A DNA stretch of 64,000 bases from Liolophura sinensis (taxonomy: Eukaryota; Mollusca; Polyplacophora; Chitonida; Chitonidae). Position 1 is the first letter of the stretch. Each line of letters opens with the position of its first letter. Below the pieces are notes generated by a model. The model made no database searches and was not told where the DNA came from. It saw only the letters and a list, made by a program, of their open reading frames with translations. The translations under genes were made by a program, and so were the position numbers. The stretch spans positions 310,001-374,000 of the forward strand of contig NC_088296.1 of NCBI RefSeq assembly GCF_032854445.1, given 5' to 3'. This document shows, in pieces, positions 1-64,000 of the stretch.

Positions 1-300
1 AAAAGCCAAAAGTGTCAAAATATATATCAAAAGACAGGTAATTTATCTGACAATTAACTTACAAAATATAGGACATACCTTTTAGCAACTTTGTGCAAAA
101 TTTGACTTAAAGTGATACAGGTGGGTAGCAAAGCGGAGTTTCAAAATTCCAGAAAAGTACATTTTGATCACCATCAAAGTAAACATATGCATCCAAATTG
201 ATATAGAAATGCTCATAGGCAGAGTTTCCATGGATAGGGCTAAAGAAAAGACTAGTATCCCTTTTACATAGTGATTCACATGATAAAACCCTTTAAAAGA

Positions 301-357
301 TCACCCACTCCACCTCCCCAACCCCCCCCCCACACTACCCCCCTTTCCCGTCTCCCC
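301..357. repeat. C-rich low-complexity tract
   Basis: The sequence is almost entirely C with scattered A and T, including a run of nine C. It is simple sequence with no coding sense. Confidence 0.7.
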
Positions 358-786
358 CATGGCTGCCATTGGTTGGCTGGCTTACCTCAACTCACAGTGC
401 AAAAGAATCCCACCACCTGTGTTGTTGCCTCAGACTAAATTAGTACTTTCCACATAACAAACACCAAAGTGTGACACTGGCATCTACAAGAGATAAGTAG
501 AGGGGAGAAATATGAATTTGCCACTTACAAAAATAAAGCCACACAGTACATGCACATTGGTCATTCAGACAGTCAGCAAGGCAACCCTCCCAAGACATGT
601 TGAAGGGACCCAAGAAGAGGGGAAAAGCTATACTTTTTAACCTGTAACAACACAGAAATCCTCAAATAATCAGTGAGAAATTACATCCGTAATCAGGTTC
701 CTCACTGGGTGTTCCTGGGTGGGCATGAGGAATGGACATTCAAACTGTCCGTACATATATGAGAAACCTGTGACGTTTCCCCGGTT

Positions 787-802
787 GGGGGGGGGGGGGG
801 GG
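787..802. repeat. Poly-G run of 16
   Basis: An uninterrupted run of 16 G. Such tracts are length-unstable and error-prone in sequencing, so the exact length should not be trusted. Confidence 0.8.
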
Positions 803-2529
803 ACTGGAGGGGTATGTGTCATGGTGTAGTACCGGACCAATGACGGGGATTCTAGGTCGGCCAAGGGAGTGGAAGACTGCATCCGAATGGTCAGGCCTTT
901 GAGGAAGCTGAACGGCTAGCAGACCCCACTCACCTAGGTAGATCCCAGTTCAATATATGCATAAACCAGGCAAAGTTCACTGACGCCATGTTTGGGAGAC
1001 AAGATCTAAAGAGGGAAACCAAGACAAAAGCTCAATAGGTATTAAACTAGGATGTGAAAGACATATGTAGCTGTCTAATTTCTAACTTGTGTGTGAGGAC
1101 ATTGGAAACATAAAAAAAATCCCAGTTGCCCAGGGAGGTGGATGCCACACTGGGCCAGATACTAAAACAAAAACTCCTTGAGATGTCGCAGGAACAGCGT
1201 ACTATGTTCTGGTGGAAAAACAGACACCTGGTGGGGCAGAGACTCATTTTCACAAGGGCAATATTCCAACAGATCACACTCACATGTATGCTAGAAACTT
1301 GAAATTGATCATTTTTGTTCCAACGCCACACATACTGTGTGAGTGCACATGTAACTTGTCAGAAAAATGAATATACACATGCAATGAAAACTACATGCCT
1401 ACAGTGGTTTATTTTTAAGTTTAAAGAGGAAAATTTACCTTGTCCACTTCAAGTCTATGCCCAAAACAGCAGACAGTGTTCCAGCAGAGATGCCTGTTTT
1501 TAATGTTTTGTGACCTGCAGGATGATTTGAAGCACATTTACCTAGTGTGTGGTGGCACACATGGGAGGAACCTGACTTGGTTTGTAAATTAAATGCACAC
1601 TGGCCCTCTCTACTACTCTAGCCAAGTAAATTAATCTGCTGATGTGTTTTTATCCACCTGTGTGAGGCTGGGCCCTTATATGTGATGCAAGGCCTTATTG
1701 ACCATCCTTAATCACACCACCCTATCTATCAGCCACATACTCCAATTTCACTCGCAGCACTCAAATATTGCATTATTTATCAAATGTCAGCCCCAAAAGA
1801 GACATTTTAAAAACCAGGAACAATGAAACATTGTCTGTGTTTGTTCCAGTCTGTTTATACTCTTGTACTACCCTTGACCACAGAGCGTTTTAGCCGATTT
1901 TTAGACAAAATGGATATGTGGGGAAAATATAGAATTAAAAAGCTTTAAAACTGCTCAATCAAGTTCCATGTCAATGCAAACCACATCGCAGATGTACCCA
2001 CCAAATATTATCAGGCTGCTGCCAAATCTGAGCACACAGTGACATATTACATGTTTTGGCACAAGTGGACAGATCAGGCCACAGACCCCAATTAGTTTTC
2101 CATAAGCGACAATGTTAACGTTTAGCGCTGTAGCTCAGTCCCAAACATTCCGAGGCCAATAAGCTTTGGTGCATACCTGGCCCAGCCTGAGAGAAAGAAG
2201 CTGTAAAAATCTTGACATAGGTTGACCGTCAAAATCTGGACCTTTACATGCCGGCAGCTGGGAGGGGTGCCTAACAGCGCCAAGGGGACGTCACTCGCAG
2301 CCTCATCACCACCTGTCTCCTTGTGTCCTCTCGCCCAGAATTTCAAACTTTCACCATTAAAACTCATACCTGCCCAAAGCTTAGACAATTTCCATCATTT
2401 TGATACCAAGCATGCACTTGTACACCAAAAACGGCAGGCTGGCAGCAAAAAAAGACCTTACACCCTAAAATACACAGAACTACAATCGTCCCTACTGAAA
2501 AACGCAAGTTGTAATGGGGGTCTGTGTCC

Positions 2530-3640
2530 ATGTGACATCCCAACAATGGTTTGCACAGCTCGCCTTTAACTTTACATCCAAAATTTCAAACAAATCAGTT
2601 TCCTACAAAATGACCTCAAGAGACAGGTTCATATCATATGTAGGCGTTGTCACAAACAGAAAATATAACTGAGAACCGTTGGGTGGATTTTCTGAAACCA
2701 GTATAATGAGATTACATCTACAACAGTTGCCCACTGAATTCAAGCAGCATTACTCCCATGGAGTCTCCGGGGTGAAATTCGGCCTCTGGGCAACATTGTC
2801 GTCAAAAAGGCAACTAACCTAAAGCTCTCCCGTATGGACCCTGTAATTGTAATAGACCCATATCGTTAAAGAACCTGCTCCCTGGGTTGCGACCCTTAAT
2901 GGAAGAGAACGGGATCCCAGTATCTGAGGGCAGGCTGGATTTGCCAGATTTTCAATTCCAACATTGAACATGGCTGTTACAGAGATAGAGACAGGAGGTC
3001 GGATTGGCCCAGTTCGACCAACCCGATGGAGCAGATATGCCCAGAACTGAAATCTCAAGGGGTTGTAAATGTCAACTGATTCACAAAGCAAAAAACTGAC
3101 AGTAACAGCAAACACATTAAGTACATATTAACATTTAATAAACCTTGTGTTTCTCACTTGATCTCAGTTTGCCCGCACAGTGTTCAAGTACATTTTATCT
3201 GGTCCAAACATGTGCTACCATTTTGGTTCATTTTGATTGTTTTCCTTACCATATCAAAAACCATTAAGCGGCTCGTGTGTTCAACTTGTTCTAGCCACGA
3301 TGTTCCCATGTGCGGGAAAGGGACATGCGGGTTTGACAGTACTAAAGCAAACAAATGTTTCAATTGTGGCCTCTTCTGCGGTCTGCTCCCTATTTATATA
3401 AGTGATTCATGTCATTTGCCTATAAACTCAAAACAATGTTACTTTGCAGGTAGCACGTAGCCCCATCTGTTCCTCAGGTACTCTCCTGAAAACCTAATTT
3501 GCCAATGTGGTACTAGATTATCCACATCAAAAATTCCACAAAAAGGATCTAATCAGCATAGTAGTAAACCTAGTGGCGCTTCAGACCAGCTGAGGCCACC
3601 AGGTCCGGTGTGAATTGTCCCCTAAACTACTCTTACGGTT
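2530..3640. repeat. Unit-A copy of an older dispersed module
   Basis: This stretch is close to identical to 32842-33950. It is also clearly related, but much more diverged, to 26395-27330, 57005-57920 and 61555-62460. Shared landmarks include 'ccctgggttgcgaccctta' (2880-2900, 26818-26836), 'ttggcccagtt' and 'ggagcagatatg'. No open frame is preserved across copies. It looks like an ancient duplicate of the TRIM upstream region rather than a gene. Confidence 0.5.
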
Positions 3641-5460
3641 TGTTTGTAAACAGCGTTTGACAAGCTGGGTCGGAATGGCAAACTGTTGAGTATGGGGGAG
3701 AGAGAAATGATTACTAAACATCATTTCATACACCATGTAAATCAGAACTGGCAGGTATGGACTCTGGATAAAAATTGAAGTACCGCCAATCAAATAGCGC
3801 ATGCAGACCCTCACATGGTCTCTGTCTTGCCCATAAAGTCTTTGGAAAATGCCAAATGCTCTCTTAAAAGGTACGTGCTATATTTAACACCGCAAAGATC
3901 AGGAGGTTTGACTGTACAAGAGTTACCTGTATCTGACCAGTTTTATTACGTGTTAATGTTTTAACACTTTTTATAGGTATTAACATTCCCTCTCCTTTAA
4001 AACTGCTAACTTCTGTAAAACTCTGTTCTAACAGTTGGTTCAAGGTATTAATTAGCCAACTTTGTTATTGGAGTTGTGACGTGAACACTCCCACAAGCGG
4101 TAACACATGAACACTTCATAAAGTGGTCAGACACACTCTTATGTGCTGGGACATTTACAATGTTAAATGTAAGACTATAGTGTTTAGAGTGTGAACGTCC
4201 TTCCACCACCGTGGGCCGCCTTACCAGCTACATGTCTCCTCGATTCGAGGCACAGGATTTCTTAAAGGTTCATTACATACAGTAAGTCAACTGACCATGA
4301 GATGAGAGTGGGCATAGCTCATAAACAAAAGGCTCTAAGCCGACATTATCACTCTTTATAGTTGAACGAAAAGATAAATATGCAAAAAAAAAAATATATA
4401 TATATATATGGCAGAAAATGCGCCCGGGATATTTGTAGGATTAGAGCTTCCAGAGCCAAGTCGGTTCCTGGACACTCACCAGGTGTTGTACCGGATAATT
4501 GTGCTATAGCCAGCAGAGGAAATTATTTTGTTCATCACGCATTACACAAAATATGTCTCAGACAAGTCTGTCTATAACGTGTAAACCTCCTGGAGCATAC
4601 CTTGCGCCTTTTCATCACTGAAAACTGTTGACTGCTTCTTTTGTATGATTCTTTTCTAATTTTATACATCACTTACTTTCTTAGTTCTTTGTTTGTGTTA
4701 AGCATCGTTATGTGAACTGGATTTGTCATTATTGACTTGGAACATCCATACTGGTTATGACTGGTATACGACTTTGTTTCTATGTTTCCACGCATGGATA
4801 CAGTCAGCAAACTTTATGAATATTTATAAATAAACAAATAAAAAGGACTCAACTCTTTCTTCTGCTGGTTTCATATTTTAAATTTATTTCCCAGAAATCA
4901 CATAAAAAGAGTCCCCGGTTGTGTGAAATACGCCGGGCTTGTTAACATGCAGGAGTTCTGCTAATGTAGATTCCCATCACAGATGCTAAGAGGTTTCGTC
5001 ATCCTTGAATGTTTCATCATCTCGCGAGCTTACTTCAGCCAGAACTACCGGGGCCAAGGGGGATCAGGAACCCTCGAATGTTGCACCAGGACAGACGACC
5101 CCTACAGGGAGTGTGTAGCGATGTCCATGAGCATAAACTCAGAAATGTCATACATTATGGACAAATAAGATTTTGATTTAAAAGCAGTTTTATTAACAGC
5201 CAATGAGAAAAGCCAATCCGAACAGCTATGATACTTGGGCAGCGTTGGCGGTGATGGGGGACTGGCCGTATATAACGATCATGTCAAGCGTGTGTGCTAT
5301 AGCACGATCTAACCAGGACGACACAAGCAAGGCTTTGGGTGATGATGTTCAACGGTTGGTGACTCAGCGCATGCGCCTGTAAAACTCACATCACATTGAG
5401 CCAAAAACAATGGTACGTATAATAAGGTCTATGAGCTTCAAACATATTTACCATATTCAA
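3641..5460. other. Anonymous duplicated non-coding DNA
   Basis: Conserved in unit B at about 33950-35770. Short plus-strand frames at 4362-4577 and 4983-5168 are open in both copies, but they match no family I know and show no start or splice context that persuades me. A dinucleotide AT tract at about 4394-4409 is present only in copy A; B has unrelated bases there. Confidence 0.4.
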
Positions 5461-5467
5461 CAATTAA

Positions 5468-5610
5468 GATTATAGTTTTATCTGAATGACGCCTTTAATC
5501 ATGTCCTCTGCCTTCTCAGCGATCATGACGGTCGCAGCGTTGGTGTTTCTGGACGTGATTTCCGGTATCACAGAAGCGACGGCACAGGCAGACGACCGAT
5601 CCCTTTTACC
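5468..5610 (-). CDS. Possible terminal coding exon, unknown gene
   Basis: Read on the minus strand, an acceptor ending 'tgtttcag' near 5611-5618 is followed by about 47 open codons ending in TAA at about 5478. The peptide is charged and amphipathic, with a segment reading SRNTNAATVMIAEKAEDMIK. The same frame is open in unit B (about 35780-35920). There the visible differences are two third-position and two first-position changes, giving about two amino-acid changes. I do not recognise the family and could not find a preceding exon. The opposite strand is also open over much of this stretch (a hydrophobic peptide starting MSSAFSAIM), so the coding strand is not proven. It could be a relic of a gene lost by duplication. 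Confidence 0.3.
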
Positions 5611-5992
5611 CTGAAACACAAACCAAAACTAAGATATATTTCACAAGCAGGCGATGTTATCTGAATAGTGTATATTACAGCGCCCCCAGTAAACCAACCC
5701 CGAAACTATCGCAATCTCCTGAGAGAGAATGACGTAATAAATGTTTGGTGTGACTATCTGGTTATTGTGATATCGTAGCTGTAAGACGCGATGGAAAGCA
5801 AATTCCAGCAGGCTCCTTGGACCGAGGTTGTAAACAAAAACCGGTGCAGGGCAAAAGCAGCCATATCTTTGGCTGCTAGCAGAGGGTCAGTAGATAAGAA
5901 CACATTATCAGTTTTGTGTCTTGATTAATAATAGTCATGTTTGTTCAAGTCATCGGTTAGCAGAAGATTCAAACTCTACACTGTATAGGGAA

Positions 5993-6000
5993 TGACGTCA
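5993..6000. promoter_or_regulatory. CRE-like palindrome TGACGTCA
   Basis: A perfect cAMP-response-element palindrome lies in GC-richer DNA just upstream (minus-strand sense) of the possible exon at 5468-5610. It is kept in unit B at 36307-36314. An 8-bp match can occur by chance, so this is only suggestive of a promoter. Confidence 0.25.
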
Positions 6001-6367
6001 TGACTGGTTGGCAAGGACACCATGGATCTAATGTTTGTTATAATGTAGAAAGATCTCGTCTTAATTCACCGTCGGTACCGAGTGACAACTGTGGAGTTGC
6101 TCCCGCTTTTCAATCCCTTACACCGTCCCACAAGTTTCCAGTACTTATTTTGAAACCAGTTCATCATATTTAATGGGGAGATTCTTTATGTCCGTATCAA
6201 GACGGCCTAAAGCTGTGAACTCATTTGCTCTGTCCCCTAATACGTCACAATTATCGGTGACGTGTGATCATAAAACATATATGAAGTACACACTCACAGC
6301 AGCGTCAGAAGAAACGGTAGCGCTCAACTGTCATTTGAACCTTCTGCGCAGCTCGTTCGCCGATTAA

Positions 6368-6412
6368 ATGAATAATTATGGCTTAACGCCACATCGGCAA
6401 TATATTTCGAAC
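6368..6412 (-). mobile_element. Retroelement 3'-tail fragment
   Basis: The motif 'ggcttaacgccacatcggca' next to an 'aatgaataatt' run matches the tail at 8082-8110. Unit B has it at about 36683-36725. Read on the minus strand it is a LINE or SINE 3' tail ('tgccgatgtggcgttaagcc'). No coding part remains. Confidence 0.45.
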
Positions 6413-7003
6413 TGTTTTTTTTTTTTTTTTTCAAAACGGTTCATCATGTTGAGTTTGAAATCACTGTGGTAAAGTGGCCAAAGGCGGTTTTTTACCTTTC
6501 TGGGTTAAGTAAGTAACTCAGATAAATTGTCCATAGCTCTATTTTACCTTTCTTGGTTTAAACAACTGCAACAAGGTACATTGACCAAACGCCTTATTTC
6601 ACAGGCTATGTGTGACCATTTGTCAACTACCATGTTGTTGAATGAAGGAAAGTTTAAGGATTCATATGAATTGTTGGATTTTAATTTGACTATTGTTGAA
6701 CACCACATTTAACTACCATCCACCTACATGACGGCAGTTAAGTTTGTAGAACGAGCAAGTACGATATCTAGCCCTTTAAGACACACCACATGAGAATTAG
6801 AAATGCCGATGAAAGCTGTGTCCAAAATGTCGATTGTAGGCAAAACTACTGTGATTTTACACGGAACACTGGTGTATAGGAACGGGAAGGTGTAATAGAA
6901 TACAGTATGACCAGATGACTGTGTTAGTTTTAACTCGTATTAACCTATGTGCACAGATATAGCGCAAGTCTGATCAAATCAAGTCCCAGGATTATATTCA
7001 GAT
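6413..7003. other. Anonymous non-coding DNA with T tract
   Basis: A T-tract at about 6416-6431 is followed by DNA with no recognisable gene. It is present in unit B at about 36725-37331 with small indels. Confidence 0.4.
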
Positions 7004-7206
7004 ATGGGGCCTCCGATCAGTTGGTTAGCGCGCTAGAGCAGCGTAATGACCGAGTAGCCTCTCGCCAATGCGGTCGCTGTGAGTTTAAGTTCAGCTCATG
7101 CTGGCTGGCTCTCCGGCCGTAGGAGGGAAGGTCTGTGAATTTCCCCCGGGCTCCACCCGGCTTCCTCCATAAGGCTTGCCGCCGTCGTAAAAGTGAAATA
7201 AATATA
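7004..7206 (+). mobile_element. tRNA-derived SINE, full head
   Basis: It begins 'ggcctccgatcagttggtta', a tRNA-like head with box A degenerate, then 'gctgtgagtttaagttcagc' (box B-like), a body, and a tail 'gccgtcgtaaaagtgaaata'. It lacks the final 'cttgagtacggcgtaaa' part of the tail. Unit B keeps only the first about 100 bp (37332-37430), because a deletion removed the rest and some downstream DNA. Confidence 0.8.
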
Positions 7207-8343
7207 TTCAGACAGACCCGATTTTTGCTGCCTGAGAGCGAATGCTTCTGAGGCACGAACTATTGGATCAGGCTAAAAGGCTTCTGATCAATGTCCCGCA
7301 CTACGCCGGAATTTGCACATCCGGGAACTCTCCGACGTCATTTTCCGCCTCAAGCAGCAGAACGGTCCGTGCCTCGTTTTCAGAGAATCGATTGGCCAGA
7401 ACGGTGAATATTAACGCTACCATTAAGCATATGTTTTATCGGCACGTGGCGATTTGCGACCACAGCCCTTCTTTGCGACTACTTGTTACTAATACGACAC
7501 TTACGACACTTTACATGAGAAAGTTTTTTTCATACCAGGGGAGACTAAGTTTGCAGCACGAGTTGGAGAACTAAGAGGAATGTACTCAGTGGTTTTAGAA
7601 TACTTTGGAAAATTGACTAACTTAATTTACTTGTAAACCATATGTGTGACATTCATCTAGATATCAGAATTTAGTCCAGTACCTAGACCCTTGTTACCTC
7701 CCCTGCTCCAACAATATAATGTCCAGTATTGACTACCTGCATTCCACAACTTGCAACTAGAGATATTTTCTAGGCAGTGGCGCTATATTCAAAATTTAAG
7801 GCATCTAGGACAGCGCAATCGCTTGGGAATATTCCTGTCAGAAGCAATACTGTGCTAAGACAACACATGTGCTCGCATCGTTTTCGCTGTGGGTAAATCC
7901 CGTCTAGGGTTGACACGAGACTTATATGTAGGCCTACGTGGACATGGTCGGCAACACAACTATGACAACCCCATGAAATGTTATTGAAGATATTTTCCTT
8001 CTTTGGGTAGGAAATAATTCCCAAAATGAGAGATTGTCCGTGTCCCTTTGGCAAATTAATACAGAATGAAAGAATGAATGCATGAATGATTATGGCTTAA
8101 CGCCACATCGGCAATATCTTAGCCATATCGCGGCCAGAACAACTTAAAAACACGAGGCGGTGCAGCTTTTAGATATATATAGTAGTGAAAACATCAAACA
8201 TGAAAGAAAAATGTTTGGACATGTTTAAAATCAGATAAGGGCAGCTTTCGCCACCCTGTCTGCCTTGTTTTCTATGTATGGGTAATATTTCAAGGATCAG
8301 CTGGTTTTTAAATTTATTATTCCAAATTGTCCTCTGGGCACGC

Positions 8344-8541
8344 TCATAAGAAACATATGATAAGGCCAGGAGTATAACCCCTGCCTCTGCAGAAGATTAA
8401 AGACGAGGATGGAAGACGAAGAGAAGCAACTCGCTGCTCTAACACAGCTGCAGCCGCAACCCCGTCCCCATCCTTTGACCCATCAGTATATATAAATTTA
8501 CAATCTGAATGTTTAGCCTTAATGTCAGCAAAAGTTTTCAA
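8344..8541 (-). pseudogene. LINE RNase H domain fragment
   Basis: About 65 open codons. The beta-strand motif IYTDGSKDGDGVAAAAV carries the first catalytic Asp of RNase H. The frame breaks just before the expected helix with the Glu residue. It belongs to the minus-strand LINE. The whole stretch is missing from unit B because of a deletion there. Confidence 0.7.
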
Positions 8542-8874
8542 AAATTATCACAGGAATTGTATGTGATTGTTTCATGTTTTCGTAGATCAAACATTAATTT
8601 GGGATGTGAAAGAAGCCATGCCCTTAAACTCACTACCGGTGAAGCTATAAAAGCACCAAGGCTGAGCCTATAACTTTGGTGGTGGACAGGATCCATCATT
8701 TTTATATACGACTTCCTAGCAGAACTTTTTTAGACCTCACCACAGTCTAATTTAGACCTCACCATAGAACGATAAAAATTTAATAAAATAAATCTTCAGC
8801 ACTCCACTCGGTGCTAGACACGACCTTGATTATATCGAGAGCCTTTGTACATTTAGCTTTAAGTATTTTTATAT

Positions 8875-8998
8875 TTATTTATTTATTTGATTGGTGTTTT
8901 AAGCCTTACTGAAGAATATTTCACCAATACGACGGCGGTCATCATTATGGTTGGTGGAAACCGGGCAAAACCCGGGGAAACCCACAGCCATCCGCAGG
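8875..8998 (-). mobile_element. 5'-truncated SINE nested in the LINE, with target-site duplication
   Basis: The tail is 'tttgattggtgttttaag' and the body 'ccgggcaaaacccgggg'. It is flanked by identical 16-bp copies of 'ttaagtatttttatat' at 8859-8874 and 8999-9014, a clean target-site duplication. The head with boxes A and B is missing. The same insertion at the same site is in unit B (about 38206-38331), so it predates the segmental duplication. Confidence 0.85.
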
Positions 8999-9827
8999 TT
9001 AAGTATTTTTATATGTGGTCTCCAAGATAATTTATTATCCAATATTATACTCCAAAATTTACTTTCACCAACAATTTTAATCTGTTTACCACAAAATTTA
9101 GATCGGGTTCAAGATGAAATTTCCGTTTGTTACAAAAATGCATACCAACAATTTTAATCTAAAACCGTTTTCAATTGGCCATTTCTCGATTTTATTCAGA
9201 CAAAGCCGCAACTGACGTTCAATATTATTCATATTTTTGCTCGGTAGCATATAAGGAAGTCATCAACATATAAACAACACTCTGTGCCCGATGTTAAGAT
9301 TTTTCCTAAGTTATTTATTTTTATGCTAAACAGAGCTGGTGATAAAATACTGCCCTGGGGTACATCATTTCCTGCTTATTCGAGTCGGAAAGAGCAGACC
9401 CACCCGAACCTTTAACTGACGATCAGATAAAATTTCAGATATGAACATCGGTTATCGACATTTAAGGCCCTTATCAGCAAGGTCTTTTAAAATACCATAT
9501 TTCCATCTGGTGTCGTAGGCCTTATTCAAGGTCGGAAAATATCGACACCACATGTTCATTATTGATAAAACCACGAAAAAAAGGTTTCGAATCGAACAAG
9601 GTGATCCATACTAGATCTACCTTGCCGAAAACCACACTGTATATTAGATATTAAATTGTTGGTTTCAAGAAACCAAACAAGTCTATCATTAATCATCCGT
9701 TCCATAGTCTTACAGACACAGCTGGTAAGAGGTATGGGACGGTAATTAGACGGATCAGTCTGATCATTACCCGGTTTGGGAACCGGGATAATACACGCCT
9801 CCCTCCATGGGGATAGAAAATTACCAG

Positions 9828-10187
9828 CTATCCAAATATCATAAGACAGCCCAAGAGAGTCTCAAGTGGATTAGGCGGTAAATGGTTCAGAAACTTATAA
9901 TATACGTTATTAGGGCCACATACAGTATCGTGTGCCAATAATGCAATTTTAAATTCAGCGACGATTATAATTTCTAAATTTTTAGCAGAAATTTTCTCCT
10001 TCTGGTTTTTAATATGCCGGAATTCTGAAGTATAATTCTCAGAAGATTTGTTGGAAATTGTCCCTGCTAATTTATTTGCTATAACAGATGGAAAGGTTAA
10101 TATATTATCTTCATCTTTTATAAGTTGGAGTTTTGCTTTATTATGTTTGCCCTTAAGTTTCTGAACCTTGTTCCAGACCTTACACAT
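9828..10187 (-). pseudogene. LINE EN-RT connector and RT start
   Basis: The longest open stretch of the LINE, about 119 codons. It ends with a conserved connector reading CGPNNVYYKFLNHLPPNPLE before the RT palm. A recognisably related peptide occurs on the plus strand at about 27890-27960 (CGHSNIYSKFLTHLSSEPLE), which shows that both fragments belong to one LINE family. Confidence 0.65.
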
Positions 10188-10659
10188 GGGTGTTTTTGAC
10201 GTAATGTCCGAAAGAAAGTTCCGCCAGAAAGATCGTCTCTTGGACTTGAGGAATCGACGAGCTCTAGCTCTTAAACAACGAGCCTGGTTTAAATTATTAT
10301 CAGTAGAACAACGATTAAATCTGTGCTCAGCCTTTTTCCGGCCCTTGATGGCTCTGCGACATTCATTGTCGCACGAGGGTTTACTTTTGGACTTGGATTT
10401 GTCGAGGTCTTAGATATACTTCTATCGGCAGCTCATAAAACAAGCTCATTAAATTGTATGGTAGGGTCATCTGCTGCACTGAGAATCTCTGGAGTGATAT
10501 TAGCCTCGCAGATCATGTCAAAATGTGATCCAATCCGCTTTATCGAACGTCCTTCTATCTACGTGTTCTAAAGAAGTAGAAGTGATATGTTTTAGGATAA
10601 GAGGAAAATGGTCGCTACCACGAAGCTCACTAGCACTTTCCAAGAAAAATCAAGGAAAA

Positions 10660-11235
10660 GTGATTAAATTAATTAAAGGAGGTAATATAATTAATTGCAC
10701 GCTATTCGCCCTGTCATTGGCTATAATTCTTATACACATGGTAAGTTTCGTAGAGATCAAGTAGTTTTAACCAGATGCCGTATTGGACCTTCTCGTTTGA
10801 CACACTCAGTTATATTCTTGATAGGACTAGTGCTCCCGAGTGTTTTGATGTGATGCTCAATACGGCATAAAACATATCTTAGTTGACTGTGTAGACTTAG
10901 CTCATGTTCGGGAAAAGTTCTGCACAGTCAACACTATATTCGATTTATTTGACATCAATGAGGGTGATGCTACCATTAAATATTTCAAAGCCATTGGCCT
11001 ATATCGCAAAATATATTTTTTTATTCCAAAACATCTTGTGGTTTCCCAGTTTTAACGAGGTTTGGTTCTTTTTAACTCCTTTTAATCATGTTGATGTTTT
11101 TGTTTCGATTTTGAATCTTCCCATAATTTTGAAAACCATTCATTGCCTCCGAGAGTAAACATGTTATCGCCATGGTATTTCTAAAATATTACAGAAGTGC
11201 CGTTAAGTAATAATCACTCCCTCATTCATTTAGTG
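10660..11235 (+). mobile_element. LINE 3' end, plus strand
   Basis: Plus-strand frames read LHAIRPVIGYN, then RRDQVVLTRCRIG, RLTHSYILDRTSAPE and HILVDCVDLAHVREKFCTVN. This is the region after RNase H, with a Cys/His motif typical of jockey/I-like elements. The 3' part ends in 'gccgttaagtaataatcact' followed by 'cattcattt'. It lies head to head with the minus-strand LINE at 8060-10650. Unit B counterpart is about 40000-40565. Confidence 0.7.
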
Positions 11236-11999
11236 TGGTCTTTTTGTAATAATAGAAAACGCTCCGTTGTTGACACTATAAACCCTCACAGTTAACATCA
11301 TACCCCCGCGTAGCAAAAATCATAGTCTTACAAAGACACCAAAAACCTCTTCAAAAATCACCAGCCCTCCTTTCCCCCACCCCCACCACAACCCCCTCCC
11401 CACCCCGTACACATCACACATCCTTTTTATAAATAATCCCATTGGTACTGGTAAAATGTGCACAAATGGTGATAGTACAAATTGCGCTAACGTGATTGCG
11501 CATTTTGTACCAAACTTGTTCTTAAATGAATTAAGCGTCATTGATACCATTCATGACATCTGTCAGGTTAGCTTTGTTCACCATAAGATGGAATTTTCCA
11601 GTGTCTTCTTCAATGAAATAAGTTATCAAGAAAACACACCCTGAGAGTTGCAATTTGTAATAATTTATTACTAAAAAGTTTCAAATTTTAATAATTCTTA
11701 GAAATTGCTTTTTCTTACAAATTGCGTTAATGTCTGAAACGCAATTTGTAACAACGGAATATGTAACAATTATTCCTAAAGGAAGTTATCTATTACTAAA
11801 GGAAGTTATCGTCACTACTCTCAGTCATGATATCTGTCAGGATAGGCTTGGTCATCTTTAGGTTTTCCAGTGTCTTCTTGAAACAAATAAGTTATTATAA
11901 AAACCCACACTAGGAGTTGCAATTTGTAATAATTTATTATTAAATTAAAATTTAAATGACTTATACAGAAGAAAGCAGATAGGGAAACCAGGAATAAGA
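11236..11999. other. AT-rich non-coding DNA with internal echo
   Basis: Contains a C-rich tract at about 11368-11405. A short diverged direct repeat also occurs: 'atgacatctgtcaggttagc' near 11552 and 'atgatatctgtcaggatagg' near 11827, each followed by 'ttttccagtgtcttctt'. Present in unit B at about 40565-41290. No gene is seen. Confidence 0.5.
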
Positions 12000-12940
12000 T
12001 GGAGAAAAAATAAAGTGCACCCGAGAAGATACAACTCATGTAATATGTGACCCCAGAGTCAGGAAGAAACGAAACTGTCCACAACTGAGGTTACACAAAT
12101 TAGGTAGCCTAACATTTGGATCAGGTGTAAGAGAGGAAACGCACCACAGCAGAGAAGATGGGTACTTGTACCATGTAATGTGTGAATCAGGGGTCATCCA
12201 GAGAAGAAACCCATCACACGGGAAAACCATCTCTCCTGAGAAGATATACATCAGGTAATGTGTGAACCCGGTATTACAGAGACAGGAAAACCAGCCGTCC
12301 TAAAAAAGTCACACATCAGGTAATTTCTGGGCTCTATATTACAGAGAGAGGGAAACCATCTCCCCTGAGAAAATACACATTAGGTAATTTGTGGACCCGG
12401 TATTACAGAGAGAGGGGGAAACCAGCTCTCCAGAGAAAATACACATCAGTTAATGTGTGGGCCCGGTGATAGAAAGAGAGGAAAACTAGCTCCCCTGAGA
12501 AGACAGACATGAGTTAATGTGTGAACCCCGTATTAGAGAGGAAAACCGGCTGTCCAGAGAAAATACACACCAGTTATTGTGTTGACCAGGTATTACAGAG
12601 AGAGGAAAACCAGCTCTCCAGAGAAGATACACATCAGTTAATGTGTGGACCCGGTGAAAGAAAGAGAGGAAAACCAGCTCCCTCGAGAAAATACACATCA
12701 GTTAATGTGTCAACCCGGTATTAGAGAGGACAACCAGCCCTCCTAAGAAAATACACATCATGTAATGTGTTGACCAGGCATTATAGAGAGAGGAAAACCA
12801 GCTCTCCAGAGAAGATACACATCAGTTCATGCGTGGGCCGGGTGACAAAAAGAGATGACAACCAGCTCCCCTAAGAAGATACGCATCAGTTAATGTCAGG
12901 GCTCGATATTAGAAAGAGAGGAAACCCAGCAATACTGATA
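12000..12940. repeat. Tandem repeat, unit about 60-63 bp (copy A)
   Basis: About fifteen imperfect units. Each contains elements such as 'gaggaaaaccagctctccag', 'agaagatacacatcagttaa' and 'tgtgtgaacccggtatta'. Unit edges vary and some units are diverged. The open frames here are by-products of the repeat. Unit B has fewer units (about 41290-42165), so the array has changed length since the duplication. Confidence 0.85.
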
Positions 12941-15170
12941 ACACACCCATGAGGTAACTTGAATATGCTGAATATGAAATTGGTATATGTAAAAAACTTG
13001 TGTAACAACACTACATACGGTTCATGATTTTAAGTGTGTTTTATTACCTTTCACTGAGACTAACTCAACCAACCATTTACACGACAATTATATAATACAT
13101 AACCATTCATTTTTATTTAGCGTATATCTCTGAAGTTGGAACACAAAGGACAGAAAGTGACAAAGTGTCACATAACCATACATGTAGACGAATACAAATA
13201 CAACCGACATAAAAATAGCAGCAAGCAGATGAAATGGCGCAATGCGCTAATAGATGACCTCATAATCTATTATATAGGTTGCTATAGCTACATCAGGGCC
13301 TACTAGTGATGACGCCGCTTCTTAAGGTAAATCAGGTACAATATAATTAAAGACGCACGGTATGGAGAGTAAAACCAGAACAGCGACAACAGTATGATAG
13401 CTGCCAAATAGTCACACGTAACCGGCGGAATACGGTCTCTTGTCGATTTACCTTAGTTAGGGTTGGACACATTGTTGTGGATTTGAACACACATGTATGG
13501 GGACTTTGAACCAAAAACACACTGACAAAGTCACACAGTGTAACATATCAATCGTTTGGATACATGAGCTGCACATCAACTTGGAGATGAATGGTGATCT
13601 TTGAGGTTAACTTAAAATGCAACTATCTACCCATTCTGTACAGCACATATACGTGCCATTACAAGCTGGCTGTGAATGTCTTACAAACACAAGAAGGAGA
13701 TAGCTCATGTTGTAGTTTTTCATACATGTAAGAAATAAAAGAGAATCCACGTAAATACATGTACAACACAATTGATCAGGTTTATCACTGAAAAATTCTG
13801 GACAGGCTTATTTACATCAAATTTGAAAACAAAAACCAAAGAAAAGGAGTGTAACAACTTTACACCAATTAGTTCACCGGACTATGCACATCCATGTCAA
13901 ACACAATCTATGTTCTGAACAAAGTCCTTAAACAACTGACACACAGCATACATGTAATCAACGTATATACATGTATTAATACAAGCATATAATATAGCTA
14001 AAACATATGATTTGCACTGGGCGAAATCATCACAATGTCATCATATGTAATCACCAGACACGGTGTATTACTTACATGATATGGATCTACCTGGGCAGTG
14101 AATACAATGTGCAGTAATGTGTATTATCTTACATCACAGCAATTACATGGAAATCTCCTTGGAAGGAAATATTTATAATTGATAATATAAATACTTAGCA
14201 TCCTTCCTCACACTGCTTACATACTAAAAAAAGAGTTTAGTTTTTAAACACATTTCTGTTAGAGTTTTGAAACAATTATTGGTTTTTATTCATAAAAGAA
14301 ACATGTTAAGCAGCTAAGAGATGTGTTTTTTATGGTAAACACATCGGATATTTACTTAGTAATGAGGTCGATATATTAGGAAAAAGACATTTTTTATATA
14401 TTTTTTTTAATAAACAAATGTTTACATTGTGTTCTGACAGCTGATAAACATCACAAAATGTTTAATATTGTGAACATGTGACATGTTTATAATACTCCAA
14501 TGCAAAATACTGTTGATGTATTTACTCAAACTATAGCCAGGTACATGTAGTGACAATTTGTTAGTAAAGGCTAAGCTTCAATCAACAAATTTAAAAAAAA
14601 GCTAAACATACAGGAAACAATGATATCAAGATTTGAGTTATTTAACTGGTGTTTTAGGCCATACATACTTATACGACAGCTGCCAGCATTATGGTGGGAA
14701 TAAACTTTTTAAAGTTTTCAAATTAGAGATCAGATTCAGATATTTTACCTCAAACAAAATGATGACTTCAAAATTACAGTTTTTGTCCAAAAAAAAAAGG
14801 TTTACAAAGTAAATATAAGACTTTGTCTCACCCAATACATACTTGCCATTCATTGTACAAATATTGTCCAACAAAAGAGCATTGGTAAATGTAGCTTTTT
14901 CCTTGATTATTCAAAGGTTACTGCCCATCAGAATGTCCTTTTCCAGGCTGTGGGAAAGGAACCCAAATGTGCACTGACTGATACTTCTTGGGGCTGAATT
15001 TGTAAAGTGTGAGCACATACAAAAATCAGCTGAAAATTACTGAAACTGTAAACAAAATACTGCATGCACTTACAAATTTACAACTTTAATTTATCTATAA
15101 TTGCTACAGCCATTAGCTTAGGGTTTTGAGATTGTTTTTCACCAAAATAAAAGTGAAAACAGTGTAATAA
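12941..15170. other. AT-rich non-coding DNA
   Basis: Duplicated in B at about 42166-44715, which carries two extra blocks (about 42700-42905 and 43140-43215). A short retroelement-tail fragment, 'taactggtgttttaggccat' and 'cagcattatggtggga', is at 14650-14700 (B about 44181-44237). No gene is seen. Confidence 0.5.
14648..14700 (-). mobile_element. SINE tail fragment
   Basis: The string 'ctggtgttttaggccatac' followed by 'tacgacagctgccagcatta' matches the minus-oriented SINE tail and body start. The rest is missing. Unit B copy is at about 44184-44236. Confidence 0.5.
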
Positions 15171-15174
15171 ATGT

Positions 15175-15428
15175 TACACTCAGGTACATGTACATCCCTC
15201 TTGCCAATAGCATATACCTGAGCTATACCTCCAACTACACCTCAGACCCACCTCAGCCATCATCTTTTTACCAACCATAGTACCTCAGGTTCACCTTCAA
15301 TACACCTCACATACATGTTGGCCTACAACCCAAAGTACATGTATACCTCAGACACACCATCAGATATGTCCTACCTCAAGGGTACACCTCAGATGTGCCT
15401 CAAGTATACTCCCAGTACACCTTATGGG
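15175..15428. repeat. Low-complexity 'acctcag' repeat (copy A)
   Basis: Many irregular copies of 'tacacctcag' and 'acctcagata' occur. It is a degenerate simple repeat, present also at 44716-44950. Confidence 0.6.
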
Positions 15429-15439
15429 TTATACATGCG

Positions 15440-15800
15440 CCATTCGGGCAATTGTGTCCAAGCTAAGCCTCCGAAATGAAGTGTGAACAAGCGCTGATAA
15501 AACTGGATAAAACTGCCACAAAGACACACTTTAAATTTCTGCACTGCATCCTGTTAAATTATATCAGAATCTGTTTTGGATAGAACTAAAAACCCTCTGT
15601 CCAGTGTTATTACCCACCCCATGAATGTTATCAAGGTAAGAAGATGTCATGACTTCACCTCCAGCAACCACAGCTCAAAACATGGCGTTAATGCCAGGTT
15701 GACTTTTGATATGTTGTAGAGAAAAGTGCAAACTGCATGCGAAGGCATGGTACCACATGGAAGTTTAGTAGTGGATATACATTTTTGAGGTTGAATTTGA
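15440..15800 (+). repeat. Diverged local duplicate, left arm
   Basis: Resembles 16735-17115. Both hold a peptide-like stretch on the plus strand (here CEQALIKLDKTATK; right arm FRKLGPRLASELKKED), then 'ttttggatagaa', then 'ttacccacc', 'tcaaggtaagaa' and 'atgacttcac'. This is an old local duplication within each unit. Whether an exon underlies it is unclear. Confidence 0.5.
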
Positions 15801-16734
15801 CAAATTTACTACATAAATAATGAATGAAAATCCAAAAAAAAAAAAAAAATCAAAAATCCCAATTTTGCCTGATCACCTTGATTGTGATAAGGTCAAGTTG
15901 TGCGTGTCTTAACTGGACTACTTTTTTGTATTTACCATGGGTTATCCCCAACCATTACAACCCCAACCCTATCTACCCACCACCCCCATCCCCACCCTGT
16001 TAATTATGCAAAATTTCACCCTTACACTTATCAGGCTTGTACTTCCAAATTTCATTTACACAGGTGAGTGTAATATTGCATTTATTTGACCAGGACTGTA
16101 TCAGGTCACAACCATATATATATATTTAGACGTAACAAGTTATTTTTATCACATATTCTGAAACACCTACATACTTGTATGACACATAGTGTACAATGCA
16201 CGATTATGTGTTTCAATTTTGTTATGTGCAAAGTGACTTTACAACATATAATATGCTAATGCTGTGTTTCAAATAGGTCTGAAAGTTGATCTGCTTCTCA
16301 CGTTTGATGAAATTTGATTAAATGTGCTGTCTGGGCAACATTAATAATAAAAAGTTCTTCAGTTTTTGTAATTCATTTCTACAGGTACAAGTGGGGATAG
16401 GCTTAGTAATTCCTACATAACTTCTGCGCAGCTGAGTAGAGGTTGTAAAATTTTACAATCTAAGGACAACACTTGTTGCATTTTAATGTAATACAGGGTA
16501 AATGTTCATTTCTGCAAATTTTCTTTTTGACAGAAAAGAAATATAAACCCCATTCTCCACAAAACATCCTATCCCAGACTCTTACCTGTAGAGTATCAAC
16601 CCAGGTGGGCTACTACAGACAGCCCTGAACTTTGGCTTTTGCCATTGGACATGTAAGATTTTGGTTATAGTGCCAAATTCATATAAAGATATTACTAACA
16701 AAAAATTTTAAAACTTGTCCTTTTTGTAGGTTAA

Positions 16735-17115
16735 AAATGCGCAATTCAGGAAATTGGGTCCAAGACTTGCCTCCGAACTGAAGAAGGAGGACTGATTGGA
16801 TAAAACTGACACAGAGGTATTTAAGTTATTCATACACTATCAATTTCTGCTGTGCTACTTTGCATCTAACATGTCAAAATAAAATACATCAGAGGTTTAA
16901 TTGTTTTGGATAGAATTGAAAACTTCCCCCCTGCCAGAGTTCTTACCCACCTCACTGGAGGTTACCAAGGTAAGAAAATGTTATGACTTCACTTTCAACC
17001 ACTACAGCTAAAAAAGTTGTAGCTGAGAATATTGTAGACAAAAGTGCAAGCTGCATGTAGAGGTATGGCAACGTACCATGCAAAAGTTAGGGTATATATA
17101 TTTTTCACGTTGAAG
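16735..17115 (+). repeat. Diverged local duplicate, right arm
   Basis: Partner of 15440-15800. It is preceded by an acceptor-like 'cctttttgtag' at about 16718-16728, and the following plus-strand frame reads NAQFRKLGPRLASELKKED before a TGA. The left arm gives a related but longer open peptide. Unit B has this arm at about 46190-46570. It could be a decayed exon. Confidence 0.45.
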
Positions 17116-17634
17116 ATTTAATACATAATCATTAAGGAAAATCAATGCTCCGGTCTAAGCTAAAAGGGTAAGGCATATTTTTCTCATTTTGTTTTTTTCT
17201 TAGAAATTAAAGTTACATGACACAACAAAAATTACTACATGTACCATGTTGACAATATGTATTGTCATGTATAAACTGTGGCTCGTTTTGCTCAGTGACA
17301 CTCCTGATTGTGCTGATTTACAAGTCGCCATCACTTAAAAATATAACTACCTAGTCATTATCTACATGTATTTTGTTTCGAAGAAACCTGACATTGATGT
17401 TCAGGACAAGTGAAACAGACTGTGTATAACTACACCAAGATGTAAGCTTGTGACAGATCACTGACCACTTTGCAGAACAAGCTATACATACTGAATTAGC
17501 CACAGTGCTAACATTAACTAAAACATCAATACACAAACTGGTCTGTCTTTTTTTTTTTTAAAAACCTAACAAAACAGTCTCCTTCAACACATGATAATAT
17601 GATGGAAAAGATGTAATAAATAATTACCCGATGG

Positions 17635-18206
17635 TCAGGAAGTGCTTATCATATCACAGAGAACAGGAGGCAGAGTTGCAGAGTCACACGTTACCAGACG
17701 AGCAGACACAGATCCAGACCCGACAAACTCAACCCATGGCACGAGAGGCTCTGTGACGATAACATCACTGACAGTGTACATTACCTGGTTGTTGTCACAG
17801 TCCAGGACTGTCAGTCTGTGCTCATCACAGTCCAGGTACACACCCAGGTGATGAGGTCGTTTGTAACGTCTGCACTGTAGATAGCCAGGTTTGATCTCAC
17901 CACCATAACAGTCCCTACAACACCTGACCTCATCACCACGGTACGCCATCCCAATGTACCAGGAGTTACAGCCAGGTTCTGTCCTCCCCCTTACACCATA
18001 GCTCTCCTGTGTCACTCCTATACGACAGTCAGAGCCATTTGAACAGGTGATGTGTATCTCCCAGTAGTACCTGCCCGTCTGGTAACGCCCGTCTGTCACA
18101 GCTTTCCTGTACCTCAACCAGGACAAGCCCTTACCCTTTACCACACAGCCGCTGTCAGTGATTCTCAGCTCACTGTCGTCTGTCTCTGTGAATCTCAGCG
18201 TCGCCT
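17635..18206 (-). CDS. TRIM copy A coding exon 6: SPRY domain
   Basis: The last coding exon, 190 codons plus stop TGA at 17635-17637, acceptor 'gtttttgcag'. SPRY features are LRFTETDDSELRITDSG, GRYYWEIHITC, CRIGVTQES, NSWYIGM, LGVYLDCDEHRLTVLD and PLVPWVEF. The domain is Cys-rich. A PRY part is reduced or hard to see. The exon differs strongly from copy B in the loops, while introns stay similar. Confidence 0.92.
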
Positions 18207-21200
18207 CTGCAAAAACACAACAGAAGCAGCATAAACAACAGCAAACCATAAACACACGTTGTAAGACTGAGGTGTAAATACCTGTACACATACCGTGGTT
18301 TTACTTGCTCAACACAAACTCTTGAAATAAAATGACATATATTTTTGACATAAATGTAATTTATATACAGATCTCTGTCATTTTCAGCCAGTTTAAAAGA
18401 GTTGAGCTTCAACAAGAACTAAATCCATGACTAAATGACGGGTACGACATAGACATAGACTAAGTACTGGGTTAAAATACAGGCTTTTAGCGATCTAATT
18501 TGTTTAAAACTTATCACTTACAACAAGAATAATACCTTCCTCCATCCAGCCATTGGTTTTAGTTGTCACTTATGACACATTTGAACACTCAGTTCACTAC
18601 CAAGCTGCAGTAGGCCTGTTGTCATTCGTGGAGTACCGAAGCCGTCTGCGTAATAAGGGAGGTAACTCGCCACACATAACTTACCAAGTGACTTTCATTA
18701 TCACAATACCCCCAAAGACTATTTAATCCACCAGTAGTAGTCAGCTAAATTTTTTTCAATTTGCCTTTTTTTTTAAAGATACCTAAATATTTAAATATTA
18801 ACAACAAAGTTATATTAGGGGGGAAGAGCATGTAAACCTCATACTCTTATACATGGAATCTATATCCTTTAACATTAATAATGAAACAGGTATGAGGGCA
18901 TTTTTTCTCTTTTCTTTCCCCTTTGAAGTAAGTGTTTGACTACATTTGAATCTAGGAAAAAATGGCGAATTTTTACTTGAATACATGTTTCAGTAAAAAT
19001 TCGGGGGCCTCCGTGGTTCAGGTGGTTAGCGCGTTAGCGCAGAGTAATGAAACAGAAGGCTCTTACCATGCAATGCGGTCGCTGTGAGTTCAAGTCCAGC
19101 TCATGCTGGCCTCCTCTTCGGCCGTTCGTAAAAAGGTCTTAAAGTAACCTGCAGATGGGCGTGGGTTGCCACCGGGCTATGCCCAGTTTCCTCCCACCAT
19201 AATGCTTGCCGCCGTCGTCTAAGTGAAATATTCTTGAGTACGGCGTAAAGCACAAAAAATTGGGTGCAATATGTCATCTGTCCTGCTCTAAAAGTGTACA
19301 CCTGCTCTTGTACACATGGGGTAAACATCACCAAGGCACCACGGAATACACAAACACCAGTCCTGATCTAACATTACACCCGCTGATTTGTAAAAACAAG
19401 GTAGACACCGATGCCTTCACAACCATCTGTTCTGATCTAATTTTGCAGCTGCTGATATATAATTCTACTATGTACCTTCCTTTTTATGTGACTTCTGGGC
19501 CAACTGTACATTAATCTGAATGTCCTGTGCACATCCTACTGTGTGCCTCACATTAGTCTGTGTCGTCTGTGCACACCCTACTGTAAATCTCACGTTAGCC
19601 TGTGTCTTCTGTGCACACCCTACTGTATACCTCACATTAGCCTGTGTCTTCTGGGCACATCCCACTGTATAACTCACATTAGCCTTTTGTCTTCTGTGCA
19701 CACAGTACTGCATAACTCACATTAGCCTGTGTTTTCTGTGCACACCCTACTGTATAACTCACCTTAGCCTGTGTCTTCTGTGCACACCTTCCTGTAAACC
19801 TTACATTAGCCTATGTCTTCTGTGCACATCCTACTGTATAACTCGCATTAGCCTATGTCTTCTGTGCACACCCTACTGTATACCTCACAATTGTCTGTGT
19901 CTTCTGTGCACCCCCCTACAGTATATCTCACATTAGCCTGTGTCTTCTGTACACACCCTTCTGTATAATTCACATTAGCCTGTGTCTTCTGTGCACATCC
20001 TACTATGTAGTTAGCCTGTGTCTTTCGTGCACACCCTACTCTATATCTCACAATAACCCGTGTCTTCTGTGCACACCTTACTGTATAACTCACCTTAGCC
20101 TGTGTCTTCTGTGCACACCTTCCTGTATACCTCACATTAACCTGTGTCTTCTGTGCACATCCTATTGTTCAACTTGCATTAGCCTATGTCTTCTGTGCAC
20201 AGCCTACTGTATAACTCACATTAGTCTGTGTCTTCAGTGCACACCCTACAGTATATCTCACATTAGCCTGTGTCTTCTGTGCACACCCTACTGTATAACT
20301 CACATTAGCCTGTGTCTTCTGTGCACATCCTACTCTGTACCTCACATTAGCCTGTGTCTTTCGTGCACACCCTACTGTATATCTCACAATAGCCTGTGTC
20401 TTCTGTGCACACCCTACTGTATACCTTACATTAGCCTGTGTCTTCTGTGCACATCCTACTGCATAACTCACATTAGCATGTGTCTTCTGTGCACACCCTA
20501 CTGTATATCTCATATTAGCCTGTGTCTTCTGTGCACATCCTACTGTATATCTCACATTAGCCTGTGTCTTATGTGCACACCTTACTGTATATCTCACATT
20601 AGCATGTGTCTTCTGTGCACATCCTACAGTATATCTCACATTAGCCTGTGTCTTCTGTGCACATCCTACTGTATAACTCACATTAGCCTGTGTCTTCTGT
20701 GCACACCCTACTGTATATTTCATATTAGCCTGTGTCTTCTGTGCACATCCTACTGTATAACTCACATTAGCCTGTGTCTTATGTGCACACCTTACTGTAT
20801 ATCTCACATTAGCCTGTGTCTTCTGTGCACATCCTACTGTACTCTGGGCAAACCATACTGTATATCTGACAATAATTTGTATATTCCGGGCACACACTAC
20901 TGTATACCTCACATTAGTTAGCATCTTTTTACTCTACCCTATCTCTTGCCTATCATTAATGTGTATGGTTTATACTATCTGTACTTTTTGTAAACTCTTC
21001 TCACTTTCGTGTCTCTTGGAATACTGTTCATTTTCTTGGCACGCCCACGACATATCGGTTTGATTTCTTAACACAGTCTATCGTGTGTTTTGCAAGTAGA
21101 CAGCCGTTCGCCCTCTCCATTTTTGTTTGTGTCTTCGATGCACACACTAATGTAAACGCTTCAGTTCTTTATGTCGTCTAATCACACCCTACTGTATGCC

Positions 21201-24200
21201 TTTTATACATAAGAACTTACTTGTAACACGTAGGGGAGATATTTGTCCACCGACTGCTGCTTCTAAGTCCTGACATTCTTGCACTGTTTCTTTCACAGTC
21301 ACCTGTCTAGGAACAACTTGGTCATATTGGACAGAAGCTAGAAGCTTCCGTCTGCTGACCTCATGTTTCTCCAGATCTGCTCTTATCCCATTCAGCTGGT
21401 CATCAGTCCTGCGAGAAGAGGAGAGAAAATAAAGAGACACAGTTGTGTAGTGATCTTGTGTCCGCGCAGTTATAAGAATGCCATGATGTACTATTCCTAG
21501 TAGTTTAGATCTAATTTGTCTGGAGAAAAGTAAGATTGAACATTAGATATATCTCACACTTGAGTCATGTTTTGGACAACTACAGCTTACAGAATCACAT
21601 CTGCTGACAATAGTCACGTGCGCATGTATAACAAACATGGGGAGGTATAACACATTTATACATACGTTTTGGTGAAGTCCGTGGAACCCTGTCAACAAAC
21701 AGAATTGAGCCTACATATAAAATCAAGTAAAGAAGAAACAGATACCTCTCCAGAGACACACAGTACACAAGCACCCTTGGCTTTTATATCCAACATTTAG
21801 ACCATTCCCTGATCTATTACATAGCCCACATCAGCTCTCAATTCCGCTTAATAAATTCCATTGTGCTTCATACAATACAATTTCCCCTTATTTGCAAATT
21901 TATTTACATACAAATCTTGTTTTATATAAAAAAAAAAGCATACAATGTGTTCTTTTTGACATTACATGTTGCTACTTTATTGCTTTTATCGGACCGATGG
22001 GTACCACTGAGCATAATAAAGCTGTTGAACTCAGGATCTAAAACTTTAGCAGATCTGGCAGCAAGAGGTGGATTTGAATACCTGATCACAGTTCCTAAGG
22101 GTGGTTTGGGTCTTAGGTAACGTCTGTAGTAGAGGCAGATGAACTAATGTTAGAGACGGTGACTTATATGCTTGACTTACCTGCAAAAACTCCACGTCCA
22201 TTGATGCTAATAAATCATTGGAAGCCTGTACCATCCTCTCCATTTCCTGGGCCTGTAGCTGTAAATGTTTGAGTATAGCACTACACTCCACACTCCACTG
22301 TGAATAGCGGGTTCTTATGCCATCTAAGGAGTGCTGCCTCCAGGCTTGTAAAGCTTCCAGGGCTGCACAATAAGCCTTTTCTACCTCCTCAGTGTGAAGT
22401 TCCTGGTTTTCCTGCCAAACAGAAAATTCGTTTATTACCTCATCCACACCTTTAGAACTGCGTGTTCAAGAAGTTATATATGTATGTGTAAAAGGGTGAA
22501 CTATACGCGCCACATAACAATGTGTCTCCGGGGTGGAGGGGATTTCCCTTTAATCCAGTGATGTACATGCAAGTGTCCACTCAAAACCCCAAAGGTACGT
22601 CGGTCAACCTCTAAAAGGGTCGTGCCATCAAAACTGATGCTCCGAGCATGGTGAAGCCTTAGATGCTTCCAACCTCAGACACCTGGGGCTGGTTCAAACA
22701 CGAACGTTGTCGCCCCATCAGATCAAATGGTGTACGTGTATATATTATAGATTATATTATGACAGCGTATGATGGGCGATGATATATCAAATGGAGTTGT
22801 CTGAGGTGGGCATATCGCGTGTGTGTCACTGACAAGAAAGTCATAATAATAGTACGATAGTCTGATTAGATCAACGAGAAACAGGTAAAATAGACCCGTC
22901 CTTCACACAAATAAATAACCGCATCAGTCCGTGTATTCCCCTGTTTAAGTTCTGATAAAAAGTTGTCAGCATTCGGGTTTAACTCTTTAATTGTAATCTA
23001 CATATATAATATGTGACAGAATAAGCTTTAATAGCAATATTCTACATAGTCAAAATGAACCACAACAACATGAGATTGAACAGGTGTCATGGAAAATACC
23101 AACCTGTATCTTACTGTGCAGCCTCAGAACTCCTGACAGTGATTCCTTAGTTTCGCCTAAGACTTTCTCCAGTTCATTAGTCCTGCTCAAAACACCTGGC
23201 TGTAATGCAAAAAAAAACGCTACATTAAAAAATCCGCCTTTCAAAAGACTCACTACAGTACAGGAGAAAATGTCCCATTCTTCACTACACATCATAAATT
23301 TTAGGTCAGTAAACAGTTCCAAATCATGCCATATTTATTTTAATTATCGACTTATATACTAGCATGGTACACGATTTAGATAGTGATTTAAGTTATTCGC
23401 TCAGAACATTCCTTGCTTCTTTCTAGTATCAATGAAAACTGTTTATCACTTTTCTTTGCATGATTCCAAAGTAATTTTGAACTTACACAATTTCTTAGTT
23501 TTTCGTGGCTTGTGTTAATAGTCGTTTTGGGAAATGACCACACGATTATTGACTCCATTTCGGTTGATGGCTGATATACGAATATCTTTTTCACATTACC
23601 TTTTCATTCTCAGCTGCTGATGGTATATCCCGCATAGCGTGTCCCTGATGCTCAACCACACACCCCATACAGATCACCATCCGACACGGTTCACAGTACA
23701 AGCCGAATGGCTGACCATGTCTCGCACACGACGGCTGCTGGGTTGATTGGTGGTCCCTGTTGACTTGACCTTGTGAGGTTTCCTGAGAGAGGTACTCCAG
23801 GGGTGAAATCAGTTGGTGACGTTTCAGAGGACCCCTCATTGGGTGACAAATAGCAAGACATTCCTCACAGTAGAACACACCACAGTTGGTACAAAACTTG
23901 ACAGCTTTGACGTGATTACCTTCCTCACACAGAGAACAATATGGGGCGTCATCCTCAACAGTTACACCAGATGAGAACCTCTGCACAACTTCTGCCAGCT
24001 GAAAGTTGGGAGGCAGACCAGCTACACCTTTTCTCCCCAGACTGGTGGGTGACCGACACACAGGGCATGCTATCAGCTGATGAACGTCCTCATTCCCAGT
24101 GCTGCCGGAGGTCTCATCTGTCTGTACAGGTTTAGACTTCTCAGCATATAAAGCAATGCATTCCCTACAGAAACTGTGCTGACAGGTTAGCATTACTGGT

Positions 24201-24268
24201 TTCCGGAATCTTTCCATGCATATCGAACAGGTGAGAACATCATCCCGCTCTTGCATACTTTCGGCCAT
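17635..24268 (-). CDS. TRIM E3 ligase-like gene, copy A (six coding exons, 592 aa)
   Basis: A probable RING-type ubiquitin ligase of the tripartite-motif family, of a kind usually cytoplasmic and often involved in innate immunity. Coding exons on the minus strand are 24268-23600, 23199-23104, 22411-22181, 21688-21666, 21408-21221 and 18206-17635. They total 1779 bp, with matching phases and canonical GT-AG sites. Exons of 96, 231 and 23 bp in this order are the classic TRIM coiled-coil layout, which strongly supports the model. RING cysteines and histidine are C14, C17, C29, H31, C34, C37, C68 and C71. B-box 1 spans about residues 111-151 and B-box 2 about 182-215. The coiled coil follows from about 224 to 340, and SPRY covers 403-592 with GRYYWEI and LGVYLDCDEH motifs. 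The start is the first ATG of the RING exon. The last intron (about 3.0 kb) holds a minisatellite and a SINE. No inactivating change is seen. Confidence 0.92.
19011..19252 (+). mobile_element. Full-length tRNA-derived SINE in TRIM intron (copy A)
   Basis: Box A 'tggttcaggtgg' is at 19014-19025 and box B 'gagttcaagtcc' at 19086-19097. The body includes 'cctgcagatgggcgtgggtt', and the tail 'attcttgagtacggcgtaaa' is followed by an A-run. It lies antisense to the TRIM gene. The same insertion is in copy B at 48491-48731. Confidence 0.88.
19513..20925. repeat. 42-bp minisatellite in TRIM last intron (copy A)
   Basis: About 33 units of a 42-bp repeat with core 'cacattagcctgtgtcttct' and 'gtgcacaccctactgtata'. 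Because 42 is a multiple of three, long frames stay open on both strands (14-residue periodicity such as VGCAQKTQANVRYT). These should not be taken as genes. Lone diverged units continue to about 21197. Confidence 0.93.
21221..21408 (-). CDS. TRIM copy A coding exon 5
   Basis: 188 bp, acceptor 'cttctcgcag', donor 'caa|gtaagt'. Encodes the coiled-coil end and linker (TDDQLNGIRADLEKHEVSRR ... AAVGGQISPLRVT). The one leftover base pairs with two bases from the SPRY exon to give Lys. Confidence 0.9.
21666..21688 (-). CDS. TRIM copy A coding exon 4 (23-bp micro-exon)
   Basis: 23 bases between acceptor 'tgtttgttgacag' and donor 'gtatgt', coding GSTDFTK plus two bases. It shifts the phase exactly as needed to join exon 3 to exon 5, which is a strong internal check of the gene model. 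Confidence 0.88.
22181..22411 (-). CDS. TRIM copy A coding exon 3 (231 bp, coiled coil)
   Basis: 77 codons, phase 0, acceptor 'ctgtttggcag' and donor 'cag|gtaagt'. Heptad-like leucine and aromatic pattern around ALEALQAWRQHSLDGIRTRY and AILKHLQLQAQEMERM. The exact 231-bp length is typical of TRIM genes. An upstream in-frame extension exists but would break the phase with exon 2. Confidence 0.9.
23104..23199 (-). CDS. TRIM copy A coding exon 2 (96 bp)
   Basis: 32 codons, phase 0 at both ends, acceptor 'cattacag' and donor 'cag|gttggt'. Contains LSRTNELEKVLGETKESLSG, the start of the coiled coil. The length of exactly 96 bp is the family norm. Confidence 0.9.
23600..24268 (-). CDS. TRIM copy A coding exon 1: RING and two B-boxes
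   Basis: 223 codons ending in phase 0 at a donor 'aaaag|gtaatg'. It encodes the C3HC4 RING (CSIC ... CQHSFCREC ... CPVC), B-box 1 (CSLC ... CTNC ... CEEC ... H) and B-box 2 (CARH ... CEPC ... CMGC ... HQGH). The insert between RING cysteines 6 and 7 is about 30 residues, longer than in many TRIMs. An acceptor-like 'tttttaag' lies just upstream at 24303-24304, so a separate 5'-UTR exon is likely. Confidence 0.92.
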
Positions 24269-24301
24269 TATTGGTTGATTTTATTTTTTGAGTTTTTTTT
24301 T

Positions 24302-24310
24302 CCTTAAAAA
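24302..24310 (-). promoter_or_regulatory. Putative 3' splice site upstream of TRIM A start
   Basis: On the minus strand, a pyrimidine run of about 12 T leads to 'aag' at 24303-24305, about 35 bases 5' of the ATG. In copy B the equivalent is a better 'gtttttgttgcag' with AG at 53979-53980. This implies an upstream 5'-UTR exon. Confidence 0.5.
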
Positions 24311-25062
24311 AAAAAACGGCAAATCGCTCAGGCGGGAACCTGTTACAATGTTCCTATTTACAAAAATATTAACGTTCAAGACAGCACACAACCTCGATCT
24401 GTTCCCGTGTCCCCACAACATACTGAGTACAGTACTATTTATCGCCATTCTCCAATTCTCGAATATAAAAATTTTATTTAGAAATTTGGCCATTCTTCCT
24501 CTTATTGCGCTTTTTGGCAAAACTCTGGACAGTCTAATTTGGGCAGAGGTGTTTTATAGTGATATTCGATAGATATATAGCTCCAATCCATAATTAGGAA
24601 GCCTGTGTGCAAAAACGACATTATCGCTATTTAAATGTATATTTTCTAGCCAAGCCTGTTGACTACAGTGTCTATGATGGTAACTTGACCCTATATAATG
24701 TATGAGAATTGGGCCAAACCTCTGGAATATCTCTATCTGCAGAAGTTTATACAATATATAACAGACATTAAACACAATAAACACGACATTACTAATAGTG
24801 ACACGAGTATTTCTTACTTATATTAAAACAGTTATAAACCAAGGTCAAATTTTGTATTCCAGCTCCCAGTGGTTTTTTATGTTATTGTCAGAAAGCACAG
24901 AAGTAAAGACTACAATACAACTGCTAATCAATCAAAATGATTAAACCGTAAAATGTTGATTTCGTTTCAATGTGTGAAGTACATGACCGATTAAATACAG
25001 CGCTATAACAGGGACAGCCTGTCATAGCACCGTATCAACTCAAAGCCTGGATTGGAGATATG

Positions 25063-25310
25063 TTTATTTATTTATTTATTTATTTGATCGATGTTTTACG
25101 CCGTGCTCAAGAATATTTCACTCATACGACAGCGAGCAGCAATAAAGTGAGAGGAAACCCACCACCATCCGCAGGTTGCTTCCAGACCTTCCCACGTACG
25201 GTGGGGAGGGGGGAAGCCGGCATGAGCTGGACTTGAACTCACAGCACACAGGAGGAAAATGGGTCATTGGGCTGCGCTAGCGCGCAAACCAACTGAGCCA
25301 CGGAGTTCCC
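25063..25310 (-). mobile_element. tRNA-derived SINE, minus strand
   Basis: The tail 'gatgttttacgccgtgctca' is at the left, after a TTTA-repeat. The head 'gagccacggagttccctc' is at the right, with box B 'ggacttgaactcac' (complement). Counterparts in B are 54784-55022 and 59333-59568. Confidence 0.85.
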
Positions 25311-25447
25311 TCAACAACTCAAGAATGTGCACATAATCTTTAAAATTATGGGCATGGCAATGGCCGTTATTTACATAGTACGGCTTTAACTGCAACTGAT
25401 CAGATGGCTCACAGATCAACGGTCATATCAGTTTACGTTAACAATAT

Positions 25448-25690
25448 TATTTACTTATTTGGTTAGCGTTTTACGCCACACTTAGGAATATTTCACTTAT
25501 ACGACGGCCGCCAGCAATATAGCGGGAAAAAACCGGGGCCCGGTGGAAGCCCGGGACCATCCGCATGATGCTTGCAGACTTTCCCACATGCGGCTGGAGA
25601 GGAAGCTAGCATGGACTGGAATTGGGCGGTAGGCTTCTTCGCCATTGCTCCGTGCTCGTGTGCTAATAATCTCCGCCACTGAAGCCCCTT
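25448..25690 (-). mobile_element. tRNA-derived SINE variant, minus strand
   Basis: A more diverged subfamily with the tail 'tggttagcgttttacgccac' and head end 'gccactgaagcccc'. Counterparts in B are 55998-56229 and 60543-60774. The middle copy carries a local hairpin-type rewrite. Confidence 0.8.
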
Positions 25691-25799
25691 TGAGCAACTG
25701 ATATAGGCTATCACACAACAGACGGACTGGCGTACAGGGATTAGGTGAACGATTATACACGTATAAAATGACTTTTTTTATTGTCACAACTTTTTTTTA

Positions 25800-26400
25800 T
25801 ATTTACACGTTGTAAGTAAATGAACAGCGATCCATACAGGCATGATATCCGCGCTATGTGTGCCGTAGGCAGCACGTCACCGCCAGTAATAGACCTTCAG
25901 CACAACTGTATAATGATTTTCAAGGTTAAAGCTTCACGGCCCCAAATTAATAACGTAATATCGCCCTGTTAGAAGATCGACACAGTCAAACAGTATAAAC
26001 CTGAACAAAAATCAGTCGCTTTCCTTGTTACGCAAATATCGACGGTTTTAGGTTCACACACAGGCTAGCATGGCTGATGTTACAGTCTTTAAAGAAAGCG
26101 TCCCATTCGTATATCTACGTTGTGTCGATCTGAGGACGAGCAGACCAATTAAACTGTGTCTGACAGTGGGTGACACGGTCAAGTAAAGACAACTCCTTAA
26201 CCTGACAGATCGTTTCCATCCAAACTACATATAATCGTCTCACAGAGCTTACCTGTCGACACAAATCCCACTTGGCTTCACAACTTGGTGAAACTGAGCA
26301 GATTGGAATAGAAAATACTTAGTTCTGAGAAATGCACCTGATCTGTACATGGGAGGTAAATCCCTCAGTGTGTTTGTACACATTTATACTCTGTGACATC
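25800..26400 (-). promoter_or_regulatory. Candidate TRIM first-exon/promoter module (unit A)
   Basis: One of six related blocks (also 31970-32842, 55150-55850, 56340-57010, 59700-60400 and 60890-61560). Conserved strings include 'gaagatcgacac', 'acagtataaacctgaac', 'aatcagtcg' and the minus-strand donor 'gtcgacag|gtaag'. On the minus strand a TATAAA lies at 26383-26388 and the donor exon ends at 26253, so a non-coding exon of roughly 100 bp could start near 26355. From here a 5'-UTR intron of about 1.9 kb would reach the acceptor at 24303. Inferred, no transcript evidence. Confidence 0.4.
26253..26355 (-). promoter_or_regulatory. Candidate non-coding first exon of TRIM A
   Basis: The right edge is set about 30 bp downstream of TATAAA (26383-26388, minus strand). 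The left edge is the donor 'cgacag|gtaagc' with GT at 26252-26251. No ATG-initiated long frame lies inside. The donor is preserved in all six related modules. Confidence 0.35.
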
Positions 26401-27417
26401 TCAAGAATGGTTTCTTCAACTCGCCATTAGCTTAAGGCCAATCCGTGAATGTCACACTTCAACGAACAATCAGTTTCCCACAAAATTACTTCAGTAAATG
26501 GGTTCAAATCATTTATATTTGTTTTCCCGTTTAGGTTCAAACAGAATACATTGGAAGTATAGTTGAGAAATGTCGGATGGATGTTCTCAAATGAGTATAA
26601 TGAGAGTAGGCAATAGCTACAATAGTTGCACACTTGATTAAAGCGGCATTATCCTCGTGGGGTCTCCAGGCCGGAAAGAATACGACCTAAGTCTATTTGG
26701 CAAGCTTGTCGAAAAGGGCGCCTAACCTAGAGCTCTACCGTGAGGCCTCGGTGAAATATACACTCACATCTCCTATATTTGTGTGAGGGACCATAGAGGA
26801 ATAAGCCTACCTGTTTGCCCTGGGTTGCGACCCTTACTTGAAGAGAACGGTCTTGCGAGATTTTCAAGTCCAACACTTCACTTCGGCTCTTGTTTAGAGA
26901 CTGAACATCGGGTTGGCCCAGTTTGACTAATCGGTTGGAGCAGATATGCTCCGAACTAAAATCACAAGGGTGTGTAAAGGTCAAGCGATACGCAACATAA
27001 AAAAGACGATGATACTTATCGCCATTTGATAACCCCTCTTTTCCTCAGTCGATCTCTACACCGCCAAAGTAGATCTGTACAAACCTAATATGTTTTGCCT
27101 GTATTAAGACAATAAAACGTTAAAATTGCGACGAAGCGTGTATGACCTCCTCTATGGACTGTCTTCTCTTTATAAAAGAGAAACAGGTCATTAACTCAAA
27201 AGAAACAATTCAAAAAGCACGTCACCGTATCTCTTCCGCGAACATTGTCCTGAAAACTTCATTCGCCAGTGTGGAAAGTATCAACATGTGTTGACACTCA
27301 AATATCACTGACTTGCCGATGGTTGTTTACGGTAAACCTAAAACAATATCTGTGAATGAATTAAGTAAGTTGTCAACAAATCTACGTCTGCATCTGCCTG
27401 GACTAAGTTTTTATAAT

Positions 27418-27670
27418 ATCTCGTGGCCGAGGAGGTTAGTGTGTCAGCGCGACGTCTTGGCACAGGGGGATCTCACCAACGCGGCCGCTGTGAGTACAAA
27501 TCCAGCCCAGGTCGTCTTCCTTTCTGCTGATACGTGAGAGGGTCTGACTGCAACCTGCGGATGGTCGTGGTGTCCCCCGGGATCTGCCCAGTTTCCTCCC
27601 ACCATAATGCTGGCGGTCGTCATATAAGTGAAATATTCTTGTGTCCGGAGTAAAACACCAATCAAATGAA
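27418..27670 (+). mobile_element. tRNA-derived SINE, plus strand
   Basis: The head 'gtggccgaggaggttagtg' is diverged, box B-like 'gctgtgagtacaaatccag' follows, and the tail is 'attcttgtgtccggagtaaa' followed by 'acaccaatcaaatgaataaa'. Counterparts in B are 58059-58314 and 62602-62858. Confidence 0.82.
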
Positions 27671-27849
27671 TAAATAATTTCATTAAACATCTCCAGCGCA
27701 ATTATCAAAAGCTTTACCTAGAGCAATAACATTGTTTTGCTGCAGGACGTGCTAAATCTTTAGTTGTCAGCACTGAAAATGCCGACCAATTCTCCACATT
27801 ATGATCAAAGTCTAAAACTTCATTTTCCTTGTTCTTTACCGCCAGGGTG

Positions 27850-29270
27850 GGCTTTATTATGTAGATTTGTGGTTGTAACAACGTATAGAACGTGTGGTCA
27901 TAGTAATATTTATTCTAAGTTTCTAACCCATTTGTCATCTGAGCCACTGGAGAGTCTTTTGGGCTTGTTTAATCATGATATTTGGATTAGTGGTAAGTTT
28001 TCCACCCTCATAAAGGGAGGCGTGTATTATCCCGGTTCTAAAACCGGGTTAAGGATCATAATGAACCGTCTAGTTAACGTCCCATAGCTCTTAGCAGGGT
28101 GGTTAAGAGTATGGAACGAATAATAAATGATAGATTTCTTTGGTATTTAGAAACCAACAATTTACCGTCTAATATTAAATGTGGTTTTCCTCAAAGTCGA
28201 TCTAAAGTTTGTTGAATTGAAACTTTTATTCGTAATGATAAAAAAGATAATGAACAAAACGTGTCACTATTTTTCGACCTTGAAAGCGTCACCGAACTAC
28301 GACGATGCCTGGAAATAAGGTGTTTTAAAAGGCCTCTCAGATATGGGACTTATCGCTTATGATTATTTATCAGAGCTTTTATCTTATCGTCAGCTATCGT
28401 CAGTCAGGGTAGCATACTGTCACCAATACTGTTTAGCTTCAAACTTAATAGCTTGTGAAAAACTTAAACATGTGGTACAGAAGGTTCTTTATATGTACAG
28501 TTGATGATTTCCGTATATGCTACCGCTCTAAAATATGAATAACATCGGCAAGACTGCTGCAGTTTTCTCTCAATAAGACCAAGAAATGGGCAGTTGAACA
28601 TGATTTTAGATTTTCTACATCTAAAACCATCGATATGCATTTTTATTGTGAACGGATCTTCATTTCGACTTCAAAATTTTATGGTAAACCAGTAAAAATT
28701 GAGATCTGAAAACAGATTTTCAGGAGTCATAGATGATAGCAAATTCCTCATTTCCCTCCATGTTAAAATGCTTAAAGCTAAATGAAAAAATCTATGCGTC
28801 GAAACAGACATTTGTATGCCAGCCGTCAACCAAGATGGACATTCGAGGTCAACAATCGTAAGGCAAATTCCCAAAACGACGTATAAGTAAGGATCTGGAT
28901 ATAATTAAGGTTGTATATAGCAAAGTCTAGTCTTAACTTATGTACTGAGCGGTCAATTTTATGAAACTTTTGTGAGGCCTAAATTGACCTTGGTTCCATC
29001 ATTTACGGTTCCGCCATGAAATCGTATCTAAAATGTGTCCATGACCAGGGTTTGAGGCTCAGCCTTGGTGCCTTTAGAACCTCACCCATAGAGAGTTTAT
29101 ATGTTGCGGCTAGCCAATCTTTAGTATACAACAGGTGTGTACAGTATACAGTCCATGTGCTACAAAGCTTACAGCACATCCAAGAAGCCTTGCCTACGAC
29201 TACAATGTTTAAATATATGCAGATAGATGATTTGATACTCGTGTGCAGTAATTTATTTAGAAGCTAACGT
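27850..29270 (+). mobile_element. Degenerate LINE RT fragment, plus strand
   Basis: Plus-strand frames read SNIYSKFLTHLSSEPLESLL, then MERIINDRFLWYLETNNL, NIKCGFPQSRSK and a degraded active-site block near 28495. The thumb segment after it ends with HDQGLRLSLGAFRTSPIESL at 29040-29100, the conserved connector between RT and RNase H. EN and RNase H are missing. Multiple stops and frameshifts are present. It is the same family as the LINE at 8060-10650. Confidence 0.75.
29016..29267 (+). pseudogene. LINE RT-RNase H linker fragment
   Basis: An open stretch of about 83 codons in the plus-strand LINE. The motif GLRLSLGAFRTSPIESLYVA is characteristic of jockey-like elements. Downstream the frame no longer resembles RNase H. 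Confidence 0.6.
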
Positions 29271-29529
29271 CAAACAAGAGGATATAGTTTGTGTGTCTTT
29301 TCCGGAATTTCCTTCTCAGCTTCTTCCAAAACCTAAATAAATATCTGATCCAGGTAAACATAGGAAATCACATACAAATCCTCTTATAATTCAGTTTTTG
29401 AGGGACAGCTAATTCTAGACCAGGAGCGTCTAATATATAACAGTTAACATCACTGCAGTGTTGTATTTTTATGCTTCCAAAAGTTTGCAAAACCTATTGT
29501 TATTAGCGGTTCAAGCCATACAAGCTTGA

Positions 29530-29657
29530 TGTACTTATTTATTTATTTGATTGGTGTTTTACGCCGTACTCAAGAATATTTCATTTATACGACGCCGGCC
29601 CGCTTTATGGTGGACGCAAACCGGGTCAATCCCGGGAAACCCACGGCCATCTGCAGA
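29530..29657 (-). mobile_element. 5'-truncated SINE with target-site duplication
   Basis: It has tail 'tttgattggtgttttacgcc' and body up to 'ccacggccatctgcag', with the head missing. It is flanked by 'catacaagcttga' (29517-29529) and 'catacaggcttga' (29658-29670), a 13-bp duplication with one mismatch. It lies in the spacer between units. Confidence 0.82.
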
Positions 29658-29670
29658 CATACAGGCTTGA

Positions 29671-30860
29671 ATCCCTAGGCTTTAAACCCCAGTATATCTG
29701 TTCGAATTATTATTATTCCCGACAGTTATGTGATACATTTTATGAGAAAACGACCAATGGTACATTCCTGAAACTTTAGAACGTTTTAGGAAAGTATCTG
29801 AAGTTGTGTTTTTTGACATTTGGTGACATTTGGTCGACTGACTTAGCGGCCATATTGGATTTCTGTTAAACTAAACAAATCTTCCTCTCCAGAACCACTG
29901 ATTCGATAGAGCTGAAAATTAAACTGCATTTGCACCAAGCCTAGGCACATTCAGGGTGATAACGAAAACTTTCTCGTTTGAGAGTTGTACAAGCTCGCTG
30001 TTGGGTGAAAATGTCTTGTGACACAAAACCAGAGAGAACGTGAAATGAATCAGACGTTCAGGAAACCCACAAAGAGCTCAAAATGTATTAGATGTACGTA
30101 CAAGACACCCATAGTGAAGACAAAACACATCTGACATACATGTACAAAAAACCCAAAAGGGAATACAAGATGAATACTATTGTTTGTTGTTTTACTGCTT
30201 ATTAATATGGAAACAAACAAAAAAGGCACATGACCATTTGTGTTGAAGTGATCATGTAATATCTGTAACAACCTAAGGGCCTTATTTGTTCAGTTACTCA
30301 GTTTCCCACAGAACAGGTTTCCACCCGTCAGCATAATTTTGTACCCAGTTTTATGAGGTAATCACCAAAAGTCTTCAGATATGAAGTATCAATCTAACCG
30401 GAAAAGATTTATTTCTTTTCAAAGCTAATTTGTTTTAGTTCACCCATATAATTGCATTTTTTATCTCCTGTCATAAAACCACCCTTCAAACGATGATAAA
30501 GTATTACAGCGTCTGCAAACGCAGTATCCCTTTCTTCAAGAAACAGCTGATTCATGTGATGTAAGTTTGTACGGCGAGGAGCTTCAATATATAATCGTTA
30601 ACTTTCAGTTATTTATACCATTCTCCAACTTATGTATCTTATAAAAGCGACATACATTCTTCAGTAATCCATTAAAGGTAGTGCCCATTTTTCAGAGTGA
30701 GTTATCTCCCAAAACATTTTCAACCATATATGTAGGGTAACATATAATACTTTTTGTTACTATTGCAATTTTCCTTTAAAAAGCATTGTAAGACCTATAT
30801 CAGTGTGTGTGCCTCGCCTCCCTTGTAGGTCATCCCTTCTGCTCAGTTAGAAATATGGTG
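29671..30860. other. Spacer DNA, no gene recognised
   Basis: AT-rich with short frames only. I see no SINE, LINE or exon signal that I can name. Confidence 0.45.
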
Positions 30861-31285
30861 AATTTTACTATTGTCATGCCATAAAGAGCAGTGTATGAAA
30901 AAGAATCTCGAGATGTTAAAACAGGGGAAAAGATATCCACCAGAAGGAATGTTGGAACTTAACCATTTTGATAATGAAGTTATATATATGGTCTACGGTG
31001 TTGTTACGGGGACACTTTGAAGACACCTCAAAATCCTGATTGGAGATATACAACCTCAGGTAGACTGTATAAGTAGGTCATCGTCAGTTATATCTTCACA
31101 AAGACAACCCTAGATAATCCATAAGCAAACTTACACGGTTAATGGAGGGTGTCAGGACGACAGTATACATACATGCAGGCCTCTTTATAGCTTAGCTAGA
31201 GCTGTCTATGTGAAGAGTGTAGAATTATTAATACATGTAGTCTCTTAAATATAGATACATATATATCAGCTAAGTTAGAAAGTAG
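30861..31285. repeat. Diverged tandem duplicate, left copy
   Basis: Pairs with 31286-31755. Shared strings include 'aaaatcctgattggagatat', 'acagtatacatacatg', 'aggcctt', 'agctagagctgtct' and 'gatacatata'. Substitutions and indels are many, so the duplication is old. No coding frame is preserved. Confidence 0.65.
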
Positions 31286-31755
31286 GCAAATTTTGCTTTT
31301 GTCATATCATAAAACGACTCTCGCGATATAAAAGGGGGCGGGGACCAATCCAGAAGCAATGCTGGATCTTGATCGTTTTCATCATGGAAACAAACGTATC
31401 TCTACAGTGTTGTAAGGGGGAGGATTTAATCAAAATCCTGATTGGAGATATGTTACCTCAGGAGGACTATAGAAGTTTGTCAGCGCCAGTTGTATCTAGG
31501 TCATGTATAAGCAATGGAGATATACATGTATGTATTCGGCCATCCTGACGGGATAAGCTGTGTTAGCAGGCCCTATATATGTACCCTCGCGCAGTGATCA
31601 CGGATCATGGAGGGTGTAACATATTGGACAATGATGACGGCAGTATACATACATGTAGGCCTTTGTATAGATTAGCTAGAGCTGTCTGTGTTAAGAGTGT
31701 GGAGTTAACAATAGATGTAGCCTCTTAGTTATGGATACATATACATCTGGTCTAA
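31286..31755. repeat. Diverged tandem duplicate, right copy
   Basis: Partner of 30861-31285, slightly longer. It includes 'ggagatatacatgtatgtat' and 'cagtgatcacggatcatgga' sequence not in the left copy. Confidence 0.65.
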
Positions 31756-31969
31756 AAATTGTAAAATAGACAGCATTACCGGGACGTTATCTGTATTCAT
31801 CACAGTCAGGGTGAAAATATTCTGTGCAAATTCGTACATAATTTTAAGACTTGATTTACCTTTAGCACCATTACGTAAACCCTCATTCCTTAGCTTATAG
31901 GCTATCATATAACAAACGGGCTGACGTACATGGAAAAGGGAAACTGTATACGCTATTCATCAATTTTTG

Positions 31970-32842
31970 ACTACCACAGTTTTATATTTGGAGCCGACAG
32001 TCGAACGTTGTTAAGACAGCAATAAACCACAATACGTGATCAAGCTAATATGTTCGGGCTTTGTGTACCACAGGCGACACCTCACCGCCAGTTACTGACC
32101 TTTAACATAACTCTGCATAAGGCCTTTCAAGGTCAAAGCTTCATAAACAATAACGTAGAGGCCTCCCATCAACCCGTATACATGTGGTGACAAGATCGAC
32201 ATAATTAAACAGTATGAGCCTGAACCCAATCCAGTCGTTTTCCGTCAGAAGGAAATATCCAGACTGTCTATCGAGGGTGATACAGGTTCATACACAGGCT
32301 GATGGTAGAGTCTGTACGAGGACACGGACCAGTTGTCAGACTGTAACTAACATCACTGCTTTATATTACCTATTGCTGCTTAAGACATGGTGTTAGGGGC
32401 GTGTAAGTAGTTACTATATACGTATTTACATAAACAGTTAGAAGCAAACCTTGACTGAGATAAATGGACATGGGGTCGTATTTCACAGGTTACCTGTGAC
32501 CATTTGTCAGCTATAACACTGTCGTTGCTGCTCTGATTTTTCTTTCTATGGCGTACGTCTTGACTATATTGTGGCAGTGTGAGGACGATCCGACCAACTA
32601 AGCAGTGTCTGATAGTCGGTAAAACGATCAAGTAAAGACAACTACCTAGCTGAATAAATATTTCCACCCCAAATATATGTATACCCCGTTTTATAAGACT
32701 TACCTGTCGACACAAATACCACCGTGCTTTACAATTCAATACAAACGAACAGATTGATATGGTAGATACTTAGTTCTCAGAACTGTACGTTATCCATGCA
32801 GGAGAGGTAACTCCCACATGGTTTTTGTACACATTTGTACTA
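31970..32842 (-). promoter_or_regulatory. Diverged copy of first-exon module (spacer)
   Basis: Related to the blocks at 25800, 55150 and 56340. The minus-strand donor 'gtcgacag|gtaagt' is kept, with exon end 32704. The TATA position has decayed to TACAAA (32834-32839). It lies 8.4 kb upstream of TRIM A. The unit B homology starts at its right edge. Confidence 0.35.
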
Positions 32843-33950
32843 TGTGACATCCCAACAATGGTTTGCACAGCTCGCCTTTAACTTTACATCCAAAATTTCA
32901 AACAAATCAGTTTCCTTCAAAATGACGTCAAGAGACAGGTTCATATCATATGTAAGCGTTATCACAAACAGAAAATATAACTGAGAACCGTTGGGTGGAT
33001 TTTCTGAAACCAGTATAATGAGATTACATCTACAACAGTTGCCCACTGAATTCAAGCGGCATTACTCCCATGGAGTCTCCGAGGTGAAATTCGGCCTCTG
33101 GGCAACATTGTCGTCAAAAAGGCAACTAACCTAAGGCTCTCCTGTATGGACCCTGTAATTGTAATAGACCCATATCGTGGAGTACCTGCTCCCTGGGTTG
33201 CGACCCTTAATGGAGCAGAGCGGGATCGCAGTGTCTGAGGGCAGGCTGGATTTACAAGATTTTTAATACCAACATTGAACATGGCTCTTACAGAGATAGA
33301 GACAGGAGGTCGGATTGGCCCAGTTCGACCAACCGGCTGGAGCAAATATGCCCCGAACTGAAATCTCAAGGGGTTGTAAATGTCAATTGATTCACAAAGC
33401 AAAAAACTGACAGTAACAGCAAACACAGTATGTACATATTAACATTTAATAAACCTTGTGTTTCTTACTTGATCTCAGTTTGCCAGCACAGTGTTCAAGT
33501 ACATTTTATCTGGTCCAAACATGTGCTACCATTTTGGTTCATTTTGATTGTTTTCCTTACCATATCAAAAACCATTAAGCGGCTCTTGTGTTCAACTTAT
33601 TCCAGCCACGATGTTCCCATGTGCAGGAAAGGGACATGAGGGTTTGACAGTACTAAAGCAAACAAATGTTTCAACTGTGGCCTCTTCTGCAGTCTGCTCT
33701 CTATTTATATAAGTGATTCATGTCATTTGCCTATAAACTCAAAACAATGTTACTTTGCAGGTAGCACGTAGCCCCATCTGTTCCTCAGGTACTCTCCTGA
33801 AAACCTAATTTGCCAATGTGGTACGACATTATCCACATCAAAAATTCCACAAAAAGGATCTAATCAGCATAGTAGTAAACCTAGTGGCCCTTCAGACCAG
33901 CTGAGGCCACCAGATCCTGTGTAAATTGTCCCCTAAACTGCTCTTCCGGT
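32843..33950. repeat. Unit-B copy of older dispersed module
   Basis: Nearly identical to 2531-3640 and distantly related to 26395-27330, 57005-57920 and 61555-62460. No conserved open frame. Confidence 0.5.
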
Positions 33951-35779
33951 TTGTTTTTAAATAGCGTTTGACAAGCTGGGTCGGAATGGCAAACTGTTGA
34001 GTATGGGGGAGAGAGAAATGATTGCAAAACATCATTTCATACACCAGGTAAATCAGAACTGGCAGGTATGGACTGTGGATAAAAATCAAAGTACCGCCAA
34101 TCAAATAGCGCATGCAGACCCTCACATGGTCTCTGTCTTGCCCATAAAGTTTCAGGAAAATGCCAAATGCTCTCTTAAAAGGTATGTGCTATATTTAACA
34201 CTGCAAAGATCAGGAGGTTTGACTGTACAAGAGTTACTTGTATCTGACCAGTTTTATTACGTGTTAATGTTTTAACACGTTTTATAGGTATTAACATTCC
34301 CCCTCCTTTAAAACTGCTAACTTCTGTAAAACTCTGTTCTAACAGTTGGTTCAAGGTATTGATTAGCCAACTTTGTTATCGAAGTTGTGATGTGAACACT
34401 CCCACAAGCGGTAACACATGAACACTTCATAAAGTGGTCAGACACACTCTTATGTGCTGGGACATTTACAATGTTAAATGTAAGACTATAGTGTTTAGAG
34501 TGTGAACGTCCTTCCACCGTGGGCCGCCTTACCAGCTACATGTCTCCTCGATTCGAGGCACAGGATTTCATAAACGTTCATTACATACAGTAAGTCAACT
34601 GACCATGAGATGAGAGTGGGCATAGCTCATAAACAAAAGGCTCTAAGCCGAAATTATCACGCTTTATGGTTGAACGAAAAGATAAATATGCAAAAAAAAA
34701 ATTTCCAAGAAATATATGGCAGAAAATGCGCCCGGGATATTTGTAGGATTAGAGCTTCCAGAGCCAAGTCGGTTCCTGGACACTCGCCAGGTGTTGTACC
34801 GGATAATTGTAGAAAAGCTTTAGTCAGCAGAGCAAATTATTTTGTTCATCACGCATTACACAAAATATGTCTCAGACAAGTCTGTCTATAACGTGTAAAC
34901 TTCCTGGAGCATACCTTGTGCCTTTTCATCACTGAAAACTGTTGACTGCTTCTTTTGTATGATTCTTCTCTAATTTTATACATCACTTACTTTCTTAGTT
35001 CTTTGTTTGTGTTAAGCATCGTTATGTGAACTGGATTTGTCATTATTGACTTGGAACATCCATATTGGCTATGGCTGGTATACGACCTTGTTTCTATGTT
35101 TCCACGCATGGATACAATCAGCAAACTTTATGAATATTTATAAAACAACAAAAAAAAAGGACTCAACTCTTTCTTCTACTGCTTTCATATTTTAAATTTA
35201 TTTCCCTGAAATCACATAAAAAGAGTCCCCGGTTGTGTGAAATACGCCTGGCTTGTTAACATGCAGGAGTTCTGCTAATGTAGATTCCCATCACAGATGC
35301 TAAGAGGTTTCGTCATCCTTGAATGTTTCATCATCTCGCGAGCTTACTTAAGCCAGAACTGCCGGGGCCAAGGGGGATCAGGAACCCTCGAATGTTGCAC
35401 CAGGACAAACGACCCCTACAGGGAGTGTGTAGTGATGTCCATGAGCATAAACTCAGAAATGTTATACATTATGGACAAATAAGATTTTGATTTAAAAGCA
35501 GTTTTATTAACAGCCAATGAGAAAAGCCAATCCGAACACCTATGATACTTTGGCAGCGTTGGCGGTGATGGGGGACTGGCCGTATATAACGATCATGTCA
35601 AGCGTGTGTGCTATAGCACGATCTAAACAGGACGACACAAGCAAGGTTTTGGGTGATGATGTTCAACGGCTGGTGACTCAGCGCATGCGCCTGTAAAACT
35701 CACATCGCATTGAGCCAAATACAATGGTACGTATAATAAGGTCTATGAGCTTCAAACATATTTAACATATTCAACAATT

Positions 35780-35920
35780 AATATTATAGTTTTATCTGAA
35801 TGATGCCTTTAATCATGTCCTCTGCCTTCTCAGCGATCATGACGGTCGCAGCGTTGGTGTTTCTGGACGTTATTTCCGGTATCACAGAAGCGACGGGACA
35901 CGCAGACGACCGATCCCTTT
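35780..35920 (-). CDS. Unit-B copy of possible terminal exon
   Basis: Counterpart of the candidate minus-strand terminal exon at about 5468-5610. It has the same acceptor context, open frame and stop. Differences include an Ala to Pro change early in the exon and a Val to Ile change near the end. Function is unknown. Confidence 0.28.
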
Positions 35921-37331
35921 TACCCTGAAACACAAACCAAAACTAAGATATATTTCACAAGCAGGCGATGTTATCTGAGTAGTGTATATTACAGCGCCCC
36001 CAGTAAACCAACCCCGAAACTATCGCAATCTCCTGAGAGAGAATGACGTAATAAATATTTGGTGTGACCATCTGGTTATTGTGATATCGTAACTGTAAGA
36101 CGCGATGGAAAGCAAATTCCAGCAGGCTCCTTGGACCGAGGTTGTAAACAAAAACCGGTGCAGGGCAAAAGCAGCCATATCTTTGGCTGCTGGCAGAGTG
36201 TCAGTAGATAAGAACACATTATCAGTTTTGTGTCTTGATTAAAAATAGTCATATTTGTTCAAGTCATCGGTTAGCAGGAGATTCAAACTCTACACTGTAT
36301 AGGGGATGACGTCATGACTGGTTGACAAGGACACCATGGATCTAATGTTTGTTATAATGTAGAAAGATCTCGTCTTAATTCACCGTCGGTACCGAGTGAC
36401 AACTGTGGAGTTGCTCACCGCTTTTCAATCCCTTACACCGTCCCACAAGTTCCCAGTACTTATTTTAAAACCAGTTCATCATATTTAATGGGTAGCTCCT
36501 TTATGTCCGTATCAAGACGGCCCAAAGCTGAGAACTCATTTGCTCTGTCCCCTAATACGTCACAATTATCGGTGACGTGTGATCATAAAACATATATGAA
36601 GTACACACTCACAGCAGCGTCAGAAGAAACGGTAGCGCTCAACTGTCATTTGAACCTTCTGCGCAGCTCGTTCGCCGATTAAATGAATAATTACGGCTTA
36701 ACGCCACATCGGCAATATACTTCGAACTTGTTTTTTTTTTGTTTTTTTTTTAGAACGGTTCATCATGTTGAGTTAGAAGTCACCGTGGTAAAGTGGCCAA
36801 AGGCGTTGTTTTACCTTTCTGGGTTAAGTAAGTGCTGCAAGTAACTGAGGTAAATTGGTCATAGGTCTATTTCACCTTCCTGAGTTTAAACAACTGTAAC
36901 AAGTACATAAGGTACATAATAAATAAGGCGACCAAAGGCCTTATTTGACCGTCTATGTGTGACCCTATGTCAGCTACCATATTGTTGAATGAAGGAAGTT
37001 TAAGAATTCATATGAATTGTTGGATTTCAATTTGACTGTTGTTCAACACCACATTTAACTACCATCCACCTACATGACGGCAAGTATGATATCTAGCCCT
37101 TTAAGACACACCACATGAGAAATAGAAATGCCGATGAAAGTTGTGTCCAAAATGTCGATTGCAGGCAAAACTACTGTGATTTTTCACGGAACACTGTTGT
37201 ATAGGAACGGGAAGGTGTAATAGAATACAGTATGACCAGATGACTGTGTTAGTTTTAACTCGTATTAACCCATGTGCACAGATATAGCGGAAGTCTGATT
37301 AAATCAAGTCCCAGGATTATATTCAGATATG

Positions 37332-37430
37332 GGGCCGTGGATCAGTTGGTTAGCGCGCTAGAGTAGCGTAATGACCGAGTAGCCTCTCGCCAATGCGGCC
37401 GCTGTGAGTTTAAGTTCAGCTGATGCTGGC
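37332..37430 (+). mobile_element. SINE head truncated by a deletion in unit B
   Basis: Matches the first half of the SINE at 7004-7206 up to 'gatgctggct', then jumps to sequence equivalent to A 7467 and onward through a short 'cattcc' repeat. About 350 bp present in A is missing. Confidence 0.7.
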
Positions 37431-38205
37431 TTCTTTCCATTCCTTCCATTCTTTGCGACTACTTGTTACTAATACAACACTTACGACACTTTACATGAGA
37501 AAGTTTTTTTCATACCAGGGGAAACTAAGTGTGCAGCACGAGTTGGAGAACTAAGAGGGATGTACTCAGGGGTTTTAGAATACTTTGGAAAATTGACTGA
37601 CTTAATTTACTTGTAAACCATATGTGTGACATTCATCTAGATATCAGAATTTAGTCCAGTACCTAGACCCTTGTTACCTCCCCTGTTCCAACAATATAAT
37701 GTCCAGTATTGACTACCTGCATTCCAAAACTTGCAACTAAAGATATTTTCTAGGCAGTGGCGCTACATTCAAAATTCAAGGCATCTAGGACAGCGCAATC
37801 GCTTGGGAATTCTCCTGTCAGAAGCAATACTGTGCTAAGACATCACATGTCCTCCTATCGTTTTCACTGTGGGGGAATCCCGTCTAGGTTTGACACGAGA
37901 CGGATATGTAGGCCTACGTGGACATGGTTGTAAACACAACTATGACAACCCTATAAGATGTTATTGAAGATATTTTCCTTCTTTGGGTAGGAAATATTTC
38001 CCAAAATGAGAGATTGTCCGTGTCAAACATTTTTATATACGACTTCCTAGCAGAACTTTTTTAGACCTCACCACAGTCTAATTTAGACCTCACCATAGAA
38101 CGATAAAAATTTAATAAAATAGATATTCAGCACTCCACTCGGTGCTAGACACGACCTTGATTATATCGAGAGCCTTTGTACATTTAGCTTTAAGTATTTT
38201 TATAC

Positions 38206-38331
38206 TTATTTATTTATTTAATTGGTGTTTTACGCCATACTCTAGAATATTTCACTTATACGACGGCGAGCAGCAATATAGTGGGTGAAAACCGGCAAAA
38301 CTCAGGGGAAACCCCTAACCGTCCGCAGGTT
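38206..38331 (-). mobile_element. Nested SINE in LINE, unit B
   Basis: The same insertion as 8875-8998. Flanking duplications are 'ttaagtatttttatac' and 'ttaagtatatttatat', each now with one mutation. Confidence 0.8.
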
Positions 38332-38339
38332 AAGTATAT

Positions 38340-39990
38340 TTATATGTGGTCTACAAGATAATTTATTATCCAATATTATACTCCAAGATTTACTTTCACC
38401 AACAATTTTAATCTGTTTACCACAAAATTTCGATCGGGTTCAAGATGAAATTTCCGTTTGTTATAAAAATGCATACCAACGATTTTAATCTAAAACCGTT
38501 TTCAATTGGCCATTTCTCGATTTTATTCAGACAAAGCCAAAACTGACGTTCAATATTATTCATATTTTTAGCTCGGTAGCATATAAGGAAGTCATCAACA
38601 TATAAACAACCCTCTGTGCCCGATGTTAAGGTTTTTCCTAAGTTAATTATTTTTATGCTGAACAGAGCTGGTGATAAAATACTGCCCTGGGGTACACCAT
38701 TTCCTGCTTATTCGAGTCGGAAAGAGTAGACTCACCTGAACCTGAAACTGACGATCAGATAAAAATTCTGATATGAACATCGGTTATCGACATTTAAGAC
38801 CCATATCAGCAAGGTCTTTTAAAATACCACATTTCCATGTGGTGTCGTAGGCCTTGTTCAAGGTCGGAAAATATCGACACCACATGTTCATTATTGATAA
38901 AACCACGAAAAAAGGTTTTGAATCGAACAAGGTAATCCATAGTAGATCTACCTTGCCGAAAACCACACTGTATATTAGATATTAAATTGTTGGTTTCAAG
39001 AAACCAAACAAGTCTATCATTAATCATCCGTTCCATAGTCTTACAGACACAGCTGGTAAGAGGTATGGGACGGTAATTAGACGGATCAGTATGATCCTTA
39101 CCCGGTTTGGCAGCCGGGATGATACACGCCTTCCTCCATGGGGGTTGAAAATTATCAGTTATCCAAATATCATAAGACAGTCCAAGAGAGTCTCAAGTGG
39201 ATCAGGCGGTAAATGGTTCAGAAACTTATAATATACGTTATCAGGGCCACGCGCAGTATCGTGTGCCAGTAATGCAATTTTAAATTCAGCGACAGTAAAA
39301 GGACGATTATAATTTCTAAATTTTTAGCAGAAATTTCTCCTTCTGGTTTTTAATATGCTGGAATTCTGAAGTATAATTCTCAGAAAAAGATTTGTTGGAA
39401 ATTGTCTCTGCTAATTTATATCAGATGGAAAGGTTAATATATTATCTTCATCTTTTATAAGCTAGAGTTTTGCTTTATTATGCTTGCCCTTAAGTTTCTG
39501 AACCTTGTTCCAGACCTTACTCATGGGTGTTTTTGACGTAGTGTCCGAAAGAAAGTTCTGGCAAAAAGATCGTCTCTTGGACTTGAGGAATCGACGAGCT
39601 TTAGCTCTAAAACTACGAACCTGGTTTAAATTATTATCAGTAGAACAATGATTAAATCTGCGTTCAGCCTTTTTCCGGCCCTCGAGGACTTTACGACATT
39701 CATTGTGGTACGAGGGTTTACTTTTGGACTTGTATTTGTCGAGGTCTTAGATATACTTCTATCGGCAGCTCATAAAACAAGCTCATTAAATTTTATGGTA
39801 GGGTCATCTGCTGCACTGAGAATCTCTGGAGTGATATTAGCCTCGCAGATCATGTCAAAATGTGATCCAATCTGCTTTATCGAACGTCCTCCTATCTACG
39901 TGTTCTAAAGAAGTAGAAGTGATATGTTTTAGGATAAGAGGAAAATGGTCACTACCACGAAGCTCACTAGCACTTTCCAAGAAAAATCAA
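38340..39990 (-). mobile_element. LINE fragment, unit B (EN end to RT)
   Basis: Counterpart of the minus-strand LINE at 8060-10650. EN end GSDHFPLIL is near 39945. RT motif YVDD is at 38591-38602, and the palm start reads TMERMINDRLVWFLETNNL (about 39000-39036). The RNase H part and tail seen in A were removed by a deletion at about 38035. Stops and frameshifts abound. Confidence 0.78.
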
Positions 39991-39999
39991 GGAGAAGTG

Positions 40000-40565
40000 A
40001 TTAAATTAATGAAAGGACGTAATATAATAAATTGCACGCTATTCGCCCTGTCATTGGCTATAATTCTTATACACATGGTAAGTTTTGTAGAGATCAAGTA
40101 GTTTTAACCAGATGCCGTATTGGACCTTCGCGTTTGACACACAGTTATATTCTTGATAGGAGCAGTGCTCCCGAGTGTCTTGATGAGATGCTCAATACGG
40201 CATGAAACATATCTTAGTTGACTGTGTAGGCTTAGCTCATGTTCTAGAAAAGTTCTGCACAGTCAACACTATATTCAATTCATTTGACAGGATTGCGGGT
40301 GATGCTACCATTAAAAATTTCAAGGCCATTGGCCTATATCGCAAAATATATTTTTTATTCTAAACCGTTGTGTGATTTACCAGTTTTAACGAGGTTTGTT
40401 TTCTTTTAACTGCTTTTAACCATGTTGATCTTTTTGCTTCTATTTTGAATCTTCCCATAATCTTGAAAACCATTCATTGCCTCCGAGTGTAAACATGTCA
40501 TCGCCATGGCATTTCTGCAAAATTGCAGAAGGGCCGTTCAGTCATAATCACTTACTCATTTATTT
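40000..40565 (+). mobile_element. LINE 3' end, unit B
   Basis: Counterpart of 10660-11235, with LHAIRPVIGYN and VVLTRCRIGPS followed by decayed frames and the same 3' tail. Confidence 0.65.
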
Positions 40566-41289
40566 AGTGTGGTCTTTTTGTAATAATAGAAAACGTCCCG
40601 TTGTTGACACTATAAACCCTCACAGTTAACATCATATCCCCGCGTAGCAAAAATCATAGTCTTACAAAGACACTAAAAACCTCTTCAACAATCACCAGCC
40701 CCTCCCCCCCCCCCGTAAACATCACTCACCCATTTTACAAATAATCGCATTGGTACTGGTAAAATGTGCACAAATGGTGACAGTACAAATTGCGCTAACG
40801 TGATTGCGCATTTTGTAACAAACTCGTTCTTAAATGAATTAAGCGTCATTGATACCAGTCATGACATCTGTCAGGTTAGCTTTGTTCATCGTTAGATGAA
40901 ATTTTCCAGTGTCTTCTTGAATGAAATAAGTTATCAAGAAAACACACCATCAGAGTTGCAATTTGTAATAATTATTGCAAAAAAGTTTCAAATATTAATA
41001 ATTATTAGAAATTGCCTTTTGTTACAAATTGCGTCAGTGTCTGAAACGCAAATTGTAACAACGGAATATGTAACAAATCTATTCCTAAAGAAAGTTATCG
41101 TCACTACTCTCAGTCATGATATCTGTCAGGATAGGCTGGGTCATCTTTAGGTTTTCCAGTGTCTTCTTAAAACAAATAAGTTATTATAAAAACCCACACT
41201 AAAAGTTGCAATTTGTAATAATTTATTATTAAATAAAATTTAAATGACTTATACAGAAGAAAGCATATAGGGAAACCAGGAATAAGATG

Positions 41290-42165
41290 GAGAAGAAACA
41301 AAGTGCACCCGAGAAGATACAACTCATGTAATATGTGACCCCAGGGTCAGGAAGAAACGAAACTGTCCACAACTGAGGTTACACAAATCAGGTAGCCTAA
41401 CATTTGGATCAGGTGTAAGAGAGGAAACGCACCACAGCAGAGAAGATGGGTACTTGTACCATGTAATGTGTGAATCAGGTGTCATCCAGAAAGGAAACCC
41501 ATCACACGTTGAAAGATACACGTTAGCGCCCAGTATTACATGTAGAAAGAGATAAAAACCAGCTCTCCTGAGAAGTTAAACATCAGGTAAATATGAGGTT
41601 CCGGAATTAAAGAGAGAGGAAAACCATCTCTCCTGAGAAAATACACATCAGGTAATGTGTGAACCCGGTATTAGGGAGATGGGAAATCCATCTCTGCTGA
41701 GAAGATACACATCAGGTAATGTGTGAACCCGGTATTAGAGAGACAGGAAAACCAGCCGTCCTGAAAAGTCACACATCAGGTAATTTCACCCAGCTCCCTT
41801 GAGAAGATAGACATGAGTTAATGTGTGAACCCGGTATTAGAGAGGAAAACCGGTTCTCCAGAGAAAATACACACCAGTTAATGTGTTGACCAGGTATTAC
41901 AGAGAGAGGAAAACCAGCTCTCCAGAGAAGATACAAATCAGTTAATGTGTGGGCCCGGTGATAGAAAGAGAGGAAAACCAGCTCCCTCGAGTAGATACAC
42001 ATCAGTTAATGTGTGAACCCGGTATTAGAAAGAAAAACCAGCCCTCCTAAGAAGATACACATCAGTTAATGTGTGCGCCCGATGATAAAAAGAGAGGACA
42101 ACAAGCTCCCCTAAAAAGATACGCATCAGTTAATGTCAGGGCTCGGTATTAGAAAGAGAGGAAGC
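41290..42165. repeat. Tandem repeat, unit about 60-63 bp (copy B)
   Basis: The same family as 12000-12940, with different gains and losses of units. For example, the B array holds a 'cacgttagcgcccagtatta' variant near 41520 that A lacks. Confidence 0.85.
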
Positions 42166-44715
42166 CCAACACTACTGATAACATACCCATGAGATAACTT
42201 GAATATGCTGAATATGAAATTGGTATACGTAAAAAAATTGTGTAACAACACCACATACGGTTCATGATTTTAAGTGTGTTTTATTACCTTTCACTGAGAC
42301 TAACTCAACCAACCATTTAAACGAGAATTATATAATACATAACCATTCATTTTTATTTAGCGTATATCTCTGAAGTTGGAACACAAAGGACAGAAAGTGA
42401 CAAAGTATCACATAATCATATATGTAGATGAATGCAAATACAACCGACAAAAAAAGTACAGCAAACAGATGAAATGGCGCATTGCGCTAATAGATGACCT
42501 CATAATCCTGACCACAGGTTGTCATAGCTACATCAGGGCCTAATAGTGATCACGCCGCTTGTTAAGGTAAATTAGGTACAATATAATTAAAGACGTACGG
42601 TATGGAGAGTAAAACCAGAACAGCGACAACAGTATGATAGCTGCCAAATAGTCACACGTAACCGGCGGAATACGGTCTCTTGTCGATTTACCTCAGTTTG
42701 GGTTTCATTCCAACTGTTCATGTAAATATATAAACCGTAGCGATGTACACTTCCCCTAGCATCATGGCTTAAGCAGAACTGAATTTTATAAAATGCAGTA
42801 ATGTTAATTGCAATATATTAGAAGTCCCTGATGTAGAATTACCCAAAGCCAGACTTTCACATTTCCAAAGTTCAGCCATCAAAAATGATTTTCCAGCTGA
42901 TTTTAGATGGACACATTGTTTTGGGTTTGAACATACATGTATAGGGACTTAGAATCAAAAACACCCTGACAAACTCACACATTGCAACATATCAAGCGTT
43001 TGGATACATGAGCTGTAAATCAAGTTGGAGACGAATGGTGGTCTTTGAGGTTAACTTAAAATGGAACTATCTACCCATTCTGTAGAGCACACATAGTAAT
43101 ACGAGCCATTACTAGTTGGCTGTGAGTGTCTTACAGGCAAAAATGTCAGGGTGTATATTATACATGTCAATATACTTTAAGCACGTGTAGATCTACAGCT
43201 CTGCCTGATGCTGCTTAAACACAAGAAGGAGATAGCTCATGTTGTAGTTATTTATACATGTATGCAATAAAAGAGAATCAACGTAAATACATGTACAACG
43301 GAATTGATCAGGTTTATCACTTAAAAATTCTGGACAGGCTTATTTACATCAAATTTGAAAACAAAAACCAAAGAAAAGCGGTGTAACAACTATACACTAA
43401 TCAGTTCGCCAAACTAAGCACATCCATGTCAAACACGATCTATATTCTGAACGACGTTCTTAAACAACTAACTTACAGCATACGTGTAATCAACGTATAT
43501 ACATGTATTGAGAAAAGCATATACTAGCAATACATCTAAAACATATCATTTCCACTGGGCGAAATCATCACGATGTCATCATATATAATCACCAGACACG
43601 GTGTATTACTTACATGATATCGATCTACCTGGGCAGTGAATACAATGTGCAGTAATGCGTATTATCTTACATCACAGCACTTACAAGGAAATCTCCTTGA
43701 AAGGAAATATTGATAATTGATAATATAAATACTTAGCATCCTTCCTCACATTGCTTACATACTAAAAAAAGAGTTTAGTTTTTAAACACATTTCTGTTAG
43801 AGTTTTGAAACAAGTATTGGTTTTTATTCATGAAAGAAACATGTTAAGCAGCTAAGAGATGTGTTTATTATGGTAAACACATCGGATATTTACTTAGTAA
43901 TGAGGTCGATATATTAGGAAAAAGACATTTTTTTATATATTTTTTTTAATAAACAAATGTTTACATTGTGTTCTGACAGCTGATAAACATCACAAAATGT
44001 TTAATATTGTGAACATGTGACATGTTTATAATACTCCAATGCAAAATACTGTTGATGTATTTACTCAAACTATGGCCAGGTACATGTAGTGACAATTTGT
44101 TAGTAAAGGCTAAGTTTCAATAAACAAATTTAAAAAAAGCTAAACATACAGGAAACAATGATATCAAGATTTGAGTTATTTAACTGGTGTTTTAGGCCAT
44201 ACATACTTATACGACAGCTGCCAGCATTATGGTGGGAAGACACTTTTTAAAGTTTTCAAATTAGAGATCAGATTCAGGTATTTTACCTCAAACAAAATGA
44301 TGACTACAAAATTACAATTTTTTGTCCAAAAAAAAAGGTTTACAAAATAAATATAAGACTTTGTCTCACCCAATATATACTTGCCACTCATTGTACAAAT
44401 ATTGTCCAACAAAAGAGCATGGATAAATGTAGCTTTTTCCTTGATTATTCAAAGATTACTGCCCATCAGAATGTCGTTTTCTAGGCTGTGGGAATGGAAC
44501 CCAAATGTACACTGACTGATACTTCTTGGGGCTGAATTTGTGAAGTGTGAGCACATACAAAAATCAGCTGAAAATTACTCAAACTGTAAACAAAATACTG
44601 CATGCACTTACAAATTTACAACTTTAATTTATCTATAATTGATACAGCCATTAGCTTAGGGTTTTGAGATTGTTTTTCACCAACATAAAAGTGAAAACAG
44701 TGTAATAAATGTTAC

Positions 44716-44950
44716 ACTCAGGTACATCCCTCTAGACAATAGCATATACCTGAGCTATACCTCCACCTATACCTCAGATACACCTCAGCCATCATCTTTT
44801 TACCAACCATAGTACCTCAGGTTCACCTTCAATACACCTCACATACATGTTGGCCTACAACCCCAAGTACATGTATACCTCAGACACGCTATCAGATATG
44901 TCCTACCTCAAGGGTACACCTCATTTGTGCCTCAAGTATACTCCCAGTAC
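44716..44950. repeat. Low-complexity 'acctcag' repeat (copy B)
   Basis: Counterpart of 15175-15428 with small length differences. Confidence 0.6.
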
Positions 44951-45149
44951 ACCTTATGGGTTATACATGCGCTATTCGGGCAATTGTGTCCAAGATATGC
45001 CTCCGAAATGAAGTGTGAACAAGCGCTGATAAAACTGAAAAAAACTGCCACAAAGACACACTTTAAATTTCTGCACTGCATCCTGTTAAATTATATCAGA
45101 ATCTGTTTTGGATAGAACTAAAAACCCTCTGCCCAGTGTTATTACCCAC

Positions 45150-46640
45150 CCCATGAAGGTTATCAAGGTAAGAAGATGTCATGACTTCAACTCCAGCAAG
45201 GTATGCCATGGTACCACATGGAAGTTTAGTAGGGGATATATATTTTTGAGGTGAATTTGACAAATTTACTACATAAATAGTGAAGGAAAATCAAAAAAAA
45301 AAAAAAAAATCAAAAATCCCAATTTTGCCTGATCACCTTTATTGTGATAAGGTCAAGTTGTGCGTATCTTAACTGGACTACTTTTTGGTATTTACCATGG
45401 GTTATCCCCAACCATTACAACCCCAACCCTATCTACCCACCACCCCCATCCCCACCCTGTTAATTATGCAAAATTTCACCCTCATACTTATCAGGCTTGT
45501 ACTTCCAAATTTTATTTACACAGGTGAGTGTAATATATTGCATTTATTTGACCAGGACTGTATCAAGTCACAACCATATATATATATTTAGACGTAGCAA
45601 GTTATTTTTATCACATATTCTGAAACACCTACATACATGTATGACACATAGTGTACAATGCACGATTATGTGTTTCAATTTTGTTATGTGCAAAGTGACT
45701 TTACAACATTAAATATGCTAATGCTGTGTTTCAAATAGGTCTGAAAGTTGATCTGCTTCTCACGTTTGATGAAATTTGACTAAATGTGCTGTCTGGGCAA
45801 CAATAATAATAAAAAGTTGTTCAGTTTTTTGTAATTCATTTCTACAGGTACAAGTGGGGATAGGCTTAGTAATTCCTACATAACTTCTGCGCAGCTGAGT
45901 AGAGGTGGTACAATTTTACAATCTAAGGACAACACTTGTTGCATTTTAATGTAATACAGGGTAAATGTTCATTTCTGCAAATTTTCTTTTTGACAGAAAA
46001 GAAATAGAAACCCCATTCTCCACAAAACATCCTATCCCAAACTCTTACGTGTAGAGTATCAACCCAGGTGGGCTACTACAGACAGCCCTGAACTTTGACT
46101 TTTGCCATTGGACATGTAAGATTTTGGTTATAGTGCCAAATTCATATAAAGATATTACTAACAAAAAATTTTAAAACTTGTCCTTTTTGTAGGTTAAAAA
46201 TGCGCAATTCAGGAAATTCGGTCCAAGACTTGCCTCCGAACTGAAGAAGGAGGACTGATTGAATAAAACTGACACAGAGGCATTTAAGTTATTCATACAC
46301 TATCAATTTCTGCTGTGCTACTTTGCATCTAACATGTCAAAATAAAATACATCAGAGGTTTAATTGTTTTGGATAGAACTGAAAACTTCCCCCCTGCCAC
46401 AGTTATTACCCACCTCACTGGAAGTTACCAAGGTAAGAAAATGTTATGACTTCACTTTCAACCACTACAGCTAAAAAAGTGGTAGCTGAGAATATTGTAG
46501 GCAAAAGTACAAGCTGCATGTAGAGGTACGGCAAGGTACCATGCGAAAGTTAGGGTATATATATTTTTCACGTTGAAGATTTAATACATAATCATTAAGG
46601 AAAATCAACGCTCCGGTCTAAGCTAAAAGGGTAAGACATA
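45150..46640. other. Anonymous duplicated DNA, unit B
   Basis: Counterpart of 15640-17150. Contains a long A-run near 45293-45309, a C-rich stretch near 45437-45459, and the right arm of the diverged local duplicate at about 46190-46570. No gene is seen. Confidence 0.45.
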
Positions 46641-47100
46641 TTTCTCTCATTTAGTTTTTTTCTTAGGAATTGAAGTTACATAACACAACAAAAATTACTA
46701 CATGTACCATGTTGACAATATGTATTGTCATGTATAAACTGTGGCCCGTTTTGCTTAGTGACACTCCTGATTATGCTAATTTACAAGTCGCCATCACTAA
46801 AAAATATAACTACCCAGTCATTATCCATATGTATTTTGTTTGGAAGAAAACTGACACTGATGTTCAGGACAAGTGAAACAGACTGTGTATAACTACACCA
46901 AGATGTAAGCTTGTGACAGATCACTGACCACTTTGCAGAAGAAGCTATACATACTGAATTAGCCACATTGCTCACATTAACTAAAACATCAATACACAAA
47001 CTGGTCTGTCTTTTTTTTTTTTTTTTTAAACCTAACAAAACAGTCTCCTTCAACACATGATAACATGATGGAAAAATTGTAATAAAAAATTACCTGATGG

Positions 47101-47693
47101 TCAGTAAGTGCTTATCATATCACAGAGAACTGGAGGCAGAGTTGCAGAGTCACCCGTTATCAGACGAGCAGACACAGACACAGATCCAGACACAGATCCA
47201 GACCTGACATAAAACCCAACCCATGGCACGAGAGGCTGTGTGACGATAACATCACTGACAGTGCCTATTACCTGGTTGTTGTCACAGTCCAGGACTGTCA
47301 GTGTGTGGTCATCACAGTCCAGGTACACACCCAGGTGATGAGGTCGTGTGTAACGTCTGTCCTGTAGATAGCCAGGTTTGATCTCACCACCACTGTGACT
47401 ATAACACTTGACCTCATCACCACAGTACTCCATCTCAATGTACCAGGAGTTACGGCCACGGTCTGTCTCCTCACTCACATCACAGCTCTCCTGTGTCACT
47501 CCTACACGACAGTAACAGCCATGTGAACAGGTGATGTGTATCTCCCAGTAGTACCTGCCCGTCTGGTAACGCCGGTCTGTCACAGCTCTCCTCCACCTCA
47601 ACACCCTGGACAAGTCCTCAGCCTTCACCACACAGCCGCTGTCAGTAATTCTCAGCTCACTGTCGTCTGTCTCTGTGAATCTCAGCGTCGGCT
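47101..47693 (-). pseudogene. TRIM copy B exon 6: SPRY domain
   Basis: SPRY exon with stop TGA at 47101-47103. It is 593 bp against 572 in copy A. An imperfect 12-bp repeat ('cacagatccaga') expands a Ser/Gly/Val stretch near 47165-47205. Loop residues after GVTQES and after NSWYIEM are very different from copy A, while core strands are the same. Confidence 0.87.
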
Positions 47694-48490
47694 CTGCAAA
47701 AACACAACAGAAGCAGCATAAACAACAGCAAACCATAAACACACGCTGTAAGACTGAGGTGTAAATACCTGTACACCTACCGTGGTTTTACTTGCTCAAC
47801 ACAATCTCTTGAAATAAAATGACATATATTTTTGACATTAATGTAATTTATATACAGATCTCTGTCATTTTCAGCCAGTTTAAAAGAGTTGAGCTTCGAC
47901 AAGAACTGTATCCATCACTAAATGACGGGTACGACATAGACATAGACTAAGTACTGGGTTAAAATACAGGCTTTTAGCGGTCTAAGTTGTTTAAAACTTA
48001 TCACTTACAACAAGAATAATACCTTCCTCTATCCAGCCATTGGTTTTAGTTGTCAGTTATGGCACATTTGAACACTCAATTCACTATCAAGCTGCAGTAG
48101 GCCTGTTGTCATTCGTGGAGTACCGAAGCCGTCTGTGTAATAAGGGAGGTAACTCGCCACACATAACTTACCAAGTGACTTTCATTGTCACAATACCCCC
48201 AAAGACTATTTAATCCACCAGAAGTAGTCAGCTAAATTTTCTTCAATTTGCCATTTTTTTTAAAGATACCTAAATATTTAAATATTAACAACAAACTTAT
48301 ATTGAGGGAGGAAGGACATGTAAACCTCATACTCTTATACATGGAATCTATATCCTTTAACATTAATAATGAAACAGATATGAGAGCATTTTTTCTCTTT
48401 TTCCTCACTTTGAAATAAGTGTTTGACTACATTTGAATCTAGGAAATAATGGCGAATTTTTACTTGAATACATGTGTTAGTAATAATTAG

Positions 48491-48731
48491 GGGGCCTCCG
48501 TGGTTCAGTTGGTTAGCGCGCTAGCGCAGCGTAATGAAACAGAAGGCTCTTACCATGCAATGCGATCGCTGTGAGTTCAAGTCCAGCTCATGCTGGCCTC
48601 CTCTTCCGCCGTTCGTATAAAGGTCTTTCAGCAACCTGCAGATGGTCGTGGGTTTCCACCGGGCTATGCCCAGTTTCCTCCCACCATAATGCTTGCCACC
48701 GTCGTCTAAGTGAAATATTCTTGAGTACGGC
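48491..48731 (+). mobile_element. Full-length tRNA-derived SINE in TRIM intron (copy B)
   Basis: Ortholocus of the SINE at 19011-19252. Box A 'tggttcagttgg' is at 48501-48512 and box B 'gagttcaagtcc' at 48573-48584. Shared position shows the insertion predates the duplication. The head here is closer to a consensus tRNA promoter than in copy A. Confidence 0.88.
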
Positions 48732-49002
48732 GTAAAGCACAAAAAATTGGGTGCAACATGTTATCTGTCCTGCTCTAAGAGTGTACACCTGCTCTTGTAC
48801 ACATGGAGTAAACATCACCCAGACACCACAGAATACACAAACACCACTCCTGATCTAACATTACACGCGCTGATTTGTAAATACAAGGCAGGAACTGATG
48901 GCTTCACTACCATCTGTTCTGATCTAATTTTGCAGCTGCTGATATATAATTCTGCTATGTACCTTCCTCTTTTTGTGACTTCTGGGCCAACTATACATTA
49001 AT

Positions 49003-50615
49003 CTGAATCTCGTGTGCACATCCTACTGTATACCTCACATTAGCCTGTGTCGTCTGTGCCCACCCTACTGTGTACCTCACATTAGCCTGTGTCTTCTGTG
49101 CCCACCCTACTGTGTACCTCACATTAGTCTGTGTCGTCTGTGCACATCCTACCCTATACCTCACATTAGTCTGTGTCGTCTGTGCCCACCCTACTGTGTA
49201 CCTCACATTAGTCTGTGTCGTCTGTGCACATCCTACTGTATATCTCACATTAGCCTGTGTCTTCTGTGCACATCCTACTGTATATCTCACATTAGCCTGT
49301 GTCTTCTGTGCACATCCTACTGTATACCTCACATTAGTCTGTGTCGTCTGTGCCCACCCTACTGTATGCCTCACATTAGTCTGTGTCGTCTGTGCCACCC
49401 TACTGTATACCTCACATTAGCCTGTGTCGTCTGTGCCCACCCTACTGTATACCTCACATTAGTCTGTGTCGTCTGTGCCACCCTACTGTATACCTCACAT
49501 TAGTCTGTGTCGTCTGTGCCCACCCTACTGTATAGATTACCTCACATTAGCCTGTGTCTTCTGTGCACACCCTACGGTGTACCTCACATTAGTCTGTGTC
49601 GTCTGTGCCCACCCTACTGTATACCTCACATTAGTCTGTGTCGTCTGTGCCACCCTACTGTATACCTCACATTAGTCTGTGTCGTCTGTGCCCACCCTAC
49701 TGTATTGCCTACCTCACATTAGCCTGTGTCTTCTGTGCACACCCTACTGTATACCTCACATTAGTCTGTGTCGTCTGTGCCACCCTACTGTATACCTCAC
49801 ATTAGTCTGTGTCATCTGTGCACACCCTACTGTATACCTCACCTTAGTCTGTGTCTCCTGTGCACATCCTACTGTATAACTCACATTAGCCTTTGTCTTC
49901 TGTGCACACTCTACCGTATACCTCGCATTAGCCTGTGTCTTCTGTGCACACCCTACTGTATACCTCGTATTAGCCTGTGTCTTCTGGGCACACCCTACGG
50001 TATACCTCACCTTAGCCTGTGTCTTCTGTGGACACCTTAGTGTATACCTCACATTAGCCTGTGTCGTCTTTGCACATACTACTGTATAACTCACATTAGC
50101 CTGTGTCTTCTGTGCACACCCTACTGTATAACTCACATTAGCCTGTGTCTTATGTGCATACACTACTGTATAACTCACATTAGCCTGTGTCTTCTGTGCA
50201 CATCCTACTGTATACCTCACATTAGCCTGTGTCTTCTGTGCACACCCTACTGTATAACTCACCTTAACCTGTGTCTTCTGTGCCCACCCTACTGTATATC
50301 TCACATTAGCCTGTGTCTTCTGTGCACATCCTACTGTATAACTCACATTAGCCTGTGTCTAATATGGACACCTTACTGTATACCTCACATTAGCCTGTGT
50401 CTTCTGTGCATATCCTAGTGTACACCTCGCATTACCCTGTGTCTTCTGTGCACACCCTACTGTATATCTCACATTAGCCTGTGTCTTCTGTGCACATGCT
50501 TCTGTGTATCTCAAATTAGCCTCTGTCATCTGGGCAAACCATACTGTATATCTGAGAATAATTTGTATATTCCGGGCACACACTACTGTATACCTCACAT
50601 TAGTTAGCATCCTTT
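49003..50615. repeat. 42-bp minisatellite in TRIM last intron (copy B)
   Basis: The same repeat as copy A but longer, about 38 units. The left half is dominated by a 'gtgtcgtctgtgcccaccct' variant, with 41-bp units ('ctgtgccaccctactg') and insertions ('tatagattacctc', 'tattgcctacctc'). These form a higher-order pattern of several units. The right half resembles the A-type units. Confidence 0.93.
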
Positions 50616-50906
50616 TACCCACCCTATCTCTTGCCTAACATTAATGTGTATGGTTTATACTATCTGTACTTTTTGCAAACTCTTCTCACTTTCGTCTCTC
50701 TTGGAATACTGTTCATTTTCTTGGCACGCCACGGACATATCGGTTTTGTTTTCTTAACAGAGTCTATCGTGTGTTTTGCAGGTACACAGCCGTTCGCCCT
50801 CTCCATTTTTGTCTGTGTCTTCGATGCACACACTAATGTAAACCCTTCAGTCCTTTATGTCGTCTAAGCACACCCTACTGTATGCCTTTTATACATAAGA
50901 ACTTAC

Positions 50907-51094
50907 TTGTAACACGTAGGAGAGATATTTGTCCACCGACTGCTGCTTCTAAGTCCTGGCGTTCTTGCATTGTCTCTTTTACAGTCACCTGTCTAGGAAC
51001 AACTTGGTCATGTTGTACAGAAGCTAGAAGCTTCTGTCTGCTGACCTCATGTTTCTCCAGATCTACTCTTATTCCATTCAGCTGGTCATCAGTT
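50907..51094 (-). pseudogene. TRIM copy B exon 5
   Basis: 188 bp, acceptor 'tctcgcag', donor 'gtaagt'. Differences from A include Ala to Val in the IRADL segment and Cys to Arg in QECQD. Confidence 0.82.
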
Positions 51095-51351
51095 CTGCGA
51101 GAAGAGGAGAGAAAACAAAGAGACACAGTCGTGTAGTGATCTTGTGTCCGCGCAGTTATAAGAATGACATGATGTACTATTCCTAGTAGGTTAGATCTAA
51201 TTTGTCTGGACAAACGTAAGATTGAACATTAGATATATCTCACACTTGAGTCATGTTTTGGACAACTACAGCTTACAGAAACACATCTGCTGACAATAGC
51301 CACGTGCGCATGTATAACAAACATGGGGAGGTATAACACATTTATACATAC

Positions 51352-51374
51352 GTTTTGGTGAAGTCCGTGGAACC
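51352..51374 (-). pseudogene. TRIM copy B exon 4 (23 bp)
   Basis: Micro-exon identical in sequence and splice sites to copy A. Confidence 0.8.
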
Positions 51375-51874
51375 CTGTCAACAAACAGAATTGAGCCTAC
51401 ATATAAAATCCCGTAAAGAAGAAACAGATACCTCTCCAGAGACACACAGTACAAAAGCACCCTTGGCTTTTACCTCCAACATTTAGACCATTCCCTGATC
51501 TATTACATAGCCCATATCAGCTCTCAATTCCGCTTAATAAATTCCATTGTGCTTCATACAATACAATTTCCCCTTATTTGCAAATCTGTTTACATACAAA
51601 TCTTGTTTTATTTCTTTTTAAAAAAAAAACAGCATACAATATGTTCTTTTTGACATTACATGTTGTTACTTTATTGCTTTAATCGGACCGAGGGGTACCA
51701 CTGAGCATAATAAAGCTGTTGAACTCAGGATCTAAAACTTTAGCAGATCTGGAGGCATGAGGTGGATTTGAATACCTGATCACAGTTCCTAAGGGTGGTT
51801 TGGGTCTTAGGTAACGTCTGTAGCAGAGGCAGCTGAACTAATGTTAGAGATTGTGACTTATATGCTTGACTTAC

Positions 51875-52105
51875 CTGCAAAAACTCCACGTCCATTGATG
51901 CTAATAAATCATTAGAAGCCTGTACCATCGTCTCCATTTCCTGGGCCTGTAGCTGTAAATGTTTGAGTATAGCACTACACTCCACACTCCACTGTGAATA
52001 GCGGTTTCTTATGCCATCTAAGGAGTGCTGCCTCCAGGTTTGTAAGGCTTCCAAGGCTGCAAAATAAGCCTTTTCTACTTCCTGAGTGTGAAGCTCCTGG
52101 TTTTC
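51875..52105 (-). pseudogene. TRIM copy B exon 3 (231 bp)
   Basis: Coiled-coil exon, phase 0, five residue changes against copy A in 77 codons. Confidence 0.82.
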
Positions 52106-52796
52106 CTGCCAAGCAGAAAAATCGTTTATCACCTCATCCACACCTGTAGAACTGTGTGTTCAAGAAGTTATATATGCATGCGTAAAAGGGTGAACTATAC
52201 GCGCCACATAACAGTATGGCTCCGAGGTGAAGGGGATTTCCCTTTAATCCAGTGATGTACATGTAAGTGTCCACTCAAAACCCCAAAGGTACGTCGGTCA
52301 ACCTACAGAAGGGTCGTGCCATCAAAACTGATGCTCCGAGCATGGTGAAGCCTTAGAAGCGTCCAACCTCAGACACCTGGGACTGGTTCAAACCCGAACG
52401 TTATCGCCCCATCAGATCAAATGGTGTACGTGTATATATTATAGATATTATTATGACAGCGTATGATGGGCGATGATATATCAAATGAAGTTGTCTGAGG
52501 TGGGCATATCGCGTGTGTGTCACTGAGAAGAAAGTCATAATAATGATACGATAGTCTGATCAGACAAGCCAGAAATAAGTAAATAGACTCGTCATTCACA
52601 CAAATACATCACCGCATCAGTCCGTGTATTCCCCTGTTTAAGTTCTGATAAAAAGTCTTCAATATTCGGGATTAATTCTTTAATTGTAGTCTACATATAT
52701 AATATGTGACAGAATCAGCTTTAATAGCAATATTCTACATAGTCAAAATGAGCCACAACAACATGAGACTGAACAGGTGTCATGGAAAATACCAAC

Positions 52797-52892
52797 CTGT
52801 ATCTTACTGTGCAGCCTCAGAACTCCTGACAGTGATTCCTTAGTTTCGCCTAAGACTTTCTCCAGTTCATTAGTCCTGCTCAAAACAGCTGG
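52797..52892 (-). pseudogene. TRIM copy B exon 2 (96 bp)
   Basis: Length and splice sites as in copy A, with one visible residue change near the start (Gly to Ala in PGVLSR). Confidence 0.82.
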
Positions 52893-53293
52893 CTGTAATG
52901 GGAAAAAAAAACGCTACATTAAAAAATCCGCCTTTCAAAAGACTCACTACTGTACAGGACAAAATGTCCCATTCTTCACTACACATCATAAATTTTAGGT
53001 CAGTAAACAGTTCCAAATCATGCCATATTTATTTTGATTATCGACTTATATACTAGCATGGTACACGATTTAGATAGTGATTTAAGTTATGCGACCAGAA
53101 CATTCCTTGTTTCTTTCTAACATCATTGAAAACTGTTTATCACTTTTCTTTGCATGATTCCAAAGTAATTTTGAACTTACACAATTTCTTAGTTTTTCGT
53201 GGTTTGTGTTAATAGTCGTTTTGGGAAATGACCACACGAGTATTGACTCCATTTCGGTTGATGGCTGATATACGAATATCTTTTTCACATTAC

Positions 53294-53962
53294 CTTGTCA
53301 TTCTCAGCTGCTGATGGTATATCCCGCATAGCGTGTCCCTGATGCTCAACCACACACCCCACACAGATCACCATTCGACACGGTTCACAGTACAAGTCGA
53401 ATGACCGACTGTGTCTGGGGCATGACGGCTGCTGGGTTGATTGGTGGTCCCTACTGACTTGGCCCTGTGAGGTTTCCTGAGAGAGGTGCTCCAGGGGCGA
53501 AATCAGTTGGTGACGTTTCAGAGGACCCCTCACTGAGTGACAAATAACAAGACATTCCTCACAGTAGAACACACCACAGTTGTTACAAAACTTGACAGCT
53601 TTGACGTGATTACCTTCCTCACACAGAGAACAATATGGGATGTCATCCTCAACCTATACACCAGATGAGAACCTCTCCACAATTTCTGCTAGATGAAAGT
53701 TAGGAGGTAGACCAGCCACACCTTCTCTCCCCAGACTGGTCGGTGCCCGACACACAGGGCACGCTATCAGCTGATGAACGTCCTCATACCCAGTGCTGTC
53801 GGAGCTCTCGTCTGTCTGTACATGTTTGAACTTGTCAGCGTACGAATCAATGCATTCCCTACAAAAACTGTGCTGACAGGGTAGCATTACTGGTTTCCGG
53901 AATGTTTCCATGCATATCGAACATGTGAGAACATCATCCCGCTCTTGCATACTTTCGGCCAT
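53294..53962 (-). pseudogene. TRIM copy B exon 1 with in-frame TAG
   Basis: RING cysteines and histidine are all kept (CSIC, CQHSFCREC, CPVC). TAG at 53654-53656 ends the frame after residue 102. The two B-boxes follow in the same frame (CSLC ... CNNC; CPRH ... CEPC ... CVGC). Many residues differ from copy A in the RING insert. Confidence 0.85.
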
Positions 53963-54783
53963 TATTAGTTTTTTTTTTCTGCAACAAAAACGGCAAATCG
54001 CTCAGACGGGCACCTATAAGAATGTTCCTATTTACAAAATCGTTAACGTTCAAGACAGCACACAACCTCCATCTGTTCCCGTGTTCCCACAACACACTGA
54101 GTACAGTACTTTTTATCGCTATTCTCCAATTCTCGTTTAAGAAGCATTGAAGTGTCTATACATGCACGAGGAGAGTATGCAAACCTCGCTTTCCTGAGAA
54201 AGAATCCATTCTGTTCAGTTAGAAATTTGGCCATTCTTCCTTTTATTGCGCTTTTTGGCAAAAATCTGGTCAGGCTAATTTGGGCAGAGGTGTTTTATAG
54301 TGATATTCGATAGATATATAGCTCCAATCCATAATTAGCAAGTCTGTGTGCAAAAACGAGATTATCGCTATTTAAATGTATATTGTCTAGCCAAGCCTGT
54401 TGAATACAGTGTCCATGATGGTAACTTGACCCTATATACTGTATGATAATTGGGCCAAACCTCTGGAATATCTCTATCTGCAGAAGTTTATACAATATAT
54501 AACAGATATAATAAACACGGCATTACTAATAGTGACACAAGCATTTCTTACTTATATTAAAACAGTTACAAACCAAGGTCAAATTTTGTATCCCAGCTCC
54601 CAGTGTTTTTTTAGAAAGCACAGAAGTAAAGACTACAATACACCTGCTTATCAATCAAAACGATTAAACCGTAAAATGTTGACTTCGTTCCAATGTGTGA
54701 CGTACATGACCGATTAGACACAGTGCTATAACAGGGACAGCCTGTCATAGCACCGTATCAACTCAAAGCCTGGATTGGAGATA

Positions 54784-55022
54784 TGTTTATTTATTTTATT
54801 GGTGTTTTACGCCGTAATCAAGAATATTTCACTTATACGACGGCGAGCAGCAATATAGTGAGAGGAAACCCACCACCATCCGCAGGTTGCATCCAGACCT
54901 TCCCACATTCGGCCGGGGAGAAGCCGGCATGAGCTGGACTTGAACTCACAGCAACTGCATTGGTGAGAGGATACTGGGTCATTGAGCTGCGCTAGCGCGC
55001 AAACCGACTGAGCCACGGAGTT
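54784..55022 (-). mobile_element. SINE, duplication copy 1
   Basis: Counterpart of 25063-25310. Tail at the left 'ttggtgttttacgccgtaat', head 'gagccacggagttc' at the right. Confidence 0.82.
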
Positions 55023-55149
55023 CAGTGCATACCTTAGGTTTGAGCCCCCCTCCAAGTCGGGAGACCTTAGACCTGAGTCGCGTCATACCAAAGACTTCGA
55101 AAATGGTATTTCTTACTCTTCAGCTTGGGATATGAGAACATGTACATCC

Positions 55150-55850
55150 TAACCATGATTTTTTTTCTGTTACAATTTTTATATTTGGAGCAGAAAGGCG
55201 AACGTTGTAAGTAAACACACAGCGTTCCATACATGTCGGTTGCTCTGGTTATCTACATGTATGTAGGCCCAACCCCAGACAACACGTCAGTGGCAAGCAA
55301 CGACCTTCAGCAAAACCCTACATAATGCTTCTCAAGGTCAAAGCTTCAGAAAAGTACATTAATAACGTACTATCGCCCTGTATATATAGTGAGAAGATCG
55401 ACATAACTGGACAGTATGAACTTGCCCCTAATTCAATTAGTCGTTTTTCTTGAGAAGAAAATATTCCAACTGTTTATAGACAGTGTCAGAGTTTCACACA
55501 CAGATCGAGAGTAGAGTCTATACAGAGACACACACCATTAATCGTACGTCGACTTCGTGAGGATAAGCAGACCATTTACATTCTGTATGAGAGCCGTTCA
55601 CACGATTAAGTAAAGACAACTCCCTCACCTGACAGAAATATCTAGATATAACAATAGGCCTACCCCATCTTACAAGACTTACCTGTCGACACTATTCCCA
55701 CCGTGTTTCACTACTTGATAAAACTGCGCAGATTGAAACAGAAACTACTTGGTTCCGAGAAATAGGTCATCCGAGCAGGAGAGGTAAATCCCTCAGTATG
55801 CTTGTACACATTTATACTACATGACATCTCCACAATTGTAGCACAGTTCC
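55150..55850 (-). promoter_or_regulatory. First-exon module I, duplication copy 1
   Basis: Minus-strand TATAAA at 55811-55816 and donor 'gtcgacag|gtaagt' with exon end 55683. On the plus strand 'ccctgtatatatagtgagaagatcgaca' type sequence lies further downstream of the exon. Absent from unit A, where a deletion joins 'agttc' to 'agttc'. Confidence 0.38.
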
Positions 55851-55997
55851 CTCAACAACTCAAGAATGTGCACATAATCTTTAAAATTATGGCCGATGCA
55901 ATGGCCGTTATTTACATAGTACGGCTTTAACTGCAACTGATCGGATGGCTCACAGATGAACGGTCATAACAGTTTACTTTAACAATATTATTTACCT

Positions 55998-56229
55998 TTT
56001 TGGTTAGCGTTTTACGCCACACTTAAGAATATTTCACTTATACGACCGCCGCCAGCATTATAGTGGGAGGAAACCGGGGCCCGAAGCGCCCGGGTTCCAT
56101 CCCACTATATGCTGGCAGACTTTCCCACATACGGCTGGAGAGGAAGTTAGCATGGACTGGACTTGGGCGGTAGGCTTCTTCGCCATTGCTCCGTGCTCGT
56201 GTGCTAATAATCTCGGCCACTGAAGCCCC
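55998..56229 (-). mobile_element. SINE variant with hairpin rewrite
   Basis: Counterpart of 25448-25690. Positions 56083-56113 differ completely from the other copies and form a near-perfect inverted repeat with 56051-56079. Confidence 0.8.
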
Positions 56230-56339
56230 TATGAGCAATTGATATAGGCTATCATACAACAGACGGACTGGCGTACAGGGATTAGATGAAACGATTATAC
56301 ACGTATAACATGACTTTTTTTTACTGTCACATTTTTTTT

Positions 56340-57010
56340 TTTTTAATATTTACACGTTGTAAGTAAATGAACAGCGATCCATAGAGGCATGATATCCGCG
56401 CTATGTGTGCCATAGGCAGCACGTCACCGCCAGTAATCGAACTTCAGCACAACTCCAATATGCTATTCAAGGTTAAAGTTTTACGACCTCAAATTAATAA
56501 CGTAATATCGCCTTGTTAGAAGATCGACACAGTCAAACAGTATAAAACTGAACAAAAATCAGTCGTTTTCCTTGATACGCAAATATCGACGGTTCTAGGC
56601 TCACACGCAGGCTGGCATGGCTGATGTTAAAATCTATAAAAGAAAGCGTCCCATTTGTATATCTACGCTGTGTCGATTTGAGGACGAGCAGGCCAATTAA
56701 ACTGTGTCTGACTGAATGAGAATAGGCAACAGCTACAATAGTTGCCCACTTGAGCAGACCAATTAAACTGTGTCTGACAGCGGGTGACACGATCAAGTAA
56801 AGACAACTCCTTAACCTGACAGATCGTTTCCATCCAAACTACATATAATCGTCTCACAGAGCTTACCTGTCCACACAAATCCCACCTGGCTCCACAACTT
56901 GGTGAAACTGAACAGATTGGAATAGAAAATACTTAGTTCTGAGAAATGCACCTGATCTGTACAGGGGAGGTAAATCCCTCAGTATGTTTGCGCACATTTA
57001 CACTCTGTGA
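56340..57010 (-). promoter_or_regulatory. First-exon module II, duplication copy 1
   Basis: Donor 'gtggacag|gtaagc' with exon end 56867. The TATA position reads TGTAAA (56997-57002). It also contains an internal direct repeat of 'caattaaactgtgtctgac' (56692-56712 and 56761-56780), about 68 bp apart, not present in unit A. Confidence 0.33.
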
Positions 57011-58058
57011 CATCTCAAGAATGGTTTCCACAACTCGCCATTAACTTAAGGCCCAACCGTGAATGTCACATTTCAACGAACAATCAGTTTCCCACAAAAT
57101 TACTTCAGAAAATGGGTTCAAATCATTTATATTTGCTATCCCGTTTAGGTTCAAACAGAATACATTGGAAGTATAGTTGAGAAATGTCAGATGGATTTTC
57201 TCAAACCAGTATAATGAGGACAGGCAATAGCTACAATAGTTGCCCACTTGATTCAAGCGGCATTACCCTCGTGGGGTCTCCAGGCTGAAAAGAATACGAC
57301 CTCAGTCTTCTTGGCAAGCTTGTCGTAAAAAGCGCCTAACGTAGAGCTCTACCGTGAGGCCTCGGTGAAATATACACTCACATCTCCTATATTTGTGTGA
57401 GGGACCATAGAGGAATAAGCCTACCTGTTTGCCCTGGGTTTGCAACCCTTACTTGAAGAGAACGGTCTTGCGAGATTTTCAAGCCCAACACTTCACTTCG
57501 GCTCTTCTTTAGAGACTGAAGATCGGGTTGGCCCAGTTGGCTAATCGGTTGGAGCAGATATGCTCCGAACTAAAATCACAAGGGTGTGTAGATGTCAAGC
57601 GATACGCAACATATAAAAAACGATGATACTTATCTCCATCTGATAACCCCTCTTTTCCTCAGTCGATCTCTACACCGCCGAAGTAGATCTGTACAAACCT
57701 AATATGCTTTGCCTGTATTAAGACAATAAAACGTTAAAATTGCGACGAAGCGTATATGATCTCCTCTATGGACTGTCTTCTCTTTATAAAAGAGAAACAG
57801 GTCATTACCTCAAAAGAAACAATTCAAAAAGCACGTCACCTTATCTCTTCCGCGAACAGTGTCCTGAAAACTTCATTCGCCAGAGTGGAGAGTATCAACA
57901 TGTGTTGACACTCAAATATCACTGACTTGCCAATGATTGGTTACGGTAAACCTAAAACAATATCTGTGAAAGAATTAACTAACTTGTCAATAAATCTACG
58001 TCTGCATCTGACTGTATACTCAGTCAAGGCATCGCTGGACTGAAGTTTTTATAATATC

Positions 58059-58314
58059 TCGGGGCCGAGGTGGTTAGTGTGTCAGCGCGACGCCTTGGCC
58101 CAGGGGGATCTCACCAACGCGTCGGCTGTGAGTCCAAATCCAGCCTAGGCTGTCTTCCTTTCTGCTCATACGTGAGAGGGTCTGACTGCAACCTGCGGAT
58201 GGTCGTGGTTTCCCCCGGGATCTGCGCAGTTTCCTCCCACCATAATGCTGGCGGTCGTCATATAAGTGAAATATTCTTGTGTCCGGAGTAAAACACCAAC
58301 AAAATAAATAAATA
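58059..58314 (+). mobile_element. SINE, plus strand, duplication copy 1
   Basis: Counterpart of 27418-27670; head 'ggggccgaggtggttagtg', tail 'attcttgtgtccggagtaaa'. Confidence 0.8.
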
Positions 58315-58439
58315 AATTCATTAAACATCTCCGGCGCAATTATCAAAAGCTTTACCTAGAGCAATAACACTGTTTTGCTGCAGGACGTCCTAAATCTTTA
58401 GTTGTCAGCACTGAAAATGCTGACCAATTCTCCACTTTA

Positions 58440-58561
58440 AGATCAAAGTCTAAAACTTCATTTTCCCTGTTCTTTATACCCAGGGTGGGCTTTATTATGT
58501 AGATTTGTGGTCGTAACAACGTATAGAACGTGTGGTCAGTAATATTTATTATAAGTTTCTA
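58440..58561 (+). mobile_element. LINE RT fragment cut by tandem-duplication junction
   Basis: The first part of the same LINE as 27850 and 63000, broken at 58561 where the second duplication copy begins. Confidence 0.65.
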
Positions 58562-59332
58562 ATAAGAATGTTCCTATTTACAAAATCGTTAACGTTCAAG
58601 ACAGCACACAACCTCCATCTGTTCCCGTGTTCCCACAACACACTGAGTACAGTACTTTTTATCGCTATTCTCCAATTCTCGTTTAAGAAGCATTGACGTG
58701 TCTATACATGCACGAGGAGAGTATGCAAACCTCGCTTTCCTGAGAAAGAATCCATTCTGTTCAGTTAGAAATTTGGCCATTCTTCCTTTTATTGCGCTTT
58801 TTGGCAAAAATCTGGTCAGGCTAATTTGGGCAGAGGTGTTTTATAGTGATATTCGATAGATATATAGCTCCAATCCATAATTAGCAAGTCTGTGTGCAAA
58901 AACGAGATTATCGCTATTTAAATGTATATTGTCTAGCCAAGCCTGTTGAATACAGTGTCCATGATGGTAACTTGACCCTATATACTGTATGATAATTGGG
59001 CCAAACCTCTGGAATATCTCTATCTGCAGAAGTTTATACAATATATAACAGATATGATAAACACGGCATTACTAATAGTGACACAAGCATTTCTTACTTA
59101 TATTAAAACAGTTACAAACCAAGGTCAAATTTTGTATCCCAGCTCCCAGTGTTTTTTTAGAAAGCACAGAAGTAAAGACTACAATACACCTGCTTATCAA
59201 TCAAAACGATTAAACCGTAAAATGTTGACTTCGTTCCAATGTGTGACGTACATGACCGATTAGACACAGTGCTATAACAGGGACAGCCTGTCATAGCACC
59301 GTATCAACTCAAAGCCTGGATTGGAGATATGT

Positions 59333-59568
59333 TTATTTATTTGATTGGTGTTTTACGCCGTGCTCAAGAATATTTCACTTATACGACGGCGAGCAGCAAT
59401 ATAGTGAGAGGAAACCCACCACCATCCGCAGGTTGCATCCAGACCTTCCCACATTCGGCCGGGGAGAAGCCGGCATGAGCTGGACTTGAACTCACAGCAA
59501 CTGCATTGGTGAGCGGATACTGGGTCATTGAGCTGCGCTAGCGCGCAAACCGACTGAGCCACGGAGTT
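59333..59568 (-). mobile_element. SINE, duplication copy 2
   Basis: Copy of 54784-55022 with only a few substitutions, mainly in the tail. Confidence 0.82.
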
Positions 59569-59699
59569 CAGTGCATGCCTTAGGTTTGAGCCCCCCTCCA
59601 ATTCGGGAGACCTTAGACCTGAGTCGCGTCATACCAAAGACTTCGAAAATGGTATTTCTTACTCTTCAGCTTGGGATATGAGAACATGTACATCCTAAC

Positions 59700-60400
59700 C
59701 ATGATTTTTTTACTGTTACAATTTTTATATTTGGAGCAGAAAGGCGAACGTTGTAAGTAAACACACAGCGTTCCATACATGTCGGTTGCTCTGGTTATCT
59801 ACATGTATGTAGGCCCAACCCCAGACAACACGTCAGTGGCAAGCAACGACCTTCAGCAAAACCCTACATAATGCTTCTCAAGGTCAAAGCTTCAGAAAAG
59901 TACATTAATAACGTACTATCGCCCTGTATATATAGTGAGAAGATCGACATAACTGGACAGTATGAACTTGCCCCTAATTCAATTAGTCGTTTTTCTTGAG
60001 AAGAAAATATTCCAACTGTTTATAGACAGTGTCAGAGTTTCACACACAGATCGAGAGTAGAGTCTATACAGAGACACACACATTAATCGTACGTCGACTT
60101 CGTGAGGATAAGCAGACCATTTACATTCTGTATGAGAGCCGTTCACACGATTAAGTAAAGACAACTCCCTCACCTGACAGAAATATCTAGATATAACAAT
60201 AGGCCTACCCCATCTTACAAGACTTACCTGTCGACACTATTCCCACCGTGTTTCACTACTTGATAAAACTGCGCAGATTGAAACAGAAACTACTTGGTTC
60301 CGAGAAATAGGTCATCCGAGCAGGAGAGGTAAATCCCTCAGTATGCTTGTACACATTTATACTACATGACATCTCCACAATTGTAGCACAGTTCCCTCAA
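59700..60400 (-). promoter_or_regulatory. First-exon module I, duplication copy 2
   Basis: TATAAA on the minus strand at 60356-60361, donor exon end 60228. Nearly identical to 55150-55850. Confidence 0.36.
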
Positions 60401-60542
60401 CAACTCAAGAATGTGCACATAATCTTTAAAATTATGGCCGATGCAATGGCCGTTATTTACATAGTACGGCTTTAACTGCAACTGATCGGATAGCTCACAG
60501 ATGAACGGTCATAACAGTTTACTTTAACAATATTATTTACTT

Positions 60543-60774
60543 ATTTGGTTAGCGTTTTACGCCACACTTAAGAATATTTCACTTATACGACCGCCGCCAG
60601 CATTATAGTGGGAGGAAACCGGGGCCCGGTGGAAGCCCGGGACCATCCGCATGATGCTTGCAGACTTTCCCACATACGGCTGGAGAGGAAGTTAGCATGG
60701 ACTGGACTTGGGCGGTAGGCTTCTTCGCCATTGCTCCGTGCTCGTGTGCTAATAATCTCGGCTACTGAAGCCCC
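60543..60774 (-). mobile_element. SINE variant, duplication copy 2
   Basis: Copy of 55998-56229 but with the ancestral body 'cccggtggaagcccgggac', as in unit A at 25538-25556. Confidence 0.8.
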
Positions 60775-60889
60775 TATGAGCAATTGATATAGGCTATCAT
60801 ACAACAGACGGACTGGCGTACAGGGATTAGATGAACGATTATACACGTATAACATGACTTTTTTTTACTGTCACATTTTTTTTTTTTTA

Positions 60890-61560
60890 ATATTTATACG
60901 TTGTAAGTAAATGAACAGCGATCCATAGAGGCATGATATCCGCGCTATGTGTGCCATAGGCAGCACGTCACCGCCAGTAATCGACCTTCAGCACAACTCC
61001 AATATGCTATTCAAGGTTAAAATTTTACGAGCTCAAATTAATAACGTAATATCGCCTTGTTAGAAGATCGACACAGTCAAACAGTATAAAACTGAACAAA
61101 AATCAGTCGTTTTCCTTGATACGCAAATATCGACGGTTCTAGGCTCACACGCAGGCTGGCATGGCTGATGTTAAAATCTATAAAAGAAAGCGTCCCATTT
61201 GTATATCTACGCTGTGTCGATTTGAGGACGAGCAGGCCAATTAAACTGTGTCTGACTGAATGAGAATAGGCAACAGCTACAATAGTTGCCCACTTGAGCA
61301 GACCAATTAAACTGTGTCTGACAGCGGGTGACACGATCAAGTAAAGACAACTCCTTAACCTGACAGATCGTTTCCATCCAAACTACATATAATCGTCTCA
61401 CAGAGCTTACCTGTCCACACAAATCCCACCTGGCTCCACAACTTGGTGAAACTGAACAGATTGGAATAGAAAATACTTAGTTCTGAGAAATGCACCTGAT
61501 CTGTACAGGGGAGGTAAACCCCTCAGTATGTTTGCGCACATTTACACTCTGTGACATCTC
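60890..61560 (-). promoter_or_regulatory. First-exon module II, duplication copy 2
   Basis: Donor exon end 61411, degenerate TATA (TGTAAA at 61541-61546). Also has the internal repeat of 'caattaaactgtgtctgac'. Confidence 0.33.
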
Positions 61561-62601
61561 AAGAATGGTTTCCACAACTCGCCATTAACTTAAGGCCCAA
61601 CCGTGAATGTCACATTTCAACGAACAATCAGTTTCCCACAAAATTACTTCAGAAAATGGGTTCAAATCATTTATATTTGCTATCCCGTTTAGGTTCAAAC
61701 AGAATACATTGGAAGTATAGTTGAGAAATGTCAGATGGATTTTCTCAAACCAGTATAATGAGGATAGGCAATAGCTACAATAGTTGCCCACTTGATTCAA
61801 GCGGCATTACCCTCGTGGGGTCTCCAGGCTGAAAAGAATACGACCTCAGTCTTCTTGGCAAGCTTGTCGTAAAAAGCGCCTAACGTAGAGCTCTACCGTG
61901 AGGCCTCGGTGAAATATACACTCACATCTCCTATATTTGTGTGAGGGACCATAGAGGAATAAGCCTACCTGCTTGCCCTGGGTTGCGACCCTTACTTGAA
62001 GAGAACGGTCTTGCGAGATTTTCAAGCCCAACACTTCACATCGGCTCTTCTTTAGAGACTGAAGATCGGGTTGGCCCAGTTTGGCTAATCGGTTGGAGCA
62101 GATATGCTCCGAACTAAAATCACAAGGGTGTGTAGATGTCAAGCGATACGCAACATATAAAAAACGATGATACTTATCTCCATCTGATAACCCCTCTTTT
62201 CCTCAGTCGATCTCTACACCGCCGAAGTAGATCTGTACAAACCTAATATGCTTTGCCTGTATTAAGACAATAAAACGTTAAAATTGCGACGAAGCGTATA
62301 TGATCTCCTCTATGGACTGTCTTCTCTTTATAAAAGAGAAACAGGTCATTACCTCAAAAGAAACAATTCAAAAAGCACGTCACCTTATCTCTTCCGCGAA
62401 CAGTGTCCTGAAAACTTCATTCGCCAGAGTGGAGAGTATCAACATGTGTTGACACTCAAATATCACTGACTTGCCAATGATTGGTTACGGTAAACCTAAA
62501 ACAATATCTGTGAAAGAATTAACTAACTTGTCAATAAATCTACGTCTGCATCTGACTGTATACTCAGTCAAGGCATCGCTGGACTGAAGTTTTTATAATA
62601 T

Positions 62602-62858
62602 CTCGGGGCCGAGGTGGTTAGTGTGTCAGCGCGACGCCTTGGCCCAGGGGGATCTCACCAACGCGTCGGCTGTGAGTCCAAATCCAGCCTAGGCTGTCTT
62701 CCTTTCTGCTCATACGTGAGAGGGTCTGACTGCAACCTGCGGATGGTCGTGGTTTCCCCCGGGATCTGCGCAGTTTCCTCCCACCATAATGCTGGCGGTC
62801 GTCATATAAGTGAAATATTCTTGTGTCCGGAGTAAAACACCAACAAAATAAATAAATA
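62602..62858 (+). mobile_element. SINE, plus strand, duplication copy 2
   Basis: Copy of 58059-58314, nearly identical. Confidence 0.8.
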
Positions 62859-62999
62859 AATTCATTAAACATCTCCGGCGCAATTATCAAAAGCTTTACC
62901 TAGAGCAATAACACTGTTTTGCTGCAGGACGTCCTAAATCTTTAGTTGTCAGCACTGAAAATGCTGACCAATTCTCCACTTTAAGATCAAAGTCTAAAA

Positions 63000-64000
63000 C
63001 TTCATTTTCCCTGTTCTTTATACCCAGGGTGGGCTTTATTATGTAGATTTGTGGTCGTAACAACGTATAGAACGTGTGGTCAGTAATATTTATTATAAGT
63101 TTCTAACCCATTTGTCATCTGAGCCACTGGAGACTCTGTTGGGCTTGTTTAATCATGATATTTGGATTAGTATTAAGTTTTCCACCCTCATGGACGGGGA
63201 GGGTGTATTATTCCGGTTCTAAAACCGGGTAAGGGTCATAATGAACCGCCTAATTAACGTCCAATAGCTCTTATCAGCGTGGTTAAGAGTATGGAACGAA
63301 TAATAAATGATAGACTTCTTTGGTATTTAGAAACCAACACTTTACTGTCTAATATTAAATGTGGTTTTCCTCAAAGTCGATCTAAAGTTTGTCGAATTGA
63401 AACTTTTATTCGTAATGATAAAAAAAATAATGAACAAAACGTGTCACTATTTTTCGACCTTGAAAACGTCACCGAACTACGACGCCGCATGGAAATAAGG
63501 TGTTTTAAAAGGCCTCTTTGATATTGGACTTATCGCTTATAATTATTTATCAGAGCTTTTATCTTATCGTCAGCTATCGTCAGTTTAGGTTTTTTCAAAG
63601 GCAAAAATTACCGTATTCCAGAGTAGCATACTGTCACCAACACTTTTTTATCTTCAAACTTAATAGCTTGTGAAAAACTTAAACATGTGGTACAGAAGGT
63701 TCTTTTTATGTACAGTTGATGATTTCCATATATGCTACCGTTCTAAAATATGAATAACATCGGCAAGACTGCTGCAGTTTTCTCTCAATGACCAAGAAAT
63801 GGACATGATTTTAGATTTTCTACATCTAAGACCATCGATATGCATTTTTATTGTAAACAGATCTTCATTTCGACTTCAAAATTTTATGGTAAACCTGTGA
63901 AAATTGACATCTGAAAACAGATTTTCAGGAGTCATAGATGATAGCAAATTCCTCATTTCCCTCCATGTTAAAATGCTTAAAGCTAAATGAAAAAATCTAT
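63000..64000 (+). mobile_element. LINE RT fragment at window end
   Basis: Counterpart of 27850-28800. Reads MERIINDRLLWYLETNTLLS and NIKCGFPQSRSKVC at about 63291-63400, then decays. It has an extra block 'ggttttttcaaaggcaaaaa' near 63587-63610 that unit A lacks, so A lost a piece. It continues beyond the window. Confidence 0.72.

Follow-up and report, generated by a model that had tools for sequence, protein, structure and literature searches.

A rewritten arm in one tandem copy of a SINE-like repeat of Liolophura sinensis, probably templated by the neighbouring left arm

Introduction

How does one copy of a dispersed repeat come to carry a near-perfect hairpin when its closest duplicates do not? 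This question is raised by a SINE-like repeat in a 64,000-nucleotide stretch of the Liolophura sinensis genome (the window), where three related copies, c1 (25.5 kb), c2 (56.1 kb) and c3 (60.6 kb), can be compared with one another. The initial annotation had read the middle copy as the product of a quasi-palindrome or intra-strand template-switch mutation. Short-range template switches have been described in great ape genomes, with the suggestion that a subset of them represents the conversion of quasi-palindromes to palindromes first proposed for bacteria, many such conversions lying below the significance threshold of that study (PMC7954356, in excerpt). Homogenisation of inverted-repeat arms is described in yeast (PMC8604942, in excerpt), and RNA stems are described as being created and repaired through template switching (PMC8794818, in excerpt). 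Because both template switching and quasi-palindrome correction are documented, the event analysed here is of a known kind, and it is a new and imperfect instance of that kind. Titles and abstract openings returned by a literature search contained no report of a switch in this SINE.

Results

The self-BLAST of the window showed that 2530-28795 corresponds to 32842-64000, a duplication of about 30 kb with 89-95% identity in most of its long blocks, and that the second half of this duplication contains a 4.55-kb tandem duplication of 99.14% identity. Aligned duplicate blocks run through c1, c2 and c3, so the three copies are homologous sites and the insertion of the repeat is older than the duplications. 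The three copies had been treated as one tandem set, which is true of c2 and c3, the members of the 4.55-kb tandem pair, but not of c1, which lies about 30.5 kb away in the larger and more diverged duplicate. The search for the repeat gave 17 matches in the window including the query, that is, 16 other copies, several of them truncated in the alignment. These dispersed homologues are grounds for calling the repeat SINE-like. We take the family to be a Nin-type SINE, and the orientation of c2 is likewise presumed. As with the Nin-type SINE (PMC11121367, in excerpt), the element is dispersed and looks like a mollusc SINE, the assignment to that family being our assumption. Rfam at gathering thresholds gave 0 matches in the window, and ARAGORN gave 0 tRNA genes in it. 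The duplicate units and the repeat copy under study are as follows.

54016-58561 (match end given as 58562), no strand: tandem duplicate unit A, carrier of the rewritten repeat (self-BLAST, differing columns, junctions)
58562-63106, no strand: tandem duplicate unit B, carrier of the ancestral state (self-BLAST, differing columns)
55975-56215, presumed minus strand: SINE-like copy c2, given as the range of the matched stretch, not as true ends (match search, alignment)

Units A and B differ in 40 alignment columns in total, and 14 of these sit within 33 bp (56082-56114) inside a single SINE-like repeat, whereas 20,000 uniform random placements never put more than 6 differing columns in such a window. 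The 26 columns outside the rewrite, 22 substitutions and 4 single-base gaps, are scattered. In an ungapped comparison with c3 the change covers 31 columns (56084-56114), of which 19 differ, and the rewrite brought no net change of length, the offset between c2 and c3 being 4545 on either side. On the left, 84 flanking bases (55999-56082 = 60544-60627) that include the left arm do not differ between c2 and c3, nor do the 103 bases of the right flank. In the stretch that corresponds to 56083-56116, c1 and c3 share all 34 bases (25542-25575 = 60628-60661), so the clustered differences are measured against an ancestral state fixed by two agreeing copies, and c2 is the derived copy. Taken with the identical flanks, this agreement places the change on the c2 branch, in the right arm and the loop. 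The earlier description of about 31 replaced bases in the middle copy, with the ancestral and the derived state both legible in one window, was thus borne out. The polarity needs no reconstruction because ancestor, descendant and outgroup share that window. The reverse polarity, in which the hairpin was ancestral and was lost in both c1 and c3, is ruled out by the same identity over 34 bases and is further contradicted by the closer resemblance of c1 and c3 than of c2 to the other repeat copies. The features of the rewrite are listed below.

56083-56114, plus strand: rewritten stretch, with the loop change at 56083-56088 and the right arm from 56089 (duplicate alignment, template alignment)
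60628-60661, plus strand: ancestral state in c3, identical to 25542-25575
25542-25575, plus strand: ancestral state in the outgroup copy c1, identical to the c3 stretch
56051-56078, plus strand: left arm, unchanged, probable template (60596-60623 in c3; c2/c3 identity, template-alignment range)
56089-56116, plus strand: CCCGGGTTCCATCCCACTATATGCTGGC, the segment best explained by inverted copying of the left arm (26 matches, 1 mismatch, 2 one-base gaps)
56051-56116, plus strand: resulting hairpin of 28 pairs, the new right arm pairing with the unchanged left arm

The inverted pairing first noticed in the sequence is real: GCCAGCATTATAGTGGGA at 56051-56068 is mirrored by TCCCACTATATGCTGGC at 56100-56116, the reverse complement of the latter lacking one T. 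With DNA parameters the c2 hairpin folded at -29.4 kcal/mol (z -7.47, 0 of 200 shuffles as good), as against -12.4 kcal/mol for the c3 homologue (z -0.03, 89 of 200) and -12.7 kcal/mol for that of c1 (z 0.19, 118 of 200). With RNA parameters the values were -48.8 (z -6.82) for c2, -33.0 (z -2.43; 3 of 200 shuffles as good) for c3 and -26.0 (z -0.14) for c1. The ancestor, as represented by c3, is therefore a weak quasi-palindrome with RNA parameters and no better than its shuffles with DNA parameters, and the weak RNA hairpin may make quasi-palindrome correction a better fit than the creation of a hairpin from nothing. When the 19 changed letters were shuffled, the observed inverted-match score was attained in 0 of 20,000 trials; under a stricter null, in which the places and lengths of the edits were kept and the letters were random, 13 of 20,000 trials attained the score, and 6 of 3000 came up to the RNA folding energy observed. 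These trials bear on a stepwise origin, by independent point mutations or by selection for pairing, which could have started from the weak quasi-palindrome that the RNA parameters indicate in the ancestor. Such a build-up is very hard to credit, since random changes so seldom matched the pairing and since 14 of the 40 differences are packed into 33 bp while the other 26 are spread over 4.5 kb.

The source of the new arm was sought with a three-stage alignment that passes from c3 to a template and back to c3, the gain being measured over the linear alignment. The local reverse complement gained 16, compared with 13, 10 and 10 for the direct, reversed and complemented controls; another scoring, with no switch cost, gave 13 against 10, 8 and 10 in the same order. 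The margin over the best control is a modest 3 units, and the inverted segment is 28-33 bases long where control segments are 4-8. An alignment of the four-point type, the check suggested at the outset, thus favours the local inverted template over both linear alignment and controls, modestly. The point order is 3-2-1-4, as the template (60596-60623) lies to the left of the jump-off at 60631 and the return at 60662 lies to its right. At word level, no exact derived-specific word found elsewhere in the window is longer than TCCCACTATA, which occurs in the adjacent inverted left arm and in its c3 counterpart; CCCACTATAT, lying inverted at 38276 within another copy, has the same length of 10 bases. 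The new arm also copies the A of TATAGTGGGA, a position that reads G in 9, A in 6 and a gap in 1 of the 16 other copies, and among the aligned repeat copies the whole of CATTATAGTGGGA is present in c2 and c3 only.

How often such a signal arises by chance was gauged from 13 pairs of duplicated blocks (30,587 columns, with some sequence entering two or three pairs), alignments that excluded the minisatellites and all remaining parts of the window. A cluster was defined as a 30-column window with at least 9 differences, gap columns past the third in a run being uncounted. Ten clusters were found at eight distinct sites, two of which (the focal one and one near 25238) were counted twice, and each cluster was tested in both directions (20 cluster-direction tests) against ten controls: the reversed template, the complemented template and eight inverted stretches drawn at random from the window. 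Only one of the 20 tests beat all ten controls, namely c2 from c3, with a gain of 9 against a best control of 6; as far as the printed margins show, 6 of the others tied with the best control and 13 fell below it. With c1 taken as the ancestor the focal site had no inverted advantage (6 vs 6), and c1 and c3 do not have the same left arm. Templating by the left arm is supported by these comparisons. An assembly or sequencing artefact is another explanation to which the locus lends itself, being palindromic, hairpin-prone and within 99% identical duplicates, with its state read from the assembly. An artefact is nevertheless quite improbable: the other 26 differing columns are scattered, and a random error would not be expected to produce bases that so nearly repeat the inverted sequence next to them.

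The new arm might also have been donated through gene conversion, as a short tract from another SINE copy that already bore the better hairpin. Related copies are many, with 16 others matched in the window, and residual mismatches would be natural if the donor were older. None of five derived words, however, occurs elsewhere in the 64-kb window on either strand, so that the search for other SINEs with the same body, named at the outset as a possible refutation, turned up none there. Moreover, among 187 flank columns c1 and c3 disagree at 10, while the 84 and 103 flanking bases of c2 and c3 are identical, and a tract from a c1-like donor would therefore have been hardly longer than the change itself. 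We regard conversion as unlikely. A separate search of viral_contigs with the exact 19-base derived pattern gave one match, in L001, which shares 20 bases with the focal site. This match was judged to be chance because L001 and the window have little else in common, only two further matches, 19 and 27 bases long; no match in viral_contigs was obtained with a 22-base pattern taken from the repeat.

Copying from the left arm does not account for the whole product. The faultless copy of the template that one simple event would leave was not found: within its 28 bases CCCGGGTTCCATCCCACTATATGCTGGC has one mismatch to the template, an additional A and a missing A, the CCAT within it is the ancestral right-arm sequence, and the change of the loop from GGTGGAA to GAAGC has no inverted template. 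The cheapest parse combined two direct-strand jumps, which supply the new loop, with an inverted segment; there the inverted piece shrinks to about 14 bases, and the T to G change at 56114 is left over. Parse costs with and without the inverted template were 6 vs 8 at a switch cost of 1, 8 vs 10 at 1.5, 10 vs 11 at 2 and 12 vs 12 at 3, the advantage thus falling to zero once a switch is priced at three point changes. Inversion of the spacer was ruled out, as the new loop is assembled from direct-strand pieces in the cheapest parse. A clean switch followed by ordinary mutations was also rejected, since, at a background of 26 other differing columns per about 4.5 kb, the Poisson probability of at least 3 changes in 34 bases is 0.0011, or 0.00015 for changes on the c2 branch alone. 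Since three later changes in so short a stretch are improbable, one messy episode is favoured over a clean switch plus mutation, and the loop change together with the three departures calls for extra jumps, errors or patchy repair of the hairpin. Of the template-switch signature proposed initially, the templating by the left arm and the polarity have held, but the simple single switch has not, as it leaves the errors and the change of the loop over.

Discussion

Our results make it likely that c2 acquired its new right arm by synthesis on the left arm of the same copy after the 4.55-kb duplication, in one unclean episode. The tandem duplication would have come first, and the rewrite would have followed in one SINE copy, where the right arm of an imperfect inverted repeat may have been remade with the left arm (56051-56078) as template, either by a polymerase or during repair of a hairpin that had extruded. 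The return to the normal strand would lie near 56110-56117. The loop would have been remade by small direct-strand jumps, and a few bases would have been kept ancestral or miscopied. A copy of this unclean kind would fit several short switches, error-prone synthesis or patchy mismatch repair of a hairpin within one episode; the enzyme, its action in a single episode and the switch order are what we infer from the form of the product.

The event resembles the four-point template-switch model (PMC7954356 and PMC8794818, in excerpt) in that a cluster of changes derives from a nearby reverse-complement template and makes a stable hairpin, and its point order, 3-2-1-4, is named in PMC7954356, as excerpted, as one of the two majority orders. 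It differs from that model, as excerpted from the same two papers, in that the copy contains errors and direct-strand loop jumps, and in that the event is seen between paralogous duplicates, not between species. With quasi-palindrome correction (PMC8604942, in excerpt) it shares an imperfect inverted repeat brought closer to perfection by one arm templating the other; unlike there, the arms retain bulges and a mismatch, and the spacer is altered, not simply inverted. The locus is thus a clear example of an inverted-template rewrite within a dispersed repeat. The imperfection of the copy is relevant to the question of whether one clean switch or several occur per event.

A more speculative and rather doubtful extension is that the quasi-palindromic core of the SINE is a recurrent hotspot of template switching, where error-prone switches would ratchet copies towards better hairpins, some of them pre-miRNA-like stems. 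If the core proves to be a hotspot, the dispersed copies would be a natural assay of template switching. Apart from the rewrite, the right arm reads GCATGAT in c1 (25563-25569) and c3 (60649-60655), and GCAGGTT at this place in 10 of the 14 remaining copies, with one GCAGACA and three gapped or diverged. Both bases that change GCAGGTT to GCATGAT match the inverted left arm, and GCATGAT may possibly represent an earlier step of partial correction.

As for the surroundings, the window contains 12 open frames of at least 130 aa, five of which were scanned against Pfam. SPRY was matched by two of the five, RING together with B-box by one, and the TRIM coiled coil by one, with a score below the curated cut-off; the fifth matched nothing. 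The 4.55-kb unit starts about 50 bases from the start of the second RING/B-box exon match (53965-53288, minus strand), which places the repeat upstream of a TRIM-like gene, as an old insertion for which no function is claimed. This second RING/B-box exon (53288-53965, minus strand) is interrupted by a single in-frame stop, whereas the frame of the first copy (23594-24277) is open, and the SPRY exons of the two TRIM-like copies share 78% protein identity; the second copy is possibly a pseudogene or an allele. Both halves of the large duplication also carry two minisatellites, one with a 42-base unit at 19525-20841 (31.5 copies) and 49013-50603 (37.7 copies), and one with a 64-base unit (periods of 124 and 188 too) at 12221-12930 and 41555-42163.
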